Assembly: GCA_015062525.1 (NCBI GenBank)
Contig: SUUM01000003.1
Span: 88,012 to 152,011, forward strand
Origin: Alphaproteobacteria bacterium
Lineage (GTDB): Bacteria; Pseudomonadota; Alphaproteobacteria; Rs-D84
DNA: 64,000 nucleotides
Reading direction: 5' to 3'
The position numbers and the translations under genes were made by a program. Numbering within the stretch: position 1 is the first letter of the stretch; each line of letters begins with the position of its first letter. The notes below the pieces were generated by a model. The model had not been told where the DNA came from and ran no database searches. It saw only the letters and a list, made by a program, of their open reading frames with translations. This document shows positions 1-64,000 of the stretch, one piece after another.

Positions 1-467
1 ATTTCATCCGCAGACATTTCATCCCCACGGATTCCAACAACGTGCAAACGCGCCAAATCACGGAAATCAGGCGTATTGCCATCATTCGCCAGTTTTTCCA
101 GTTTATTTACATCATTGTCCAACAGGTAAGCCTGGAATAATGCCAAATCCGCCGTTGCGCCCGACGCATTATCAGATAACGCCGCCAATGCATTTGCGTC
201 CGCGTTTTCAATTGCCACCTCGTATGCCGTTGCCGTCGCAATTTTATTAGCGCGATGGGTGCGCACACCAATCTGGATGCCCGTCGCGATAATCATAATA
301 ACGAATGCAGCAATCATAATATGCTTGGAATACTTTTTGATAAATTGCATTGTTTTTTCGTTGTTGACGTCTTCCCAAACCTCGCGATAAAGGGCGTCCT
401 GCATATGTTCAGCGCGGGTTTTTTGTGGTGCTTTGACCTTTTTATTTCTTTCCAGCATGGTTGCCAT
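1..467 (-). CDS. YfgM-like TPR-type membrane protein (partial, C-terminus off the window)
   Basis: From an ATG at 467, preceded by GGAG at 477-480, the minus frame stays open for 155 codons to the window edge. The first 48 residues are basic and hydrophilic. Residues 49-68 (HIMIAAFVIMIIATGIQIGV) form one membrane span. The rest is Ala/Asp-rich helical repeat, for example AYEVAIENADANALAALSD. This is the layout of YfgM/DUF2659-like proteins, which carry one N-terminal anchor and a periplasmic TPR domain and in enterobacteria work with the Sec translocon and the BAM assembly pathway. It is divergent from rpoH, with 54 bp between the starts. The family is inferred from architecture, so the function is tentative. 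Confidence 0.6.
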   Translation of the reverse strand, partial: MATMLERNKKVKAPQKTRAEHMQDALYREVWEDVNNEKTMQFIKKYSKHIMIAAFVIMIIATGIQIGVRTHRANKIATATAYEVAIENADANALAALSDNASGATADLALFQAYLLDNDVNKLEKLANDGNTPDFRDLARLHVVGIRGDEMSADE

Positions 468-485
468 GATACTATTCTCCTGTAC

Positions 486-512
486 TTGATAATTATTTAT
501 TTATGATATACT
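486..512 (+). promoter_or_regulatory. rpoH promoter giving a leaderless mRNA
   Basis: TTGATA (486-491), a 15-bp spacer and TATACT (507-512) lie just before the rpoH ATG at 522. Transcription starting about 7 nt after the -10 would leave a 5' UTR of about 3 nt. No Shine-Dalgarno is visible. Confidence 0.5.
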
Positions 513-521
513 ATAAAAGTT

Positions 522-1436
522 ATGAGTAAGGAAATCAAGACCACATTACCGGCAAAAAACAGTACCAATATCGTCGCCGCACGCGGCGTCAGTGATGACG
601 CGTCGTTGGCCCAGTATATCCAAAATGTTCAGAAAATCCCGGTCCTGACCGCGGAACAAGAATACGAATACGCAACAAAATGGGTGCAAAATCAGGATAA
701 ATTCGCAGCGGAAAAATTAGTGGCCAGTCATCTGCGCCTGGTTGTGTCGGTGGCGTACGATTACAAAAACTATGGCATACCGGTGGGCGAATTAATTGCC
801 AGTGGCAATATGGGGCTGATGCAGGCATTACAGAAATTCGACCCAGACAAAGGATTTCGGTTTTCCACATACGCCATGTTCTGGATCAAGGCGGAAATTT
901 ACGAAACCATTCTGAACAACTGGTCAATTGTGCGAATTGGAACCAGCGCCAATCAAAAGCGTGTGTTCTTTAACCTGGCACGGGCAAAGCGCGCGTTGGG
1001 AATTATGGACAATAATTTGTCGGATGAACAAACAAAACAAATCGCCGAATACCTGGATGTGCCGGAAAAAGATGTCGCACGCATGGCGACACGCGTTGGT
1101 GCGCGTGATGTTTCATTAAATGCGCCACTTAATTCCGATGATGGTGCGACGGATATTCTGTCTAATATGACGGACGGGCGCGAAACAATCGAAGATACGT
1201 TGGAACAAATTGAATTTCGTCGCCGCGGGTATGATTTGTTAAAAAAACATCTGGGGAAAATGTCTGAACGCGACCGCGCAATTTTGACCGCGCGCAGATT
1301 GACACAACCCGTTGCAACGTTGGAATCGCTGTCCCAGAAATATGGGATTTCACGTGAACGCGTACGGCAAATCGAAGAACGCGCATATAAAAAACTGCGC
1401 GACGCGATATTAAAGGAAACAGGGGAACAAAACTAG
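522..1436 (+). CDS. rpoH: RNA polymerase heat-shock sigma factor sigma-32
   Basis: The 304-residue protein directs core RNA polymerase to heat-shock promoters. Region 2 is clear at residues 70-125 (HLRLVVSVAYDYKNYG, then GFRFSTYAMFWIKAEI). The RpoH-specific box follows at 144-157 (NQKRVFFNLARAKR). Region 4 with its helix-turn-helix lies near the C-terminus (YGISRERVRQIEERAYKKL). Length is typical. The RpoH box argues against RpoD, which would also have a long N-terminal region. The porin gene starts one base after the stop codon, so the two are probably co-transcribed. Confidence 0.95.
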   Translation: MSKEIKTTLPAKNSTNIVAARGVSDDASLAQYIQNVQKIPVLTAEQEYEYATKWVQNQDKFAAEKLVASHLRLVVSVAYDYKNYGIPVGELIASGNMGLMQALQKFDPDKGFRFSTYAMFWIKAEIYETILNNWSIVRIGTSANQKRVFFNLARAKRALGIMDNNLSDEQTKQIAEYLDVPEKDVARMATRVGARDVSLNAPLNSDDGATDILSNMTDGRETIEDTLEQIEFRRRGYDLLKKHLGKMSERDRAILTARRLTQPVATLESLSQKYGISRERVRQIEERAYKKLRDAILKETGEQN

Positions 1437-2462
1437 ATGTTTGAAATTAAAAAATTATATACCGCATTGGCGATTATTTTTCTGGTGCCAAATGTGGCAC
1501 ATGCGTTGCAGTATGATATGGGAAATTTTTCCGCAAAACTAAGCGGGTATGCAACCGGTGGTTTTATTAACCCTGATTTTGAAAGTCCGCTGGGGATTGG
1601 GGATTGGCGCGGGCGTGCGCAATTAACATACGATATTAACGACGAATATAAAATTGGGGCGGTTTATGCGCTGGACAAGGCGGCATTGGACAAAGGCAAC
1701 CTTTCCCGCGAAACGTTTGGATATATAGAATCACGTGAATATGGGCGTGTTGAATTTGGATTGACCGATTCTATTGCGCGCAAATTGGGTGTTGGATTAC
1801 CGGATGTTGGGGGATTGCGCATAAATGACCGACCGCTGTATAACGAAAAAATTATCCCAGATGGCGCGATTATTGCGGACACTACATTAACATCGGGGCG
1901 GTCCGACCCACGCATTAACATTGTGTCCGCCCCAACCAGTGGCGTACAGTACGGTGTTTCCGCATCTGGATTTGCAACAAATTATGATTATGCGGTGGAT
2001 GCGGGACTGAAAATTCGTCGCCCATCGGGCAAGGTAAAAACTGCGTACGCATTTGGTGCATCATTTATGGATAACCCGCGTGATTTTGATAACGAGGTTT
2101 ATACCCCCGGTGTCAGCGCCGATTGGCGCGCCCAGATGTCATTGGGCATGAATTTACAATACAACAGTTGGATTTGGGGATTGTCTGGACGCGTGATTTA
2201 TGACAATAATCCAATTGGTGAAATTTCGGACGGTTTTGTTGTTGGAACCGGTGTCAGTTATGATTTATTGCGGTACAGCGTATCTTTGACATACATGTTG
2301 TCTGACACAGGTGTATGGCAATCAGACATAGATGATTTTATTGACCATATGGCAATCGCGTCTTTTCGGTATAAATACAGCGAAAATGTTGACGGATGGA
2401 TTTCGGGTGGCATAACATCACAAACACCATTTGTTTCGGTGGGATTGCGATTGACTTTTTAA
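1437..2462 (+). CDS. Porin-like outer membrane beta-barrel protein
   Basis: The 341-residue precursor has a signal peptide of about 23 residues ending VAHA-LQ. The mature part alternates amphipathic strands (for example AQLTYDINDEYKIGAVYALD) and ends in a terminal Phe (VGLRLTF), the BAM recognition signature of barrels. It resembles Gram-negative porins of alphaproteobacteria (known from the family) and probably forms a diffusion channel. The start abuts the rpoH stop and has an upstream AGGGGAAC about 8 nt away, so translation may be coupled. Substrate is not evident. Confidence 0.75.
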   Translation: MFEIKKLYTALAIIFLVPNVAHALQYDMGNFSAKLSGYATGGFINPDFESPLGIGDWRGRAQLTYDINDEYKIGAVYALDKAALDKGNLSRETFGYIESREYGRVEFGLTDSIARKLGVGLPDVGGLRINDRPLYNEKIIPDGAIIADTTLTSGRSDPRINIVSAPTSGVQYGVSASGFATNYDYAVDAGLKIRRPSGKVKTAYAFGASFMDNPRDFDNEVYTPGVSADWRAQMSLGMNLQYNSWIWGLSGRVIYDNNPIGEISDGFVVGTGVSYDLLRYSVSLTYMLSDTGVWQSDIDDFIDHMAIASFRYKYSENVDGWISGGITSQTPFVSVGLRLTF

Positions 2463-2502
2463 TGACTTAATTGTTTTTTTGTGATATAATTCGCGCAAGA
2501 GA

Positions 2503-4740
2503 ATGAAAAAATTACTGACGTGTTTTTTTGCGTTAATGACTGTTGCGCCCGGTGCATTTGGTGCCGAGGCGGGCTTTTCGCGTGCAATTCCAACAACAAA
2601 TGATGCGGTGACAACGAATAATACATCGCGTGGGACTGTAAATCGGACAACGACAAATACACCCGCGCGTACGGCTGTTTCGCGTGTTTTTTCAGGCGCG
2701 ACCGATACGCCCGTTGTTCAATCGCGCACCGGCACAATCACACGTGCGGTTGGTACAAATAAAACCAAAACAAATTCTGCGCGTTCTAATTTGGACGCGG
2801 CTGTAAATACCGTCGGGCGAAACGAACGTGTTACCAAGGCAAGTATCAACAGCAATCCCGCCGTACGACGTGCGGGGCTGACCCTGCGCCCCAGTACGGC
2901 CGAGGTTGGCGGCCGCGCAACAATTGGCGATACGGGTGTTCAAACCGGTTCTAATATTGACGAAGTGGTGCGTGGCGTAAAATCACGCGCGGCATCTCAA
3001 ACCACCGCCGAAAGTATTGCCGCGGCAACAACCCGCCTTGAACAGACCGCAACATTAAACAAATCGTGCCAGGAACAGTATAACGAATGCATGGACCAGT
3101 TTTGCGCGGTTGTTGATGCAAACCAGGGTCGGTGTTCTTGTTCTGCGAATTTAAGTCAATATACCAAGGTAGAAGCGGCCGTCAAAGACGCAAACACCCA
3201 ATTGAACGAGGTTGCACAACGTATCAGATACGTTGGATTATCTGCGGATGAAATCCGCGCCATTATGACCGAGACCGAGGCCGAAGAAGCTCTATCCGGG
3301 GCGGTTGACACGTCTGAAACACGCAACATGTTGGCAGAGATTGAGGATTTAATCCGCGACCCAGTATCAAATACAGCGTATTATTCAGACAATTCTATTG
3401 GTTTGGACATGGATTTAGATTTTACGTCGGATACCGCAGATATGTTCAGTTTGGATTTCTTGAACACGGATTCTAGTGGCGGTTTTTCAAATCTGCGTGG
3501 GCGCGATTTGTATAATGCGGCAAAAAAACGTTGTAATTCCGTTTTGACACAATGCAAGGGGGCGGGTGCCACCACAGGGCAAATTACAGGGAATTATGAC
3601 CTGGCGATTGACAAGGATTGCGTGGCATATGAAACTGGTCTGAAAAAGATGAACGAAACATTGGTGTCCAATGTGCGCAGCGCAAATCGCATGTTGCAAA
3701 AGGCACGTCTGGCCGTGTTGCAGAATAAAAACACATATGATGCCAAGGGTTGTATTGGCGCCCTTGAAGCATGTATGAAAGATGACATGGTTTGTGGCGA
3801 AAACTATTTCAAATGCGTGGACCCAACAAAAAAGTATATTGATGAAAATGGTGAAGTTGTCCTGGGACAGAAAATTTCAGATATTCTAGATTTTATGACC
3901 GGATATAATAATGCTGCCATCAATGATGATTTTTTGGAATACGCATATTCCGACAGCCAGAAAATTGGTGTAACTGAATGTAAAGCATCGGCTCAATCCG
4001 ACCAAACCGGTGGGAACGATGGGTCGTGTGTTGCGAAATATTTATTGCAGAAAATCGGCACCAAGCAAAAGGTGACGGACGAAGGTTTATGTCGCGCCGT
4101 CCTGGACAAGTGTCAGCGATATACATATGACGCATCGGGCAACTACAAGCCATACAACGATGTTGTTGTGAACTATGTCCAGCGTGCCATGACAAACATC
4201 CGCGCCGCCCAACATCAGGCAATTTCAGACTATGCATCAACATGCATGCTTGATATTGCACAATGCTATAACCAACAGGTGACCCAGGTTAATGCATGGT
4301 CGTCATCCGCCAGCATCAGCAGCGTTTATAACGTAATGCGTGGTGCATGTCGCAACGTTGCATTAACATGCGCATACGCGGTGTTTTATGACAGTAATGT
4401 AAAATTGTGTTATGATGCGAACCAAGACGGTACTGTGGATCAAACAAGCGAATGTTCGGTCGTGAATACAGGAACCACAAGCGATGATCAATACATAGAA
4501 GGAATTTCATCTATGTTCTATCAGTCGTTGCTGTGCCCAGATAATTCGACGTACAGTGCGATACCGGCTACAAGTGACCTTATTGGAAATGGGAAAAAAT
4601 GGGTTAATGCACATTGTATGTGTAATGATAATTCGTCGGACAACGGATACGAGGCATGGGGAACATCGTGTTTACTTAAATGTCCATCGGGCAGCACACG
4701 TAATTCGTATGGTACATGCCAGCAAAATACAAACGAATAA
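2503..4740 (+). CDS. Secreted Cys-containing protein of unknown family
   Basis: The 745-residue precursor has a clear signal peptide (MKKLLTCFFALMTVAPGAFG-AEA). Residues about 25-170 are low-complexity, rich in Thr, Asn, Arg and Ala, and probably disordered. The remainder contains repeated Cys pairs (CQEQYNECMDQFCAVV, CSCSANL, CIGALEACMKDDMVC, CMLDIAQCYNQ and a C-terminal CMCNDN...CLLKCPSG), suggesting several disulfides in the periplasm or outside the cell. I do not recognise the family. A TATAAT at 2485-2490 puts the likely transcription start a few bases before the ATG. A bidirectional terminator follows the stop. Confidence 0.7.
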   Translation: MKKLLTCFFALMTVAPGAFGAEAGFSRAIPTTNDAVTTNNTSRGTVNRTTTNTPARTAVSRVFSGATDTPVVQSRTGTITRAVGTNKTKTNSARSNLDAAVNTVGRNERVTKASINSNPAVRRAGLTLRPSTAEVGGRATIGDTGVQTGSNIDEVVRGVKSRAASQTTAESIAAATTRLEQTATLNKSCQEQYNECMDQFCAVVDANQGRCSCSANLSQYTKVEAAVKDANTQLNEVAQRIRYVGLSADEIRAIMTETEAEEALSGAVDTSETRNMLAEIEDLIRDPVSNTAYYSDNSIGLDMDLDFTSDTADMFSLDFLNTDSSGGFSNLRGRDLYNAAKKRCNSVLTQCKGAGATTGQITGNYDLAIDKDCVAYETGLKKMNETLVSNVRSANRMLQKARLAVLQNKNTYDAKGCIGALEACMKDDMVCGENYFKCVDPTKKYIDENGEVVLGQKISDILDFMTGYNNAAINDDFLEYAYSDSQKIGVTECKASAQSDQTGGNDGSCVAKYLLQKIGTKQKVTDEGLCRAVLDKCQRYTYDASGNYKPYNDVVVNYVQRAMTNIRAAQHQAISDYASTCMLDIAQCYNQQVTQVNAWSSSASISSVYNVMRGACRNVALTCAYAVFYDSNVKLCYDANQDGTVDQTSECSVVNTGTTSDDQYIEGISSMFYQSLLCPDNSTYSAIPATSDLIGNGKKWVNAHCMCNDNSSDNGYEAWGTSCLLKCPSGSTRNSYGTCQQNTNE

Positions 4741-4767
4741 AAAAAACCGGCGTTTGCCGGTTTTTTT
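4741..4767. terminator. Bidirectional intrinsic terminator
   Basis: CCGGC (4747-4751), loop GTTT, GCCGG (4756-4760), flanked by A-run and T-run. It serves the plus gene ending at 4740 and the minus accC ending at 4766. Confidence 0.85.
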
Positions 4768-6115
4768 ATTCGTCTTTTTTCAAAAAATTCTCTAACCATT
4801 TGTTGTCAAAGTTTAATTGTTTTACATCCCGATTTTTCAACAATTTCCGTTGCAGGGGGATGGTGGTTTTTACCCCATCAATAACAAATTCATCCAGCGC
4901 ACGTGTCGCACGCATAATACATGCAGGACGATTTTGTGCATGAACAATTAATTTTGCAATCATAGAATCGTATGTCGGTGGAATTGTATATCCGGTATAA
5001 ACCGCGCTGTCCACGCGAACACCCATTCCACCCGACGGGGCATACAATGTAATTCGACCCGGGTTTGGAATAAATGTTTCGGGGTCTTCGGCATTAATTC
5101 TGAATTCAATCGCATGACCATTTGGAATTACATTCGATTGTGTATAGCCCAGTTTTTCACCCGCCGCAACGCGAATTTGTTCGCGCACTAAATCAACACC
5201 ATATACCATTTCGGTGACAGGGTGTTCAACCTGCAGGCGCGTGTTCATTTCCAGGAAATAAAATTTGCCATCTTGGAACATAAATTCAAATGTGCCGGCG
5301 TTTGTATAGCCCATTTTTTTCGCGGCAGATTTACAGATTTCAATCATATCATCGCGCTGTTTCCGGGTTAAAATGGCGGCGGGACATTCCTCCATCACCT
5401 TTTGATTACGGCGTTGCAGGGAACAATCGCGTTCGCCAAATATTACAACGTTGCCATGTTTATCGCCCAGGACCTGAAATTCAATATGACGTGGGTGGGT
5501 TAATAATTTTTCCATATACAGCGTATCGTCGCCGAATGCGGATGCAGCCTCGTTCTTGGTAATCTGATATGCTTCGGCCATTTCATCAGGGGTGTTGACG
5601 GGGCGCATGCCACGACCACCACCGCCGGCGGCCGCCTTTAACATAACGGGGTATCCGATTTTTTCGGCACATTCCAACGCGTGTTCCAATGTTTCAACCG
5701 CACCGTCCGACCCAGGAACCACAGGCAAACCACATTCAATTGCCGTTTTTTTGGCGTTAACCTTGTCCCCCATTTTGGTTATCATATCGGGCGACGGTCC
5801 AACCCAAATCATGCCATGCTGTTCAACCTTGTGCGCAAAGTCCGCGCGTTCAGATAAAAATCCATATCCTGGGTGAATTGCGTCCGCGTTGGTCAATAAT
5901 GCCGCCGTCAGAATTGCCGATTCATTCAAATAAGATTCGCGGGCCGGCCCCGGACCAATACATACAGATTCGTCCGCCAATTGCACATGCATCGCAGAAC
6001 GGTCAACGGTCGAATATACCGCAACCGTGCGAATCCCCATATCGCGACATGCACGAATAATACGCAGGGCAATTTCCCCACGATTTGCGATTAAAACTTT
6101 TTTTATTTGTGGCAT
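4766..6115 (-). CDS. accC: Biotin carboxylase subunit of acetyl-CoA carboxylase
   Basis: The 449-residue cytoplasmic enzyme carboxylates the biotin on AccB using ATP and bicarbonate, the first step of fatty acid synthesis. The N-terminal Rossmann part begins KKVLIANRGEIALRIIRA. The ATP-grasp part has the glycine loop AAAGGGGRGMR, the ERDCSLQRRNQKVMEE segment and the metal/biotin region FLEMNTRLQVEHPVTEMV. Length matches the family. It lies 11 bp downstream of accB on the same strand, the usual accBC operon. Confidence 0.96.
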   Translation of the reverse strand: MPQIKKVLIANRGEIALRIIRACRDMGIRTVAVYSTVDRSAMHVQLADESVCIGPGPARESYLNESAILTAALLTNADAIHPGYGFLSERADFAHKVEQHGMIWVGPSPDMITKMGDKVNAKKTAIECGLPVVPGSDGAVETLEHALECAEKIGYPVMLKAAAGGGGRGMRPVNTPDEMAEAYQITKNEAASAFGDDTLYMEKLLTHPRHIEFQVLGDKHGNVVIFGERDCSLQRRNQKVMEECPAAILTRKQRDDMIEICKSAAKKMGYTNAGTFEFMFQDGKFYFLEMNTRLQVEHPVTEMVYGVDLVREQIRVAAGEKLGYTQSNVIPNGHAIEFRINAEDPETFIPNPGRITLYAPSGGMGVRVDSAVYTGYTIPPTYDSMIAKLIVHAQNRPACIMRATRALDEFVIDGVKTTIPLQRKLLKNRDVKQLNFDNKWLENFLKKDE

Positions 6116-6126
6116 TTTATATGCTT

Positions 6127-6567
6127 TTATTCAATAACAACCAAAGGCTGGTCAAATTCGACCGCCGCACCATCAGAAACCAAGATTTCTTTGATAACAC
6201 CATCACGGTCTGATTTGATTGGGTTGAATGTCTTCATAGCCTCGACCAATGCGACTGTATCGCCGGCTTGAATCTGTTTTCCAACAGATACAAATGCATC
6301 CGCACCCGGTTCCGGTGCCAGGTACACAACCCCAACCATTGGTGATTTTAATGCATACCCATTGATTGCAGGCGCACCCGATTCCGATTTAACAGGTTTT
6401 GTTTCGGTCGTCGTCGCGCTGGACGCAACGGCAACCGCCTGTTGCTTTGATAAATGAATGTGTTTGCGATATACACCAAATAAAAATTGGCGTTCTAAAT
6501 CAAGTTCTGTTATTCCCATATCGTCCATGATTTTTGACATGGATTCAACGGTTGCACGAAATGACAT
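6127..6567 (-). CDS. accB: Biotin carboxyl carrier protein of acetyl-CoA carboxylase
   Basis: The 146-residue protein carries biotin between AccC and the carboxyltransferase. The C-terminal biotinyl domain has the attachment motif EAMKTFN with the modified lysine at K112; most families have EAMKMMN, so the two residues after the lysine differ slightly. The middle 45-65 is an Ala/Thr/Pro-type linker. I chose the start MSFRATVESMSK at 6567, which has AAAGG upstream. A longer in-frame ATG at 6681 would overlap yidD and add a non-homologous tail. Confidence 0.95.
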   Translation of the reverse strand: MSFRATVESMSKIMDDMGITELDLERQFLFGVYRKHIHLSKQQAVAVASSATTTETKPVKSESGAPAINGYALKSPMVGVVYLAPEPGADAFVSVGKQIQAGDTVALVEAMKTFNPIKSDRDGVIKEILVSDGAAVEFDQPLVVIE

Positions 6568-6632
6568 ATTTAATCCTTTGTGTATAATTACCGTCATACA
6601 TAAATCAAATTGTACCACATATGCGCGTATTG

Positions 6633-6869
6633 TCAAGGAACCGGGTCGTAGCCAAAGCCCCCACCCGGACGACATCGACATATGCGACGCAACCCCAACC
6701 AGCCCCCACGAAATGCGCCATATTTTTCAATTGCTGTGCGTGTATATTCGCTGCAACTGGGGGTAAATCTACATGCGGCACGTCCACCAAACACGGGTGA
6801 AATGGCGCACTGATATGCACGCACCATGGCAATTGCCATGCGTTGAAGGGGGGATAATTTACGCGGCAT
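6633..6869 (-). CDS. yidD: Membrane protein insertion efficiency factor YidD
   Basis: The 78-residue protein has the full YidD signature: [34 protein letters not shown], with Cys residues and the C-terminal [17 protein letters not shown]. YidD helps YidC-dependent insertion of inner membrane proteins. It overlaps the end of rnpA by 11 bp, the conserved rnpA-yidD order, but yidC does not follow here. Confidence 0.93.
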
Positions 6870-7215
6870 TTATTTCCTGTTTTCGCAGATAATTCAGCGC
6901 CTTTTTCATCGCGACGCGACCCGATGTGCGGTCAGCTTCCAATATAGCACGACGAATAATAAACACATAATCCCATTCGGGGCGCATCATGTGTTCGGTA
7001 AATGCAATCCAGTCGCGCAACATACGCTTTGCACGATTACGGTCAACCGCATGCTTGAATGTCTTTTTAGTTACAATCATGCCATAGCGCGCATCACCCG
7101 GAAATTTAGCATTTTTTGCACGTACCAGGAAATAAGCACTTTTTGCAACTGGGTCGTTTTCGGCCATTGCAAAGTCAGCATGATTTTTAATTGTATCACG
7201 TTTCATAGTGCGCAC
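6859..7215 (-). CDS. rnpA: Ribonuclease P protein component
   Basis: The 118-residue basic protein is the protein subunit of RNase P, which matures tRNA 5' ends. The signature [12 protein letters not shown] lies near residues 64-75, with [10 protein letters not shown] after it. An alternative start at 7206 (MKRDTIKNH) fits equally well. The usual upstream partner rpmH (ribosomal protein L34) is not present: only about 100 bp separate this gene from mreB, with no 44-codon reading frame. Confidence 0.92.
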
Positions 7216-7314
7216 ATATTACCACAATATCTGGGAAATCAAATAAATTTGTTGGGGCACCTTGATTTTTTGAATATCGTGATTTATAGTTCAAAAAAAT
7301 CATCAAAATCGTAA

Positions 7315-8378
<1,064 letters not shown>

Positions 8379-8379
<1 letters not shown>

Positions 8380-8403
8380 AAATCCCCCGACGGGGGATTT
8401 TTA
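8379..8403 (+). terminator. mreB terminator
   Basis: CCCCC (8384-8388), loop GAC, GGGGG (8392-8396), followed by ATTTTT. The same CCCCC/GGGGG hairpin core ends several other genes in the window. Confidence 0.85.
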
Positions 8404-8410
8404 ATACAAA

Positions 8411-8437
8411 GAGCAATGAGCAAAGCGCAAAGAGCAA
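8411..8437. repeat. Short GAGCAA/GCGCAA dispersed repeat
   Basis: Iterations of GAGCAA and GCGCAA (ending GCGCAAAGAGCAA) recur at 19499-19527, in inverted form near 20869-20890, and inside metG at 28559-28589. Confidence 0.6.
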
Positions 8438-8447
8438 ATATATTTTG

Positions 8448-8477
8448 TTGTGTGTGGGATTCTTTTTCTTGTAGAAT
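8448..8477 (+). promoter_or_regulatory. recF promoter, leaderless
   Basis: TTGTGT (8448-8453), 18-bp spacer, TAGAAT (8472-8477). The ATG at 8484 is 7 nt after the -10, so the mRNA would start at the start codon. Confidence 0.45.
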
Positions 8478-8483
8478 AGGCGC

Positions 8484-9563
8484 ATGATTCACAGTATCAG
8501 TTTAACAGATTTTCGCAATCACACCATGTGCCGAATTAATACGCACGGACGGCGCAATATTATCATTACAGGCCCAAATGGCGCCGGCAAAACCGCCGTG
8601 CTTGAAGCGATATCTATGCTGGGCGGGGAACGCGGCATGCGGGGTGCGGGAATGGGTGATATTGCACGTTTTAATGGTGCGGGTGGTTTTAGTGTCTTTG
8701 CAAATCTGGACGACGAAACCGAAATATCTGTTCAATATGTTGGCGGGGATACAAACCGTCGCGCAAAAATAGATGGTGATAATGCGGCCCTGTCCGAATT
8801 GGCGCGCCATGTTCGTGTGGTGTGGATTACCCCACGTGAAGACAGACTGTTTGTTGATGGTGCCGCCGAACGACGTGCATTCTTTGACCGACTGTGCGCC
8901 AGTTTTGATGCCACGCATCCGGGGCGCACCGCACGGTTGTCTAAATTACTAAGCGAACGGGCGTGTGCGCTGAAATCCGGGGCGAATGCGCGGTGGGTTG
9001 ATGCATTGGATATACAAATTGCGGGTGTTGCCGTTGCCGTGGCGGTGGCACGTATTCAGTATGCGGGTGAATTAAACTATTTCCTGGGGCGGTGCGCCGT
9101 TTCTGTGTCTGGTATGGTTGAAAAAATGTTAATAGACGGGATGTCGGCCGGGGACACAGAACGTGCATATCTGGAATATTTGAAACAAAATCGGGCTTTG
9201 ATTGGCGATAAAATGGTTTTGGATGGGCCACATAAATCGGACTTTGGTGTGTTTAATAATGAACTAAAACTGCCGGCGCATTTGACCAGCACGGGACAAC
9301 AAAAAACCGCGATAATTGATTTAATTTTGGCACACGCAAAACTGGTACATACAAAAACAGGACACAGCCCCATAATTTTATTAGACGAAGCGGCAGCACA
9401 CCTGGATAAAAACGCACGGGCAAATATGTTCCGGGCACTAGCGGAATCAAATGCCCAGGTGTGGGCAACGGGATTGGCCCCAGAAATTTTCGCAGATATC
9501 AATAATGCTGTATTTGTTGCTTGCGAAAATGGGGAAATAAGTAATATAGTATGCGCGGAGTAA
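8484..9563 (+). CDS. recF: DNA replication and gap-repair ATPase RecF
   Basis: The 359-residue SMC-like ATPase helps load RecA at single-strand gaps with RecO and RecR. Walker A is GPNGAGKT at residues 30-37. The RecF signature GPHKSDFGVF, the ABC-type signature region STGQQKTAIIDLILAHAKL and Walker B IILLDEAAAHLD are all in place. It is not next to dnaA/dnaN as in many bacteria; here it sits between mreB and sspB. Nothing appears truncated. Confidence 0.95.
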   Translation: MIHSISLTDFRNHTMCRINTHGRRNIIITGPNGAGKTAVLEAISMLGGERGMRGAGMGDIARFNGAGGFSVFANLDDETEISVQYVGGDTNRRAKIDGDNAALSELARHVRVVWITPREDRLFVDGAAERRAFFDRLCASFDATHPGRTARLSKLLSERACALKSGANARWVDALDIQIAGVAVAVAVARIQYAGELNYFLGRCAVSVSGMVEKMLIDGMSAGDTERAYLEYLKQNRALIGDKMVLDGPHKSDFGVFNNELKLPAHLTSTGQQKTAIIDLILAHAKLVHTKTGHSPIILLDEAAAHLDKNARANMFRALAESNAQVWATGLAPEIFADINNAVFVACENGEISNIVCAE

Positions 9564-9569
9564 AAAGAT

Positions 9570-10034
9570 ATGGCACGTATTGATTATCAAACTTTGTTAG
9601 ACAACGCATTAAAGTCTGTTGTCAAAGACGCGTTGGTTCATGCCCAGTTTAATGGATTGGGGGATGGAACGCATTTCTTTATTACGTTTCGCACACGCGA
9701 TGCGGGCGTTGTGTTGCCGGATTTCCTGCGCATACGGTATCCGGATATTATGACGATTGTATTACAGTATTCGTACAATAACCTGCATGTGTCGGACAAA
9801 GAATTTGGGGTGCAATTAACATTTGACGGTCGCCCGTTCTTTATTCGTGTGCCTTTTTCTGCATTGGTGGAGTTCAAGGACCCTTCGGTTGATTTCATGT
9901 TATCGTTTCAAACAAAAATGCAACCGGCGGCAACTGATAATGACATGGAATTACCATTGGATGAAAAACCAGGCACGGTTCCAGACCCGGGGCGCGTTGT
10001 ATCGCTGGATGAATTTAGAAAAAACAGAAAATAA
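9570..10034 (+). CDS. sspB: ClpXP adaptor SspB, alphaproteobacterial type
   Basis: The 154-residue protein matches the alpha-type SspB fold: an N-terminal helix (IDYQTLLDNALKSVVKDAL), then HFFITFRT, VVLPDFLRIRYPDIMTIVLQ and LTFDGRPFFIRVPFSALVEF. SspB tethers ssrA-tagged substrates to ClpX. The acidic disordered tail (ELPLDEKPGTVPDPGRVVSL...) ends in a short basic segment probably used for ClpX docking. The gene starts 6 bp after recF. Confidence 0.88.
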   Translation: MARIDYQTLLDNALKSVVKDALVHAQFNGLGDGTHFFITFRTRDAGVVLPDFLRIRYPDIMTIVLQYSYNNLHVSDKEFGVQLTFDGRPFFIRVPFSALVEFKDPSVDFMLSFQTKMQPAATDNDMELPLDEKPGTVPDPGRVVSLDEFRKNRK

Positions 10035-10059
10035 AAATCCCGCAATTGCGGGATTTTTA
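10034..10059. terminator. Bidirectional terminator between sspB and gpsA
   Basis: A near-perfect palindrome AAAATCCCGCAATTGCGGGA with A- and T-runs, able to end both converging genes. Confidence 0.85.
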
Positions 10060-10917
10060 TTTACATAATTTTTTTTTCATTTCTATCAAAATCGGGGTAT
10101 CAATCCCTAAATCTTGTGCGCGTGAAACAAGTCCCCCCAACGCATAAATCCCCTCGACTGTGCCCTGTGGTGGGGTTCCGTTTGCAATTGCCACCCCACC
10201 CGCGAAATTGCGACTGGTTGCGCTGGTCGCCGACAGGAACAAATCCCCAATCCCACACAGTCCCAGGAAAGTCCGCATTTGACCGCCCATCGCCATACCA
10301 ATTGCCATAACTTCGTTCCATGCGCGTGTGAATATCAGCGCGCGTTCATTTTCTGCGCATTTGACGCTGTTGTACCCACAAATCAACGCAACGGCATTTT
10401 TTCCAACACCACATACCTGGGTGCCAACGATGTCATCGCTTACTTCCAGGTACAGTTTGTTTAAAGCCCCCTGCCCCGCGACAATCGCGTTGTGTGTCCC
10501 CGCCAGGGTAGAACCCGTTGGCACGCCCAATGCCACTTCGGCTGCGAATTGCGGTCCGGACAAAAACCCAAAATCCACACATTCTGGAATTTCTGTATTT
10601 AATATCTCGGACATAAATTGACCGGTCGCGCTTTCTGCACCCTTGGTGCAAATAATAACAGGTTGTCCGTTATAAGTGTCGCGCGCTTTACGCATAGTTT
10701 CCCGGAAAAATTCCCCCGGCGTCACTACTAACCATGTGTCCATATCGTGCATTTCTTGCATATCTGACGTTATATGAATATTTTCTGGCATTTCCACGTT
10801 TTCAAAATCCTTGTGTATGCCATCATAAGACCACAGCACAACATCCGCCCCACCCCGTGCGGCGGTGATTGCAAGCGCTGTTCCCCACGCGCCCGCGCCA
10901 ATTACACCAACTTTCAT
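10057..10917 (-). CDS. gpsA: Glycerol-3-phosphate dehydrogenase [NAD(P)+]
   Basis: The 286-residue enzyme reduces dihydroxyacetone phosphate to sn-glycerol 3-phosphate, the backbone for phospholipids. The N-terminal Rossmann loop is VGVIGAGAWGTALA. The substrate-binding segments GFLSGPQFAAEVALG, VGKNAVALICGYNSVKCAEN and GLCGIGDLFLSATSATSRN are present. It is about 40 residues shorter than typical GpsA, mostly by compact loops. Its start overlaps the stop of the upstream TPR gene by 4 nt. Confidence 0.93.
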   Translation of the reverse strand: MKVGVIGAGAWGTALAITAARGGADVVLWSYDGIHKDFENVEMPENIHITSDMQEMHDMDTWLVVTPGEFFRETMRKARDTYNGQPVIICTKGAESATGQFMSEILNTEIPECVDFGFLSGPQFAAEVALGVPTGSTLAGTHNAIVAGQGALNKLYLEVSDDIVGTQVCGVGKNAVALICGYNSVKCAENERALIFTRAWNEVMAIGMAMGGQMRTFLGLCGIGDLFLSATSATSRNFAGGVAIANGTPPQGTVEGIYALGGLVSRAQDLGIDTPILIEMKKKLCK

Positions 10918-12533
10918 TTTATTTTCCTTATTTTTCTTTCTATTACGGGGATAACCGTCAATCCATCATCAGATAAATCAATTGCACGCATGTATGCATC
11001 CTTTGCCTTTTCCGCGTCACCCTTGATTGCATACATGTCCCCCAGGTGCTCGAACAACGCGGAACACGTTGCAGATACCTCGCCTACGCGTTCCAATACT
11101 TCCAGTGCGGCATCCACCCCTTCGCGTTGTGCAACCACAACCCCCAGTGTGTCCCACGCCAGAACATCGGTTGGATTTTGCTGTACCAGCATCATGGCAT
11201 AGTCGTACGCATTATCCAATTCTCGGTTTTGTGCGGCCCAAATCTTGGCCTGCAAAGATACAATTTCGCCATCCATAAATAACGCATCTGATGCGTTGCG
11301 TAAATCGTCCTGTGCATCTTCTAAATCGCCAAATGCAAAATGTATCTGGGCGCGTCCCTTGGTAAAAAACGCCCTGCCCGCGTCATCAAGATTATCGTCG
11401 CCCAGCGCGCGGTTTATCACACGCAACGCGGCGCGTTTGTTGCCATGCTGAATATGATACCCAACCAGTTTATTTACCGCCGGCACAAACAACGGATGTG
11501 CACGCAATGCATCCTGCAGTTCATCAATATTTCCGGTCTTTTCTGCCTTGCGCAACACGCCAAATAAATAGAAAGGACTGTTTGGATTAATTTTATCAAA
11601 ACAAGAACGATAATCGCCACGGTTATTCCAGAAATAATTCCCCAGATAATAATCAATGGCATTATTGTTTTCTGCAAAATTTGGCGCTGTAATTTGCGCA
11701 AAGCGCAACAACAGCATCGCCAAATCAGAATACATCATAACCTGGGTGTGTGAAACGTTTTGCACCAAACTGAACGCCAACTGATTTTCATAACCCGCAT
11801 ACACGGACCATTCTGGGATGTTATCATAATTCAACATGAACATTCCACCCGGCCGCGCGGTAAATTCTTCGCGCAGTTTTTCGGCCGCGTCCCCCATATC
11901 GTGATGGGTATAGAACGACATTAAATACAAATAATCATTTATATTCATAAAATCGATACTGACCGCGGCAAAGTTTTTTGCCGCCGCATCCATATCACCC
12001 AGTTCTGCGTAAATCTGTCCGCGAACAAAGGATTTCCACGATGCGTTTGTTGGTAATTTTTCTATGAATTTGAATGTATCTGTGCGCCAATCATTCGCAA
12101 TCGCAGACCATATGCGTAATGGCGCCGCCAATGCAGACTCATCCGTTTTGTGGCGGTTGTGTAATTCCTTCCATTTATCGTTTTGAATCAGGTACGCATC
12201 ATAAATCAGTCGCGCCGGCATGCTCTTTTCATTTTTAAGCAAATGCGCGTCAAGTGGCATACGTCCACTTAAAAAATCAGATATATAGACTGTGTTTTGT
12301 ACAATCGGGTATTGCACATCACGCAGACCTTCGGTCAATTTATTTGCGGTATCAAAATCATTAACATACACCGCGTGTTGTGCCGCCAAGAATGCGCCGT
12401 ATTTAGTTGTGGGAAATTCGTATTTTTCCCCCTGCCCTGTTGTGGTGTATGCGGTATTCCAAATTGCGCCACCGGTAATGGCGATAATGGCAAATAAACC
12501 GATTGTGATAAATAAACTTTCTTTTTTTCTCAT
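10914..12533 (-). CDS. Membrane-anchored tetratricopeptide repeat protein
   Basis: The 539-residue protein has a short basic N-terminus and one membrane span (SLFITIGLFAIIAITGGAIW), so most of it faces the periplasm. The C-terminal half shows TPR-like helical pairs, for example RVINRALGDDNLDDAGRAFFTKGRAQ and LEHLGDMYAIKGDAEKAKDAYMRAI. The start MRKKESLF at 12533 puts the hydrophobic segment near the N-terminus; an upstream in-frame ATG at 12680 would run across rsmG and is rejected. The specific role is unknown. Only 21 bp separate it from the divergent rsmG. Confidence 0.75.
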   Translation of the reverse strand: MRKKESLFITIGLFAIIAITGGAIWNTAYTTTGQGEKYEFPTTKYGAFLAAQHAVYVNDFDTANKLTEGLRDVQYPIVQNTVYISDFLSGRMPLDAHLLKNEKSMPARLIYDAYLIQNDKWKELHNRHKTDESALAAPLRIWSAIANDWRTDTFKFIEKLPTNASWKSFVRGQIYAELGDMDAAAKNFAAVSIDFMNINDYLYLMSFYTHHDMGDAAEKLREEFTARPGGMFMLNYDNIPEWSVYAGYENQLAFSLVQNVSHTQVMMYSDLAMLLLRFAQITAPNFAENNNAIDYYLGNYFWNNRGDYRSCFDKINPNSPFYLFGVLRKAEKTGNIDELQDALRAHPLFVPAVNKLVGYHIQHGNKRAALRVINRALGDDNLDDAGRAFFTKGRAQIHFAFGDLEDAQDDLRNASDALFMDGEIVSLQAKIWAAQNRELDNAYDYAMMLVQQNPTDVLAWDTLGVVVAQREGVDAALEVLERVGEVSATCSALFEHLGDMYAIKGDAEKAKDAYMRAIDLSDDGLTVIPVIERKIRKIK

Positions 12534-12541
12534 GATTATGC

Positions 12542-12547
12542 TAGAAT
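12542..12547 (+). promoter_or_regulatory. -10 box of rsmG, leaderless
   Basis: TAGAAT lies 7 nt before the rsmG ATG (12555). No convincing -35 is visible in the 21-bp divergent gap or just beyond it, and there is no Shine-Dalgarno. Confidence 0.4.
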
Positions 12548-12554
12548 AATACTT

Positions 12555-13115
12555 ATGAGTAATAAAGTCAAATTTGAACGTTATGCGGCGTTGCTGCGCG
12601 AATGGTCGGGGCGCATGAATCTGGTCGCGCCCAGCACGCTGAACGATATTGAAAACCGTCATATTGCAGATTCTGCGCAATTGGGGGATGTTTTGCCACG
12701 CGATGTCAATATTATTGATTTGGGCAGCGGTGCCGGATTCCCAGGCGTGGTACTTGCGATTTTGGGGTGGCGCGTTGTCTGTATCGAATCGATTGGTAAA
12801 AAGGTCGCGTTTCTGAACGCGGTTAAATCAGAATTAGGGTTGGAAAACCTGACGATTTATCATGGGCGGGTCGAAGATTATGTCCGGCATTTGCCGGCAA
12901 ATTCGAACGATTTTGTTTTCACGGCGCGTGCCTTTGCATCGTTAACCAAGATTATGGATTATGTTGCGCATACAAAATACCGGCTTTTTCTGTTAAAAGG
13001 TCGCGAAATTGCCGGGGAAATTGATGCCGCCAAGGTTAAATATGATTTTGAATACGAATTAACACCATCTAAAACGGGCGATGGTTTTATAATTTCGGTG
13101 CGTTTTTGCCGGTAA
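12555..13115 (+). CDS. rsmG: 16S rRNA (guanine527-N7)-methyltransferase
   Basis: The 186-residue SAM-dependent enzyme methylates G527 of 16S rRNA. The SAM-binding motif is IIDLGSGAGFPGVVLAILG; the N-terminal WSGRMNLVAPSTLNDIENRHIADS block and the later TARAFASLTKIMDY are family hallmarks. It precedes parA-parB, the conserved rsmG-parAB neighbourhood. mnmG, the usual upstream neighbour, is 19 kb away in this window. The stop codon overlaps the first parS-like site. Confidence 0.95.
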   Translation: MSNKVKFERYAALLREWSGRMNLVAPSTLNDIENRHIADSAQLGDVLPRDVNIIDLGSGAGFPGVVLAILGWRVVCIESIGKKVAFLNAVKSELGLENLTIYHGRVEDYVRHLPANSNDFVFTARAFASLTKIMDYVAHTKYRLFLLKGREIAGEIDAAKVKYDFEYELTPSKTGDGFIISVRFCR

Positions 13116-13128
13116 TTTCATGTGAAAT
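13115..13128. promoter_or_regulatory. parS: parS-like site 1
   Basis: ATTTCATGTGAAAT is one base from the perfect palindrome of site 2 and matches the core of the bacterial parS consensus (TTTCACGTGAAA). It overlaps the rsmG stop codon, about 215 bp before parA. Confidence 0.65.
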
Positions 13129-13180
13129 GAATGTTAATTTGTTGAAAAAAGTGTGTTTTTATAAAAAAATAACAAAAAAG

Positions 13181-13200
13181 CCGGCAAAAGCCGGTATTTT
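13181..13200 (+). terminator. rsmG terminator
   Basis: CCGGC (13181-13185), AAAA, GCCGG (13190-13194), followed by TATTTTTAT. Stem is short. Confidence 0.6.
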
Positions 13201-13224
13201 TATATTTGTTGAAAAAAATACGTT

Positions 13225-13238
13225 ATTTCACGTGAAAT
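13225..13238. promoter_or_regulatory. parS: parS-like site 2
   Basis: ATTTCACGTGAAAT is a perfect 14-bp palindrome with the invariant parS core, 105 bp before the parA start. The outer pair is A:T where the widespread consensus has G:C. ParB is expected to nucleate here. Confidence 0.8.
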
Positions 13239-13342
13239 TGTTGATAACTTTATGATTTTATTGTGTTTTTGGTGTTAAAAATATAACTCTTGACCGAATC
13301 GTGCGGTTTTTATAACCTTTGATTGAAAAATGGAAGGGGTTT

Positions 13343-14125
13343 ATGACACATATAATTGCATTTGCAAATCAAAAGGGTGGGGTGGGCAAAACCACCACGG
13401 CCATTAATATTGGTGCGTCCCTGGCGGCGATTAAAAAGCGTGTTTTATTGGTTGATTTAGATCAACAGGGTAATGCCGGTACGGGGCTGGGGTTCGAACG
13501 GGCGTCCCATCGTCAAAGCGTGTACGGCGTGATTATGGGGACGGCAAACGCGGCGGATAATATTTTATCCACGGCGGTGCCGGGGCTGCATTTATTGCCA
13601 TCGTCCCAGGCCTTGGCGGGCGCGGACGTTGATTTATTGGATATGCCAAACCGCGAATTTCGCCTGCGTGATGCATTGCGTCCAATTATGGAATATTATG
13701 ATTATATACTGCTGGATTGCCCGCCGGCATTGGGGTATTTAACAATTAATGCATTAACGACGGCGGATTCTGTTATTATACCGCTTCAATGCGAATTTTT
13801 CGCACTCGAAGGGGTTCAGCAGTTAACCGATACGATTAACATTGTGCAACAGAAATGGAATCCTGAATTAAAGATTTTGGGTGTATTGCTGACTATGTAC
13901 GACCGTCGTTATGGTTTGACGCGTGCGGTTGACGAAGATGTGCGCAAAACATTTGGTGATACGGTATTCAAAACGGTTGTTCCGCGCAACGTCCGCGTGT
14001 CCGAGGCACCATCCCACGGCAAACCGGCATTGTTCTATGATTTTAACTCAACCGGTGCCCAGGCATACTTGCGTGTCGCGACCGAGGTGGTGGAAAGAAC
14101 TATGGGGGAAACAGATGGCAAATAA
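13343..14125 (+). CDS. parA: Chromosome partitioning ATPase ParA
   Basis: The 260-residue ATPase binds nucleoid DNA and moves ParB-parS complexes apart. The deviant Walker A KGGVGKTT is at residues 11-18, Walker A' is LLVDLDQQGNAGTGLG, and Walker B is YILLDCPPALGYLTINAL. I chose ATG 13343 (MTHIIAFANQ), preceded by GGAAGGGG; the longer frame from 13319 lacks support. It overlaps parB by 11 bp. Two parS-like sites lie just upstream. Confidence 0.95.
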   Translation: MTHIIAFANQKGGVGKTTTAINIGASLAAIKKRVLLVDLDQQGNAGTGLGFERASHRQSVYGVIMGTANAADNILSTAVPGLHLLPSSQALAGADVDLLDMPNREFRLRDALRPIMEYYDYILLDCPPALGYLTINALTTADSVIIPLQCEFFALEGVQQLTDTINIVQQKWNPELKILGVLLTMYDRRYGLTRAVDEDVRKTFGDTVFKTVVPRNVRVSEAPSHGKPALFYDFNSTGAQAYLRVATEVVERTMGETDGK

Positions 14126-14993
14126 ATTTGGATTGGGGCGGGGGCTTGCTGATATCAGTGCGTCGCGTGGCGCGATACCTGATATTTCATTATTGACCCA
14201 GAACGAACGTGTTGTTGTAAAACAGATTCCCTTGGCGCAGATTGGTGCAAACCCGGACCAGCCGCGTAAAACATTTACAGAATCTGAATTATCGGATCTG
14301 GCGGCGTCAATCCGCGAACGTGGGGTATTACAGCCGATTTTATTGCGCAACGTGCAAAATCGCCCATATATGTATGAAATTATCGCGGGCGAGCGTCGTT
14401 TCCGTGCGTCCAAGATGGCGGGGTTAAGCGAAATTCCGGCTTTGGTAAAATCTATGGATGATAACAACGCGCGCGAGGTTGCGTTAATTGAAAATGTTCA
14501 GCGCGAAAACCTGAATCCAATTGAAGAAGCCAATGCCTATAAAAATCTGATGGAATGTTGTGATTATGAATTGGCGGATGTTTCGCGTTTAATCGGTAAA
14601 TCGGCCAGTTATATTCGCAATATGTTGCGTTTAACATCCCTGCCGGAATCTGTGCAAAGTCTGGTAGAGCAGGGCGAATTATCCGCGTCGCACGCGCGTA
14701 CAATTGCGACGGCTGAAAATCCTGAACAACTGGCGCATAAAATTATTGCCGAAAAATTATCTGTTGCCCAAACGGACAAATTGGTCAAGACCGCGCCACG
14801 CGCGAAAAGCGCGCGCACGCACGTTGTGAAAACAATTGATGCGGCGGATGTTCGTGAAATTGAATCAAAAATAAAATCTGCGTTGGGTGTACCTGTCAAA
14901 TTAACAGAACGCCGTGGCGGGGCGGGCACGATAACATTGTCATTTGCAACCCGAACCCAGTTATACGAATTGGTTGAAAATTTAACCAAATAA
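14115..14993 (+). CDS. parB: Chromosome partitioning protein ParB
   Basis: The 292-residue CTP-dependent clamp binds parS and spreads on DNA. It begins MANKFGLGRGLADI, the usual GLGRGL N-terminus. The CTPase domain has QPRKTFTESELSDLAASIRE, the GERRFRASKMAG motif and ALIENVQRENLNPIEEANAY. The helix-turn-helix that reads parS follows (DVSRLIGKSASYIRNMLRL). The start overlaps parA, implying coupled translation; a longer frame starting at 13923 is out of place inside parA. Confidence 0.95.
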   Translation: MANKFGLGRGLADISASRGAIPDISLLTQNERVVVKQIPLAQIGANPDQPRKTFTESELSDLAASIRERGVLQPILLRNVQNRPYMYEIIAGERRFRASKMAGLSEIPALVKSMDDNNAREVALIENVQRENLNPIEEANAYKNLMECCDYELADVSRLIGKSASYIRNMLRLTSLPESVQSLVEQGELSASHARTIATAENPEQLAHKIIAEKLSVAQTDKLVKTAPRAKSARTHVVKTIDAADVREIESKIKSALGVPVKLTERRGGAGTITLSFATRTQLYELVENLTK

Positions 14994-15000
14994 AAAAGTA

Positions 15001-15033
15001 TCAAAAAAGCCGGGAAACCCCGGCAATTTTTAT
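15001..15033. terminator. Bidirectional terminator after parB
   Basis: GCCGGG (15009-15014), loop AAAC, CCCGGC (15019-15024), with AATTTTT on plus and GCTTTTTT on minus. It can also end the small minus gene that stops at 15062. Confidence 0.8.
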
Positions 15034-15061
15034 AAAAAACAAAAAACAGTAAATATGTTAA

Positions 15062-15256
15062 TTATTTCCCGGCTTTTCCCGGCTTTTTTGACGTGTTTTC
15101 ATCATGGTCGAACCAAGGTTCGCTTTCTTGCAATATTTCAATCGCCTGAGTCAGTTCGGCATGACATCTTTGTAATTGGAAAAATATGCGTGCCAGATAT
15201 CCTGTTGTCATGGACAGCGGTCTGTCTGATTCTGGCTTGTATGGCGTCAGTCCCAT
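15062..15256 (-). CDS. Small 64-residue protein of unknown function behind a structured leader
   Basis: The frame MGLTPYKPESDRPLSMTTGYLARIFF... ends in a hydrophilic tail SKKPGKAGK. The middle is an amphipathic helix (LQRCHAELTQAIEILQ). The start has a good AGGGGAAT upstream, while the longer frame from 15448 runs through a structured RNA and is rejected. It sits about 25 nt after an intrinsic terminator that ends the leader at 15283-15454, so it should be expressed only by read-through. No family recognised; small size lowers confidence. Confidence 0.55.
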   Translation of the reverse strand: MGLTPYKPESDRPLSMTTGYLARIFFQLQRCHAELTQAIEILQESEPWFDHDENTSKKPGKAGK

Positions 15257-15282
15257 TCCGATTCCCCTTTTGTGGTTAAAAT

Positions 15283-15454
15283 AAAAAAAAGACCACATTT
15301 GTAAAGTGGTCGGGACGTTCAACGATTGCAAACACAAACTCCATTGCCTTTGGCATAGCCTATTGTATAACAACGGCGTCCCGACCTGTCGGTCAGGACA
15401 ATTGATAGACTGGTGTTTGCAGGGCGTTGAAACCCTTTCCGCTAACAAATGTCT
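15283..15454 (-). promoter_or_regulatory. Structured 5' leader 1 with pseudoknot and terminator/antiterminator switch
   Basis: Minus strand, in 5'-3' order: stem AGGG/CCCT (15433-15436 with 15421-15424) closes an 8-nt loop TTTCAACG, which pairs with CGTTGAA (15318-15324). The next segment GCAAACAC (15413-15420) pairs with GTGTTTGC (15328-15335). Segment 1 GTCCTGACC (15391-15399) pairs with segment 2 GGTCGGGACG (15377-15386). Segment 2 also pairs fully with segment 3 CGTCCCGACC (15308-15317). Segment 3 overlaps the 5' arm of terminator GACCAC/GTGGTC (15306-15311 with 15291-15296), followed by eight T. A -10 TATAAT is at 15462-15467. The design is shared with 19991-20132 and 38456-38690. Confidence 0.75.
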
Positions 15455-15559
15455 GACTTTTATTATAACTTGTGTGTGGAAAAAATCCAGGATTTTAATT
15501 GAAAATTAACAATTTTTTTAGTAGCCTGAACATATCAATAAGAATATGGGGAATTGAAC

Positions 15560-15754
15560 ATGGACGAAAACAAATTATCATTCGAAGAAGCATATAAACA
15601 ATTAATGGAATTGGTGAAAAAAATGGAATCTGGCGAATTGCCATTGGCGGATTCTGTTGCCGCATACGAACAGGGCATTAAGTTAAAGGCATACTGTGAA
15701 CAATTGTTAAAGGAAGCAGAACTGAAAATCGAAACCCTGAAAGTGGGCGCATAA
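15560..15754 (+). CDS. xseB: Exodeoxyribonuclease VII small subunit
   Basis: The 64-residue protein is all helical and matches XseB: LSFEEAYKQLMELVKKMESGELPLADSVAAYEQGIKLKAYCEQLL. It partners XseA to degrade single-stranded DNA. I chose ATG 15560 with GGGGAA upstream; the TTG at 15554 is unlikely. mutS follows after 23 bp; xseA is not in this window. Confidence 0.92.
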   Translation: MDENKLSFEEAYKQLMELVKKMESGELPLADSVAAYEQGIKLKAYCEQLLKEAELKIETLKVGA

Positions 15755-15777
15755 TTTATTAAAAAACGGATATTATC

Positions 15778-18294
15778 GTGGCGGACAAAGGTAAGTTAAC
15801 CCCGGTTATGCAGCAATATGTTGATATGAAGTCTGAAAATCCAGACGCGTTGCTGATGTTTCGTTTGGGGGATTTTTATGAATCATTTTTCGAAGACGCG
15901 CGCACAATCAGTGCCGCATTGGGTTTGGTGCTAACGGCACGCGGCACCGATGGCAACGGTGATGATATTCCAATGTGTGGTATTCCATGGCATGCGGCGG
16001 ACAATTACTTTGGTCGTCTGGTTCGCGCGGGGTACAAGGTTGCATTGGTTGAACAAATGGAAACCCCCGCCCAGGCCAAGGCCCGTGGGCACAAGTTTAT
16101 TGAACGTCGTGTCATTCGTGTTTTGACACCCGGCACATTAACAGATGAAAATTTATTAAGTCCGAAAAACTCAAACTTTTTGGTTGCGATTGCACCAATC
16201 GGTGGTGGTAAATATGATATTGCGGGCTGTGATATTTCAACCGGCGAATTTTTTGTGGGTACCACCGCCGAACCGATTGATGATTTGGTTCGTATCAACC
16301 CGGCCGAGGTTATTTTTCCATTCCACACCGCCGAAGAAAAAACGATTTCCAAACTGCGTGAATTGTTCAAATCGGCCCCAGTTTATGAAAAACTGTACCA
16401 TCGCGCGGACATAGACATGGTTGTGTCGCGCGTGTTTGGTGGCGCGGTGGATGCGACTGTGGCCGCGAAAAACACAGATGGTGCGATATGCTTGCTTGCG
16501 GGCTATTTATTTAATACCCAGCGTGATGCCACAATTACATTTCGTGCGCCATACACATTCAAATCTGGTCGCCAATTATTGATTGATTCTGCCACATGGC
16601 GCAGCCTTGAAATAGACGCGCCAATAAACGACGGTGGTGCGTGCCTGATTGATGTTCTGGACGAAACGCGCACGGCGGCGGGGGCGCGAAAACTGCGCGC
16701 ATATTTGCGTAATTTATCGGCGGATACGGATGAAATCATTATGCGTCAATCGCATATTTCGCATTTTATGTTAAACCAGGATGTTTGCGCGATGGTTGAA
16801 AACATTTTGTCATCCATACCCGATGTGGGGCGCAGTTTGTCGCGTCTGTTGTCGGGGCGCGGTACGCCACGTGATATGCGCAATATAACAGACTTTATTA
16901 CCGCGCTGCCACGGGCCCAGTTGTTGTCGTCCCGCCTGGATGCGGGCTTTGCGTCGCGTTTTGCTGAAATCAAGACGCACGGCGAATTATGTGCAAAATT
17001 GGTGCGCGCATTATCGGATGATTTGCCAACATTTTTCCGTGATGGTGGTGTGATTCGCACCGGCTTTGACATGTCGCTTGATAATATGCGCGAATTGTCG
17101 AACGGCGCGCGTGAAACAATTGCGGGGCTTCAGACGCAATACATCACCCAGACGGGTATAAACACCCTGAAAATCAAATATAACAATATTTTGGGTTATT
17201 TTATCGAGGTTCCCAGTTCCCGCGCCGACGTTATGATGTCGCCAGATTCGGGCTTTATCCATCGCCAGACAATGGCGGGCAACATGCGCTTTACCACATC
17301 GCGCCTGATTGACCTGGACAATGACGTCCGCAGTGCTGCTGAAAAGGCATCTGCAATCGAAGACGAAATTGTAAATGGATTGATTGAACAAATCCGCAAC
17401 ATATCGGATGATTTGTTGTCTGCGGCGGATTTATTGGCGGATGCGGATGTTTGGATGGCGCTGACACGTGTGGCTGATAAGTATTCTTGGACGCGTCCGG
17501 TAATATCGGACGATTGTGCATTTGATATAGTTGGTGGCCGGCACCCAGTGATTGAATCTGTATTGCGCACGCGTGGCGATAACTTTGTTAAAAATGATTG
17601 TAATTTGAATGCGCACGCAATTGCGTTGTTGACGGGACCGAATATGGCGGGTAAATCGACATACCTGCGCCAGAATGCATTGATTGTTGTCTTGGCACAT
17701 TTGGGATCCTATGTTCCGGCGGAACGCGCGAATATTGGCATTTGCGACCAGTTATTCAGTCGTGTTGGCGCATCTGACAATCTGGCGGCGGGTCAGTCTA
17801 CATTTATGGTGGAAATGAGTGAAACCGCCAACATCCTGAATCGTGCGACCAATCGTTCGTTTATAATATTTGACGAAATAGGGCGGGGCACCGCGACATA
17901 TGACGGCATGGCAATTGCCCAGGCGGTACTGGAATACCTGGACGAAATGCAACCGCGAACACTGTTTGCAACGCATTATCATGAATTAACGGCATTACAG
18001 ATGAACAATGTATCGTGTTTAACGATTGACGTTCGTGAACACAACAATGAAATAATCTTTATGCATAAAATAGTTGCGGGTGTGGCAAATCGGTCATATG
18101 GTATTCATGTGGCACGCATGGCGGGTATGCCAAAATCGGTTATCGCGCGCGCAGAGTGTGTATTAAGTGCGCTGGAATCAAATGCGGTACCAAGCACGCC
18201 TGACAATTGTGCGCCGAAACCAGCACCTGCGTCCACACCAAAAAAATCATGTGTTTCGGACAATGTATCGCCACAATTAAGTCTGTTTGGGTAA
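15778..18294 (+). CDS. mutS: DNA mismatch repair protein MutS
   Basis: The 838-residue ATPase recognises mismatches. The N-terminal mismatch-binding motif is visible (FRLGDFYESFFEDA, the Phe-x-Glu wedge). The C-terminal ABC ATPase has Walker A GPNMAGKSTYLRQ, the signature STFMVEMSETANILN, Walker B FIIFDEIGRGTATYDG and the LFATHYHELTAL switch. The start codon is GTG (MADKGKLTPVMQQY), the only fit to family N-termini. A Pro/Ala/Ser-rich linker ends in QLSLFG, the beta-clamp binding motif of MutS. truB starts 3 bp later. Confidence 0.97.
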   Translation: MADKGKLTPVMQQYVDMKSENPDALLMFRLGDFYESFFEDARTISAALGLVLTARGTDGNGDDIPMCGIPWHAADNYFGRLVRAGYKVALVEQMETPAQAKARGHKFIERRVIRVLTPGTLTDENLLSPKNSNFLVAIAPIGGGKYDIAGCDISTGEFFVGTTAEPIDDLVRINPAEVIFPFHTAEEKTISKLRELFKSAPVYEKLYHRADIDMVVSRVFGGAVDATVAAKNTDGAICLLAGYLFNTQRDATITFRAPYTFKSGRQLLIDSATWRSLEIDAPINDGGACLIDVLDETRTAAGARKLRAYLRNLSADTDEIIMRQSHISHFMLNQDVCAMVENILSSIPDVGRSLSRLLSGRGTPRDMRNITDFITALPRAQLLSSRLDAGFASRFAEIKTHGELCAKLVRALSDDLPTFFRDGGVIRTGFDMSLDNMRELSNGARETIAGLQTQYITQTGINTLKIKYNNILGYFIEVPSSRADVMMSPDSGFIHRQTMAGNMRFTTSRLIDLDNDVRSAAEKASAIEDEIVNGLIEQIRNISDDLLSAADLLADADVWMALTRVADKYSWTRPVISDDCAFDIVGGRHPVIESVLRTRGDNFVKNDCNLNAHAIALLTGPNMAGKSTYLRQNALIVVLAHLGSYVPAERANIGICDQLFSRVGASDNLAAGQSTFMVEMSETANILNRATNRSFIIFDEIGRGTATYDGMAIAQAVLEYLDEMQPRTLFATHYHELTALQMNNVSCLTIDVREHNNEIIFMHKIVAGVANRSYGIHVARMAGMPKSVIARAECVLSALESNAVPSTPDNCAPKPAPASTPKKSCVSDNVSPQLSLFG

Positions 18295-18297
18295 AAT

Positions 18298-19173
18298 ATG
18301 ACACAATCCGGTTGGATAATTTTAGACAAAGATTCTGGGCTGTTTTCACGAACGGCGGGTGGGCGCGTTGCGCGCATGCTGGGTACGAAAAAATTTGGCC
18401 ACATTGGCACGCTTGACCCCATGGCAACGGGTGTATTGCCAATTGCGATTGGGGATGCAACCAAAATGATTCCTTTTGTCGAAGACGTGAGTAATCATAC
18501 CAAGGAATACTTGTTTTCGTGTGTGTTTGGATTTGAAACGGACACATTGGACATCACCGGCACGGAAATCGCACGTACCGACATTGTTCCAACGGAATCT
18601 GACGTGCGCGCCGCTATTCCAAAATTTCTGGGACAGATTTCCCAAATCCCACCAATTTATTCGGCGGTGCACGTTGGTGGCGCGCGTGCACATGAATTGG
18701 CGCGTCGGGGGCGGGCGTTTGAAATTCCACCACGCAATGTAGAAATTTTTTCGCTGGAACTGACGGAAATTCGGGGTATGTCGTGGCATTTTCGTATGCG
18801 GTGCACGCCCGGCACATACGTAAGAAGTGTTGCGCGTGATATTGCGAAAATGTGTGGCACGACTGCGACGGTTGACATGATACGCCGCACGCAAACAAAC
18901 GGTTTTGACATAAAAGATGCCGTCAAACTTGATTTTTTAGAAAAAGTGTTTAATAATAGTGGAAATTTAGGTGAAAACCTAAAGCCGGTGGATTTTGGAC
19001 TGGGGGACATTCCGGTTCTGAATCTTACCCATAAAGACGCCGAATATTATAAGAACGGTGGCTTTATCAAAACGGGCGCAGATGACGGTCTGTATCGCAT
19101 TTATACCGATAAAAATCTTGTTGGGATTGGTGTGGTGGCGGATGGCATGTTGCGACCAAAACGAACTTTATAA
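18298..19173 (+). CDS. truB: tRNA pseudouridine(55) synthase
   Basis: The 291-residue enzyme makes pseudouridine 55 in the T-loop of tRNAs. The catalytic motif [12 protein letters not shown] gives Asp40 as nucleophile. The following [20 protein letters not shown], the [23 protein letters not shown] block and [14 protein letters not shown] are family motifs. It is tightly packed between mutS and rpsO; truB-rpsO is a conserved pair. Confidence 0.95.
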
Positions 19174-19193
19174 AAAAACAAAAGGAAAAAGTA

Positions 19194-19466
19194 ATGTCCA
19201 TTACAAAAACAAAAAAATCTGAATTGATTCAGGAATACAAGGTGTCTGATGTTGACAACGGCGGTTCCGTTGAATCCCAGGTTGCAATTTTAACAGAACG
19301 CATCCGCAACTTGACCGAACATATGAAGGCTAATCACAAGGACAATCACTCGAAACGTGGTTTGTTGCTGATGGTTAACCGTCGCAAGAAATTGTTGGCC
19401 TATATTAAAAAGCGTAATGCATCTGACTACGAAGCCCTGATTAAGAAATTGGGTCTGCGTAAATAA
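19194..19466 (+). CDS. rpsO: 30S ribosomal protein S15
   Basis: The 90-residue protein is full length: four helices with [51 protein letters not shown]. It binds 16S rRNA during platform assembly. A GGAAAAAG Shine-Dalgarno precedes ATG 19194. A terminator follows the stop by a few bases. Confidence 0.97.
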
Positions 19467-19468
19467 TC

Positions 19469-19493
19469 AAATCCCCCAGACGGGGGATTTTTA
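19469..19493 (+). terminator. rpsO terminator
   Basis: CCCCC (19473-19477), AGAC, GGGGG (19482-19486), ATTTTTA. Confidence 0.85.
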
Positions 19494-19498
19494 TTAAT

Positions 19499-19527
19499 GA
19501 GCAAAGAGCAAAGCGCAAAGAGCAATT
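19499..19527. repeat. GAGCAA/GCGCAA dispersed repeat, copy 2
   Basis: GAGCAAAGAGCAAAGCGCAA followed by AGAGCAATT; the same family as 8411-8437 and the copy inside metG. Confidence 0.6.
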
Positions 19528-19536
19528 AAAGCACTT

Positions 19537-19562
19537 GTCATACCGGCCTACGCCGGTATGAC
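19537..19562. repeat. Palindromic intergenic repeat
   Basis: GTCATACCGGC, loop CTAC, GCCGGTATGAC: 11-bp perfect arms. Related GTCATxCC palindromes occur at 31591-31614, 33361, 33756, 42693 and 42851. Confidence 0.7.
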
Positions 19563-19619
19563 GAGAGTTTTTTATTTCACCAATAACTAATGACTGATGA
19601 CAAATGACTAATGCCCCGG

Positions 19620-19722
19620 ATAAACTTTTATTTATCGCAGTAAAGATACATTAATTGCACTTTGCTCTTTTTATCTCGGCTGTGCTGTGCACAGACGGAT
19701 GCACTTACACTAACCACTACAA
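19620..19722. repeat. Dispersed ~100-bp repeat R1, copy 1
   Basis: Core: AAACTTTTATTTATCGCAGT, AAAGATACATTAATTGC, then CTCTTTTTATCTCGGCTGTG and CTGTGCACAGACGGATGCAC. Copies at 20836-20938 and 43087-43172. Each lies just before the terminator of a minus-strand gene. Contains the 10-bp palindrome CTGTGCACAG. Confidence 0.75.
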
Positions 19723-19723
19723 A

Positions 19724-19747
19724 AATCCCCCAGATGGGGGATTTTTA
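19724..19747 (-). terminator. Terminator of the XRE-like gene
   Basis: CCCCC (19727-19731), AGAT, GGGGG (19736-19740) with A-run on plus, so T-run on minus. Confidence 0.8.
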
Positions 19748-19963
19748 TTTGCGTCGTTTGCATAAAATCATTGCCATACCATTCGTCATAACTTTTTGAA
19801 TTATTTTGTCGGGCATTAAAACCCGACCATTTTCTATCTTTATCAATTCAGAATGTGATACACCCAACAATTTTGCACATTCAAAGCGCGTGATATTCAT
19901 TGAATTTCGCGCCATGCGCAGATAATTACCAAAATATTTTGCATCAACCAATACAGTTGCCAT
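19745..19963 (-). CDS. Small XRE-family helix-turn-helix protein
   Basis: The 72-residue protein is almost entirely a Cro/C1-type HTH: FGNYLRMARNSMNITRFECAKLLGVSHSELIKIENGR, with the GVSHSELIKIENG recognition part typical of XRE. The chosen start has a strong AAGGGAGG; 14 extra in-frame residues up to 20005 would enter the leader terminator. Expression is likely governed by the structured leader at 19991-20132. A partner gene (toxin or phage) is not seen; the neighbour is a DUF559 nuclease on the other strand. Confidence 0.8.
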   Translation of the reverse strand: MATVLVDAKYFGNYLRMARNSMNITRFECAKLLGVSHSELIKIENGRVLMPDKIIQKVMTNGMAMILCKRRK

Positions 19964-19990
19964 TTGATTCCTCCCTTTTATTTTATCAAA

Positions 19991-20132
19991 TAAAAAACCG
20001 CACACTTAAGGCGGTTGGAGGTTCAAAGCTATTAAGAGTAATAGTGTGCTTATTCAATATATTCACATCCCTCCAACCATGGTTGGAGTATCCCTTACGA
20101 GGCTTTGAACCCTCACACCGGTTTCCCAATGC
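19991..20132 (-). promoter_or_regulatory. Structured 5' leader 2 with pseudoknot and terminator/antiterminator switch
   Basis: Minus strand, in 5'-3' order: stem GAGG/CCTC (20111-20114 with 20099-20102) closes the 8-nt loop GTTCAAAG, fully complementary to CTTTGAAC (20021-20028). TAAGGG (20092-20097) pairs with CTCTTA (20033-20038, one G-U). Segment 1 CTCCAACC (20081-20088) pairs with segment 2 GGTTGGAG (20071-20078). Segment 2 also pairs with segment 3 CCTCCAACC (20013-20021), which overlaps the terminator arm ACCGC (20011-20015) pairing with GCGGT (19997-20001), then TTTTTT. It is the most compact of the three related leaders. Confidence 0.8.
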
Positions 20133-20138
20133 CCACAT

Positions 20139-20167
20139 ATTATAACCAAATTTTTTTACATATTCAA
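20139..20167 (-). promoter_or_regulatory. Promoter of leader 2 / XRE gene
   Basis: On minus: TTGAAT (20162-20167), 17-bp spacer, TATAAT (20139-20144). Predicted start near 20132. Confidence 0.75.
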
Positions 20168-20236
20168 TTACTTCGCTAAATAAAAGTTTAGTTAAGATAT
20201 TAATTTTTAGAAATTAAACACCATTACCTGCCCCCG
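20168..20236. repeat. Left ~69-bp inverted repeat of the DUF559 unit
   Basis: Reads TTACTTCGCTAAATAAAAGT and on to CACCATTACCTGCCCCCG. Its reverse complement is found at 20790-20858 with about six mismatches. Confidence 0.8.
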
Positions 20237-20284
20237 TCGGGCCCCGAAAAATTCAGATGAATTTTTTGGGTGACTTTGTGGGGC

Positions 20285-20325
20285 GGGACAGTTTTACTTG
20301 ACCCGCCATGCGGGGCTTTAGTAAA
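20285..20325. repeat. Stem-loop upstream of the DUF559 gene
   Basis: GTTTTACT (about 20290-20297) and AGTAAAAC (about 20317-20325) form 8-bp arms around an inner CCCGC/GCGGG pairing. It lies inside the inverted-repeat unit before the nuclease gene. Confidence 0.55.
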
Positions 20326-20343
20326 ACTTGGGTGGGGGCAAAT

Positions 20344-20802
20344 ATGACAAAACATTCAACACAAATTATTCGCGCAAAACAATTACGCAAAAATATGTCA
20401 GACGCAGAAAGCAAATTCTGGTATCGAATTAATCGCAATCAACTAGGTGTAAAATTTCGCCGTCAACAACCAATCGGCCCTTATATTGTTGATTTTGTCT
20501 GTCATTCTCTAAGACTTGTAATCGAACTTGATGGTGACCAACACTCGCAAAACATCGCATACGATAACACCAGAACAGAATACATAGAATCCCAGGGCTA
20601 TAAACTAATCCGTATTCCAAATACATATTTGACCCGCACAGGAATAGATGAAGTTGTTCATACTTTGCACAGGTGCATACAAGACAATCTGGATGTGCAT
20701 AATTATTTTGTGTCTCGATATAACTACCCCCCCCCACCCCGGAATTCCAACGCCAATAAATTGTCGGGAATTCCGCCCGCCCCACCCACGGGGGGCAGGT
20801 AA
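20344..20802 (+). CDS. DUF559 (Vsr-like) endonuclease-domain protein
   Basis: The 152-residue protein has the DUF559 core: KQLRKNMSDAESKFWYRI, FRRQQPIGPYIVDFVCHS and LRLVIELDGDQHS, keeping the Asp/Glu-Asp residues expected of the PD-(D/E)XK-type Vsr-like fold; RIPNTYL follows. The C-terminal 30 residues are Pro-rich and probably run into repeat sequence. ATG 20344 was chosen because MTKHSTQIIRAKQLRKN matches family starts. The gene is enclosed by about 69-bp inverted repeats and has a stem-loop upstream, suggesting it moves as a unit (inference). Confidence 0.85.
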   Translation: MTKHSTQIIRAKQLRKNMSDAESKFWYRINRNQLGVKFRRQQPIGPYIVDFVCHSLRLVIELDGDQHSQNIAYDNTRTEYIESQGYKLIRIPNTYLTRTGIDEVVHTLHRCIQDNLDVHNYFVSRYNYPPPPRNSNANKLSGIPPAPPTGGR

Positions 20803-20858
20803 TGGTGCTTAATTTCTAAAAATTAATATCTCTGTTAAACTTTTATTTAACGAAGTAA
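20790..20858. repeat. Right ~69-bp inverted repeat of the DUF559 unit
   Basis: Reverse complement of 20168-20236 with about 90% identity. The outer 25 bp are also the start of dispersed repeat R1. Confidence 0.8.
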
Positions 20859-20938
20859 AGATACATTAATTGCTCTTTGCTCTTTTTATCTCGGCTGTGC
20901 TGTGCACAGACGGATGCACTTACACTAACCACTAAAAA
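20836..20938. repeat. Dispersed repeat R1, copy 2
   Basis: Shares with copy 1 the AAAGATACATTAATTGC core, CTCTTTTTATCTCGGCTGTG and the CACTTACACTAACCACTA end, with an extra GCTCTTT unit. Confidence 0.75.
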
Positions 20939-20961
20939 AATCCCCCAAACGGGGGATTTTT
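20936..20961 (-). terminator. rpsT terminator
   Basis: CCCCC (20942-20946), AAAC, GGGGG (20951-20955), with an A7 run on plus. Confidence 0.8.
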
Positions 20962-20962
20962 A

Positions 20963-21223
20963 TTAAGCCATTTTGGAAACTTTTTTCGCCAATCTTGAAA
21001 TCTTGCGTGCTGCGCGCTTCTTGGGCATGATTTTACCCGCAGACTTCATGATTTTGCTTTCTGCGCTGCGTACCGCCGTTGTTGCCGCCGCCTTGTCGCC
21101 AGATTCAATTGCAACCAATGCCTTTTTCGTCGCGGTCTTAACAGCGCTGCGACGTGCCGTATTAATTGCGTTTTTCTTGGCAGTTACCAAAATTCTTTTT
21201 TCAGATGACTTATGATTTGCCAC
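20963..21223 (-). CDS. rpsT: 30S ribosomal protein S20
   Basis: The 86-residue basic, Ala/Lys-rich helical protein is typical S20: MANHKSSEKRILVTAKKNAIN, then KKALVAIESGDKAAATTAV and a Lys/Arg-rich C-terminus (MPKKRAARKISRLAKKV). It stabilises the 30S body by binding 16S rRNA. AAAGGAAAATAAC precedes the start. Confidence 0.96.
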   Translation of the reverse strand: MANHKSSEKRILVTAKKNAINTARRSAVKTATKKALVAIESGDKAAATTAVRSAESKIMKSAGKIMPKKRAARKISRLAKKVSKMA

Positions 21224-21296
21224 GTTATTTTCCTTTTATTTACGTTTTGATTTTGCTATTTTATAACAAACAAACACAAAATCAAGGAAAAATAAC

Positions 21297-21884
21297 ATGC
21301 TGTATATAATTGGGATTATTGTTTCATATTTGCTGGGGTCTATTCCCATGGGATTATTGCTGACGCGTCTGGCGGGCAAGGGGGATTTGCGCCGTGTGGG
21401 CAGTGGTAATATCGGTGCCACGAATGTTATGCGTGTGGGTGGATTGCGTATGGCGGGCCTGGTCTGGATTCTTGACATGGCCAAGGCCGCGGCGGCTGTA
21501 TTTATTGGTAAATATATCGCGGGCGACGCGTTTGGTGCCTGGTGCGGATTTGCGGCAATCGTCGGGCATTGTTATCCCGTTTGGCTGAAATTCAAAGGGG
21601 GCAAGGGGATTTCATCCTTGTTTGGGACCCTGTTGGCGGTCAGTCCCATATCCTTTGCGGTATGTGGTATTGAATGGTTATTGGTCGCACTAACATCTGG
21701 TATTTCATCTTTGGGGGCAACGATTGTGTTCTGTTTGATTCCGGTTCTTGGTTTTGCGATTGGCATACAGACGGGATTTGCATTTTTGGCGATTGGTCTG
21801 TTGTGCATGTGGCGCCATCGCGAAAATATCAAGCGTTTGTTGTCTGGGGCCGAATCGAAAATTGAATGGAAGTGGAAAAAATAA
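21297..21884 (+). CDS. plsY: Glycerol-3-phosphate acyltransferase PlsY
   Basis: The 195-residue multi-pass inner membrane enzyme transfers acyl from acyl-phosphate to glycerol 3-phosphate. The three PlsY motifs are visible: GSIPMGLLLTRL, GSGNIGATNVMRVGG and FKGGKGISSLFGTLLAV. Several hydrophobic spans alternate with these loops. It works on the product of GpsA (10057-10917). Divergent from rpsT, with a terminator after it. Confidence 0.95.
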   Translation: MLYIIGIIVSYLLGSIPMGLLLTRLAGKGDLRRVGSGNIGATNVMRVGGLRMAGLVWILDMAKAAAAVFIGKYIAGDAFGAWCGFAAIVGHCYPVWLKFKGGKGISSLFGTLLAVSPISFAVCGIEWLLVALTSGISSLGATIVFCLIPVLGFAIGIQTGFAFLAIGLLCMWRHRENIKRLLSGAESKIEWKWKK

Positions 21885-21887
21885 GAT

Positions 21888-21914
21888 TTTCGGGGGCACG
21901 TCCCCCGTTTTTTG
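21888..21914 (+). terminator. plsY terminator
   Basis: CGGGGG (21891-21896), loop CACGT, CCCCCG (21902-21907), TTTTTTG. Confidence 0.85.
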
Positions 21915-21974
21915 TTGTTTTTTTACGCATTTTATGATATAATACGGTCCAAGAAGCAGTAAGGGGAAGGGAAT

Positions 21975-22853
21975 ATGAAACCTGTTTTATCAGCATTTGC
22001 AATATCAATGATGTTGGCACCGGCGTTTGCGGCGGCGCCCCATATGACACCGGCGACGGGTCGTGGACGTGCGTCTATGGCGAATCAGATGATGGCGGCA
22101 CCCCGCGTGGTCATGTCCCCAAATCAGATTCAGACGATGGCTGCACAACCCGAAATAATTGCCGTATCAGAAACCTTCGTAGAAGATAAATTGGCAATCA
22201 CCCCACCTGAAATGAAGCCGGCTGACAAAGATATGCGTGAACGCGAAAAACGCGCTTGCTTGCAGAACAATATCGGTATTGGCAATACATTTGTCTGGGC
22301 ATCCCGTTACAGTAATTTGGGCAGTTATTCGACCATGATCGAAGACATCGAAGAACCTGATAACAATACCTGTTTTGTCAAGGTTGAACTGAAATCAGAC
22401 GACCCAAAAATCAATGTCGCCGATGTTCCATCTAAATATTATGAAATGGGGCGTGACATCACGTGTGGCGAATGGGCAAACTATGACACGTTAAAGTCTC
22501 GAATCCTGGATGCAAAAAAATCCGCCCGCACATGGGCAACGGTTGGCGGTGCTGTGGGTGGCGCGGCCATTGGTGTTGGTGCAATGGAATTGTTTGGTAA
22601 CCAATTGATTGGCGGCGCGGTCGAAGGGCAACAGGGTTTAGAGGGGCTGGAACGGCTGGAATCGCAATTGGCCGTCTTAAAAAAAGATAACGAGGCTGAA
22701 TACAACCGCTTTATCAAACACCTGGGCGACTTGAAATGTGCGTGTGAATCAAGAGTCTGGCCCAGCGAAGATAAAAAACCAGACGCATGTAAAGAATATG
22801 AATATGCATTTTCTTTACCTGGCGTGAATAATAAAAACTGTCCCGACAAATAA
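21975..22853 (+). CDS. Secreted protein with glycine-zipper segment, paralogue of 37563-38441
   Basis: The 292-residue precursor has a signal peptide (MKPVLSAFAISMMLAPAFA-AAP). A Met/Ala/Pro-rich region follows, then a conserved domain from about residue 90: CLQNNIGIGNTFVWASR, NNTCFVKVELKSDDPKINV and YYEMGRDITCGEW. TWATVGGAVGGAAIGVGAME is a glycine-zipper that may insert in a membrane or oligomerise. The C-terminal part has further Cys residues. The 37563-38441 protein shares the same blocks at roughly half identity. Family unknown. A TATAAT at 21936-21941 and AGGGGAAGGGAA lie upstream. Confidence 0.75.
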   Translation: MKPVLSAFAISMMLAPAFAAAPHMTPATGRGRASMANQMMAAPRVVMSPNQIQTMAAQPEIIAVSETFVEDKLAITPPEMKPADKDMREREKRACLQNNIGIGNTFVWASRYSNLGSYSTMIEDIEEPDNNTCFVKVELKSDDPKINVADVPSKYYEMGRDITCGEWANYDTLKSRILDAKKSARTWATVGGAVGGAAIGVGAMELFGNQLIGGAVEGQQGLEGLERLESQLAVLKKDNEAEYNRFIKHLGDLKCACESRVWPSEDKKPDACKEYEYAFSLPGVNNKNCPDK

Positions 22854-22856
22854 ACC

Positions 22857-22881
22857 AATCCCGCATTTGCGGGATTTTTAT
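22857..22881 (+). terminator. Terminator after the secreted protein gene
   Basis: AATCCCGCA / TGCGGGATT hairpin followed by TTTATT. Confidence 0.8.
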
Positions 22882-22884
22882 TCC

Positions 22885-22990
22885 ACTCCCACCGGGCCCC
22901 ACGCCAATGAATAATTGCGTGGGTGGTTCCCAGGAGGGGGGGACCAACGAATGTTGGTGGGGGGGTGCGTACGGCATTTGCCACAAATTA
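22885..22990. repeat. Palindromic GC-rich intergenic repeat R2
   Basis: CCCACGC / GCGTGGG arms around a 12-nt loop (22899-22925), then GGACCAACG-AATG-TTGGTGGGG. The latter motif recurs at 34763-34806 next to sequence like the DUF559 inverted repeat, so it may be a remnant of the same kind of unit. Confidence 0.55.
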
Positions 22991-23064
22991 TAGTGCCATC
23001 ACTAACCACATACACTAACCACTTTATACTTTATTTAATCTGGATTTTTTCCTAAGGTGAACGT

Positions 23065-24087
23065 ATGTCAGATATATTTAATAAATTATTAATATTGCGT
23101 ACACCGGGCATAGGTCCGGCGAAATACAATGCGCTGGTACAAAAATTTGGCACACCTGCGGACATTGTTGCGGTGCTGAATCCATCGGACCAATTGCGTG
23201 ATACTGTATCAACGGAAATGGCACGCGCCGCCGAACAACATATATATTATATAAGTGATACGGACGAATTATATCCACGCGCCCTGCGCGCGACAAAAAA
23301 TCATCCACCCGTTATCACGGTACGTGGAAATTTGGAATTGTTGCAACGCGATATGGTGTCCATCGTTGGCACGCGCCACGCAACGGCCGCCGGTATGGAA
23401 TTTGTTGCGGACATCGCGCATGCTTTTGCGTCGCATGACACGGCGGTTGTTTCCGGTATGGCAATTGGCACGGATACGGCGGCGCACCTTGGTGCATTGC
23501 GTTGCGCGAACGGTGCGGGAACGATTGCGGTTTTAGCGGGCGGGGTTGACTATATCTGGCCGATTGAAAACGAATCTTTATATTGGGACATTGTGTCGCG
23601 TGGCGCGGTAATCAGTGAAATGCCTGTTGGCTTTACGCCTGTTGCAAATAATTTTGTAATGCGCAATCGAATCGTGGCGGGGTTGTCTTCGCGTCTTATC
23701 TTGGGCGAGGCTGACCTAAAATCCGGTTCCATGACAACCGCCCGATTCGCACACGAATTAAATCGCGAAATTTGGGCAATTCCGTCGCACCCATCGGATT
23801 TGCGGGCAATTGGACCAAATTCCCTTATACGGGATGGCGTTGCAAAGTTGTGCATGGGCGCGTCAGATTTTTTTGCTGCACCAAAAAAAGATATAAATAT
23901 GAAAAAAAATTCAAAAAAATTTGATACGGAAAATAGTCTTATTGACGCGATTGGAACAATTCCTGTATCAGAATCTGTATTGGCAGAAATTGTCAAAAAG
24001 TCCATTTCGGAAATCAAAAGCGAATTGGTTGTCTTGGAATTAGGCGGACTTGTGCGACGTGTCGATGGTGGATATGTTCGCGCATAA
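23065..24087 (+). CDS. dprA: DNA processing protein DprA
   Basis: The 340-residue protein loads RecA on incoming single-stranded DNA during transformation. The Rossmann-like core has VSIVGTRHATAAG, AVVSGMAIGTDTAAHLGAL, TIAVLAGGVDYIWPIEN and VISEMPVGFTPVANNFVMRNRIVAGLS. A short C-terminal winged-helix segment follows (SVLAEIVKKSISEIKSEL VVLELGGLVRR). It is a little shorter than usual. No other competence genes are in the window. Confidence 0.93.
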   Translation: MSDIFNKLLILRTPGIGPAKYNALVQKFGTPADIVAVLNPSDQLRDTVSTEMARAAEQHIYYISDTDELYPRALRATKNHPPVITVRGNLELLQRDMVSIVGTRHATAAGMEFVADIAHAFASHDTAVVSGMAIGTDTAAHLGALRCANGAGTIAVLAGGVDYIWPIENESLYWDIVSRGAVISEMPVGFTPVANNFVMRNRIVAGLSSRLILGEADLKSGSMTTARFAHELNREIWAIPSHPSDLRAIGPNSLIRDGVAKLCMGASDFFAAPKKDINMKKNSKKFDTENSLIDAIGTIPVSESVLAEIVKKSISEIKSELVVLELGGLVRRVDGGYVRA

Positions 24088-24360
24088 AACTTTTTATGTC
24101 TATACAGTGTATATACAAAGCGCAAAAATCAGGCAAAAAAACGAATCGTTGTCAAACAAACATTAATCAAAAAATGACGAACCTTTTCTTGCAATTAGAT
24201 TTTTATTTTATAACTTATTTGACGTATCCAAACGAAAGGTAATCTTAAAACAAAAACAGATTTGGCGGGGGAATGTAGAAACAACAAAAGATGTCATGAA
24301 AATGGCGTTTTGTGTGGGTGGTTTGTACAATCTCTTTCTGGGAAGCAAAGGAGAAACAGA

Positions 24361-25638
24361 ATGCAGACAGCGGCAACAACAATCAATGCAAACTTGGAAA
24401 CAATCAAGGGGGCTATTGCTGCGAAATTTGACACTGCGACTTTTACATCTTGGATTGCACCACTAACATTTGATATTGAAAAAGACACTTTGGTTTTGGG
24501 TGCGCAAAATCAATTTTCTGCGAACTTTATTAATGGCGTTCATTTTGGTTTATTATCATCTGTTGCATCATCATTTGGTTTGGCACTAAAGATTGTTGTA
24601 CGCAATACATCTGTTGCATCGGCCCCTGTTGCAAATGATAATAACACACAAACATATGCGCCGGCACCTGTTGCGCCAAAATCAAACGTTGCATTTGATA
24701 CTTTTATCACATCCGAAGAAAACTTGTTTGTTGTATCTGCGTGCAAGCGTGTTGCATCTGGTGCGGTACCATTTTCACCTTTGTTCATCTATGGTGCGGC
24801 GGGTTGTGGCAAAACATTATTGACTGAATGCATTGCTGGTGCGTGCGAATCGAAAGTTGTAAAAATGTCGGGCGCGCAATTTGTATCTGAATTCACCCGC
24901 AGTCTGAAAGAACACAGTGTTTTTGCATTCAAAGATTTCTGTCGCAATTGTGATACATTCATTTTGGACGATGTTCAGGCATTGTCCGGCAAACGTGCAT
25001 CAACCGAAGAATTCATGCAACTGATTGTTGATTTGCGCAATGCTGGAAAAAATGTTGTTCTGACTGCGAACGCGGCGCCAAACAATCTGACGGGGTTTGA
25101 CCGTCATGCACAATCATTATTGGCATCTGGTCTGGTTGCGGATGTTGTGGCACCAAATGCGCATGTAAAATCTGTTATGTTGTCGCGCGCCGGTGTCAAG
25201 GCGGATGTTGCAAATGCGTTGTGCGCACGTATTGCGAATGACGGTCATATGATTGCGGGCGTTGCGAAAAAGATTCGTGCATATGTTGATCTGATGGGTT
25301 CGGACGTCAATATGGAAATTGCGCAACGTTTATTGGCGGATTGTCTGACAACAACAAAAACACCGGTTGTGATGGTACGTGAAATGTGTGAAAAATTGGG
25401 TGTATCGTATGATGCGGTATGTGGTGCGGGCCGTTCACGTGCATTGGTATTGGCGCGCCAGACAATGATGGTTGTATTGAAACAGGCGACCCAACTGTCA
25501 TTGTCTGAAATTGGTAATTTTGTTGGTGGTCGTGATCATGCAACGGTTCTGTATGCGATTAAACAAATTGAAAAGCAGTTGGCATCTGATTTGGTATTAT
25601 CCGCCCAGATTCAGCAACTGGTATCTGAATACAAATAA
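24361..25638 (+). CDS. dnaA: Divergent replication initiator DnaA
   Basis: The 425-residue protein keeps the DnaA plan: domain I (LETIKGAIAAKFDTATFTSW), a short linker, the AAA+ domain and DNA-binding domain IV. Walker A is GAAGCGKT (145-152), Walker B ILDD (201-204), and the domain IV signature VGGRDHATVLYAIKQI sits at 388-403. Odd points: the box where DnaA has a Ser-Arg-Phe arginine finger reads QSLLASGL (251-258), so the arginine is replaced by Leu; Walker A and B are also atypical. Start ATG 24361 has AAGGAG upstream; the extension to 24262 is not DnaA-like. It stands alone, without dnaN or recF. Confidence 0.85.
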   Translation: MQTAATTINANLETIKGAIAAKFDTATFTSWIAPLTFDIEKDTLVLGAQNQFSANFINGVHFGLLSSVASSFGLALKIVVRNTSVASAPVANDNNTQTYAPAPVAPKSNVAFDTFITSEENLFVVSACKRVASGAVPFSPLFIYGAAGCGKTLLTECIAGACESKVVKMSGAQFVSEFTRSLKEHSVFAFKDFCRNCDTFILDDVQALSGKRASTEEFMQLIVDLRNAGKNVVLTANAAPNNLTGFDRHAQSLLASGLVADVVAPNAHVKSVMLSRAGVKADVANALCARIANDGHMIAGVAKKIRAYVDLMGSDVNMEIAQRLLADCLTTTKTPVVMVREMCEKLGVSYDAVCGAGRSRALVLARQTMMVVLKQATQLSLSEIGNFVGGRDHATVLYAIKQIEKQLASDLVLSAQIQQLVSEYK

Positions 25639-25656
25639 ACAATCTGTAAATAAAAT

Positions 25657-25684
25657 TTGCAATTGATAAAAAACTTGTTATAAT
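25657..25684 (+). promoter_or_regulatory. tRNA-Val promoter
   Basis: TTGCAA (25657-25662), 16-bp spacer, TATAAT (25679-25684); the mature tRNA begins at 25699. Confidence 0.75.
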
Positions 25685-25698
25685 GCCTTAGCTTTATC

Positions 25699-25775
25699 GG
25701 GTGTGTAGCTCAGATGGTTAGAGCGTTACGTTGACATCGTAAAGGTCGTTGGTTCGAGTCCAATCACACCCACCA
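25699..25775 (+). tRNA. tRNA-Val(GAC)
   Basis: A 77-nt cloverleaf. Acceptor GGGTGTG/CACACCC, D-arm GCTC...GAGC, anticodon stem TTACG/CGTAA with loop TTGACAT (anticodon GAC), T-arm GTTGG-TTCGAGT-CCAAT, discriminator A and encoded CCA. It reads GUC/GUU Val codons. A terminator follows at 25783. Confidence 0.95.
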
Positions 25776-25782
25776 CAAATAA

Positions 25783-25808
25783 AAAACACCCCACACGGGG
25801 TGTTTTTG
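25783..25808 (+). terminator. tRNA-Val terminator
   Basis: ACACCCC, ACAC, GGGGTGT and T5. The same sequence is repeated at 26058-26084. Confidence 0.8.
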
Positions 25809-25862
25809 ATTGTGGCATGTGATACCCGGACGAGAACCACGCAATCGTCAGATTGCCAGTTC

Positions 25863-26032
25863 GACAATGAGTAAGTGAAAACAAGCGAAGCGCAGTTTGA
25901 ACGCTAACGAATGCCCCACAGCCGGGTGGAATCCCACCCGTGCGAGGGACAATAAGTAAGAGAAAACAAGCGAAGCGCAGTTTGAGCGCTAACGAATGCC
26001 CCACAGCCGGGTGGAATCCCACCCGTGCGAGG
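25863..26032. repeat. Tandem 85-bp duplication
   Basis: Two head-to-tail copies (25863-25947, 25948-26032) starting GACAATRAGTAAG and ending CACCCGTGCGAGG, differing at a few bases. No gene is supported here; the minus frames through it are repeats of each other. It is followed by a partial copy of the tRNA-Val 3' end. Confidence 0.85.
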
Positions 26033-26084
26033 GAGTCCAATCACATTCACCACAAATAAAAACACCCCACACGGGGTGTTTTTT
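26033..26084. repeat. Second copy of the tRNA-Val 3' end plus terminator
   Basis: GAGTCCAATCACA, then TTCACCACAAATAAA and the ACACCCC/GGGGTGT hairpin, matches 25756-25808 except for CC to TT before CACCA. On the minus strand the hairpin can end the fic gene, whose stop is at 26086. Confidence 0.75.
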
Positions 26085-26085
26085 A

Positions 26086-27105
26086 TCAGAAATATTTTTC
26101 TATTCCTTGGCGGAACTGGTCGGTAAATATCGTTTTGAAATACGACCAATCGTTCTGCTCGTAAAATAATATCATACCTTTCTTATATTCTATCTCGTCC
26201 GCACTGCGATATGATAACGGACAATAGTCAGCAGCCAATAATAATGCATTTCCAACCGTACGTGCTGTGCGCTTGTTTCCGTCTTCAAACGGTTGGATAT
26301 ACGAAATCAGCAATACTGCGGCCAGCGCTTTTTCCAATGGATGCGCCAAACCATTTATCAAATCAACCATTTTTTCCAACGCTTCCATAATTTGTTGTCT
26401 GTTATCCAATGGCCGATAGTTTGTACCGATGATTCTGACACGTCTTTGGCGGATACCGTTTTCTATCTCAAGTTCCCCTGTTAGTAATCTGTGAATATGT
26501 TCTACCTTGGCAATTGTGATTTGTTCAAAGAAATCCGGCTGTTCAAAAATAAAATCCAGCGCAGCCTTGTGATTCAAAATCATTATGGCTTCGTCTTTCT
26601 TTTTACCTGCTGCTTCGGTTTTGTCCTTTATCAGGCGTTCTGTGTCCAACAGGGTATATGTATTACCTTCTATCTTGGATGATTTCCATGCAAATTCAAT
26701 TGTCAGACGTTCAATTTCTTTCTTTAATTCCGTTGGGGACAATTCTGCTTTATTTTGTCTGTATGTCTTATTTTGCGTGTCCAGTTCAGATAATTCCTTG
26801 GGGCTAAACAAATCATGCATCACATCCCAAATGTCAAAATTGAAGTATTCGTGTTTCAATATGCGCTTGTCTGGGTCAATTGCAAAGTAAGATTCTATAT
26901 CAATTGCGGGCGCGTATGTCGTTGCACGTGCCGAGCCGGATTTTACGACCATTCCACCCGATACCAGTGCATCAATATCACGTAAAACAGTGGCACGAGA
27001 ACTCTTTTCCGCCCATGCATTTGCCATATATTCAACGATTGCGGCACTGTTAGTATTAGGATGCTGTTTTATAAATTGTAATATAAAATCTTGTCTTTTT
27101 GTCAT
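26086..27105 (-). CDS. Fic-domain protein with N-terminal winged helix; catalytic His replaced
   Basis: The 339-residue protein has an N-terminal helix-turn-helix (residues 1-66; SRATVLRDIDALVSGGMV), a linker domain, then a Fic domain. The inhibitory motif SSKIEGN (142-148; S-x-x-x-E-G) places the autoinhibitory helix before the Fic core (class II). The Fic motif reads QPFEDGNKRTAR (271-282), where the canonical first residue is His. The His deprotonates the target hydroxyl in AMPylation, so activity is doubtful. It is divergent from metG, and three TGAGACGA-type sites lie in its promoter, suggesting autoregulation. Confidence 0.88.
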   Translation of the reverse strand: MTKRQDFILQFIKQHPNTNSAAIVEYMANAWAEKSSRATVLRDIDALVSGGMVVKSGSARATTYAPAIDIESYFAIDPDKRILKHEYFNFDIWDVMHDLFSPKELSELDTQNKTYRQNKAELSPTELKKEIERLTIEFAWKSSKIEGNTYTLLDTERLIKDKTEAAGKKKDEAIMILNHKAALDFIFEQPDFFEQITIAKVEHIHRLLTGELEIENGIRQRRVRIIGTNYRPLDNRQQIMEALEKMVDLINGLAHPLEKALAAVLLISYIQPFEDGNKRTARTVGNALLLAADYCPLSYRSADEIEYKKGMILFYEQNDWSYFKTIFTDQFRQGIEKYF

Positions 27106-27107
27106 AA

Positions 27108-27172
27108 TCGTCTCACTTTTATATCAGAATCGTATCATTTTTTGAGACGATTTGCAATATTTTTTGAGACGA
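27108..27172. promoter_or_regulatory. Putative operator sites upstream of fic
   Basis: TCGTCTCA (27108-27115) is the inverse of two direct copies of TGAGACGA (27143-27150 and 27165-27172), each in a longer TTTTTTGAGACGATTTG context and 22 bp apart (two helical turns). Candidate binding sites for the winged helix of the Fic protein. Confidence 0.6.
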
Positions 27173-27211
27173 TTTGTCAGCCCCCCAACAAAATCGACGA
27201 CATTATAAATA

Positions 27212-27239
27212 TTGATTTCTGCAAAATATGCTCTATAAT
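27212..27239 (+). promoter_or_regulatory. metG promoter
   Basis: TTGATT (27212-27217), 16-bp spacer, TATAAT (27234-27239); predicted start at 27246, which is the first base of the leader ORF. Confidence 0.65.
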
Positions 27240-27245
27240 ATGCCC

Positions 27246-27263
27246 ATGCGAATGTACAATTAA
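27246..27263 (+). CDS. Leader peptide MRMYN upstream of metG
   Basis: ATG CGA ATG TAC AAT TAA: five residues, two of them Met. It begins where transcription is predicted to start, so it would be translated from a leaderless RNA. A terminator/antiterminator pair and metG follow. The interpretation as an attenuation leader sensing charged Met-tRNA is inference from position and codons. An upstream in-frame ATG (27240) would add Met-Pro but precedes the predicted start site. Confidence 0.5.
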   Translation: MRMYN

Positions 27264-27277
27264 TCTTTACAAAGCAA

Positions 27278-27320
27278 CAACGGGAATCATTTGGACGCCC
27301 CCGTTGGCGTCTGTTTTTTT
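27278..27320 (+). terminator. metG attenuator (terminator with competing antiterminator)
   Basis: Terminator GACGCC (27294-27299), loop, GGCGTC (27306-27311), then TG and seven T. Its loop CCCGTTG (27300-27306) is fully complementary to CAACGGG (27278-27284), which gives a mutually exclusive 7-bp antiterminator. Confidence 0.75.
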
Positions 27321-27339
27321 ATCAAAGGGGCATATAAAC

Positions 27340-29334
27340 ATGGCAAAAAAATATTTAATTACATCTGCTTTACCGTATGTAAATGGTGAATTGCACCTGG
27401 GACATTTGATTGGTTGTTGGTTGCCATCGGATGTATATGCGCGTTTTTGCCGTGCGCGTGGTCGCGATGTTTTATACGTCTGCGGGGCCGATGAACATGG
27501 CACGCCCGCTGTTGTTGGCGCGGCGGCGGAAAATATGCCGATTATCGAATATAATAATAAATACTATGAAAAACACCTGCGTGCGGTTCGTGATTTTAAT
27601 TTATCGTTTGACCTGTACGGTCGCACGCATACCGAAAAGCAGGAAAAACTGATACACGAATTATTTTCACGTCTGGACGAATTGGGTTTAATCGAAGAAC
27701 GCGAAACGATTCAGCCATTTTCGGTCGATGACAATATGTTCCTGGCGGACCGCCAGTTGGTTGGAACATGTCCAAAATGCGGTTTTGACGGCGCGCGCGG
27801 CGACCAATGTGATAAATGCAGTGCCACCTACGAAGCGACCGAACTATTAAACCCACGCAGTACAATTTCAGGCAGTGATAAAATAGAAATGCGCCCGACC
27901 AAGAATTTATTCTTTCTTGCATCGCGGGTCGAAGACACTTGGAAACAATGGTTGTCTGAACATGCGCCAAAATGGTCGCGTTCTGCGGCGGCGATTGCGC
28001 GCGGTTGGGCGAACGAAGGTTTGCGTGACACATCTATAACGCGCGACCTGCCGTGGGGGATACCTGTGAACAAACCCGGGTACGAGAACAAGGTTTTCTA
28101 TGTCTGGTTTGATGCGCCCTGGGGGTACGTTTCAATATCCCAGGCGGCAAATGAAAACTGGGCAGATTGGTGGAAAAATCCGGACACGCACTATGCGCAA
28201 TTTATGGGCAAAGACAACGTGAAATTCCACGCGGTCTTTTTCCCAGAACAGCAACTTGCCATGGATGATAACTGGAAAACTGTTGATGTGTTAAAGGGCA
28301 TGAATTTCCTGAACTTCGAAGGGGGCAAATTCTCGAAGTCGCAAAAACGCGGCATTTTCCTTGATTCGGCTATATCGGTTGCACCGGCGGACTATTGGCG
28401 TTATGCGCTGTTGGCAAACGCGCCCGAAACGGATGATAATGATTTCACAATTGCGCGCTTTGCGGACGTTGTGAACAAAGACTTGAATGGAATGCTGGGG
28501 AATTTTGTGTCGCGCGTCTGCAAATTAACGAACAAGAATTTTGGTTCCAAAATTCCAATGCGCAATGCGCAATGCGCAAAGAGCAATGATTTAGAATCGC
28601 AAATTAATGAAAAATTGGTGGAATTAACATCAAGCCTGGACGCGTGCGAATTCCGTGCGGCGATTGCGGCCTTGCGTGGCCTGTATGCAATTGGTAATGA
28701 ATATATGACCAAAATGGAACCATGGGCATTGGTAAAAAATGGTGATATGGTCGCGGCGGGTGCGGTTTTGAATGAATGTTTTCAGTTAATTGACCTGTAT
28801 GCACGTGTATCGTCCCCATTTATTCCAACGGCGGCGGAAAAAATGCGCGCGATTTTCGCAGACTCACACGAATTAACATGGCCAACCCAATACGAACATC
28901 GCGTTAAAGACGGCGCGGAATTTAGTGTGCCAGAAAACTTGTTCAATCGCATTGATGATGAAACGGTTGCGATGTTGACTGAAAAGTATGCCCCGAAACA
29001 GGATGAAAACATCCCAACCCCAATTGTTGCGGAAATTGTGGACGTAAAAAATCATGACACGCGCGATGATTTACATATCTTGACGGTAAATACAGGTGCG
29101 GATATGGTCCAGATTGTATGTGGTGCGCCAAATGTGCGCGTGGGGCTGCGTGGTGTGTTGGCACCGGTTGGGGCAAAACTGCCGGGCATGAAAAAGCCAA
29201 TGGCACAAAGAACGGTTGCAGGCGTTGAATCTTATGGTATGATGTGCAGTCCCGCCGAACTGGGCATTGGCACCGATGAAAAAAAAATAATTGAATTAGG
29301 TTCTGATTATACAATCGGTTCAGAATATAAATAA
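27340..29334 (+). CDS. metG: Methionyl-tRNA synthetase
   Basis: The 664-residue class I enzyme charges tRNA-Met. HIGH is HLGH (19-22), the zinc site is CPKCGFDGARGDQCDKC (about 144-160), KMSKS is FSKSQKRG (about 333-340). The last 110 residues are a Trbp111-type tRNA-binding domain (PTPIVAEIVDV to GVESYGMMCSPAELGIG). Start ATG 27340 has AAAGGGG; the open frame back to 27091 crosses the attenuator and is rejected. A dispersed repeat is inserted in frame near residues 407-418 (MRNAQCAKSND). Confidence 0.95.
   Translation: MAKKYLITSALPYVNGELHLGHLIGCWLPSDVYARFCRARGRDVLYVCGADEHGTPAVVGAAAENMPIIEYNNKYYEKHLRAVRDFNLSFDLYGRTHTEKQEKLIHELFSRLDELGLIEERETIQPFSVDDNMFLADRQLVGTCPKCGFDGARGDQCDKCSATYEATELLNPRSTISGSDKIEMRPTKNLFFLASRVEDTWKQWLSEHAPKWSRSAAAIARGWANEGLRDTSITRDLPWGIPVNKPGYENKVFYVWFDAPWGYVSISQAANENWADWWKNPDTHYAQFMGKDNVKFHAVFFPEQQLAMDDNWKTVDVLKGMNFLNFEGGKFSKSQKRGIFLDSAISVAPADYWRYALLANAPETDDNDFTIARFADVVNKDLNGMLGNFVSRVCKLTNKNFGSKIPMRNAQCAKSNDLESQINEKLVELTSSLDACEFRAAIAALRGLYAIGNEYMTKMEPWALVKNGDMVAAGAVLNECFQLIDLYARVSSPFIPTAAEKMRAIFADSHELTWPTQYEHRVKDGAEFSVPENLFNRIDDETVAMLTEKYAPKQDENIPTPIVAEIVDVKNHDTRDDLHILTVNTGADMVQIVCGAPNVRVGLRGVLAPVGAKLPGMKKPMAQRTVAGVESYGMMCSPAELGIGTDEKKIIELGSDYTIGSEYK
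28559..28589 (+). repeat. Dispersed repeat inside metG coding sequence
   Basis: TGCGCAATGCGCAATGCGCA followed by AAGAGCAATGA. It shares GCGCAAAGAGCAAT with intergenic copies at 8411 and 19499 and keeps the reading frame. Confidence 0.6.
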
Positions 29335-29335
29335 A

Positions 29336-29875
29336 ATGTCAGACATGCGTCTTGTTTTATTGTCCTGTTGTGCGCCATGTTCGGCCGGTGCGATTAAGCA
29401 GTTGGCGGACGGCGCTGTGCCGGGCATATCAGACTTTATCGTTTTATTCTATAATCCAAATATTTTCCCAGAATCAGAATACACCAAACGTATGCAAGAA
29501 CAGATTAAGTATTGTGAAACACTGGGTGTTAAATACGCGGTTCTGGAATACGACCACGATGCATGGCGTGATGCCGTACGTGGGTTCGAGGCCGCGCCCG
29601 AACGTGGCGCGCGTTGCAGTTTATGTTTTGAATACAGATTTCGTCGCGCAGAAAAATTTGCACGCGAAAACGGATATAATGCGATTGCAAGTGTTCTGGG
29701 TGTGTCCCGCCACAAGGACCAGCATCAGGTTGACCGTGCCGCCACATCAGCATGCCCAGATTTTGAATATCTTCCAATCCGGTGGGATGAAAATTTGCGT
29801 GTTCAAATAAACCGTTATTCTGATTTTTACCGCCAAAATTATTGCGGTTGCGAATTCAGTATTCGCAAAGTATAA
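29336..29875 (+). CDS. queH: Epoxyqueuosine reductase QueH
   Basis: The 179-residue protein matches QueH (formerly DUF208), which makes the last step to queuosine in tRNA. Conserved Cys are in place: the N-terminal LLSCCAPCSAG, the middle RCSLCFEYRFRRA and the C-terminal NYCGCEFS, ligands for a 4Fe-4S cluster and a second metal site. HKDQHQVD is a family motif. It follows metG by one base and is likely in its operon. Confidence 0.92.
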   Translation: MSDMRLVLLSCCAPCSAGAIKQLADGAVPGISDFIVLFYNPNIFPESEYTKRMQEQIKYCETLGVKYAVLEYDHDAWRDAVRGFEAAPERGARCSLCFEYRFRRAEKFARENGYNAIASVLGVSRHKDQHQVDRAATSACPDFEYLPIRWDENLRVQINRYSDFYRQNYCGCEFSIRKV

Positions 29876-29905
29876 TACGCCTGTGATTTAACCAAGGGAC
29901 AATAA

Positions 29906-30781
29906 ATGTCATCAATTTTTGTATTCCCGGGCCAGGGCGCGCAAAGTGTCGGCATGGGGCATGATTTATATGAAAATAATGCGGACGCGCGCGCGGTGTT
30001 TGACACAGTGGACGCGGCGTTGGGTGAAAAACTGTCGGACGTAATCTTTAACGGTCCGGCCGATACTTTAACATTGACTGCAAATGTCCAGCCTGCGATT
30101 ATGGCGACATCAATTGCGATGATGCGCGCGGCGGGTGCAACGGTTCCAGAATATGTGGCGGGTCATTCCCTGGGCGAATATACCGCATTGTGTGCGGCGG
30201 GCGCGCTGTCTGTGGGTGACGCGGCAAAATTGCTGCGCGCACGTGGGAACGCTATGCAGAATGCGGCGCCGGCGGGAACGGGGCTGACGGCGGTTATTAT
30301 GGGCATGGAAATAGAAGCGTTGCAAAAAATTTGTGAAACTGCGGGTTGCGATGTTGCCAACGACAATTCCCCGGGCCAGGTTGTAATTTCCGGTACGCGC
30401 GAATCTGTGGAAACGGCGATGGAAATGGCCAAGGGGCAGGGCGCAAAACGTGCCATGCCATTGGCGTTGTCTGTCCCGGTTCATTGTCGTGTGCAATTGC
30501 CCGCCGCTGACGTTATGCGCACCGCCTTGGATTCGGTTGAATTTAAAAAGCCAATTGTTCCAATTATATTGAATAAAACATGCGCGCCAACAACGGACAT
30601 TGATGAAATCAAAGATGCGCTGGTCTATCAGATGACCCACGGTGTGCGTTGGCGCGAAAGTGTGCTGAATATGGCGGATTTGGGAATTACAGAAATGATC
30701 GAGGTTGGACCCGGTTCCGTTTTAACGGGCCTGTGTTCCCGTATCACAGATAAAATAACCGCAAAGAAATTGGAGATATAA
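29906..30781 (+). CDS. fabD: Malonyl CoA-acyl carrier protein transacylase
   Basis: The 291-residue enzyme loads malonyl on acyl carrier protein. It begins with FPGQGAQSVGMG; the nucleophile Ser88 is in AGHSLGEYTAL, and the His of VPVHC completes the dyad. EVGPGSVLTGLC is the C-terminal family motif. fabG starts one base later; acpP and fabF do not follow. Confidence 0.96.
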   Translation: MSSIFVFPGQGAQSVGMGHDLYENNADARAVFDTVDAALGEKLSDVIFNGPADTLTLTANVQPAIMATSIAMMRAAGATVPEYVAGHSLGEYTALCAAGALSVGDAAKLLRARGNAMQNAAPAGTGLTAVIMGMEIEALQKICETAGCDVANDNSPGQVVISGTRESVETAMEMAKGQGAKRAMPLALSVPVHCRVQLPAADVMRTALDSVEFKKPIVPIILNKTCAPTTDIDEIKDALVYQMTHGVRWRESVLNMADLGITEMIEVGPGSVLTGLCSRITDKITAKKLEI

Positions 30782-30782
30782 G

Positions 30783-31511
30783 ATGTTTGATTTATCAGGC
30801 AAAGTTGCATTAATCACAGGCGCAACCGGCGGTATCGGTGGCGCAATCGCGCGTAAAATGAAGGATGCCGGCGCAACGGTTGTTGTATCGGGCCGCAATG
30901 TCACCAAATTGGATGCGGAATTTGATGATGAATACATTAAAATTCCATGCGACCTGGCGGCGGACGGTGGCGCGGTTGAATTGGTTATGAACACAATTGA
31001 ACGGGCGGGCAAAATCGATATTTTGATTAATAATGCGGGCATCACACGCGACACCTTGTTAATGCGCATGACCGACGATCAGTTTGACGAAGTTATCAAC
31101 ACCAACCTGCGTTCTTGTTTCAAGATGTGCCGTGCGGCAATCATGCCAATGATGAAGAATCGCTTTGGTCGTATTATAAATATGGCATCAATCATCGGCA
31201 CCATCGGTGGCCCAGGCCAGGCAAACTATGCCGCATCCAAGGGTGGCATGATTGCCATGACAAAATCCATCGCTGCCGAGGTTGCGTCCCGTGGAATCAC
31301 CGCCAACGCGATTGCACCGGGCTTTATCAAAACACCAATGACGGATGTTCTGCCTGATGAATTAAAGAAAACATATCTGGCGCAAATTCCGGCGGGTCGT
31401 TTTGGCGAACCAGATGACATTGCGAACGCGTGTGTGTTCTTGGCGTCTGATGAGGCGTCATACATCAACGGCCAAACCCTGCATGTAAATGGGGGGATGG
31501 GAAGATTCTAA
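30783..31511 (+). CDS. fabG: 3-oxoacyl-ACP reductase
   Basis: The 242-residue short-chain dehydrogenase reduces beta-ketoacyl-ACP with NADPH. The cofactor loop is ALITGATGGIGGAIARKM, INNAGITRD stabilises the fold, and the catalytic Ser/Tyr/Lys lie in INMASIIG and YAASKGGMIAMTKSIA. The C-terminal NGQTLHVNGGMGRF is typical. It ends at the first copy of a 29-bp palindromic repeat. Confidence 0.96.
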   Translation: MFDLSGKVALITGATGGIGGAIARKMKDAGATVVVSGRNVTKLDAEFDDEYIKIPCDLAADGGAVELVMNTIERAGKIDILINNAGITRDTLLMRMTDDQFDEVINTNLRSCFKMCRAAIMPMMKNRFGRIINMASIIGTIGGPGQANYAASKGGMIAMTKSIAAEVASRGITANAIAPGFIKTPMTDVLPDELKKTYLAQIPAGRFGEPDDIANACVFLASDEASYINGQTLHVNGGMGRF

Positions 31512-31536
31512 AACGCAACGCGTTTTAGAATCAAAA
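31508..31536. repeat. 29-bp direct repeat, copy 1
   Basis: CTAAAACGC-AAC-GCGTTTTAG plus AATCAAAA; contains a 9-bp-arm palindrome and overlaps the fabG stop codon. Could act as a weak terminator. Confidence 0.75.
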
Positions 31537-31660
31537 TTGCCCTGGCAATTTTAAAGCCACGGATGAGCGGAACGCGAACGCAGTGGCGTGTCATTCCGAC
31601 GCAGGTCGGAATCCAGGTAAATAGGTTGCGACGCAGTCGCCCAAAATGATATGTACCATA
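31533..31660. repeat. Cluster of palindromes between fabG and mnmG
   Basis: AAAATTGCC-CT-GGCAATTTT, ATTCCGAC-GCAG-GTCGGAAT and GCGAC-GCA-GTCGC lie in a row. No coding region is supported. Confidence 0.65.
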
Positions 31661-31662
31661 AG

Positions 31663-31691
31663 CTAAAACGCAACGCGTTTTAGAATCAAAA
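31663..31691. repeat. 29-bp direct repeat, copy 2
   Basis: Identical to 31508-31536; ends about 10 bp before the mnmG start. Confidence 0.75.
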
Positions 31692-31702
31692 CGAATAAAA
31701 AA

Positions 31703-33346
31703 ATGCAAGACTATGATGTAATCATTATCGGTGGTGGACATGCGGGCACGGAATCGGCCGCCGCGGCCGCCCGTCGTGGTGCGAAAACATTGTTGTTAAC
31801 CATGGCACAATCAGACCTGGGGGCATTGTCTTGCAACCCCAGTATTGGTGGCCCCGGCAAATCCCAGATTGTTGCCGAAATGGACGCGTTTGGTGGCGTT
31901 ATGCCGCGTGCCGCCGACCGCGCGGGTATTCATTGGCGCACATTGAATGCGACACATGGCGCGGCGACGCGTGCCTTGCGTGCACAAATCGACCGCGATT
32001 TATATCATAATGCGATTGTTGATATTTTGTCGGAATATAAAAATCTTGATGTTGTTTTTGAACCGGTTGAAAACGTCGATTTAGAAAACGCAATCGTTAA
32101 CAACAAATATCACGCGCGTGCAATTGTTTTAACGACGGGAACATTTTTGAATGGCACGGTTACCCGTGGTGCGGAAAAAATTCCGTCGGGTCGTTTGATG
32201 GACGATGGGACGTATCAGGACGCCGACAAAAACATATCAAATATTTTACAGAACGCGGGCTTTCGCATGTTGCGCCTTAAAACGGGCACACCTGCGCGCA
32301 TAAAACGCGATTCGATTGATTTTAGTGTCTGTGAAATTCAACCCGGCGACACACCACACGATTGGTTTTCCGACGGCGATGAAAATAATAATTATGACGC
32401 GGTTTGCTATATCACACATACAACCGAAACCACGCACCAGATTATTCGTGATAACATCAAAAACGCACCAATGTACAACGGCGACATACGTGGCACCGGC
32501 CCGCGCTATTGCCCGAGTTTAGAAGACAAGGTTATGCGTTTCCCCGAACACACATCCCATCATGTGTTCCTTGAACCCGAAGGCTATAACAGCGACCTTA
32601 TCTATCCCAACGGCATTTCCACCAGTTTTGGCGCCGACATCCAGGACATCTGGATTCGTTCAATCCCGGGTCTGGAAAATTGCGAAATTGCGCGTTATGG
32701 CTATGCGATTGAATACGATGCGATTGACGCGCGCGCCCTGAACGATAAATTGCAGGCTACGGACCACCCACACCTGTTCTTTGCGGGTCAAATCAACGGC
32801 ACATCCGGGTACGAAGAAGCGGCGGCCCAGGGCCTGGTTGCGGGGGCAAATGCCGCGGCATATGCGCTGAATCTGCCGTATTTGGAAATTGACCGCACAA
32901 ATTCAATGATTGGGGTACTGATTGACGACATAACAACATTGGGTGTGGATGAACCATATCGTATGTTCACATCGCGCGCGGAATATCGCCTGAAACTGCG
33001 GGCGGATAATGCGATTGCGCGCCTGGGAAAAATCGGTGTGGATTTGGGGTTAATTGACGCGGCGGCATACGAACAGAAATTGGCGGCACGCGCCGACCAA
33101 ATTGCCGAAAACGATAAATTTTATGCGGGCTATATCGCGCGTAATGAACGTGAAATTGCCGCCTATAAACGTGATGCGGCATTAAAGATTCCGTCTGATT
33201 TTGTGTATTCGGGCCTGCCGGGGCTGACCAATGAATTGGTTGAAAAATTAACGGCAACGCGCCCGGAAAATATTGCCGACCTGACGCGCATCCCGGGCAT
33301 GACCCCCGCCGGGATTATGGTTGTGCTGCGCAAAATCAAGGCATAA
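31703..33346 (+). CDS. mnmG: tRNA uridine-5-carboxymethylaminomethyl modification protein MnmG (GidA)
   Basis: The 547-residue FAD enzyme works with MnmE to modify wobble U34. The FAD loop is VIIIGGGHAGTESAAAAAR. SCNPSIGGPGKSQIVAEMDA, TGTFLNGTV, GTGPRYCPSLEDKVMRFPEHTSH (in pieces) and INGTSGYEEAAAQGL are diagnostic. It is about 70-80 residues shorter than typical MnmG, the loss being in the C-terminal helical part. It is not beside rsmG as in many genomes. Confidence 0.95.
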   Translation: MQDYDVIIIGGGHAGTESAAAAARRGAKTLLLTMAQSDLGALSCNPSIGGPGKSQIVAEMDAFGGVMPRAADRAGIHWRTLNATHGAATRALRAQIDRDLYHNAIVDILSEYKNLDVVFEPVENVDLENAIVNNKYHARAIVLTTGTFLNGTVTRGAEKIPSGRLMDDGTYQDADKNISNILQNAGFRMLRLKTGTPARIKRDSIDFSVCEIQPGDTPHDWFSDGDENNNYDAVCYITHTTETTHQIIRDNIKNAPMYNGDIRGTGPRYCPSLEDKVMRFPEHTSHHVFLEPEGYNSDLIYPNGISTSFGADIQDIWIRSIPGLENCEIARYGYAIEYDAIDARALNDKLQATDHPHLFFAGQINGTSGYEEAAAQGLVAGANAAAYALNLPYLEIDRTNSMIGVLIDDITTLGVDEPYRMFTSRAEYRLKLRADNAIARLGKIGVDLGLIDAAAYEQKLAARADQIAENDKFYAGYIARNEREIAAYKRDAALKIPSDFVYSGLPGLTNELVEKLTATRPENIADLTRIPGMTPAGIMVVLRKIKA

Positions 33347-33360
33347 AAATCACAGCCCTT

Positions 33361-33393
33361 TTTGTCATTCCCGCGCAGGCGGGAATAGGGTCT
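33361..33393. repeat. Left perfect 33-bp inverted repeat of the GIY-YIG unit
   Basis: TTTGTCATTCCCGCGCAGGC then GGGAATAGGGTCT; its exact reverse complement is at 33756-33788. The repeat is itself palindromic (ATTCCCGC/GCGGGAAT). Confidence 0.9.
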
Positions 33394-33427
33394 TGAAAAA
33401 ATTTGTGTGCCCCTGTACAATTTTGAT

Positions 33428-33757
33428 ATGAAAGATTATCACTTCTGGGTTTATATATTGTTTGATGAACGCGCCAAGGGCACTTATATTGGTATGACGA
33501 ATAATCTTGAACGGCGCATGTATGAACATAAAATGGGATTAGATGACGGTTATACCAAAGAACATAATATTCATAAATTGGGATATTTTGAATACTATAA
33601 ATATATCGACAATGCGATTGCGCGCGAAAAACAATTAAAGAAATGGAATCGGGCGTGGAAATATCGTCTGATTGAAACCATGAATCCAAATTGGATTGAT
33701 TTGGCCGACGATTTAGAGAAAAACATAGAGTTTTGGAAAAACAAAGAAACTGTTTAG
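33428..33757 (+). CDS. GIY-YIG nuclease superfamily protein
   Basis: The 109-residue protein consists of one GIY-YIG domain: WVYILFDERAKGTYIGMTNNLERRMYEHK, followed by the conserved EREKQLKKW-type segment (AIAREKQLKKWNRAWKYRLI) and an Asn (MNPNWIDL). It belongs to the small YhbQ/UvrC-like group whose substrates are unknown. ATG 33428 is preferred to GTG 33407. The unit is bounded by perfect 33-bp inverted repeats, the right one overlapping the stop codon, which suggests mobility (inference). Confidence 0.88.
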   Translation: MKDYHFWVYILFDERAKGTYIGMTNNLERRMYEHKMGLDDGYTKEHNIHKLGYFEYYKYIDNAIAREKQLKKWNRAWKYRLIETMNPNWIDLADDLEKNIEFWKNKETV

Positions 33758-33788
33758 ACCCTATTCCCGCCTGCGCGGGAATGACAAA
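33756..33788. repeat. Right perfect 33-bp inverted repeat of the GIY-YIG unit
   Basis: Exact reverse complement of 33361-33393; includes the last bases of the nuclease stop codon. Confidence 0.9.
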
Positions 33789-33870
33789 ATTCAGGAAAAC
33801 CAAGAATAACAATTTATATAAAAAACCACTGGAAATTATTCTGGGGATAGATTATAGTGCACTCACGATT

Positions 33871-33946
33871 GCCGGTGTAGCTCAGCTGGTAGAGCATCTC
33901 ATTCGTAATGAGGGGGTCGTAGGTTCAAGTCCTATCACCGGCACCA
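33871..33946 (+). tRNA. tRNA-Thr(CGT)
   Basis: A 76-nt cloverleaf: acceptor GCCGGTG/CACCGGC, D-arm GCTC...GAGC, anticodon loop TTCGTAA (anticodon CGT), T-arm GTAGG-TTCAAGT-CCTAT, discriminator A and encoded CCA. It reads ACG codons. A TATAGT at 33853-33858 is a plausible -10; a short CCCGC/GCGGG hairpin with T9 follows. Confidence 0.95.
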
Positions 33947-33953
33947 CTTATCA

Positions 33954-33978
33954 ATCCCGCCCCGCGGGATTTTTTTTT
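33954..33978 (+). terminator. tRNA-Thr terminator
   Basis: ATCCCGC / GCGGGAT hairpin with short loop followed by T8. Confidence 0.7.
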
Positions 33979-34057
33979 GTTATCTTTCAACTTTATGTTT
34001 TACTTTCATATATTTGTTGCTATAGTAGACACATACCAAAATGAAAGGATGGAAAAA

Positions 34058-34723
34058 ATGTCTAAAAAAACTTCAGAAACTATAGTTGTAAAAAACTATA
34101 AAAAAACCGGTATTGTCGCGGCAATTGTTATTGTTGTTGCGGTGTTGGGGATTTGGGCTGTGCGCTCTTTTAACTCTGATTCTGGTTCATCTGTAGAAGA
34201 TGCAATCGCACTTGTCAGTGAAGAAGCTGTAAGCGGTGGCGATATGCGCATAGCGGTTGTTCGCATGGATGAAATTCAGAATACTGCCACTGCATTAAAA
34301 AACCTGCGTGAGCAAAAGGAAAAATATGAAGAATCCCTGCGTGATGAATTGACCCGCGACCAAAAGGCATTGGAAAAGGAAAAGGCCGAAATTGAAAAGT
34401 CCCAGGATGTCTTATCGCGCGAGGCTTTGCAACGCCGCATTGTTGACTATCAAAACAAGGTTACAAAATTACAGCGTGATTTGACCGAACGCGCTCAGGC
34501 AATTGAAATTTCATATCAAAAGGCATTGAACGAAGTTCAGAAGAAACATCTGGATCCGGTGGTCGAAGGTGTTATCGCGAAAAAGAAATTGTCCCTGGTA
34601 ATCGATGGCCGTATGGCACGCACGGGCGCAAATATTGCGAACCTGGACATCACGGACGAACTTATCAAGGCATTGGATAGAAAAGTATCCAAGGTAAAAA
34701 TGGAAACACCAAAGGGCTTCTAA
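34058..34723 (+). CDS. OmpH/Skp-family periplasmic chaperone-like protein
   Basis: The 221-residue protein has one N-terminal membrane span (TGIVAAIVIVVAVLGIWAV) rather than a cleaved signal. The OmpH domain begins GGDMRIAVVRMDEIQNTATALKNL. A long charged coiled coil (LREQKEKYEESLRDELTRDQKALEKEKAEIEKSQDVL in parts) forms the tentacles, and LDPVVEGVIAKKKLSLVIDG is the C-terminal family block. Skp holds unfolded outer membrane proteins. ATG 34058 has AAAGGA nine bases upstream; ATG 34049 would touch it. Confidence 0.82.
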   Translation: MSKKTSETIVVKNYKKTGIVAAIVIVVAVLGIWAVRSFNSDSGSSVEDAIALVSEEAVSGGDMRIAVVRMDEIQNTATALKNLREQKEKYEESLRDELTRDQKALEKEKAEIEKSQDVLSREALQRRIVDYQNKVTKLQRDLTERAQAIEISYQKALNEVQKKHLDPVVEGVIAKKKLSLVIDGRMARTGANIANLDITDELIKALDRKVSKVKMETPKGF

Positions 34724-34731
34724 TTAAAAAC

Positions 34732-34758
34732 AAAAAACCCGGCATCGCCGGGTTTTTT
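34732..34758 (+). terminator. Terminator after the OmpH-like gene
   Basis: AACCCGGC, ATC, GCCGGGTT and T6. Confidence 0.85.
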
Positions 34759-34762
34759 TATT

Positions 34763-34840
34763 CCCCTCCTATGGAGGGGGCGGACCAACGTAGTTGGTGG
34801 GGAGGGTTACTTAGATAAATAAAAGTTTAGTTGAGTAAAA
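34763..34840. repeat. R2-type palindrome plus fragment of the DUF559 inverted repeat
   Basis: CCCTCC-TAT-GGAGGG, then GGACCAACG-TAG-TTGGTGGGG (like 22940-22965), then GTTACTTAGATAAATAAAAG TTTAGTT, which matches the outer end of 20168-20236. No gene between. Confidence 0.6.
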
Positions 34841-34867
34841 ATAAACAGAATTTTTGTAAAAAAATTC

Positions 34868-34972
34868 TGTCATCCCGGTGCTTGACACCGGGACCCAGGT
34901 GATGAAAGCCTTATTGTTTGTGCGCATTTTATGCGCATAACCTGGGTTCCGTGGTCAAGCGTCAGAATGACA
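34868..34972. repeat. 105-bp MITE-like element R3, copy 1
   Basis: Ends are inverted: TGTCATCCCGGTGCTTGACA... at the left and ...GTCAAGCGTCAGAATGACA at the right, about 33 bp each. A second copy of identical length is at 42937-43041. Confidence 0.8.
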
Positions 34973-34985
34973 ATGTTTTTAATTT

Positions 34986-35351
34986 TTATTTTTGTTTGTT
35001 TTGCATTTCGATTTGTATTTGCAGCATGCGACCCTTTAATTCTTTTTCATATACACGTATGTTGTTTAAAAAATTTTGTGATTCTTGCGACAGTTTTAGA
35101 ATATTCTCAAGCGTAATTTTCAACACGGGATATTTAGCCAGACCAGAATTATACAATTCCATATTGATACCGTGTCGCTTAAAAATTTCCTGACAAATTG
35201 CCGTATATTTTTCCGATTGTGCAATACAATAAATGCAATGTGTTCCATTTCGGTCGGTGACATCAGGGGTATCTTGTAATAATTTTTTTAACAACTCAAC
35301 ATCCAATTTGTCGATGCCTGCGTTATATGAATTTATTTTAAAATGTCCCAT
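34986..35351 (-). CDS. Uncharacterised 121-residue protein, third gene of secreted-protein operon
   Basis: The protein (MGHFKINSYNAGIDKLDVEL...) is hydrophilic, without signal peptide or membrane span, with Cys residues in THCIYCIAQSEKYTAICQ and a C-terminal helical, possibly coiled-coil part (LKLSQESQNFLNNIRVYEKELKGRM in part). AAAGGAG precedes the start. It lies 17 bp after the 724-residue secreted protein, so it is probably co-transcribed from the leader at 38690. No family recognised. Confidence 0.65.
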   Translation of the reverse strand: MGHFKINSYNAGIDKLDVELLKKLLQDTPDVTDRNGTHCIYCIAQSEKYTAICQEIFKRHGINMELYNSGLAKYPVLKITLENILKLSQESQNFLNNIRVYEKELKGRMLQIQIEMQNKQK

Positions 35352-35368
35352 ATTTTACTCCTTTTTAT

Positions 35369-37543
35369 TTATTGCATTCCGACCGTAAATTCATCGGCCC
35401 AGTCCGCAACGGTTTGACCGCCAACAGAACACTTGACATCGTCAAACCCTTTTTTTATTTGATTTTTTTTTACAATTTTGTTGGACAGCAATCCACCAAC
35501 AGTTCCCAATACAACGCCTGCGGTTGCATCTGATGCCAAACGCGCGGTGTTGAATTTACCATCCTGGTTTTTCCATACACTAACATCTGCGCCCGTCGCA
35601 AACGCGTTTAACACAGACATAGCGGATGTTATTTTGTCTGTTGCGATGCGTCGTTTAGCTTCTAAATCGATACGTGCATTTACACGTTCAAATTTGGGGT
35701 CAACATATTGTGCAATCAGACCTGCCACTTCTGCACGTTGACCGTCGCTAAGTTTTTTTGTGTATTCATCCAGAATCTCGTATAACTGCCGGGTTTGACC
35801 ATCGGAAAAAGTTTGTGTGTATTGTCCAATTAACTCAATAACCTGTTTGGCATTAACCTTGGTACGAACTTGTGCCGCCAGACTTGTATATTTTCCACCC
35901 AATTCTTCGATTTGACGTGCAGTTTCTTGTATCAATTGTTTTTGCGCCGCTAATTCCATGGCAAGTATACCAATACTGCCCGTTATTACCGTCAGTTTTG
36001 CGTCATATTGACTTATCATAGCCTGTACTTGACGACATTGGGTATCACTCAGTTCTGCGTCCTTTAACGCCTGATTTACAATTTCCGCCACCTGTTCTTG
36101 GGTTGTGCATTGTGCAATACGTTTTTCCAAATTGCTCAATCTGTGTCTGTTTATTTGCAATGCCTGAACCCCGCTTACAATTTCAGTTGTGAAATGTTTG
36201 GCAAAATCAGTCGCATTATTCATGGCTGTGGTGGCGACATCCCCAGCCACTTGTATGACCATGCCAACCGTGTTCGCGGCAGATGTAATCACCGTCCTGA
36301 CGTTTTCATCAAAACTGTCCAATCTGTTTCCAAAAAATTGTAATGTTGATTTGTATGCATCTGTCATATTTTGGGATATGCTTTTTATAACATCGCCCCA
36401 AATATTTAGAATCTGAACTGTACCATCCTGAGCGATTTTTAATGCACCCAGTAAAGTTTTACCTGCGCTATCAAATATTCGCACTGTGCCATCTGTCATT
36501 GTCTGCAACGTTCCGACAAATGTTTTTCCCGCCGAATCTATAATGGACACAGTCCCGTTTGCCATTATTCTGAATCGTTCGGTTATATTGTCTGAAAAGT
36601 TCACAATAATTTCTGTTCCGCCATTTATACCTGCGACAGTTACATCGCGAACGTCGCCTGATACGGCACGTATGGTTTTTCCGGCCTCTGTAAATCCTGT
36701 TTTAATAAAATCTAGTGTGGCTATATAACCCCGGGTTGTGTTGTCGGATAAGGTTTGTAATACGCGCCCGCCAATACCAAGAACCTGAACTGTTCCATCT
36801 TTGGCAATTTTAAGCGCGCCAACGAATGTTTTTCCCGCACTGTCAAATATTCGCACTGTGCCATCTGTCATTGTCTGCAACGTTCCGACAAATGTTTTTC
36901 CCGCCGAATCTACAATGGACACAGTCCCATCTTTCATTATTCTGAAACGTTCTGTTATGTTGTCTGAAAAATTCACAATAATTTCCACACCACCATTTAT
37001 GGTGCTACTGGTCGCAGACCGAAAGTTTTTTCCAGATTCAGATAAAAACGTATTGGCGGTATCCCAAAAATTTGTTTTTTGGTTCACCGTAACGTTATTT
37101 GCAGTTGTAATATTTTTACAGTACTGGTTACCCACACGATACAAATCGGCACCCCCATCAACATCTGCCGCATGTGCGCCCATCAAAATGGATTCAACAA
37201 CGCATTTTTCCTGGATGTTATGCTGTACCCAACGATAACTTGTTCGACCACTGTCGCTGGTATTTATACACTCGTACACCGCATCATTTTGGATTCCTGC
37301 ATTACCAACAGCCGCATTTCGCAGGCGCTTTTTTGTGCCGGTCGTACAAAAGCCCGCGCCACACAGGTATGCATAACCTGGCTTGCCTTCGTTGCGCAGT
37401 TCACGCTGTTGTGTATCAGCGTACAGATAATCATCATATCCCGCATCACCACCGGATTTTAGCATGTCCGTGGTCAGTTCGCACCCCGCCAATGCAGTAT
37501 TTGCAATTAATAATAACAAAACAGAACAACTAATCTTTTTCAT
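35369..37543 (-). CDS. Large secreted repeat and coiled-coil protein of unknown function
   Basis: The 724-residue precursor has a signal peptide (MKKISCSVLLLLIANTALA-GCE). A Cys-containing N-terminal domain (AYLCGAGFCTTGTKKRLR) is followed by two near-identical copies of about 77 residues, starting ING-G-EIIVNFSDNITERFRI, spaced 124 residues apart. Inside each copy the unit DGTV-I-DSAGKTFVG recurs. Residues about 450-640 look coiled-coil, and the end has a glycine-rich segment (AGVVLGTVGGLLSN). The composition suggests a surface or periplasmic fibre-like protein. Middle gene of a three-gene operon. Confidence 0.7.
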   Translation of the reverse strand: MKKISCSVLLLLIANTALAGCELTTDMLKSGGDAGYDDYLYADTQQRELRNEGKPGYAYLCGAGFCTTGTKKRLRNAAVGNAGIQNDAVYECINTSDSGRTSYRWVQHNIQEKCVVESILMGAHAADVDGGADLYRVGNQYCKNITTANNVTVNQKTNFWDTANTFLSESGKNFRSATSSTINGGVEIIVNFSDNITERFRIMKDGTVSIVDSAGKTFVGTLQTMTDGTVRIFDSAGKTFVGALKIAKDGTVQVLGIGGRVLQTLSDNTTRGYIATLDFIKTGFTEAGKTIRAVSGDVRDVTVAGINGGTEIIVNFSDNITERFRIMANGTVSIIDSAGKTFVGTLQTMTDGTVRIFDSAGKTLLGALKIAQDGTVQILNIWGDVIKSISQNMTDAYKSTLQFFGNRLDSFDENVRTVITSAANTVGMVIQVAGDVATTAMNNATDFAKHFTTEIVSGVQALQINRHRLSNLEKRIAQCTTQEQVAEIVNQALKDAELSDTQCRQVQAMISQYDAKLTVITGSIGILAMELAAQKQLIQETARQIEELGGKYTSLAAQVRTKVNAKQVIELIGQYTQTFSDGQTRQLYEILDEYTKKLSDGQRAEVAGLIAQYVDPKFERVNARIDLEAKRRIATDKITSAMSVLNAFATGADVSVWKNQDGKFNTARLASDATAGVVLGTVGGLLSNKIVKKNQIKKGFDDVKCSVGGQTVADWADEFTVGMQ

Positions 37544-37562
37544 CTGGCACCCACCCTAACAC

Positions 37563-38441
37563 CTATTTCAACATATTACGCAAACCGACAAATGGGTTTG
37601 TGTCTGGATTACAATCTTGTGGACGGTCAGAATCAGTGTTCCACAACGATTTGTCATTACACACGTTTTCCAAATCGTCCAATGCATTTATAATTCTGTT
37701 GTACTCGGATTGATTGTTTTTTTTTAATGCCAACACTTGCGAACGCAACAATTCCTGACCTTCCAAAGCCTTTTGTCCCATAACTTTACCGCCAATCAAT
37801 TTGTTGCCAAACAATTCCATGGTGCCCACCCCGACCGCTGCGCTACCAACGGCGCCACCAACAGTTGCCCATGTGCGCCCACTTTTTTTAGCGTCCAATA
37901 TGCGTTTTTCTAACATTTTTTCATCAACCCACGAGCCGCAAGTAATATTTTGTCCCATTTCAAAATATTTACTGCCTATATCAGAAACATCTATTCTGGG
38001 GTCATAACTGCTTATATCAACACGAACAAAACAGGTATTGTTTTTTTGATTTTCTAAATCTTCGGTCATATAGGTATAGTTTGAAATATTGCTGTCGCGT
38101 GCAGCCCACACAAACGTATTTCCAATGCCAATATTATTAGATAAACATACATTGCGATATTTCATTATCTGTTCCAGCTCTGGGTCGGGTGCCTCTGCGA
38201 TTGGGGTACTGGCAATTGGTTTAATTGATTCTGATGGCGTATTGATATCAATGTTTGGGTTTTGATTTTGTTGCGCTTGTGTTATTGGTGCCCCAATCAA
38301 GGTCTTTTGCGCGGTCCCACGATGTGTGTTTGTATATTCACCAGATGCATTAACGACATTTCGACCTGCGCGCCCAGTGGGTGTGCCAATCGCACTAGAT
38401 GTCAAAGATAACACAATAACAAGACCGCAAATTTGCTTCAT
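37563..38441 (-). CDS. Secreted protein with glycine-zipper segment, paralogue of 21975-22853
   Basis: The 292-residue precursor has a signal peptide (MKQICGLVIVLSLTSSAIG) and a Thr/Asn/Pro-rich linker to about residue 85. The conserved domain follows: CLSNNIGIGNTFVWAARDSN, NNTCFVRVDISSYDPRIDVS, KYFEMGQNITCGSWVD and TWATVGGAVGSAAVGVGTME. Blocks and Cys match the 21975 protein. It is the first gene of the operon behind the structured leader 38456-38690; AGAGGGAAAAAA precedes the start. Family unknown. Confidence 0.75.
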   Translation of the reverse strand: MKQICGLVIVLSLTSSAIGTPTGRAGRNVVNASGEYTNTHRGTAQKTLIGAPITQAQQNQNPNIDINTPSESIKPIASTPIAEAPDPELEQIMKYRNVCLSNNIGIGNTFVWAARDSNISNYTYMTEDLENQKNNTCFVRVDISSYDPRIDVSDIGSKYFEMGQNITCGSWVDEKMLEKRILDAKKSGRTWATVGGAVGSAAVGVGTMELFGNKLIGGKVMGQKALEGQELLRSQVLALKKNNQSEYNRIINALDDLENVCNDKSLWNTDSDRPQDCNPDTNPFVGLRNMLK

Positions 38442-38455
38442 TTTTTTCCCTCTAA

Positions 38456-38690
38456 AACAAAAACCACCATGGAATCTGGTGGTCGGGGAGTTAGCAAATC
38501 GTCTTATCGTTGATTCTGTCGCTTTCGGGTTACACCCTGTTGTATCACAGACAGCCCCCCGACTGCTTATCAGTCAGGGACAAATAACGATGCAAAAACC
38601 ACAGGAACGTTATCGGATTAACGATACATTATTTTCGCACCGGATAAGACAGGCTTGCTACAGCCCCGAACCCAATTCCCATCAGGTTCA
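38456..38690 (-). promoter_or_regulatory. Structured 5' leader 3 with pseudoknot and terminator/antiterminator switch
   Basis: Minus strand, in 5'-3' order: stem GGGC/GCCT closes an 8-nt loop TGTAGCAA (within 38651-38666), whose TAGCAA pairs with TTGCTA (38492-38497). GTCTTATC (38643-38650) pairs with GATAAGAC (38501-38508), 8 bp. Segment 1 CCCTGACTG (38571-38579) pairs with segment 2 CAGTCGGGG (38557-38565), which also pairs with segment 3 CCCCGAC (38482-38488). Segment 3 adjoins the terminator TGGTGGT/ACCACCA (38463-38469 with 38477-38483), then TTTTTG. About 60 nt longer than leader 1. A -10-like TATGAT or TAAAAT lies at 38696-38706. Confidence 0.72.
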
Positions 38691-38743
38691 AGCAAATTTT
38701 ATCATAAAACAGGTCAGGAATACAAGTCTTTTCAATAAAACAC

Positions 38744-38772
38744 TTGCGAAATGAATAAATACGTTGTAACCT
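38744..38772 (+). promoter_or_regulatory. ileS promoter
   Basis: TTGCGA (38744-38749), 17-bp spacer, TAACCT (38767-38772). Predicted start is about 38779-38781, at the leader ORF. Confidence 0.45.
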
Positions 38773-38780
38773 GTAAGTCA

Positions 38781-38813
38781 ATGAAACAAACAACAATAAT
38801 TATTATTAAATAA
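38781..38813 (+). CDS. Leader peptide MKQTTIIIIK upstream of ileS
   Basis: ATG AAA CAA ACA ACA ATA ATT ATT ATT AAA TAA: four consecutive Ile codons just before an intrinsic terminator and ileS. The frame is also open from ATG 38751 (20 residues). Run of cognate codons plus terminator is the classical sign of attenuation; the function is inference. Confidence 0.6.
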   Translation: MKQTTIIIIK

Positions 38814-38842
38814 GGCTGCACTGCGCTTCGCACGGTGGCTGG

Positions 38843-38862
38843 GGCGCATGGGCGCCTTTTTT
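38843..38862 (+). terminator. ileS attenuator terminator
   Basis: GGCGC (38843-38847), ATGG, GCGCC (38852-38856), T6, about 22 nt before the ileS start. A competing TGCGC (38822-38826) / GCGCA (38844-38848) pairing is possible but only 5 bp. Confidence 0.65.
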
Positions 38863-38884
38863 AATACAAAACACAGGAAAAAAC

Positions 38885-41800
38885 ATGACATATAAAAAGA
38901 CCGATGCACGCCCAGATTTTACCGCGCTGGAACAGCAAATGTTGTCAAAATGGGCAAATGAAAACACATTTCATAAATCGTTGGAAAATACTAAATCTGG
39001 TCGTCCATTTTCATTCTATGATGGTCCCCCGTTTGCGAATGGTCTGCCACACTGGGGGCATTTGGGTGTATCGGTCGTCAAAGACATGATTGCGCGTTTC
39101 CAGACAATGACGGGGCGTCATGTGTCGCGTGAATTGGGATGGGATTGCCACGGTTTGCCGGCTGAAAACTCGGTCGAGAAAAAGCAATCTCGCCCCGCCA
39201 AAGACATTGTTGCCACCGACGGCATTGCGGCGTTCTGTGATATGTGTCGCACAGACGTTATGACATACACAAACGAATGGAATGCCTTTATTACCCGTAT
39301 GGGACGTTGGGTTGATATTGGTGATGGCTATGGCTATAAAACAATGGATAAAAATTATATGGAATCCATGCTGTGGACATTAAAAGAATTGTACAACCGT
39401 GGCCTGCTGTACAAAGATTACAGCGTTAATCCATACGATTGGGTCAATGGAACTGTTGTGTCTAATTCCGAAGCATCCCAGGATTATCGTGAAATTATTG
39501 ATGATGCGGTGACGGTCTGGTTTGAATTGGAAAATGGCGATCGCGCAATTGCATGGACAACAACGCCATGGACGTTGCCGGCAAATTCTGCGTTGGCGGT
39601 AAATCCGAACATGACATACCTGCGCATGCGGGATGCCGATGGCGCGGTTTATGTAATCGCAGAAAGTCGCCTGCGCGCATATGAAAAACAGTTTGCCAAC
39701 GCAACCGAAGTTGGTCGCGTGACGGGGGCAGATTTGGCGGGCATGCATTACACACCGCTGTTCCCATACTATGCAGGCACGTCTGATTTGCTGTATCAAA
39801 TCATCCCGGCGGACTATGTATCCGATTCCGACGGTACGGGCATTGTTCACATTGCGCCGGCCTATGGTGCGGACGACTTTTGGGCGGCAAAAAATATCGA
39901 CCCAAAATTCCCAGTTCTGTTAAATGTTGATAATTATGGCAACTTTACAGACGAAGTGGCGGACTTTGCGGGCGAAAACATCTTTGCGGCGACACCAAAA
40001 ATTATGGAATGGCTGAAATCAAATGGACGCCTGGTTAAAAAGGAACAGTATAAACACAGTTATCCATTCGGTGACCGGTCCAAGGAAAAATTAATCTATC
40101 GTGCGACCGATTCTTGGTATATTGACGTGCCAAAAATCAAAGATAAATTGCTGGCAAATAATAACAAGGTTAATTGGACGTCCGCCGGTGAACGTTTCCG
40201 TTCTTGGATTGAAAACGCGCGCCCTTGGTCAATTTCGCGCAATCGATTCTGGGGAATGCCACTGCCAATCTGGGAACGCGACGGCGAATATATGGTGTTT
40301 GGCTCAATCGCAGAACTGGAAGAATTCTTTGGGGTCAAGGTTGATGACCTGCACCGTCCAACATTGGACAAATTAACCAAAGACGGTTGGACACGCATCC
40401 CAGACGTATTGGATTGTTGGGTTGAATCAGGCTCTATGCCATGGGCGTCCCTGCATTATCCGTTTGAAAACGTTGAACGATTTAACGCGACGTTCCCCGC
40501 CGACTATATTATCGAAGGCCAGGATCAAACCCGTGGTTGGTTCTATGCATTGATGGTACTGGCGACGGCATTGTTTGACAAACCTGCGTTTATGGCGGTA
40601 TCTGCCAACGGTATGGTTGTGGACGAAAATAAAAAGAAATTCTCGAAATCCTTGCGCAACTTTGTGAACCCCGCAGAACAGATTGAACAGTACGGTGCGG
40701 ATGCGGTGCGTTTGTATATCTTGGGGTCTAATTTTATGAAGGCCGAACCAGTTCCCGTTGACAAAGAAGGCAAGGTCTTTGTTGAATCAACAAAAACAAT
40801 CCAAACACCATTGTGGAATGCGTATCACTTCTTTACGTTGTACGCGAACGCGGGCAACATCATCGCGCATGAAATGACCAACCCAACAAATCCGTTGGAT
40901 AAATATATCTTGGCGGAATTGAATATGTTGACCGACATTGTGCGTGATGCATTGAACGAATACAAACCAGACGTCGCCGTCAAAGAATTTGTACGATTCT
41001 TGGATATCTTGAACAATTGGTATATCCGTCGTGGTCGCGCCCGTTTCTGGAACGAAGAACAAGACGCGTTTGACACATTGTACACAGTATTGACGCGTTT
41101 CTGTCGCGTATTGGCACCGTTCGCGCCATTTGTGTCTGAATATATCTATACGAATCTGACGGGCGCGGAATCAGTACATTTAACATCGTTCCCAGAAACG
41201 GTCGCCACAGACAAAAAAATCGTGGACGATATGCGCCGAGTACAAATGATTGTGTCCGTGGGCAAACAATTGCGTGAACAGTATAAATTGCGCAACCGTC
41301 TGCCGTTAAATTCTTTGACGGTTGCGGGCGTGAATATGTCCGAATACGCAGATATCATCCAGGACGAATTGAATGTCAAATCGGTTGTGTTTAATGAATC
41401 GTTTGGCGACATCGCGGACAGTTTTGTGTACCTGATTACACCAAAAATCGGTGCGCGCCTGGGTGGTGCGTTAAAAGACATAATCCCATCGGTCAAACGT
41501 GGCGATTATGAATTGGTGGGCGACAAATTGTTGACCGCGGGCCATGAATTGAACGCGGACGAATTTGAAATGCGTCTGACCATGCGTGATGGTGTATCTG
41601 GTGCGGCATTGCCGGATAATACGGCGGTTGTTGTACTGGACACAGATGTTAATTCAGAATTGGTCGCCGAAGGGTTGGCGAACGATGCCCTGCGCTTTAT
41701 CCAAGACACGCGCAAGGCAGCGAATCTGGACGTATCTGACCGCATTGTTTTGACGTATACAGCCGACCCTGCATTGGCAAACGCGCTGGAAGCCCATAAA

Positions 41801-41908
41801 AAACGCATCATGCACGAAGCACTGATTGTCGAAATGGGTGCGGGCGACGGCGAATACGAAACCGAAATCGAAGGCTATAACCTGGCGATTTCTGTAAAAC
41901 GTGCATAA
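38885..41908 (+). CDS. ileS: Isoleucyl-tRNA synthetase, eukaryote-like (IleS2-type)
   Basis: The 1007-residue class I enzyme charges tRNA-Ile. HIGH is HWGH (56-59) in GPPFANGLPHWGHLGVSVVK, the form typical of the eukaryote-like bacterial IleRS, which in studied cases is insensitive to mupirocin (family knowledge; untested here). KMSKS is KKFSKSLRNF near residue 585. The editing domain (AWTTTPWTLPANSALAV) is present. No C-terminal zinc finger of the IleS1 type is seen. The nth gene overlaps region just after the stop. Confidence 0.96.
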   Translation: MTYKKTDARPDFTALEQQMLSKWANENTFHKSLENTKSGRPFSFYDGPPFANGLPHWGHLGVSVVKDMIARFQTMTGRHVSRELGWDCHGLPAENSVEKKQSRPAKDIVATDGIAAFCDMCRTDVMTYTNEWNAFITRMGRWVDIGDGYGYKTMDKNYMESMLWTLKELYNRGLLYKDYSVNPYDWVNGTVVSNSEASQDYREIIDDAVTVWFELENGDRAIAWTTTPWTLPANSALAVNPNMTYLRMRDADGAVYVIAESRLRAYEKQFANATEVGRVTGADLAGMHYTPLFPYYAGTSDLLYQIIPADYVSDSDGTGIVHIAPAYGADDFWAAKNIDPKFPVLLNVDNYGNFTDEVADFAGENIFAATPKIMEWLKSNGRLVKKEQYKHSYPFGDRSKEKLIYRATDSWYIDVPKIKDKLLANNNKVNWTSAGERFRSWIENARPWSISRNRFWGMPLPIWERDGEYMVFGSIAELEEFFGVKVDDLHRPTLDKLTKDGWTRIPDVLDCWVESGSMPWASLHYPFENVERFNATFPADYIIEGQDQTRGWFYALMVLATALFDKPAFMAVSANGMVVDENKKKFSKSLRNFVNPAEQIEQYGADAVRLYILGSNFMKAEPVPVDKEGKVFVESTKTIQTPLWNAYHFFTLYANAGNIIAHEMTNPTNPLDKYILAELNMLTDIVRDALNEYKPDVAVKEFVRFLDILNNWYIRRGRARFWNEEQDAFDTLYTVLTRFCRVLAPFAPFVSEYIYTNLTGAESVHLTSFPETVATDKKIVDDMRRVQMIVSVGKQLREQYKLRNRLPLNSLTVAGVNMSEYADIIQDELNVKSVVFNESFGDIADSFVYLITPKIGARLGGALKDIIPSVKRGDYELVGDKLLTAGHELNADEFEMRLTMRDGVSGAALPDNTAVVVLDTDVNSELVAEGLANDALRFIQDTRKAANLDVSDRIVLTYTADPALANALEAHKKRIMHEALIVEMGAGDGEYETEIEGYNLAISVKRA

Positions 41909-41909
41909 T

Positions 41910-42557
41910 ATGTTGACACCGCAAAGATATTTTGAATTGGTACCACCGACCGTTGATATGACAATACGGTCGGAACTGTACCATACAAATGAATTTAACT
42001 TTGCGGTGGCGGTGATTTTATCGGCCCAGGCAACTGATAAAAAGGTGAACGAGGTTACCCCATCCCTGTTCCGCGTCGCGCCAACGCCACAAAGAATGTT
42101 GGAATTGGGTATTGACGGGCTAAAAGAACATATCAAAGTAATATCGTTCTTTAATAACAAGGCGAAAAACATAATCGCCCTGGCGGAACGTCTGGTGGCG
42201 GAAAATATGACCGACACATTCCCAGACAAATACCACAACCGCGATGTATTGATGAAATTACCCGGTATTGGCCAGAAAACCGCAAATGTCGTCTGTAATG
42301 TTCTGTGGCATGCGCCAAATATCGGTGTTGATACGCATGTGTTCCGTAATGCACACCGATATGGCTGGGTGGATGACGCGGACAATACGCCCGAAAAAGT
42401 GGAATCAAAGTTAATTAAAATAATTCCAAAAAAATATCACCCAATTGTAAATCATGTGATGGTTCTGCATGGTCGCTATACGTGCAAGGCCCTGCGCCCC
42501 GCGTGTGATAAATGTCCGGTTGCCAAATGGTGCCCAGCCCCAGACAAAAGGGCATGA
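41910..42557 (+). CDS. nth: Endonuclease III
   Basis: The 215-residue DNA glycosylase/AP lyase removes oxidised pyrimidines. The helix-hairpin-helix LPGIGQKTANVV contains catalytic Lys123, and Asp141 is in VDTHVFRN. The 4Fe-4S cluster Cys are C192, C199, C202 and C208 (spacing 6-2-5). ATG 41910 starts one base after the ileS stop, so the two are in one transcript; GTG 41901 is less likely. Confidence 0.95.
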   Translation: MLTPQRYFELVPPTVDMTIRSELYHTNEFNFAVAVILSAQATDKKVNEVTPSLFRVAPTPQRMLELGIDGLKEHIKVISFFNNKAKNIIALAERLVAENMTDTFPDKYHNRDVLMKLPGIGQKTANVVCNVLWHAPNIGVDTHVFRNAHRYGWVDDADNTPEKVESKLIKIIPKKYHPIVNHVMVLHGRYTCKALRPACDKCPVAKWCPAPDKRA

Positions 42558-42632
42558 TTATATAAGTTTATCAAACTCGTCCCTTTGTTCGTGATACATT
42601 TGATCGTACAAGCGATAAAAACTTTCGCGTTA

Positions 42633-42667
42633 GTCATTGGTCATCGGTCATCAGTCATCTGTCATTA
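42633..42667. repeat. Five 7-bp GTCATYN tandem repeats
   Basis: GTCATTG GTCATCG GTCATCA GTCATCT GTCATTA in a row; similar TGACTGATGAC strings occur at about 19585-19612 and 43065-43084. Confidence 0.65.
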
Positions 42668-42936
42668 GTGGGTGGAAAAATTAAAAACTACCGTCATACC
42701 GGCGCAGGCCGGTATCCATTGTGTTCTACGAACTTTATTATTTGCGCTATGAAACATTAGCCCCCGGCCTAGTATCACCCACAAAAATTTTCAATTTTTG
42801 CGGGACCCGAAATCGGGGTGACGGCTTTTCTTTTAGAAATTAAAAACCTTTGTCATTACCGCGCAGGCGGTAATAGGGACCACAAACCGCGCACAACGTG
42901 CGCCAAACTTAAACAGAATTTTTTTACAAAAAATTC

Positions 42937-43041
42937 TGTCATCCCGGTGCTTGACACCGGGACCCAGGTAATAGAATCCTTATTATTTGTGCGCGCTTTG
43001 CGCGCATAACCTAGGTTCCGGGGTCAAGCCCCGGAATGACA
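42937..43041. repeat. 105-bp MITE-like element R3, copy 2
   Basis: Terminal inverted repeats TGTCATCCCGGTGCTTGACA... and ...GTCAAGCCCCGGAATGACA. The interior TTATTATTTGTGCGCGCTTT matches copy 1 (34868-34972). Preceded, like copy 1, by an AGAATTTTT/AAAAATTCT hairpin. Confidence 0.8.
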
Positions 43042-43086
43042 AAAGTTTTTAATTTTTCCACCCGCTGATGACTGATGACCGATGCC

Positions 43087-43172
43087 CCACTAAACATTTA
43101 TTTATCGCAGTAAAGATACATTAATTGCTCTTTTTATCTCGGCTGTGCTGTGCACAGACGGATGCTCTTTGC
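43087..43172. repeat. Dispersed repeat R1, copy 3
   Basis: TTTATTTATCGCAGTAAAGA, TACATTAATTGCTC, then CTCGGCTGTGCTGTGCACAG; ends in GGATGCTCTTTGCTC, unlike the other copies. Confidence 0.7.
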
Positions 43173-43178
43173 TCACTA

Positions 43179-43205
43179 AAAAATCCCCCATCCGGGGGAT
43201 TTTTA
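43179..43205 (-). terminator. fabZ terminator
   Basis: CCCCC (43185-43189), ATCC, GGGGG (43194-43198) with A-run on plus. Confidence 0.8.
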
Positions 43206-43652
43206 TTCTTTGACCTTTTGCAATACTGCGGAAAAGGTGGATTCTGCAACCTTTTTTCCGCCAACTAATGCAATGCCGTGGAATTTATATAAACTCATCT
43301 TGGTCATTAACAATTCTACGTGTAATTCCAATTTGTCGCCCGGGCGCACCATGTGTGAAAATTTGATTTTTTCCATCGTGGTAAAATACCCCAGCATGTT
43401 TTCACGTTCTTCTTCGCTTAATCTGCTGAACGCAACAAAGCATGCGGTTTGGGCCAATGCTTCGACCTGTAAAACACCGGGCATAATTGGGTTTCCCGGG
43501 AAATGCCCATCGCACCAGAATTCATCGTCGCGCACATATTTAACACCAACTGCGCTGGTGTCGCTAAATTCGCGTACTTCGTCAATCAGGCGCATGTTGC
43601 CACGGTGTGGAATAATTTTTTCGATTTCTTTTGCGTCAATCATATTGTTCAC
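43203..43652 (-). CDS. fabZ: 3-hydroxyacyl-ACP dehydratase FabZ
   Basis: The 149-residue hotdog-fold enzyme dehydrates beta-hydroxyacyl-ACP. It begins EIEKIIPHRGNMRLIDEV; the active-site His50 is in GHFPGNPIMPGV and Glu64 in LQVEALAQTA. It lies 6 bp downstream of lpxD, the conserved lpxD-fabZ order, but lpxA and lpxB do not follow. Confidence 0.96.
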   Translation of the reverse strand: MNNMIDAKEIEKIIPHRGNMRLIDEVREFSDTSAVGVKYVRDDEFWCDGHFPGNPIMPGVLQVEALAQTACFVAFSRLSEEERENMLGYFTTMEKIKFSHMVRPGDKLELHVELLMTKMSLYKFHGIALVGGKKVAESTFSAVLQKVKE

Positions 43653-43658
43653 CTGTCT

Positions 43659-44702
43659 TTAATTCTTCATCTGTTTTCTTAGCCATGCATAATGACGCAT
43701 AAATTCAGTCCCTGGTCCCGCGGGGTATCCCATATACGATTCGCCTTTTGGGATATTGCGGAACACGCCGCTGTTTGCACCAACGGACGCATCGTTTCCA
43801 ATCTTTACGCCATTTGCGATACCGACATGCCCCCCCAGCAATACCCGGTCGCCAACAACCACACCACCGGCAATTCCCACACCGCTGGCCAAGAAACATT
43901 CACATCCCACAACAACCCCGTGCGCAATCTGGCACAGATTGTCGATTTTTGTACCTTCGCCAATTGTTGTATCGGTCATTGCGCCACGGTCAATGCAAGT
44001 ATTTGCGCCAACCGACACGCGTTCGCCAAGTACAACGCGCCCAACATGTGGGATAAAAATATTTTTGCCATTTTGACGGGTATATCCAAATCCATCTTTG
44101 CCAATAACAGCGTTTGTGTTTATCACGCAATTTGCGCCAATTGTTGCGTTTTCAATATGTGCGCCGCTTTGCACAATTGTTCCGCGCCCCAAAACAACAT
44201 TTCGTCCGATAAAAGCGCCCGGGTAAATTTTTACATCAGGTTCAATTACCGCGCCACGTTCAATTGTGGCAAACTGGCCAACATAGGTTGTTCTTTTTTT
44301 ACGAAAGAATACCCCACGTTCAATAAAGGCATGTTTGCTGATACCAAATCTGGGCTTTTCGCGATAAATTTCCCCCAGGATTTTAACGATATTCCCGCGC
44401 GGACTGTCTGTGATTAACAGTGTAGCCCCATCTGGCGCATGCTGTGCCATTTCGGGCTGAACCAGAATAACGGTCGCACGTGTGTTTTCCAGCACGGAAA
44501 TCGGCAGGATTTTGAACGCATTACTGTTCTGTTCGGTTGAATAGAACGCCAACTGTCCGGCGCGCGCATCCGCGATTGGCGCGACCCCGCGCACAGGCGC
44601 ATTTGCGTCCCCACGTAATTCCAGACCAAATTTTGTCGCCAATGCACCGGCTGTTGTTTTACTTGCCGCCGGCATAAACAAAGATTTAATTGCTTTCATC
44701 AT
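43659..44702 (-). CDS. lpxD: UDP-3-O-(3-hydroxyacyl)glucosamine N-acyltransferase
   Basis: The 347-residue enzyme adds the second acyl chain in lipid A synthesis. The N-terminal uridine-binding domain is followed by a left-handed beta-helix of hexapeptide repeats, for example IYPGAFIGRNVVLGRGTIV and VVVGDRVLLGGHVGIANGV. The catalytic His is expected in the NLCQIAHGVVVG turn. The end (YAWLRKQMKN) is helical as in LpxD. The genome thus makes LPS, consistent with lptD and lptF. Confidence 0.95.
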   Translation of the reverse strand: MMKAIKSLFMPAASKTTAGALATKFGLELRGDANAPVRGVAPIADARAGQLAFYSTEQNSNAFKILPISVLENTRATVILVQPEMAQHAPDGATLLITDSPRGNIVKILGEIYREKPRFGISKHAFIERGVFFRKKRTTYVGQFATIERGAVIEPDVKIYPGAFIGRNVVLGRGTIVQSGAHIENATIGANCVINTNAVIGKDGFGYTRQNGKNIFIPHVGRVVLGERVSVGANTCIDRGAMTDTTIGEGTKIDNLCQIAHGVVVGCECFLASGVGIAGGVVVGDRVLLGGHVGIANGVKIGNDASVGANSGVFRNIPKGESYMGYPAGPGTEFMRHYAWLRKQMKN

Positions 44703-44766
44703 AGTACTTCAATTATAGATAAAAAAAATCCACATTCCACATTTTTATAAAAGTTTATATTTTTAC

Positions 44767-44794
44767 TTGCGTTTTAACAAATTGGATTTATAAT
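44767..44794 (+). promoter_or_regulatory. nusA promoter
   Basis: TTGCGT (44767-44772), 16-bp spacer, TATAAT (44789-44794), about 90 bp before nusA. Confidence 0.65.
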
Positions 44795-44818
44795 ACAAGT
44801 GTTCTTAAATAATAATTT

Positions 44819-44847
44819 AAGGGCGGGGTCGAAAAAACCCCGCCCTT
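44819..44847 (+). promoter_or_regulatory. Leader hairpin upstream of nusA
   Basis: AAGGGCGGGGT (44819-44829), loop CGAAAAA, ACCCCGCCCTT (44837-44847): 11 perfect base pairs, without a T-run. It could be a factor-dependent pause or attenuation element in the nusA transcript; that is inference. Confidence 0.6.
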
Positions 44848-44884
44848 CTACTAAGACATGTAATAACGCAAAGGAGTGTAGAAG

Positions 44885-46423
44885 ATGTCTTTTGTATCAA
44901 TGCCTCGTCAAGACTTGCTGTTGGCCATAGAATCCCTGGCCCAGGAAAAGCAAATTGACCGTGAAATTGTTTTTGAATCGCTGGAAATTGCGGTCGCGAA
45001 AATTGCCAAACATAAATATGGCGAAGAATTTAATATTGTTGCGGATATTGACCGCAAAAATGGGGCAATACATGTCAAGCGTCTATTTACTGTTATCGAA
45101 TCCCCGGAATCTGTGGGCGAAGAATATGATGCAAACACAATGTTGACGGTGGCCCAGGCGAAAAAGTACGCCAAGAATCCGGTTGTTGGCGACGTGGTCG
45201 AAGATGCGCTGCCGGAACCTGAATTTGGTCGTATGGCATTCCAGACGGCAAAGCAGATTATGACAACACGCGTTCGCGACGCGGAAAAGGGTCGTCAGTT
45301 CGAAGAATTCAAAGACAACATCGGCGACATCGTCAGCGGTATCGTTAAACGTATCGAATTTGGCAGTGTTTATGTCGATATTAATGGCAAGGCCGAAGGC
45401 TATATCAAAGGCACAGAATTAATCCCAGGCGAACGTCTGAATGTTGGCGACCGTGTGCGTGCATTGATTATGGACGTTGCGCGTTCAAATACGGGCCCTC
45501 AGATTTTCCTGACGCGTACTCATCCAATGTTTATGGAAAAACTGTTCACCCAGGAAGTGCCAGAAATCTATGAAGGTGTTATTAAAATTAAATCTGTTGC
45601 ACGTGCGCCGGGTTCACACGCAAAAATCGCTGTTGAAACGGCGGACCCATCTATTGATGCGGTTGGTATGACGGTTGGGATTAAGGGGACACGTATCCAG
45701 CCGGTTATCAACGAATGTCATGGTGAAAAGATTGACGTTATCTTGTATTCCGAAGACCCAGCGGTGTTTATTGTTAACGCAATGCAACCGGCCAAGGTCG
45801 CAAAAATCATCGTTGACGAAGATACACGCAGCGCGGCCGTCGTTGTGAACGAAGACCAACAGTCCCTGGCAATCGGTCGCCGCGGCCAGAATGTTCGCCT
45901 GGCGTCCCAGTTGACGGGCTGGAACATTGACGTTATGAACGAAGCCGAAGAACAAGAACGTCGTGCCAAGGAATTCAAGGAAAAGACAGAACTGTTTATC
46001 GGCGGTCTGGACGTTGATGAAATGATTGCGCAACTGCTGATTACCGAAGGGTTCCGTACAATCGAAGAAATCGCATTTGTTGACGTATCTGAACTGGAAA
46101 GCATCGAAGGCTTTAACCCAGAATTGGCGGCTGAATTACAGAAACGCGCCAAAGACTATCTGGACAAAGTCGAAAACGATTATATGGATGCGGGTCATAA
46201 ATTGGGTATGTCCGATGACCTGTTGAAATTTGACTTTATCAAACGTCCAACAATCATGAAACTGGGCGAATCCGGCATTAAATCACTGGAAGATTTGGCG
46301 GACTTGGCCACAGATGAATTGGTTGAAATCCTGGGCGAAGACACAATGTCAACCCGTTTGGCGGGTCGCGTAATTATGAAGGCGCGCGAACTGGCATACG
46401 GCATAACAAAGGACAACGAATAA
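44885..46423 (+). CDS. nusA: Transcription termination/antitermination factor NusA
   Basis: The 512-residue RNA polymerase-binding factor modulates pausing and termination. The N-terminal domain (LAIESLAQEKQIDREIVFESLEIAVAKIAKHK in parts), the S1 domain (GDIVSGIVKRIEFGSVYVDI), two KH domains (VGIKGTRIQPVINECHGEKID; SLAIGRRGQNVRLASQLTGW) and two C-terminal acidic HhH repeats (LITEGFRTIEEIAFVD) are visible. rimP, the usual upstream gene, is missing. GGAGTG precedes the start. Confidence 0.96.
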   Translation: MSFVSMPRQDLLLAIESLAQEKQIDREIVFESLEIAVAKIAKHKYGEEFNIVADIDRKNGAIHVKRLFTVIESPESVGEEYDANTMLTVAQAKKYAKNPVVGDVVEDALPEPEFGRMAFQTAKQIMTTRVRDAEKGRQFEEFKDNIGDIVSGIVKRIEFGSVYVDINGKAEGYIKGTELIPGERLNVGDRVRALIMDVARSNTGPQIFLTRTHPMFMEKLFTQEVPEIYEGVIKIKSVARAPGSHAKIAVETADPSIDAVGMTVGIKGTRIQPVINECHGEKIDVILYSEDPAVFIVNAMQPAKVAKIIVDEDTRSAAVVVNEDQQSLAIGRRGQNVRLASQLTGWNIDVMNEAEEQERRAKEFKEKTELFIGGLDVDEMIAQLLITEGFRTIEEIAFVDVSELESIEGFNPELAAELQKRAKDYLDKVENDYMDAGHKLGMSDDLLKFDFIKRPTIMKLGESGIKSLEDLADLATDELVEILGEDTMSTRLAGRVIMKARELAYGITKDNE

Positions 46424-46430
46424 AAAAGCA

Positions 46431-46512
46431 GAGTTCAGAGTCCAGAGTTCAGAGTTCAGATTTTGATTTACAGCAATATCTGCACTCTGCACTCTGAACA
46501 CTGCACACTGCT
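46431..46512. repeat. Inverted runs of CAGAGTT/ACTCTG between nusA and infB
   Basis: GCAGAGTTCAGAGTCCAGAG TTCAGAGTTCAG is followed about 20 bp later by CTGCACTCTGCACTCTGAAC ACTGC, roughly its inverse. The transcript could form a long imperfect hairpin. ylxR, often found here, is absent. Confidence 0.65.
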
Positions 46513-46534
46513 TGCGACCGAAGGAAGCAAGAAT

Positions 46535-48943
46535 ATGGCAACATTGACACTTGGAAAATCTGTAACAACCGACGCTGTGCGCAGCAAAAAGGGCGATGCG
46601 GTCTTCGTTGAGCGCCGTCGCCGTGTCGTCGCCCCCGGCAGCAAGGAATTACGCGACGAACCGACCGCGCCAACCACACCAAAAAACGCGGCGGATGAAA
46701 AACTGCGCGCAGTACTGGCGGCGGCCAAGGCCCGCGAAGAAGAACGCAAAGCGCGCGAAGCCGAAGAGGCCGCAGCCCGTGCCGCACGCGACGCAGAAAT
46801 TGAACGCGAAAATCGCGAATATGAACAAGTCAAGTCCCAGTTGGCAGCACGCGAAAATGCAAATGCCGGGGATGTATCAGATGTTGCCGAAGATGCGCCT
46901 GTGCAAAAGCCTAAATCGGCGCCATCGCCCAAGGTATTTACAAACAATGCTGTTGCGGGCGCATCGCGCAAGGCGCGCAACGCGGACGACGAAGATACGC
47001 GTCCGGGTAAATTTAACAACTCTAAAAAAGATTTCAAAAAATCTGGTAAAATCCACCTGAACGATATTGTTATGGGTGGTGATGATGATGACGATGAAAT
47101 CGGTATTCGTGGTGCAAACCGTCGTCGTTCCGAAGCGTCCCTGAAACGCTTCCGTGAAAAGGCACGCGCCGTATTTTCTGCCCCACAAAAGGTTGAACAT
47201 GTGGTCAATCTGGGCGATACAATAACGGTCAAAGACCTGGCGGCGGCCATGGCTGAAAAGGCGGGCAACGTTATCAAAAAACTGATGGAAATGGGCATGA
47301 TGGTTTCCGTGAACCAGTCTATTGATGCCGACACCGCGGAATTGATTGCAACTGAATTTGGCGCAACCGTTAAACGCGTTGTTGTAAAACCATACGCAGA
47401 TATTTTGGAACGCGAACCAAACCCAGAATGCATGACGCCACGTGCACCGGTTGTGACCGTTGTGGGACACGTTGACCATGGTAAAACATCCCTGTTGGAC
47501 GCGTTCCGTAATGCGAATGTCGCAGCGGGCGAAGCGGGTGGCATTACCCAGCACGTTTCATCGTACGAAGTAAAAACCAAGTCTGGTGCCATGATTACAT
47601 TCTTGGATACACCGGGACACGAAACATTTACTGCTATGCGCGCCCGCGGTGCCCAGATGGCGGATATTGTTGTTCTGGTTGTTGCGGCCAATGATTCCAT
47701 CATGCCACAAACAATCGAAGCGATTAACCACATCCGCGCGGCAAACGTTCCATTTATTGTTGCGATTAACAAAATCGACCTGCCCGAGGCAAATCCCACC
47801 CGCGTTAAAACAGACCTTTTGCAACAGGAAGTTCAGGTCGAAGAAATGGGTGGCGATGTCCAGTGTGTTGAAATTTCCGCAACCAAGAAAATCGGTCTGG
47901 ACAAACTAGAAGAAGCAATTTTGTTGCAGGCTGAAATGATGGAATTGCGCGCCGATGCCGAAATGCCGGCCGTTGCATACGTGGTCGAAGCCAAAATGGA
48001 AAAGGGGTTGGGGGCGGTTGCAACCGTCCTGATGCGCCAGGGTACATTAAAAATCGGCGATGTATTTGTTGTTGGTGAAACATTTGGTCGTGTTCGTGGT
48101 TTAATCAATTCCGCCGGCGAACGTGTTAAATCCGTAAAACCGGGCCAGCCTGCGGTTGTTCTGGGGTTGGATTCAGTACCGGGTGCGGGCGACGAATTGC
48201 GTGTTATGGAAACCGAGGCCCAAACCCGCGAAGTTGCTGCATATCGCACACAGTTGGCCAAGGACCGCGCAAACGCGGTCAAGCGTTCTTCATTGGAAGA
48301 ATTGTTTGCCAAACGTGATGAGTCCAAGAAACTTATCTTGCCAATCATCCTGCGTGCCGACGTCCAGGGTTCGGTCGAAGCGATTTCTGACATGGTCAAA
48401 GACATCACAACGGACAAGGTTGGTGTTGAAATCCTGTCGTCTGGCGTTGGTCAAATTACCGAAGGTGACATCCGCCTTGCCACGGCATCTGGTGCGGTTG
48501 TGATTGCATTTAACGTACGTGCGGATTCTGTGGTTCGTGATATGGCGCGCAACAACGGTGTTGATATTCGCTATCACAGCGTCGTTTATCGCATCACAGA
48601 CGAAATCAAAGAAATTCTGTCGGGTAAATTGGCCCCTGAAAAGCGTGAAACATTTATCGGCTATGCGGACGTTATTGCCCTGTTCACGGTCGGCAAAGGT
48701 GTCCGCGTTGCGGGCTGTCGCATGACCGAAGGCACGATTAAGAAAGATGCATTCGTTCGTCTGTTGCGCAACAACGTTGTGATATACGACGGCAAAATTG
48801 GACAATTGCGCCGCGAAAAGAACGAAGTCAAGGAAGTGTCCGGTGGCGTTGAATTTGGTATGTCTTTTGACAAGTATAATGACTTGAAAGAGGGTGACCG
48901 CGTCGAATGCTACGAGGTCGAAGAAGTCCGTGCCCAGTTATAA
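46535..48943 (+). CDS. infB: Translation initiation factor IF-2
   Basis: The 802-residue GTPase brings initiator tRNA to the ribosome. A charged, Ala/Arg/Glu-rich N-terminus (to about 230) precedes the IF2-N part ([22 protein letters not shown]). G motifs: G1 [10 protein letters not shown]3 DTPGHETF, G4 NKID. Domains II-IV follow ([13 protein letters not shown] region). I chose [10 protein letters not shown] at 46535 with GAAGGAAG upstream; the frame back to 46463 runs through the repeat hairpin. The long open frame on the opposite strand is a shadow. Confidence 0.96.
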
Positions 48944-48944
48944 A

Positions 48945-48972
48945 AAATCCCCGCCACATGGCGGGATTTTTT
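48945..48972. terminator. Bidirectional terminator after infB
   Basis: CCCGCC (48950-48955), ACAT, GGCGGG (48960-48965), A6 before and T7 after. Confidence 0.85.
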
Positions 48973-51221
48973 TATGCAAGTTCTTTTATTTTTTTTGTCA
49001 TTGGGTCATAAATTCGCGGCGTTCCCGTGTACCCCAACGCGCGATGATGCGCCGGCACCAAGAATTCCGGCAACGGCGCACATTCGCCCATTTGCACCTT
49101 GGCATACAGTTTTTTCTGTATCGCAGTAGAATTTTTATACCATCTTTCCTGGTCTGCCTTAATCGGACGATTATAATGCCCCTGGATAATAACCAACTGT
49201 TCTTCTGGGTTCATTTTCATGATATCCATTGGTGTGAACAGTAATTCTTCGGTGGTTTCTTCTTTATCCTTGCCATCGGGCCCCTTGACGGTTTTCTTTT
49301 TCATTTTGTATCCCATCATATCCGAGAATCGCTTTGCCGTATCTGGGTCGTTTTGGCGCATAACAATTTTCGCGGCGGTTGTTGAAATAATGGTCGCCGC
49401 CGCGTCAGCACCATATTTTTCCTGAATCTGGTGCAAGTCCTGGCCGATAATCAGGTATGAAATTTTCTGACCACGCCCAAGATCCGGCCCTTCGATAATC
49501 GCGCGCAGTTTCTGCATTTTTGGCATTTCGTCAATCGCAAACAATACAGGACACGGTCCCAGTTCCTGTCCATGGTGCATATCGCCGGGCTTGTGCGCCA
49601 ACAAGAAATTAGACATCAATTCTATAAAGATTGCCGTTATCGGATTCAACGCCTGGGCATCAACCATATTAATGGACAGATATACGGTAATCGGTTTAAT
49701 CTTGCCATCACGGGGGTCAACCATACCACGCAGGTCCGAGAAATGAAAATCAGAATGACTGGTGCGATTGCGAACGGCGGCATTACGGAATATATTCAAT
49801 CCCGACTGTGCTGTTGACATAATGGAACCGCGTTCCTTGTCTGGGGTACTGGCCAGTTGGGTTAATTCCTGGACCGCACGGTGTGAATATGCGTATCGGC
49901 GTGCCTCGTCCACGGCTTTCATAAACATATCTTTGGCGGGGTCTGCCATCATAACCATTTGGTCGCCCTGGCGACGACGTTCTTCGATATCTTCGGCGAT
50001 TGCGATTTGGGACGCATTCAACCAGTCCAGAATCATTGAAAAAGATGCCTCGCGCCCGCGCCATGCATCGGGAATATTTTCCCATGTACCAACGTGAACA
50101 TAGTTCGTGGCATTCAGTTCACCACGCTGCAACAGGGCGTGTGCCGCATATGCATTTGGGTCTGATGTCATAGACAGATAATAGTCAGACAAAACGGCCG
50201 CATCTTCGGCGTTAAATGCGCCACTGGTTATGCGGGAATAGAAATAGTCGTCGGCCTTGGCACGTTCAACCTTGGAAATAATAAATTGAATGTACCCCGT
50301 CAGTGCCGCGCGCCCCGTAATCGTCCAGTGTGGGTCGGCGGACGACGATGAACGGTCCGGAATTAACGTGTTCACAATTGAATCAACGTACAGGTCGCGT
50401 TCTTCGGTATTAAACGGCACATGACCCGGCGACAATGGATTCCAAGACGGATAATAAATTCCGCGTGCGGGGTCATCCTGGCCCGCCCAGTTCAGAATAA
50501 ATACGGGGCCGATTGTTGAGCGATACCCAGATGTTGTCTGTTTTAATTCTGGTTTTGGGTCGTTAATAATCATGGAAACCGTATCACATTCCAAAATTGT
50601 TGGTTCCACAACACCCTTGGTTTTACCGGTCCCGGGGGGCGCAACGCACAATGTGGACAGACATTCATCGAACATTAATGGTTTGCCCTTGAAGAATCCC
50701 AGAACCATCATGAATCCCTTGAACAGGCCCTCTTTGTTCTTGTAATCCTGGCCCATTTTTTTAATATCATCAGCGGTTGCGACACGTGCAGTCTTTTCGT
50801 CAAATTTATCCTTGCTGTGTGGGTTAAATTCGTCCGTCATTGTCGCATCAGACAGGAAATAGTACCCGATAATCGGCAATATTGGCGTGATACATTCAAT
50901 ATCGGGGCGCATTACACAACGTCCAATCCACGCTGGCAATTCCGCCAACACAGACAACCCACCCGACGCAAACAAATTGCCCAGATAAATCGAAACCCAG
51001 TCCTGACTTGCCGGCGACCAACCATATCGCCAGATATGTTCAATCGGAAATGATGCCGCGACCATAATCGCCGCGATAATCCAAATAATAACCGCCCAGC
51101 GGATTGACCAAAACTCACGCGCCAGTGGCGTTTGCTCGTGCTCTTTATAGGCCGACGACCGGAATATGTTCAGGCCCTTGCCCTTGCCCGATGCGGATAA
51201 AATGTTGAATTTCACTGCCAT
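48972..51221 (-). CDS. VirD4/TraG-type IV secretion coupling ATPase (orphan)
   Basis: The 749-residue protein has the coupling-protein plan: two or three N-terminal membrane spans (AVIIWIIAAIMVAASF, then CITPILPIIGYYFL), Walker A LCVAPPGTGKTKG (194-201), a SMIINDPKPELKQTTSGYRS block, Walker B LFAIDEMPKM and the motif YLIIGQDLHQI. Such ATPases recruit substrates to type IV secretion or conjugation channels. No relaxase or virB genes are next to it; neighbours are infB and rsmE. Its context gives no substrate. Confidence 0.88.
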   Translation of the reverse strand: MAVKFNILSASGKGKGLNIFRSSAYKEHEQTPLAREFWSIRWAVIIWIIAAIMVAASFPIEHIWRYGWSPASQDWVSIYLGNLFASGGLSVLAELPAWIGRCVMRPDIECITPILPIIGYYFLSDATMTDEFNPHSKDKFDEKTARVATADDIKKMGQDYKNKEGLFKGFMMVLGFFKGKPLMFDECLSTLCVAPPGTGKTKGVVEPTILECDTVSMIINDPKPELKQTTSGYRSTIGPVFILNWAGQDDPARGIYYPSWNPLSPGHVPFNTEERDLYVDSIVNTLIPDRSSSSADPHWTITGRAALTGYIQFIISKVERAKADDYFYSRITSGAFNAEDAAVLSDYYLSMTSDPNAYAAHALLQRGELNATNYVHVGTWENIPDAWRGREASFSMILDWLNASQIAIAEDIEERRRQGDQMVMMADPAKDMFMKAVDEARRYAYSHRAVQELTQLASTPDKERGSIMSTAQSGLNIFRNAAVRNRTSHSDFHFSDLRGMVDPRDGKIKPITVYLSINMVDAQALNPITAIFIELMSNFLLAHKPGDMHHGQELGPCPVLFAIDEMPKMQKLRAIIEGPDLGRGQKISYLIIGQDLHQIQEKYGADAAATIISTTAAKIVMRQNDPDTAKRFSDMMGYKMKKKTVKGPDGKDKEETTEELLFTPMDIMKMNPEEQLVIIQGHYNRPIKADQERWYKNSTAIQKKLYAKVQMGECAPLPEFLVPAHHRALGYTGTPRIYDPMTKKIKELA

Positions 51222-51277
51222 AGTGTTAATATTATACCAGAAAAACGAACCTGAAAAAATACGGAAATATAAAAATT

Positions 51278-51934
51278 ATGAAAAATATTCCACGAATCTT
51301 TGTTGACGCAGATATTAAATCAGGGGTGGCGATTGCCGCGTCGCGTGATGTGGCGCACTATCTGGGGCGCGTAATGCGAACACGTGATTGTTTGGTTTTT
51401 GGTCGTGGCGATGAATACAATGCGCAGCTGTCCGACGATAACAAATTTTTAATTATTGGCGACAAGACGCAACACACAGACCCATCAAACAATATCACAC
51501 TAATGTTTGCGCCAATTAAACGCACGGACGATTTATTAAATATGGCGACGCAGTTGGGTGTTGCGAAATTTCAGCCGGTTATTACAGAACGTACAACCGC
51601 ACACCACGTTAACTGGGACCGCATGAAAAAGATTGTGATTGAGGCCGCCGAACAATCAAACCGAAACAGCGTGCCGGAAATTTTATCGCCGATTAAATTT
51701 TCCAATCTGGATTTATCGCATGTAGTTTTTGCGGACGAACGTACAGCGTACGGAAAAAAATCAGATTGCGCGACAAAAAATATTAAATCAATATTGATCG
51801 GACCCGAAGGCGGATTTTCAGATAATGAATTTGCGGCAATGGATGCGGCGGGGGCGTGTGGAATATCGCTGGGGAAAACAATATTGCGGGCTGAATTGGC
51901 GGGCGCAATTGCGATTTCTAAGATACTGGGATAA
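51278..51934 (+). CDS. rsmE: 16S rRNA (uracil1498-N3)-methyltransferase
   Basis: The 218-residue SPOUT-fold enzyme methylates U1498. Family motifs: HYLGRVMRTRDCLVFGRGDE at the N-terminal PUA part, KRTDDLLNMATQLGVAKFQPVITERT, EAAEQSNRNSVPEIL and IGPEGGFSDNEFAAMDAAG with the C-terminal LGKTILRAELAGAIAI knot. It is slightly shorter than typical (about 240). The next gene starts 3 bp after it. Confidence 0.93.
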   Translation: MKNIPRIFVDADIKSGVAIAASRDVAHYLGRVMRTRDCLVFGRGDEYNAQLSDDNKFLIIGDKTQHTDPSNNITLMFAPIKRTDDLLNMATQLGVAKFQPVITERTTAHHVNWDRMKKIVIEAAEQSNRNSVPEILSPIKFSNLDLSHVVFADERTAYGKKSDCATKNIKSILIGPEGGFSDNEFAAMDAAGACGISLGKTILRAELAGAIAISKILG

Positions 51935-51937
51935 CAA

Positions 51938-52636
51938 ATGGGTGTACGTGTTGCGAAATTTATAGCAGATTCTGGGGTTGCATCGCGACGCGGTGCCGAA
52001 GAATTAATTGCCGCGGGGCATGTTCGTATAAATGGCGTGGTGATTGACAGTCCTGTAAATTTCGTTGGTGAAAATGACACGGTTGAAATTGATGGTAAAA
52101 AAATTTCAGCGCGCACTGACACCGAATTATATATGTTTCACAAACCCATCAACACAATGACAACGTTGCATGACCCGCGGGGACGCAAAACAATTTATGA
52201 TTGTTTGGGGGACGAATATAAAAATCTGAAATACGTTGGGCGTTTGGATTACAAAACAACGGGGTTATTGTTGTTAACTAACGACGGGGATTTTGCGCGG
52301 AAATTAACCTTGCCATCTTCAAACATAGAACGCACATATATTGCAACCGTGAACAGTACTGATTTTTCACATCTGGACAAAGCGCGTCATGGAATGGTGG
52401 TGGACGGTATCAAATACGCACCAATGAAAATCGAAGAAATAGGTGGCAATGATTTGCGCATTACTATTACCGAAGGGAAAAAGAACGAAGTGCGAATCGT
52501 TCTGCGCGCATGTGGATGTCCGGTACGTAAATTACACCGCATTTCATACGGCAAAATTCGGTTGGGAAAACTGCCCGTTGGAAAAATTCAAAAGATTTCA
52601 CAGAAAACAATTGACCTGATGAAAAAATCTTTCTAA
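51938..52636 (+). CDS. RsuA/RluB-family pseudouridine synthase
   Basis: The 232-residue protein has an N-terminal S4 RNA-binding domain (VAKFIADSGVASRRGAEELIAAGHVRINGVV in parts) and a catalytic domain with the nucleophile Asp in YVGRLDYKTTGLLLLTNDG. KKNEVRIVLRACGCPVRKLHRISYGKI is the C-terminal signature. It could be RluB (23S) or RsuA (16S); the sequence alone does not settle which. Operon with rsmE. Confidence 0.9.
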   Translation: MGVRVAKFIADSGVASRRGAEELIAAGHVRINGVVIDSPVNFVGENDTVEIDGKKISARTDTELYMFHKPINTMTTLHDPRGRKTIYDCLGDEYKNLKYVGRLDYKTTGLLLLTNDGDFARKLTLPSSNIERTYIATVNSTDFSHLDKARHGMVVDGIKYAPMKIEEIGGNDLRITITEGKKNEVRIVLRACGCPVRKLHRISYGKIRLGKLPVGKIQKISQKTIDLMKKSF

Positions 52637-52664
52637 TATTCCACTAAAAGGAAGGGAGATTTAT

Positions 52665-53726
52665 ATGAAGAAAAAACATGTAAAAAAATCAGTTAATGCA
52701 AAAACACGCGCAACTGTGCGTCCTGTGGCATCCAAACCAACAATTAAATCGGACAAGGCTAAACCATGCTTTAATCCATGGTCGCTGTCGATTTATGTTT
52801 ATTGGTTTATTATTTTATTCTTTATTGCGGCTACGTTTTATATCTTGGGTCGCGCTCACACGGACCATCCCGCGGCAACACCTGCGGTGGAAATCACAGA
52901 AGAAACCTTGTTGCAGGCGGCAGACTATTACAACAGCGGTAAAACAAAATTATTGGCTGGTGAAGTAGATGCAGCAATTGCAGATTTAAGCGCGGCGATT
53001 GATGCGGGGGCCGCTTCTGTCGATACATACATCCTGCGTGGCGAGGCGTATATGCAGTCCGGCGATTATAACAACGCAATGGCGGACTTTAATACAGTAT
53101 TAGCCAAGGATCCATCAAATGCGGTTGCGTACTATGACCGTTCATTGTTGAACACACGTCTGGAAGATTATAGTGCGGCATTGAACGATATTAACAATGC
53201 GTTGGCGGCGAATACATCTAACCCAAGTCCAGTTTTGCAAATGCGCGATTTGTATGCAAAACGTGGTCAGTTGAATCTGTGGATGAAAAACTGGCAGGGT
53301 GCAATTGCAGATTACACCAATTCCCTGGCACGACCAGAAGGCACAGTTAGCCCAAGTGTCTATGCAGAACGTGCCGAAGCATACACAGCCCTGGGCAATT
53401 ATGCAGACGCGATAAACGATTATTCATCGGCAATTCGTGTTATTTCTGAACAGATTCAGGGCGCACCAACAATAGAAGAACGTGAATCATTATCCAGTCG
53501 CGCGATGAATTATTTTGAAAAATCTGCGGCGTTGAATTTGAATCTGGGTAATGTTGATGCATCACGCACAGATTTGGAATCAGCATACACAATTGCGGTT
53601 GCGCTGAACGATGCAGAAACAGCCGACAGAATGCAAAGCCTGATTGCAGAACTGAATACACCGGCCAAACCCGTTGTGGAAACGGCTGAAACCGTTGAAA
53701 CAGAAACTGTTGAACAAAATCAGTAA
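52665..53726 (+). CDS. Membrane-anchored TPR protein
   Basis: The 353-residue protein has a Lys-rich cytoplasmic start, one membrane span (SIYVYWFIILFFIAATFYIL), then several TPR units in the periplasm: LLAGEVDAAIADLSAAIDAG, RGEAYMQSGDYNNAMADFNTVL, YDRSLLNTRLEDYSAALNDI and ERAEAYTALGNYADAINDYS. The tail is Glu/Thr-rich (ETAETVETETVEQNQ). TPRs mediate protein contacts; partners unknown. AAGGAAGGGAG precedes the start. Confidence 0.8.
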   Translation: MKKKHVKKSVNAKTRATVRPVASKPTIKSDKAKPCFNPWSLSIYVYWFIILFFIAATFYILGRAHTDHPAATPAVEITEETLLQAADYYNSGKTKLLAGEVDAAIADLSAAIDAGAASVDTYILRGEAYMQSGDYNNAMADFNTVLAKDPSNAVAYYDRSLLNTRLEDYSAALNDINNALAANTSNPSPVLQMRDLYAKRGQLNLWMKNWQGAIADYTNSLARPEGTVSPSVYAERAEAYTALGNYADAINDYSSAIRVISEQIQGAPTIEERESLSSRAMNYFEKSAALNLNLGNVDASRTDLESAYTIAVALNDAETADRMQSLIAELNTPAKPVVETAETVETETVEQNQ

Positions 53727-53727
53727 A

Positions 53728-53751
53728 AAAATCCCCCGATTGGGGGATTTA
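53728..53751 (+). terminator. Terminator after the TPR gene
   Basis: CCCCC (53733-53737), GATT, GGGGG (53742-53746), short T-run. Confidence 0.65.
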
Positions 53752-53760
53752 TCTAAGTTA

Positions 53761-53808
53761 TTGAATTTTTAATTTTATCTGGTACGATTTGTACCAGATT
53801 ATTTTTTA
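53761..53808 (+). promoter_or_regulatory. Palindrome/attenuator-like element before valS
   Basis: TCTGGTAC (53778-53785), GATTT, GTACCAGA (53791-53798), then TTATTTTTT. A possible promoter TTGAAT (53761-53766) with TACGAT (53783-53788) overlaps it. It may be an operator or a terminator hairpin; I see no leader peptide. Confidence 0.5.
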
Positions 53809-53825
53809 CAAACAGGACAACGAAA

Positions 53826-56231
53826 ATGAAAATAGAATTGGGTAAAAATATCGCGCCACGCGAAATCGAAACAAAAATCCAGGAATTTTGGGACCGCAGT
53901 ACATTCTGGAATAATGATGTTAATTCTGACAAGCCATCATTTTGCATCATGATGCCGCCACCAAACGTGACGGGGAATTTACACATGGGTCATGCATTGG
54001 ACAATGTTTTGACTGATATTGTATGTCGCTATAAACGCATGTGCGGTTTTGATGTCTTGTGGCAACCGGGAACCGACCACGCATCAATCGCAACCCAGTT
54101 GTTGGTTGAACGTGATTTGTCCAAGCGTGGCATTAATCCACATGCATTGTCGTTGTATGAAAAATTGAACGCGGCCTGGACGTGGAAGGCGGACAAAGGC
54201 GGCCAGATTATGAACCAGTTGCATGTTCTGGGGGTGACACCCGTGTGGTCGCGCGAACGCTTTACCATGGACGAAGGGTTGTCCAACGCGGTCACTAAAC
54301 TGTTTGTAAAAATGTATAACGAAGGCTTAATCTATCGTGAAAAGCGTCTGGTGAACTGGTGCCCAAAACAGCAGACGTCTGTCTCGGATTTAGAGGTTGA
54401 AACCCGCGACGAGCATGGCAAGTTCTATTACTTTAATTATCCATTGGTGGGTGGCGGCACGATTGAAATTGCAACAACGCGTCCTGAAACATTATTCGGG
54501 GACCAGGCGATTGCCATCCATCCTGAAAATGAAAAATTAAAACACTTGATTGGTCGTCGTGCGATTATTCCATTAACAGATATTGAAATTCCAATTATTG
54601 GGGACATTCACGCCGACCCAGACAAGGGAACCGGCGCGGTAAAAATCACCCCCGCTCATGACTTTGACGATTGGGAGGTGGGATTACGCCACAATTTAAC
54701 ACCGGTGTGTATTTTGACACCCGATGCGAAATTAAATGATAATCCAGTGGTGCCGACCAAATATCGTGGCATGGACCGTTATGTGGCGCGCGCGGCGGTT
54801 GTTGCCGATATTGAATCCGCGGGTTTATTGGTCAAGATAGAAGACAAGATAATTCCAACCCCATATTCTGAACGTGCCGGTGTACCGGTTGAACCATACC
54901 TGACGGATCAATGGTTTGTTGACGCAGAAAAGTTGGCTATTCCTGCGATTAAGGCGGTGGAAGATGGCAAAATAAAATTCCTGCCGGAACATCGCTATAA
55001 CCTGTTTATGGCATGGATGAAGAACATTCGCCCATGGACAATTTCACGTCAGTTGTGGTGGGGTCATCATATCCCGGCTTGGTACGATGCAGACGGCAAT
55101 GTTTATGTCGCAGAAACCGAAGCGGCGGCCATTGAAATGGCGGGTGGCAAAGAATTAACCCGCGACCCAGACGTTCTGGACACATGGTTTTCATCTGGTC
55201 TGTGGCCATTTTCGACATTGGGCTGGCCTGATGACACATTGGAATTGAAAAAGTATTATCCGACCGACCTGTTGTACACCGGCGCAGACATTATCTTTTT
55301 CTGGGTTGCGCGTATGGTTATGATGGGTATATATGTTATGGGCGATGTTCCATTCAAGACGGTGAACTTTCATGGTTTGGTACGTGATGCCAAGGGGCAA
55401 AAAATGTCCAAGACCAAGGGCAACGGCACCGACCCATTAACCACGGTTGAAAAATTTGGTGCGGACGCATTACGTTATTGGATTGCGACCGCCCCAATTG
55501 GTACCGACCTGCGCTATAGTGATGACGAGGTTAAGCGTGGATCCAAACTGCTGACAAAATTGTGGAACGCGTCAAAGTATGTTTTGATGAACCTGTCTGA
55601 TTTCGAACCGGCGACGGCACCACAAATTCCTGTGTCCGATCGCTTTATCGAAGACCGCTGGGTTTTAAGTGAATTGAACAAGGCTGTTGCTGAAACACGC
55701 AAACACTTGGATAAATACGACAACTATAATTCACGCAGTGCAATTGATACATTTTTCTGGGATATTTTCTGCGACCAGTATTTGGAATTTATCAAGGACC
55801 GATTCTGGGCGCCTGAAAAATATAGCAACGAATCCAAACTGTCTGCACAGTGGACATTGTACACCGTTCTGCGTGCGATAATTGGTCTGTATGCGCCGTT
55901 TATTCCGTTCCTGACCGAAGAACTGTGGCAGAAAATTTATCGCGACACCGAAGGTGGCGAAACATTACACCTGACGGCGTATCCAGATGTTGTTGCTGAA
56001 TATGAAACAGACGTATCGACTATGGATATTGCGCTGGAACTGTTGAAAAACATTCGTGGCCTGCGCACCGACCGCAAGGTTGGCAACGGTGCAAAACTGG
56101 AAACGTTGACAATTCCATCTGACACACCGGCGGTGTTGCATGGCTTGATTAAATCGGCGGCGCGCGCGAACGAAATTCAGTTGGGTGATGCGTTGGATTT
56201 TGTTGTGGCGGCTCAACCCCAGGCGGTGTAA
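53826..56231 (+). CDS. valS: Valyl-tRNA synthetase
   Basis: The 801-residue class I enzyme charges tRNA-Val. HIGH is HMGH (53-56) in PPPNVTGNLHMGHALD, and PGTDHASIATQ follows. KMSKS is KMSKTKGN near residue 527. The editing domain (IATTRPETLFGDQAIAIHP) is present. It is about 80-150 residues shorter than typical because the C-terminal coiled coil found in many ValRS is missing. The thioesterase gene begins 3 bp later. Confidence 0.95.
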   Translation: MKIELGKNIAPREIETKIQEFWDRSTFWNNDVNSDKPSFCIMMPPPNVTGNLHMGHALDNVLTDIVCRYKRMCGFDVLWQPGTDHASIATQLLVERDLSKRGINPHALSLYEKLNAAWTWKADKGGQIMNQLHVLGVTPVWSRERFTMDEGLSNAVTKLFVKMYNEGLIYREKRLVNWCPKQQTSVSDLEVETRDEHGKFYYFNYPLVGGGTIEIATTRPETLFGDQAIAIHPENEKLKHLIGRRAIIPLTDIEIPIIGDIHADPDKGTGAVKITPAHDFDDWEVGLRHNLTPVCILTPDAKLNDNPVVPTKYRGMDRYVARAAVVADIESAGLLVKIEDKIIPTPYSERAGVPVEPYLTDQWFVDAEKLAIPAIKAVEDGKIKFLPEHRYNLFMAWMKNIRPWTISRQLWWGHHIPAWYDADGNVYVAETEAAAIEMAGGKELTRDPDVLDTWFSSGLWPFSTLGWPDDTLELKKYYPTDLLYTGADIIFFWVARMVMMGIYVMGDVPFKTVNFHGLVRDAKGQKMSKTKGNGTDPLTTVEKFGADALRYWIATAPIGTDLRYSDDEVKRGSKLLTKLWNASKYVLMNLSDFEPATAPQIPVSDRFIEDRWVLSELNKAVAETRKHLDKYDNYNSRSAIDTFFWDIFCDQYLEFIKDRFWAPEKYSNESKLSAQWTLYTVLRAIIGLYAPFIPFLTEELWQKIYRDTEGGETLHLTAYPDVVAEYETDVSTMDIALELLKNIRGLRTDRKVGNGAKLETLTIPSDTPAVLHGLIKSAARANEIQLGDALDFVVAAQPQAV

Positions 56232-56234
56232 ATC

Positions 56235-56963
56235 ATGGCAGATAAATTGATTGAAACGCGTGTTTTACAGGCATATCAGTGCGACCGTTTTGGCAATGTT
56301 CGTCCATTGATTTTGATGAACGAATTGCAATCAATTGCCGACCGTCATGCGGAAATTTTGGGCTGTGGTCGCACATATTGCATGGAAAATGGTGTTGGCT
56401 GGGTTGTGATGTATTACCTGGTTGACATCATCGAATTACCGGCCGAGGGCGAAGAACTAACCTTTTCCACCTGGCCTTCGTGCCAGGATGCCCTGCGTGC
56501 CACGCGTGATTTTGAAATTCATGGCGCGGATGGTCGCCTGATGGTTCGTGCGACATCCCAGTGGATTATGATTGATATGGCAACGCGTCGTCCATTACCG
56601 TTGGCAAATCACCTGTCGCCGGATGTGGTTGTGCCACATCGTGCATATGGTTGCGCGTTTGAAAAATTCCCAGACTTTGACACAAACAAAACCCATGTTA
56701 TGAAATGTCGTTTTGATGACATTGACGTGAACCAGCATATAAATAACGCGGTCTATGCTGTCTGGGCAACGGAAAGCGTTGGCTACCAATATCGCACAAA
56801 TCATAAGTTGCGCAAAATCGATATAAACTTTAAAAAGGAAATCAGTCCCGACACCCCCGAAATTCGTGTTGATGTCGCGATTGACGGGCTGGTATCAAAA
56901 CACAAAATCTGTGTTGGCGATACGGTGCATGCCGTTGTAATCTGTCAATGGGATGAAATCTAA
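56235..56963 (+). CDS. Acyl-ACP thioesterase
   Basis: The 242-residue protein is a double hotdog of the acyl-ACP thioesterase family: NELQSIADRHAEILGCG, GVGWVVMYYLVDI and the second-domain FDDIDVNQHINNAVYAVWATE, where Asp-x-Asn-x-His provides the catalytic Asn/His. Such enzymes release free fatty acids from ACP. They are common in plants and anaerobic Gram-positives and less so in alphaproteobacteria (family knowledge), so transfer is possible. Located directly after valS, ended by a terminator. Confidence 0.85.
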   Translation: MADKLIETRVLQAYQCDRFGNVRPLILMNELQSIADRHAEILGCGRTYCMENGVGWVVMYYLVDIIELPAEGEELTFSTWPSCQDALRATRDFEIHGADGRLMVRATSQWIMIDMATRRPLPLANHLSPDVVVPHRAYGCAFEKFPDFDTNKTHVMKCRFDDIDVNQHINNAVYAVWATESVGYQYRTNHKLRKIDINFKKEISPDTPEIRVDVAIDGLVSKHKICVGDTVHAVVICQWDEI

Positions 56964-56969
56964 AAAAAC

Positions 56970-56995
56970 AGAACCGCCTGTGTGGCGGTTTTTTG
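56970..56995 (+). terminator. Terminator after thioesterase gene
   Basis: AACCGCC (56972-56978), TGTGT, GGCGGTT (56984-56990), TTTTG. Confidence 0.8.
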
Positions 56996-57001
56996 TTGTA
57001 C

Positions 57002-58102
57002 TTAATGCTTGGCATTGTTTAATCTTAATTGCCCGCATGCCGAACCAATGTCCGTCCCGCGTTCGCGTCTGATGCGTGTGTGAATACCATTTTTTATTAG
57101 TATATCTTGGAATCTGTGCACGGCGTTACCCGATGGCGACGCAAAGTCGCGTTCATCAACCGCGTTCCACGGGATTAAATTCACCATACAGTTTTTGCCC
57201 TGTAATAATTCAGACAACTTTTCTGCGTATTCTGGTGTCGCGTTGTATAAAACTGTTTCGCCGTTTTCATCGCGCCGTCCCAACAGGATATATTCAATCA
57301 TCAATTGGCGGTTATGATTATCGGTAAAACGCCACGCCGCGTCCAGAACTTCGCTTAATTTATATCGGTTGTTAATAGGCATAATTTGCGAACGTAATTC
57401 ATCCGTCGGCGCATGTAAAGAAATCGCCAGGTTAATGGGTCGTCCCCATTCAATTAATCGGTCAATTCCTGGCACAATACCGCACGTTGAAACAGTAATA
57501 CGTCGCCAACCAATACCCATATCATGATTAGCGCGTTCGATGAAATCGATTACATTTTCTGTGTTTTGTAATGGTTCGCCCGTACCCATAATAACAATAT
57601 GCGACACATCCCCATTGTTTGGGTCCCCATTTGGTCGAATTGGTTTTTCATTAAATCTATCGGCCCGCAGTTCCCATTGTGCGATCAGTATTTGTGCAAA
57701 AATTTCATTGGCGGTTAAGTTGCGTTTTAATCCCAACAACGTACTTGCACAGAATTTACAGCCCATGGCACAACCGGCCTGGGAACTGACGCAGACGCTG
57801 TTGCCATATGTTGTGCGCATCAACACACATTCAATCTGTTCGCCGTCATTTAGTTCCAATAAAAACTTAGTCGTTTCACCATCGGCCGATTCTAATTTTT
57901 TGATAATTTTAACGGGTAAAGTCTGCGCCACTTTGTCCAATTCTGCCCGCAAAGATTCCGGTATGTTTTTCATAGACATAAAATCTGGCGCGCCACGGTT
58001 TAACCACTCGCGAATTTGTTTTGCGCGAAAACGTGGCTGTCCCATATCCGCGATAAATTTTTCAAGTTCCCCGTCTGTCAGGTTAAAAAGGATTGTTTTC
58101 AT
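57002..58102 (-). CDS. rlmN: Dual-specificity rRNA/tRNA adenine-C2 methyltransferase RlmN
   Basis: The 366-residue radical SAM enzyme methylates A2503 of 23S rRNA and A37 of some tRNAs. The radical SAM Cys are in QAGCAMGCKFCAST. Family motifs: QPRFRAKQIREWL, ECVLMRTTYGNSVCVSSQ, IVIMGTGEPLQNTENV and the methyl-carrier Cys region RGTDIGSACGQL near the end. It overlaps the SurA-like gene by 4 bp. Confidence 0.96.
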   Translation of the reverse strand: MKTILFNLTDGELEKFIADMGQPRFRAKQIREWLNRGAPDFMSMKNIPESLRAELDKVAQTLPVKIIKKLESADGETTKFLLELNDGEQIECVLMRTTYGNSVCVSSQAGCAMGCKFCASTLLGLKRNLTANEIFAQILIAQWELRADRFNEKPIRPNGDPNNGDVSHIVIMGTGEPLQNTENVIDFIERANHDMGIGWRRITVSTCGIVPGIDRLIEWGRPINLAISLHAPTDELRSQIMPINNRYKLSEVLDAAWRFTDNHNRQLMIEYILLGRRDENGETVLYNATPEYAEKLSELLQGKNCMVNLIPWNAVDERDFASPSGNAVHRFQDILIKNGIHTRIRRERGTDIGSACGQLRLNNAKH

Positions 58103-58923
58103 AATTTATACCGTTCGTCATTGATTACAACAACCGCTTTGCGACGCAACTGCTTTAATTGTTGGTCGGCCATAAACATGGCCTGTTTATAGATTGTATT
58201 TTGCTTGATAATATCATCCAGATTTTTATATTCATCTGTCTTTTTTGTACCGCAAACTAACACAACGGAACCATCGTCCGCACGCGCCGACCATGTCATA
58301 TTTGGCAACGTCGCCACACGTTCACGCAAATCGGCCGACAGTTCATATTGCAGCGCGGTAAATTTTTGTGGCACACCGCCCAGACTCTCTGCTATTTCAA
58401 CCGCCGCATCACAAGATTTTGGCTTGGTAAGTTTTGCGACCACATCCACCGGCACATCGGTCAGTCGTACAATTGTCATTTCAATTGGCAACCCATGTTC
58501 ACGTGCGATATTTGCACGTTCGTTTGCAATATCTTCATTTGTCGTATCAACCGTTGGCATAATGGTGCGCGCAACAATAATCTGCCATGCGATTTCTGCG
58601 CGCAATGCATTACGTGCCATTTCACGTTCTGTCGCACTTAAATCATCCCCCAGCTTCATTTTTTTCAGTTCTGCATCCACCGTTTTATCATCTGGCACGG
58701 CATTAAAGTTCTGGGCATATGCCAATTTAACGCTGTCATCAATAATGCTTTGCAGTGCGACGCGCCGATTGTCAGTCGACGTACGTCCTTGACGCGCCAT
58801 TAACTTGGTACGCGCTGTAATGTCGGTATCTGTAATCGGTGTTCCATTAACGGTCGCAACAACCGATGCACCAAACGCCGGCATCATAAAAAATACAGAC
58901 AATAATGCAAAAATTCCCTTCAT
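58099..58923 (-). CDS. SurA-like periplasmic chaperone, short form
   Basis: The 274-residue precursor has a signal peptide (MKGIFALLSVFFMMPAFG-ASV) and the SurA N-terminal domain (VVATVNGTPITDTDITART, ALQSIIDDSVKLAYAQ). The following region (MTIVRLTDVPVDVVAKL to DGSVVLVCGTKKT) has at most one divergent parvulin-like part; E. coli SurA is about 430 residues with two. Position right after lptD supports a role in outer membrane protein folding, as lptD-surA is a conserved pair. GGAAAGGAAAA precedes the start. Confidence 0.8.
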   Translation of the reverse strand: MKGIFALLSVFFMMPAFGASVVATVNGTPITDTDITARTKLMARQGRTSTDNRRVALQSIIDDSVKLAYAQNFNAVPDDKTVDAELKKMKLGDDLSATEREMARNALRAEIAWQIIVARTIMPTVDTTNEDIANERANIAREHGLPIEMTIVRLTDVPVDVVAKLTKPKSCDAAVEIAESLGGVPQKFTALQYELSADLRERVATLPNMTWSARADDGSVVLVCGTKKTDEYKNLDDIIKQNTIYKQAMFMADQQLKQLRRKAVVVINDERYKL

Positions 58924-58938
58924 AGTTTTTTCCTTTCC

Positions 58939-60954
58939 TTAATATTGCTGGCCATTGATTGCCATACCGAATCTGAATTGGAATGTAGTGGTTCCAACAT
59001 AGTCTTCTTTTATCGCGTTATCACGACGATATTCCACCGACAGATAATAACATGGGTGGTTATAAAAGAATCCGCCGGTATGACGTTGGAATTGTCCAAT
59101 TTCCATATTATAAATCGCATTCCATCGCACTGACCAGCGATTTGTTAATTGCAGACCCGCACCAATAATCGCCTCGTTAATATTGACGTTTTCGGTCAGT
59201 TCCGTATTCCAATGTTGGGACCAAATATGTCCAACGTTGAAAAAGTTCCGTGCGCTGCCAATATTTGCGGACGTTTCCATGTGGCGCAATGCAAGTGTAT
59301 CTTGGTTTAATCTGAAACGTGTCGCAACGTTCAGCCATTTCATATTGTTATAGCTGACACGTCCCACATAGTCCGATAAACCATCACGGAATCCCGTGTC
59401 CAGTTCTGTATCCGGACGTTCTGTAAAATCATACGATTGCCCCAGGAAAATTTCCACATTAGTACCATCCTCGTTAAACGCGGCCCAACGCACACCATAG
59501 TCCGCATATGTACCATTTTCCCATAAATCTAATCCTGCGAAACGGTTATCTGAAAACAGGGTTGTGTCGGTTAAAATTGTACCTGCTGAATCGTTATTGG
59601 TTGCAAATGTTTCCGCGTCCATTTCACGCATAACGGTTAAACGTGCGCGTGGCTCAATAATCTGTGTCCAATTATTAGTTGGTTTGAACAAAGGCAATCC
59701 CCATTCCAGATAACCACTGGGCAAGAAACGATTTTTGATTCCAGAATAAATATCACCACCAACCATTTCTGTGTTGTCAAAGTGATATAAATCATATCGT
59801 GCCGAAACACTGGCGGTTAATCGATTGCCGCCCCACAACGTCCATGGCGTGGTCAGACGTGCATCCCCAATCATACGCTGGGCCGATGTTCCATCCCCTG
59901 AAATCCCCAACACATCTGCGCTAAATGTTGCGTATGTTTCACCAAACAGCGGTGCCGTCTGATGAACCGCACGTATATTTGGTAAAATATCACCATCTGG
60001 CGCGGTCTGAATACCGGTACTGTCGCGCAGTTCTTGGAATATATGTGCGTCCGCCACGACATAACTGCTTTGTCCAAACAGTTCTAATTTTGCGCCCGAA
60101 TCCAAATATGGCTGGTCATCATAGAAACCATACTTCTGTAAATACGTTTTATCAGATGCGCGTTCCAAAAACACAGTTGCACGTGCATATTCGCCCAGTT
60201 CAATTACATCATCGTTAAATATGTGCCATCGACTTTCGCCTTCGCGGTTATGGGTGAAAGAACCCTGGGTTCTGTATTCAGAATGGTCTGCATTTAATCT
60301 GTGTTCCAATTGAAACAGCGGGTTTTCCCGGGTCAGATATGAAAACGTGAATGTCATATCGTGCGTATCAGACAACGATATATACAGCGGAATATTTATC
60401 TGGGTACCCATTTTATTTGTTGATTCAAAGTCGGGCATTAAAAATCCAGTCTTATACTTAACACCCGGGTCTGGCATTTCAAAGTATGGCCACCACAGAA
60501 CAGGTATGTCATACGTACGCAAAACAGGGCTGTAAAATTTCAGCATACGTGATTCCATATCATGAATAATCTTATATGTTGAAATTTCCCATGCGTCGCC
60601 ATATGCATCACAATCATCACATGCGGTAAATGTTGCGCGTCGCGCAATCGTCAGGTCCCCCTTGCGCGTGATATTATCAGATTCCACATACACATGATTC
60701 CCCAGCCACAATCTGATATCATCGCCCGATAATTCTTCGCCCTGTTGCGTGATATATGAATCGGTCAGGGTCATTCTTTGACCCGATTGATTTACAATTT
60801 CTGTATTTCCAACGGTCTTAATTGTTTCGGATTTTACGTCATATTCGATACGGTCGGCGGTAATGGTTCGTGCCTCGTCCATATTAACAGACATCGCATC
60901 CGCATTTGCGGATGCCAAAATAAACAATAAAAATGCAGACCATTTTTTTATCAT
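58939..60954 (-). CDS. lptD: LPS-assembly protein LptD
   Basis: The 671-residue precursor has a signal peptide (AFLLFILASANADA). The N-terminal OstA-type beta-jellyroll is seen as ITADRIEYDVKSETIKTVGNTEI, with Cys in TFTACDDCDAYGDAWEI. The C-terminal barrel has many amphipathic strands (for example LTASVSARYDLYHFD) and ends TFQFRFGMAINGQQY. LptD with LptE inserts LPS in the outer leaflet. It overlaps lptF by 4 bp. Confidence 0.93.
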   Translation of the reverse strand: MIKKWSAFLLFILASANADAMSVNMDEARTITADRIEYDVKSETIKTVGNTEIVNQSGQRMTLTDSYITQQGEELSGDDIRLWLGNHVYVESDNITRKGDLTIARRATFTACDDCDAYGDAWEISTYKIIHDMESRMLKFYSPVLRTYDIPVLWWPYFEMPDPGVKYKTGFLMPDFESTNKMGTQINIPLYISLSDTHDMTFTFSYLTRENPLFQLEHRLNADHSEYRTQGSFTHNREGESRWHIFNDDVIELGEYARATVFLERASDKTYLQKYGFYDDQPYLDSGAKLELFGQSSYVVADAHIFQELRDSTGIQTAPDGDILPNIRAVHQTAPLFGETYATFSADVLGISGDGTSAQRMIGDARLTTPWTLWGGNRLTASVSARYDLYHFDNTEMVGGDIYSGIKNRFLPSGYLEWGLPLFKPTNNWTQIIEPRARLTVMREMDAETFATNNDSAGTILTDTTLFSDNRFAGLDLWENGTYADYGVRWAAFNEDGTNVEIFLGQSYDFTERPDTELDTGFRDGLSDYVGRVSYNNMKWLNVATRFRLNQDTLALRHMETSANIGSARNFFNVGHIWSQHWNTELTENVNINEAIIGAGLQLTNRWSVRWNAIYNMEIGQFQRHTGGFFYNHPCYYLSVEYRRDNAIKEDYVGTTTFQFRFGMAINGQQY

Positions 60955-62009
60955 TTTTTCGCCAATGTCGCCAATAACCCAACCAAGAACATTACCAACC
61001 CAATAGCCAACATTCCAAATCCCGTCAAACTGGTCACCATATTAGATAAAGACATATACACCCCCATAACGCCCGCCATGGCACCAACAGCGACCATTGG
61101 CGCAAAACTTGTGCGTCGCCGCAACAAAGACGTTCGCAATAAAATTGTTGCGCACAATGTTGCCAATATCAGGTTCATCAATGGGTTTAAAAACCGGTTG
61201 CACATTTCTGTCAAAATAGTTTTATGTTGTTTTTTTGTTTCTGCATCAAATGCCACACGAATCAATTCATCGGTTGGCACCCTGCGCACTTTGAACGAAG
61301 TGTTTTCCCCATGTTCAACAACATTCAAATCCATATCAAATGTTTCAAAAGTCCCCGTCACCATTGTATTGCCCGACGCCTGCAATGAACCATTTGTCAT
61401 AACCAACGATAATCCACGTGCAGTTGACACTAATTTTCCCTTTTCTGCAAAAATCATAGACGGTGCATTTTCATCGCGCATATCAGATAACATAACCTGG
61501 GCTAAATCGTGTCCTGATACATGGTCCACATAAACAACCAAACCCTCAGATATTTCTGTAAACGCACTTTCCTGTAATTTCATATGCGCCATACCATATT
61601 TCAGATTCCACTGTGTATCATAAAATTTTGCCTGACTGCTTGGTACAATCCATATATTCATAGCAAGATTCAGTAATGTTAAAACCGTCCCCAAAATCAA
61701 AGCGGGACGTGCAATTTGTTTTGGCGACAGACCCGAGGCCGCCATAACGGTAATTTCATTATCGCCAATTAATTTATTGTACACAAATATAACGGCAATA
61801 AAGCAAACAAACGGCACAATAATTGACGCAATAAACGGCAACATCAGCGCGGTCAGTCCCAAGAAACTGCCGACATCAATGCCGTATTTTAACAAGAATT
61901 TCATCATGGACATAATCTGCATCATCCATGCCAATCCCGTTAAAATCAGCAACAGCATAACAAAAATTGCAATCAGTTGACGCAAAAAATACCGGTTTAA
62001 AATCTTCAT
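60951..62009 (-). CDS. lptF: LPS export ABC transporter permease LptF (YjgP/YjgQ family)
   Basis: The 352-residue protein has six membrane spans, three at each end, around a periplasmic beta-jellyroll. The N-terminal NRYFLRQLIAIFVMLLLIL, DNEITVMAASGLSP coupling-helix region and FTEISEGLVVYVD segment fit LptF better than LptG; the assignment between the two is by motif resemblance. A second permease normally follows but the next gene is lptD, so LptG must be elsewhere if present. Confidence 0.85.
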   Translation of the reverse strand: MKILNRYFLRQLIAIFVMLLLILTGLAWMMQIMSMMKFLLKYGIDVGSFLGLTALMLPFIASIIVPFVCFIAVIFVYNKLIGDNEITVMAASGLSPKQIARPALILGTVLTLLNLAMNIWIVPSSQAKFYDTQWNLKYGMAHMKLQESAFTEISEGLVVYVDHVSGHDLAQVMLSDMRDENAPSMIFAEKGKLVSTARGLSLVMTNGSLQASGNTMVTGTFETFDMDLNVVEHGENTSFKVRRVPTDELIRVAFDAETKKQHKTILTEMCNRFLNPLMNLILATLCATILLRTSLLRRRTSFAPMVAVGAMAGVMGVYMSLSNMVTSLTGFGMLAIGLVMFLVGLLATLAKK

Positions 62010-62062
62010 GATTGTCAGTATAAATCATTAATTCCCAGTTTTCAAGGCATAGATACGTATGC

Positions 62063-63280
62063 TTATTCGTATCTTAAACTGTCAATCGGGTTCAGTTTTG
62101 CTGCTTTCATCGCGGGCATAACCCCCGATGATAATCCCACGATAACTGCTACCGATACAGACAAAACCACCGGCCAAATACTGAACGGCACATTGTACCC
62201 CAGAATAAATCGTCCAACACCCTGGCTTAATCCCACACCTATAATCAGCCCAATCATAGACCCAATAAACGAAATTAAAACTGATTCAGACAAAAACTGA
62301 ATGATAATCATGCGTTCGCGCGCACCAATTGCCTTGCGTATACCAATTTCACGTGTACGCTCTGCAACCGATACCAACATCATGTTCATAATACCAATTG
62401 CACCCACCAAAAGCGACACCGCCGCAATCGCAATCAACAGCAACTTCATATACCCCGTCACGGTTGTCATTGTTTCCATAATCTGCTTCATATCCATAAT
62501 TTGAAAATCATCAACCGCATCGTCTTTTAATCTGTGTCTTTGACGCAACAGGGCGCTTATCTGTTCAATCGCCATATTGTTATCGGAATCTGCAAACAAT
62601 TTCAGCGCAACCATATTAACGGAATTTGGAAAACGCGAACCCTGCAGGCGCTTTTTCAGTGTTGTAATTGGAATCAAAATCATATCATCCTGACTGCCCA
62701 TTGCGGAATCACCCTTGGCGCGTGTAACCCCAATAATAACGAAAGGTGTGTTTTGTACACGAATAACCTGGCCTACGGGGTTTTCGGGCAAACCTAATTC
62801 CTCGGCTGTTTCTGGGCCAATTACCGCATAGGTTGATGCGTTTCGAACGGCGGACATGTCAAAGAACGTGCCGTGTTCCATTTCAATGTTTTGAACAATT
62901 GTATAGTCTGGATACACACCCATCAAAGATGTACCCCAGTTTTTGTTTCCATAAATTGCCTGGGCAGAACCCGGTTGAACCGGCGAAATCGCCATAACAT
63001 CAGGTAATTTTCCAATAAATTCTGCGTCTTGGATTGTCAAAGTTTGACGGTTTCCGGTACGCACCCCCGCACTTTGTGCCGCACCTGCGCGAATCATAAT
63101 TGTATTTGTCCCCAGTGATGAAAACTGGTCTGTGATTTCTTTCTGGACTGTTTCGCCCACCGCAACCATAATCACCACCGCCATAACACCGATGATAATC
63201 CCCAACACGGTCAAAAAAGAACGAATTTTATTCCCGCTGATTGACAGCCAAGATTCCTTGAAAATATCGTTAAAAGTCAT
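62063..63280 (-). CDS. MacB-like ABC transporter permease
   Basis: The 405-residue protein has a span near residue 20-45 (SFLTVLGIIIGVMAVVIMVAVG), a large periplasmic MacB domain (YTIVQNIEMEHGTFFDMSAV, IGVTRAKGDSAMGSQDD) and three C-terminal spans of the FtsX domain (TREIGIRKAIGARERMIIIQFL motif between them). MacB-type systems use mechanotransmission to export peptides or lipids with an outer channel. The ATPase is separate, encoded 12 bp upstream. AAGGGGAA precedes the start. Confidence 0.9.
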   Translation of the reverse strand: MTFNDIFKESWLSISGNKIRSFLTVLGIIIGVMAVVIMVAVGETVQKEITDQFSSLGTNTIMIRAGAAQSAGVRTGNRQTLTIQDAEFIGKLPDVMAISPVQPGSAQAIYGNKNWGTSLMGVYPDYTIVQNIEMEHGTFFDMSAVRNASTYAVIGPETAEELGLPENPVGQVIRVQNTPFVIIGVTRAKGDSAMGSQDDMILIPITTLKKRLQGSRFPNSVNMVALKLFADSDNNMAIEQISALLRQRHRLKDDAVDDFQIMDMKQIMETMTTVTGYMKLLLIAIAAVSLLVGAIGIMNMMLVSVAERTREIGIRKAIGARERMIIIQFLSESVLISFIGSMIGLIIGVGLSQGVGRFILGYNVPFSIWPVVLSVSVAVIVGLSSGVMPAMKAAKLNPIDSLRYE

Positions 63281-63292
63281 TGTATATTCCCC

Positions 63293-64000
63293 TTACAGGT
63301 TGTTGTCGTTGCGCGGAATTGGACCATCATAGTTTATTTTGCCATCGCGAATGTGTATCAAACGATTTGCGTATTTTGCAATATCAAATTCATGGGTAAT
63401 CATAATAATTGTAATCCCCAAATCTTTGTTAAGTTGCTTAAAGAATTGCAAAATATCGTGTCCCATTTTGCTGTCCAACGCACCCGTCGGTTCGTCCGCC
63501 AGAATCAGTTTTGGTTCCCCCGCCAACGCGCGTGCAATTGCAACACGTTGCTTCATCCCACCCGACAGTTGTGTTGGCAAATAAGATTCAAAATTTTCAA
63601 GTCCCACGCGTTTTAACATTTCGCGTGCACGTCGAACACGTTCATCCATTGGCAATCCACGATACATCAACGGCAACATTACATTGTCCAGAACGCTGCG
63701 CTTTGGCAACAAATTAAATTGTTGAAAAACAAATCCAATATGTTCATTTCGAACCGTTGCTAATTCATCCGGGGTCAGCCCCGTCACATCACGCCCATAT
63801 AATTCATAAGTTCCCGATGTTGGTGTGTCCAGTGCGCCAATTATATTCATGCACGTGGATTTTCCTGAACCCGATGGCCCCATAATCGCAACAAATTCGC
63901 CCGGCATGATTGTAAAGTTTATATCAAATAAAACCTGTTGTTCCCCACCCAGTTCCAGCGGGAAACTTTTATTAATACCTCTCAGCGAAATAATCGCATC
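63293..64000 (-). CDS. MacB-like ABC transporter ATP-binding protein (partial, N-terminus off the window)
   Basis: The frame is open to the window edge (31 codons beyond ATG 63907: DAIISLRGINKSFPLELGGE...). Walker A is GPSGSGKST, the Q-loop FVFQQFNLLP, the ABC signature LSGGMKQRVAIARAL, Walker B LILADEPTGAL and the H-loop MITHEFDIA. The MacB/LolD group is indicated by the sequence and by the adjoining permease. The ATG at 63907 is internal, since homologous sequence continues upstream. Confidence 0.92.
   Translation of the reverse strand, partial: DAIISLRGINKSFPLELGGEQQVLFDINFTIMPGEFVAIMGPSGSGKSTCMNIIGALDTPTSGTYELYGRDVTGLTPDELATVRNEHIGFVFQQFNLLPKRSVLDNVMLPLMYRGLPMDERVRRAREMLKRVGLENFESYLPTQLSGGMKQRVAIARALAGEPKLILADEPTGALDSKMGHDILQFFKQLNKDLGITIIMITHEFDIAKYANRLIHIRDGKINYDGPIPRNDNNL

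Follow-up and report, generated by a model that had tools for sequence, protein, structure and literature searches.

A multi-copy family of candidate transcription attenuators in leaders of Rs-D84 Alphaproteobacteria

Three related leaders in a 64-kb region

The window (the whole 64,000-nucleotide stretch analysed here, part of a 992-kb genome in 15 contigs) contains three leaders, L1, L2 and L3, which together with their genes are on the minus strand. L2 (19985–20132, from hairpin P1 to the T-run of the terminator) lies 5′ of a small ORF (19745–19963) coding for a 72-aa HTH-like protein (Pfam HTH_3, E 4.4e-5, above the cut-off). A TATAAT -10 box at 20139–20144 is followed by hairpin P1 (20115–20132, GCATTGG-GAAA-CCGGTGT) and hairpin P2 (20099–20114), with the stem GAGG/CCTC and a loop segment b, GTTCAAAG, at 20103–20110. 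Next are segment c (TAAGGG, 20092–20097), segment 1 (CTCCAACC, 20081–20088), which pairs with segment 2, and segment 2 itself (GGTTGGAGG, 20070–20078), for which either 1 or 3 can be the partner. Hairpin P5 (20045–20067) has the conserved loop AATATATTGAATAA, and hairpin P6 (20029–20044, CTATTA..TAATAG) holds c′ within its loop and is an alternative to c:c′. The 3′ end consists of b′ (CTTTGAAC, 20021–20028), segment 3 (CTCCAACC, 20013–20020), which either pairs with 2 or forms the 5′ start of the terminator, and segment 4 (GCGGTTTTTT, 19992–20001); the intrinsic terminator (AACCGC..GCGGTT and T6) spans 19992–20018. A Shine-Dalgarno (SD) sequence and then the ATG at 19961–19963 are found downstream.

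L1 extends from its -10 box to its T-run at 15283–15467, with b at 15425–15432, c at 15413–15420, 1 at 15391–15399, 2 at 15378–15386, P5 at 15341–15377, c′ at 15328–15335, b′ at 15318–15324, 3 at 15308–15317 and 4 at 15283–15294; a clear P1 was not found within 15283–15454. A 64-aa ORF with no assigned family (15062–15256) lies 3′ of it. L3 occupies 38456–38706 from -10 box to T-run, with P1 at 38668–38689, b at 38655–38661, c at 38643–38650, 1 at 38571–38579, 2 at 38557–38565, P5 at 38516–38554, c′ at 38501–38508, b′ at 38492–38498, 3 at 38481–38488 and 4 at 38458–38468. It is followed by genes for a 292-aa protein (37563–38441) and a 724-aa protein (35369–37543), both with signal-peptide-like N-termini and no Pfam family, and these two genes are possibly in the same operon. 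Each of the three leaders folds much better than its dinucleotide shuffles, with z values of -4.9, -6.7 and -6.2.

All of the segments that the original prediction assigned to the three leaders are present in their assigned places. It did not include hairpins P1 and P3, nor P5, whose A/U-rich loop is conserved, nor P6, which carries c′ in the loop. The GGAA-nn-GG string that it listed as a common feature sits in the variable apical part of P1 and is not found family-wide.

Family members and their distribution

MAFFT misaligned mixtures of short and long copies, and covariance models were therefore made for each class. R1 was made from six copies, including L2, and holds no 2:3 pairs; R2 represents the 3′ half and is blind to the 5′ half; both recover short-class members. 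R3 was made from six long-class copies, none of them from the window. L2 matches R1 with 117 bits (E 1.3e-27, L2 being one of the six sequences in that model) and R2 with E 2.7e-18. With filters off, the top three R3 matches in the window are all on the minus strand and correspond to the three leaders (38478–38564, E 7e-8; 15305–15386, E 1.7e-5; 20010–20078, E 0.012), while the fourth-best has an E value of 0.58. This ranking by a model without window sequence agrees with the single shared architecture proposed earlier, and that the family is real is beyond reasonable doubt.

BLASTN with L2 finds related copies elsewhere in the window's genome. One of them is 95% identical to L2 and has b and b′ altered together, from GTTCAAAG/CTTTGAAC to TGTAAGAG/CTCTTAAC. 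The genome has 20 copies in total, 12 identified by R3 and eight others by R1 or R2. At the genus level there are matches in 33 of 35 genomes (counting the window's own), with 44 in the richest, G009, in which R2 detects 50 three-prime halves, half-copies included. Of the 190 genomes that represent the order, 168 have at least one match. When 289 genomes were sampled across the class, R2 matched 12 and R3 matched 15, among them several that belong to other orders; the non-matching members of this sample serve as a negative control. Named relatives are Candidatus Enterousia species and Alphaproteobacteria represented by gut, rumen and termite MAGs; Candidatus Enterousia falls within Rs-D84, an uncultured order, with genomes that are mostly below 1 Mb (PMC12306168). 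On the strength of these matches the window is placed in the same clade, as part of a Candidatus Enterousia-like genome.

Rfam 15 at the gathering cut-off identifies two tRNAs in the window and nothing over the leaders, relaxed thresholds give only chance-level scores there, and the same search over 20 related loci yields tRNAs only; as had been anticipated, none of its families, T-box and riboswitch classes included, corresponds to these leaders. A literature search, with most subscription papers outside its reach, found no such RNA. The family is apparently unreported, and its absence from Rfam 15 and from the literature searched supports novelty but is not proof of it.

Covariation and competing helices

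Three sequences are insufficient by themselves to establish covariation, but the family does so. In A5, an alignment of 105 distinct copies, standard pairs fill 95.9% of the pair cells, compared with 38–47% when the partners are slid by one to three columns, and both sides have changed in 35 of 37 helix pairs (964 cells versus 228 in shuffles); both controls, slid and shuffled, are important here because the model guided the alignment. Compensatory change in b:b′, c:c′, 1:2, 2:3 and 3:4 is borne out across the family, and the covariation among homologues on which the original prediction had staked its claim is strong. P1 also covaries in A5, A6 supports 2:3, P5 and P6, and one pair of the P6 hairpin, with c′ in its loop, is A-U in 19 copies and U-A in 14.

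The pairings are also specific to each copy within a genome. Every 5′ half was scored against every c′-b′, self and trans combinations being maximised in the same way, and the G009 copies were collected with R2, so that the 5′ halves played no part in finding them. For b/c against b′/c′, 38 of the 44 G009 copies score highest with their own 5′ half. Self-matches there average 34.3, compared with 16.4 (sd 1.3) for permuted sets, which never exceed 21.4 in 10,000 permutations. In the window's genome, where the segments were cut by hand, self-matches rank first in 12 of 13 copies, L1, L2 and L3 each being 1 of 13, and the observed mean was not attained in any of 20,000 permutations. The self score for 1:2 is 18.5 versus 14.2 (sd 0.5). 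For 2:3, mostly a helix of 9–11 consecutive pairs, it is 24.6 versus 22.3 (sd 0.2) with copies found using R1, and 24.7 versus 17.4 (sd 0.6) in G009. All three of the competing helices 1:2, 2:3 and 3:4 are supported. Two other scans for trans pairing were set aside, one using duplex energies over long regions, which was confounded by chance pairing, and another that was biased in that its windows had been picked with each copy's own b′.

Promoters, terminators and downstream genes

Pairs read on the sense strand include 226 G-U but only 21 A-C, an asymmetry pointing to the RNA and not its complement as the structured molecule. Of 101 copies, 93 have a TATAAT-like box (at least five of six positions) in the 24 nt leading up to P1, mostly 10–11 nt upstream of it; in a control stretch the figure is 30 of 101. 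Forty-one of the 44 G009 copies have a terminator, the 5′ arm of which mostly overlaps the end of segment 3 by 3–5 nt; the covarying helix 2:3 overlaps this arm and is an alternative that excludes the terminator. An ORF with SD and ATG begins 36–61 nt past the match in 35 of the 44 G009 copies, as opposed to 4% of random positions. The pair asymmetry, the TATAAT boxes and the position of the ORFs together argue that the element acts at the RNA level in 5′ leaders. The family, its helices, the promoter boxes, the terminators and the gene context are all evident in the sequences themselves.

Secreted and envelope proteins, glycosyltransferases and small HTH proteins make up most of the regulon. 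Signal peptides are predicted in 22 of 36 downstream proteins, compared with 21% of ORFs generally (p 3e-7, by a crude test with a background that holds spurious ORFs). Pfam domains among them include trypsin, PAP2, glycosyltransferase 8, beta-barrel, PLD and HTH, and many are cysteine-rich secreted proteins with no Pfam family. In the window's genome the targets on inspection include HTH-like small proteins, glycosyltransferase-like, PLD-like and lipoprotein-like proteins, and other proteins with signal peptides. Copies in other alphaproteobacterial lineages precede genes for pseudopilin-like, outer-membrane-like, HTH-like and BRO-N proteins (only BRO-N assigned by Pfam), and some of them have no T-run after segment 3, so the output there may differ. 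Overall, the leaders probably decide whether their genes, which code for surface and secreted proteins and for small regulators, are transcribed.

We note that some downstream ORFs in G009 (e.g. those after L235:15475 and L252:16169) code for a cysteine-rich secreted family with a motif resembling RCAAGYYG..GC..CP..G.S..G...CY.PAG; a Pfam scan of one member gave no match.

A model for default termination

The anatomy of the leaders provides good support for reading them as attenuators, and we favour, with a probability of roughly 0.6, an undescribed family of cis-acting transcription attenuators that would be off by default and opened by a putative trans-acting factor. Each leader would be transcribed from its own sigma-70-type promoter. 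P1 would form, followed by P2, and loop b of P2, generally preceded by one or two unpaired bases of the loop, would pair with the downstream b′ as an H-type pseudoknot; the sequences suggest a geometry in which the c:c′ domain is accommodated within the long loop of the pseudoknot formed with P2. In this closed fold, composed of b:b′, c:c′, 1:2 and P5, segment 3 would be free to start the terminator 3:4 and transcription would stop before the gene. Segments 1 and 3 are nearly the same sequence and so compete for 2. In the open fold 2 would pair with 3 over 9–11 bp, P6 would sequester c′, b′ would be free, the terminator would not form and the gene would be transcribed. We infer that the output is termination of transcription, and likewise infer its polarity, that a factor exists and where it would act.

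Predicted energies bear on the default state. Compared with a fold in which 2:3 is forced, and prior to terminator formation, the closed fold of the three window leaders is favoured by 6.3, 4.0 and 13.9 kcal/mol. It is also favoured in 41 of 43 G009 copies, the median over all 43 being 8.9 kcal/mol; these ViennaRNA energies ignore the pseudoknot and co-transcriptional kinetics. The naked RNA is thus predicted to favour the closed fold, from which termination would be the default, opposite to the original interpretation as an OFF switch. That interpretation had two parts, of which the cis-regulatory RNA family with an aptamer-like fold, a 2:3 antiterminator and a terminator is retained, and the ligand-stabilised OFF switch is not.

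A ligand-sensing OFF riboswitch, in which termination follows when the closed pseudoknotted fold is stabilised by a metabolite or ion and 2:3 antiterminates in the absence of that ligand, would account for the helices as predicted, and the pseudoknot and conserved P5 loop do look aptamer-like. However, nearly all of the G009 copies are predicted to have the closed fold as their minimum with no ligand, and the regulon has no metabolic theme that would suggest a metabolite, so we regard such a switch as unlikely; although both readings are interpretive, default termination appears to be the simpler. One specific signal, c-di-GMP, is unlikely in the window's clade, as a GGDEF domain was not found in G000, G009 or G022; it is present in G279, G407 and G361.

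For the favoured attenuator, the trans factor would most likely be a protein or small molecule that recognises the A/U-rich loop of P5 and either opens the closed fold or delays its closure. The P5 loop is the most conserved unpaired part of the RNA (short class, GAAUAUAUUGAAUAA; long class, UAUAYAACA with AAAAG; other lineages, AAAAUAAG with AAUAU) and is the best candidate for the factor site. It is paired identically in the closed and open folds, and binding there does not explain how a choice between the two would be made.

Arrays and half-copies

Departures from the single-leader arrangement are of two types. First, some loci carry between two and five complete copies in a head-to-tail array, spaced about 240 nt apart, in which the inner copies have their own -10 box and terminator and no ORF, only a relict SD. 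Among the array units b and c differ and assort independently, and P1, P4 and P5 are nearly unchanged. We note arrays at L111:3959–5064 (minus strand), L118:4200–4830, L122:3841–4469 and L103:377–765, and those that were read end at a small HTH-like ORF. Second, there are 3′ half-copies in arrays of G009 (L211 in contig C4 and L210 in C3) and G022 (L214 in C24). These have a -10 box immediately before segment 2 and no segment 1, such that only 2:3 is possible and c′-b′ is exposed. In L214, around G022:C24:15600–16100, the c′/b′ of one unit is complementary to the b/c of the next unit and not to its own. The G009 half-copies have no clear trans partner, their best trans scores being within the range of those for trans pairs of full copies. 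The array and half-copy patterns are most simply explained by recombination between copies; a plain attenuator needs neither gene-less array copies nor half-copies limited to 2:3, and these count against the explanation that we favour.

Two further proposals draw on these arrangements. One is that the elements are stand-alone small RNAs, in which transcripts stop at the terminator as non-coding products, acting in trans or titrating a protein, with the gene reached by read-through only. The tandem full copies with promoters and terminators of their own and no ORF between them, and the half-copies with a -10 box, fit such a role. However, the high proportion of G009 copies with a closely spaced ORF is contrary to it, as is the lack of a clear partner for the half-copies among the full copies, and it seems improbable. 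Hfq-dependent action is unlikely, since no match to Hfq was found in G000, G009 or G022. A more elaborate and quite speculative proposal, to which we give little weight, is an RNA network in which arrays and 3′ half-copies act in trans, sponging a shared factor or competing for the b/c of matching leaders, so that private b/c codes pick which of dozens of surface and secreted proteins a reduced-genome gut bacterium expresses.

Control of antitermination or attenuation by a ribosome on a leader peptide is very improbable: segment 2 resembles a Shine-Dalgarno sequence (GGAGG) and is followed in some copies by GTG or TTG, but on inspection the start codon and frame after it are not kept, many copies have no start codon, and P5 is a compensating stem (e.g. 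GTGTC/GACAC, GTTGC/GCAAC). A DNA-level element, either a recombination site or a palindromic repeat, would be multi-copy with tandem arrays and duplicated cassettes, as is seen here, but is scarcely credible given the excess of G-U over A-C pairs and the consistent orientation between an upstream promoter box and a downstream ORF.

Comparison with known regulatory RNAs

The proposed attenuator has partial parallels among established systems. T-box leaders are present in many copies per genome before different genes, and use mutually exclusive antiterminator and terminator helices with termination as the default. The new family is likewise multi-copy with exclusive helices, and default termination is predicted, but it has no Rfam match (the T-box model is RF00230), it does not precede genes for aminoacyl-tRNA synthetases or amino-acid genes, and no tRNA-binding feature was identified in a comparison made with the Rfam model. 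PyrR, BglG/LicT RAT and TRAP leaders are protein-controlled attenuators; in these as in the new leaders an alternative helix overlaps the terminator, and a protein could bind at the conserved internal loop. Unlike them, the new family is much larger and pseudoknotted, with 20–50 copies per 1-Mb genome, and no such regulator was identified. Cyclic-dinucleotide riboswitches control surface and secreted proteins in other bacteria and thus resemble the family in their targets, but there is no Rfam match and GGDEF was not found in the window's clade. SAM-II is an H-type pseudoknot riboswitch of Alphaproteobacteria in which a hairpin loop pairs with a downstream segment. The loop of a hairpin pairs downstream in the new family too, but here there is a multi-helix domain inside the pseudoknot, no match in Rfam and no association with methionine genes. 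Riboswitches of this kind can act by termination (PMC9373788).

With about 20–50 copies in genomes of about 1 Mb, the family would rank as a dominant system of gene regulation in an uncultured gut lineage, one that has no detectable Hfq or GGDEF signalling in the tested genomes G000, G009 and G022. It provides a testable handle on the control of surface and secreted proteins, and the putative factor is a clear experimental target.

Viral contigs and other repeats

Two IMG/VR contigs (L149 and L151) carry the same element, and the copy in a third precedes an ABC-transporter-like ORF. In L149 the leader adjoins a prophage-like tail gene cluster, with the tail genes upstream. A phage origin was considered and not adopted: the leader precedes an ORF with no Pfam match, and it may belong to either the phage or the host.

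A short dispersed repeat, CTAAACTTTTATTTA(G/T)CG..GTAA, is present in intergenic positions at several places (e.g. the window near 20170–20200, G000:C4 near 60390 and C15 near 62700), and one occurrence is immediately 5′ of the L2 promoter. Separately, positions 42918–43062 and 34849–34992 of the window resemble Wolbachia sRNA 46 on both strands at a score below the threshold (62.2 bits, with a cut-off of 65.3), and such palindromic repeats may be shared with Wolbachia.

Follow-up and report, generated by a model that had tools for sequence, protein, structure and literature searches.

C4/sRNA-Xcc1-type RNA leaders that overlap a terminator are candidate transcription attenuators, mostly before genes for exported proteins, in Candidatus Enterousia

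Introduction

C4-type RNAs are already known from positions ahead of antirepressor genes, whose expression phages restrain through such antisense RNAs. Their 5′ end is made by RNase P at the GGW that begins stem P1. Excerpts of PMC5320573 report this GGW start for C4 processing and describe the RNA as three stems, P1, P2 and P3, with a′ and b′ loops. In the annotation of phage P1 the order is a1, b1, C4 RNA, a2, b2, icd, ant, and C4 acts in trans on a2/b2, which lie at the following gene's ribosome site. Rfam groups C4 (phages P1/P7; RF01695) with c4-a1b1 (RF03163) in clan CL00128; for isrK (RF01394) and sRNA-Xcc1 (RF02221) it lists none. IsrK of the Gifsy-1 prophage is a leader that carries a terminator of its own, with read-through reaching an antirepressor gene; in the portions of PMC4825925 used here, the terminator follows a1b1 and the short RNA acts on translation in trans. 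Excerpts of two further papers describe sRNA-Xcc1 as a discrete ~88-nt transcript (PMC2996969) and place it before symE in integron cassettes of Xanthomonas (PMC12444791).

Here we analyse a 235-nt leader found on the minus strand, at 38456-38690, of a 64-kb stretch of DNA (the window, by which the whole stretch is meant) from a ~0.99 Mb Candidatus Enterousia genome. Among open-licence PubMed Central papers none came to light that describes a C4/sRNA-Xcc1-type fold working as a terminator-coupled leader, or this leader set in Enterousia, and no paper in that literature mentions 'sRNA-Xcc1' together with 'antirepressor'.

Results and discussion

Architecture of the leader

The leader lies directly before a three-gene operon. 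Its fold has a predicted energy of -92.1 kcal/mol, against -64.9 +/- 4.4 kcal/mol for shuffled sequence (z = -6.18), and 0/200 shuffles folded as well. A first-pass annotation had proposed four pairings here, b/b′, c/c′, 1/2 and 2/3, together with a terminator; all five are present at this place on the minus strand. Pairings b/b′ (38660-38655 with 38497-38492) and c/c′ (38650-38643 with 38508-38501) correspond to a1/a′ and b1/b′ of C4, judging by the sequence itself and by copy-specific complementarity, which for b/b′ was seen across the family. Element 1 (38579-38571, minus strand), a putative decoy for the 5′ strand of stem P1, makes nine pairs, one of them G-U, with element 2 (38565-38557 in this pairing). 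Element 2 (38555..38564) is that 5′ strand and element 3 (38481..38490) the 3′ strand, both on the evidence of covariation, and together, as pairing 2/3, they make up the closing stem (38564-38555 with 38490-38481), with seven pairs that can be extended to nine. The last four nucleotides of element 3 (GACC) double as the foot of the intrinsic terminator (38462..38484, minus strand; arms 38484-38477 and 38469-38462, then a T-rich tail). The claim that the leader has alternative pairings, with an intrinsic terminator immediately ahead of the gene, is borne out in the sequence, the terminator having been recovered independently by a terminator scan. A mutually exclusive antiterminator and an intrinsic terminator that share bases is the arrangement expected of an attenuator.

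The annotation had also noted extra sequence between element 2 and c′. It is indeed there, but it had not been recognised for what it is, namely a conserved hairpin domain, P2 (38516..38554, minus strand), identified by cmscan alignment and covariation, with a conserved internal loop, AUACAA..GAA, in common with sRNA-Xcc1. Hairpin P3 follows (AATC/GATT; 38497..38515, minus strand; sequence and covariation), with c′, the C4-type b′, in its loop, and a′ (38492..38497) sits in the linker ahead of the 3′ strand of stem P1. At the 5′ end of the leader, a hairpin (GAACCTGAT / ATTGGGTTC; 38668..38689, minus strand) is visible in the sequence and in the predicted fold, and is followed by GGGG (38664..38667), which in the full-length fold is predicted to pair with the CCCC of element 3. 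Together these two features (38689-38664), which lie 5′ of b, would lengthen the long-range helix. The a1 helix extends into element 3 in 81/85 long-core copies, yet also in 304/425 shuffles, a difference that only hints at the GGGG pairing as a feature of the family.

Relationship to sRNA-Xcc1, C4 and IsrK

At gathering thresholds Rfam yielded only two tRNAs in the 64-kb window, and a named riboswitch or leader was rejected on this basis; T-box, c-di-GMP and other aptamers, considered by eye, had no model match. Below threshold, RF02221 was the single consistent lead and matched this copy with 29.3 bits (E 0.0029 in 351 bases; gathering score 53), the alignment to the leader core running end to end (model positions 1-87). 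The same model gave sub-threshold matches in 3/4 of the own-genome loci first examined and exceeded its cut-off in one genome among 59 relatives (L040). RF01695 gave no match at E<=1 for the leader, let alone one at its gathering score, nor did it match any of four loci from the leader's own genome at E<=10.

Likeness to C4 lies in the layout. The order a1, b1, spacer, core is the same, and a closing stem P1 encloses hairpins P2 and P3, for which the leaders have covariation. In both, the P3 loop contains b′ and the linker that precedes the 3′ strand of P1 contains a′ (for C4 deduced from annotation and sequence), and a′/b′ are complementary to the upstream a1/b1. The Enterousia leader differs in that its terminator overlaps stem P1, that the internal loop of its P2 has no counterpart in the C4 consensus, and that counterparts of a2/b2 at the next gene were not detected (see below). 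Moreover, C4 controls an antirepressor, whereas the Enterousia copies precede exported-protein, XRE and other genes. The core of the window copy starts with AGT, and so with AG where the excerpts of PMC5320573 give GGW for C4 processing; many other copies start with GGT.

Resemblance to IsrK consists in the leader's own terminator and the potential for read-through, although the main Enterousia terminator follows the core and that of IsrK, according to the excerpts, follows a1b1. RF01394 matches the a1b1 region of phage P1 (35.1 bits, below the gathering score of 50). A terminator-like hairpin between a1b1 and the core was found in 21/46 short-core copies (shuffled, 8/230) and in 11/22 sRNA-Xcc1 loci (shuffled, 2/110), and is reminiscent of the IsrK terminator as presented in the portions of PMC4825925 used here. 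The C4-like Group 1 sRNAs of Acinetobacter baumannii are, as here, many C4-derived RNAs in one genome, but the excerpts of PMC5320573 describe them as processed sRNAs rather than leaders with an overlapping terminator.

sRNA-Xcc1 has the same core fold, the AUACAA..GAA loop and stem P1. It was compared at 22 loci, 8/30 at contig ends having been left out. Upstream a1/b1 complementarity ranked in the best 5% at 16/22 loci, as in Enterousia copies (the test is described below). Unlike those copies, the loci also showed downstream complementarity to a′/b′ (9/22 in the best 5%, 16/22 in the best 20%), which at L163, L164 and L175 visibly flanks the Shine-Dalgarno sequence; element 1 was found at only 2/22. 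A further difference is that sRNA-Xcc1 often precedes antirepressor-type or symE genes, though by eye not at every locus. Pfam assigned ten chosen genes to Bro-N (3), KilA-N (1), P22_AR_N (2), Rha (2) and SymE (2), and phages Aaphi23 and Rac-SA53 carry a similar element directly before ant. Across the phylum 62/398 genomes matched the model, 39 of them above the gathering score. One locus (L155, 2890-2958, minus strand) has a second, sub-threshold c4-2 RNA match near the sRNA-Xcc1 element that precedes its antirepressor gene.

We read C4, isrK, sRNA-Xcc1 and the Enterousia leaders as one superfamily. If this is right, three RNAs that Rfam keeps apart share one architecture, and a likely function can be given to sRNA-Xcc1, that of a C4-type leader for antirepressor and symE genes.

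Distribution of the leader family

The first-pass annotation had assigned the leader to a family of three. A covariance model built from 60 aligned cores (R1) extends this family greatly, matching 20 places (E<=1e-3) in the leader's own genome and 57, 61, 41 and 51 places in four relatives that were selected for having shown many copies, all such counts being in part lower bounds. The two other leaders of the annotation fit copies in the window: a second leader core before a 64-residue gene (15271..15386, minus strand; R1 73.7 bits) and a copy of short-core type (19976..20078, minus strand; R1 31.6 bits, E 2.2e-4) before a 72-residue XRE/HTH gene with Pfam HTH_3.

A blastn search with the leader found relatives in 79/96 genomes of the genus. 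At E<=0.01, R1 matched 92/96 genomes of the genus and 183/190 of the order; at E<=1e-3, it matched 29/289 genomes in the class and 13/398 in the phylum. The exact core motif occurred in eight stretches from named genomes, all gut-type metagenome records of Alphaproteobacteria and two of them Candidatus Enterousia avistercoris. Viral contigs searched with one exact pattern gave 0 matches, and a distant blastn search of phage and plasmid records with the window leader gave none.

For the tests below, one set of copies came from 94 loci with 101 matches, of which 88 were left after removal of near-duplicates and 84 had enough flank; other sets were divided by core length. The short-core set comprises all matches with a core of <=114 nt (46; flank sufficed for 45). 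L212, L246 and L248, although their sequence is of the long-core type, fall within it. From two deeply sampled relatives, sequences were taken among the matches listed: in genome G048 all 40 of those listed, out of 61, and in genome G009 all but five of those listed (51 in all).

Some copies have features of their own. In the leader's own genome two lie ~0.8 kb apart (L100 and L107, C8:153523-154443), one before a gene that looks by eye like a phospholipase-D-type gene and the other before a lipoprotein gene. The gene behind another copy (L101, C4:87138-87262) looks frameshifted, a short ATG ORF overlapping a 282-aa frame. The window also contains a 45-nt intergenic repeat (19662-19706, 20877-20921 and 43125-43169; 98-100% identity) beside other repeated sequence.

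Covariation and copy-specific pairing

Among the 60 cores, 18/24 pairs in P1, P2, the P2 tip and P3 changed on both sides in some sequence. The number of cells changed on both sides was 100 against 27 in shuffles, and 0/500 shuffles were as high. When the partner was slid by 1-3 columns, a control that preserves the relatedness of the cores, pairing fell from 90% to 33-54%. The core structure is not independent of these data, since MAFFT aligned the cores by sequence and helices were assigned to that alignment afterwards. The terminator arms of the family also covary (21 cells vs 4).

The upstream partners were assessed by the strength of the duplex that the stretch from P2 to the 3′ strand of P1 can form with its own upstream region, compared with the upstream regions of other copies. 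The own upstream region ranked in the best 5% for 61/84 copies, and for 31/35 long-core and 35/45 short-core copies; therefore, b/b′ and c/c′ are real and specific to each copy. The own downstream region ranked in the best 5% in only 7/84, 2/35 and 2/45 copies, near chance, and in the best 20% in 24/84 (~17 expected), 8/35 and 13/45, so that no target was detected at the start of the gene. Pairing of element 1 with element 2 was better than in shuffled sequence in 64/87 long-core copies, and in 36/45 and 16/35 copies of the further sets. Orthogonality of a1b1 within a genome was not detected, cross-pairing within genomes being no weaker than between genomes. Both-sided covariation in P1, P2, P3 and the terminator, together with copy-specific a1b1/a′b′, shows selection on RNA pairing.

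Terminator overlap and folding preference

A terminator-like hairpin begins at the end of stem P1 in 83/87, 34/35 and 46/46 copies, compared with 66/845 random positions in the same loci; the presence of a terminator in R1 matches is partly by construction, because R1 contains part of the hairpin. Overlap with the 3′ strand of P1 is mostly 4 nt. At sRNA-Xcc1 loci, which were found with a different model, an overlapping terminator occurs in 2/22. A promoter -10 box was not separable from shuffles (71/85 copies vs 593/850 shuffles).

Forced-pair folding was applied to copies with a clear terminator and a clear P1 diagonal. The full leader favoured the terminator in 78/78 long-core and 45/46 short-core copies by ~11 kcal/mol, a gap that is overstated because the folding excludes pseudoknots, and on which it also bears that in C4 systems a′/b′ can pair while stem P1 is closed. 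With element 1 kept and a1b1 removed, the terminator was still favoured in 66/78 and 36/46, and with the core alone in only 17/78 and 6/46. The folding thus predicts that the core by itself slightly favours stem P1 and that element 1 and a1b1 tip the balance to the terminator.

Proposed mechanism and alternatives

We consider it probable, at roughly 0.6, that the leader is a C4/sRNA-Xcc1-type RNA module turned into a cis-acting transcription attenuator before genes mostly for exported proteins. With a transcription stop signal at its heart, ahead of the genes, it probably decides whether they are read. The parts of such a switch can be recognised at the level of sequence: a covarying P1-P2-P3 core, complementarity of a1/b1 with a′/b′, element 1 as a decoy, and the overlap between terminator and P1. 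The energies suggest that the default state would be OFF. In the nascent RNA the 1/2 hairpin and the a1b1:a′b′ helix would form first, leaving element 3 free, and the terminator would halt transcription ahead of the gene. Were the upstream half cut away, bound or outcompeted, stem P1 (2/3) could close and deprive the terminator of its GACC foot, and the polymerase would read into the operon (ON). Candidate triggers are cleavage at the 5′ end of P1, which is reported for C4 RNA, competition from another RNA, and recognition of the conserved P2 loop by some factor. On this model the C4-like parts have been retained, the downstream target lost and the terminator fitted to the 3′ strand of P1, so that the C4-like fold would now work as an antiterminator. 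Action in cis is suggested by the missing downstream target together with the lack of orthogonality within genomes.

The terminated leader might instead be a trans-acting, C4-like antisense RNA, with a′/b′ binding other transcripts and the a1b1 in cis tuning its activity. Both C4, through a2/b2, and, in the excerpts of PMC4825925, short IsrK work in this manner, sRNA-Xcc1 loci often have a downstream a2/b2, and the hairpin between a1b1 and the core of 21/46 short-core copies could release a short a1b1 RNA. Nevertheless, we hold this to be unlikely, given that the near-chance downstream ranks of the Enterousia copies reveal no such target, and that selection for separate codes would have weakened the cross-pairing within genomes, which is no weaker. 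Somewhat less probable again is a metabolite riboswitch, in which the asymmetric internal loop of P2 would be the ligand pocket and binding would close P1 and give read-through. The conservation of that loop, the resemblance of the P1/terminator overlap to an expression platform and the occurrence of one core before many unrelated genes all speak for it. Yet the same loop is found in sRNA-Xcc1 before phage antirepressor genes, where an antisense role explains the layout; moreover, a riboswitch would leave the copy-specific a1/b1 without a role, and no Rfam riboswitch matched. That the copies are a spreading promoter-leader-terminator repeat devoid of regulatory role, whose terminator merely lowers expression, would fit their number and their unstable link to genes (see below), but seems very improbable to us in view of the selection on pairing that the two-sided covariation and copy-specific a1b1/a′b′ indicate, and of the fixed distance at which copies stand before start codons.

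If the attenuator reading is right, a phage lysogeny switch has given rise to attenuators across the whole of very small genomes, those of uncultured gut bacteria, and it can be predicted in concrete, testable terms how these bacteria select the exported proteins that they produce. A wider and more tentative proposal is that gut Alphaproteobacteria with reduced genomes domesticated an RNA by which phages control antirepressors, and that it multiplied to ~20-61 self-contained switches in a genome of ~1 Mb. Each switch would have an a1b1 code of its own; together they would act on much of the exported-protein set by control of termination, and they would be freely exchanged between genes. Were this true, the bacterial surface would depend largely on RNA switches and not on repressor proteins.

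Genes behind the leaders

The operon behind the window leader, on the minus strand, encodes proteins of 292 aa (37563..38441; signal-peptide-like start by the script's rule), 724 aa (35369..37543; signal-peptide-like start by eye) and 121 aa (34986..35351), none of them with a Pfam match. The 724-aa gene contains an internal direct repeat of 300 nt (36321-36620 and 36693-36992; 77% identical), a duplicated domain. Across the family, first genes are biased to exported proteins, a crude rule giving a signal-peptide-like start in 64/86, 29/44 and 29/35 vs 71/197 background ORFs, and the start codon lies 35-60 nt past stem P1 in 75/86, 42/44 and 31/35. Products include lipoproteins, autotransporter-like and outer-membrane proteins, as well as XRE proteins, glycosyltransferases and small proteins. 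The genes behind the copies are unrelated, as the first-pass annotation had held from the XRE gene, the 64-residue gene and the secreted proteins. The shared signal for which it argued is possible, but every copy carries an a1/b1 sequence of its own, as C4 antisense systems do, while orthogonality within a genome was not detected.

The link between leader and gene is not stable, since relatives have genes of this operon with no leader ahead of them. In the genus, 95/96 genomes encode homologues of the 292-aa protein, and at the 20 best loci a leader before the homologue was absent from 19 and present only at the window's own. The first-pass annotation had named such an outcome as one that would refute its reading, which is to that extent not supported as it was put. 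Three of the 19 leaderless loci (L260-L262), which lack a leader before the first gene, also carry a stretch like the 724-aa gene. The window itself holds a paralogue of the 292-aa protein (21975-22853, plus strand; 45% identical), which has no leader and whose context resembles that of homologues across the genus. Elsewhere in the window, two head-to-tail 85-nt copies (25863-26032; 96% identical) lie shortly after a tRNA gene (25699-25772).
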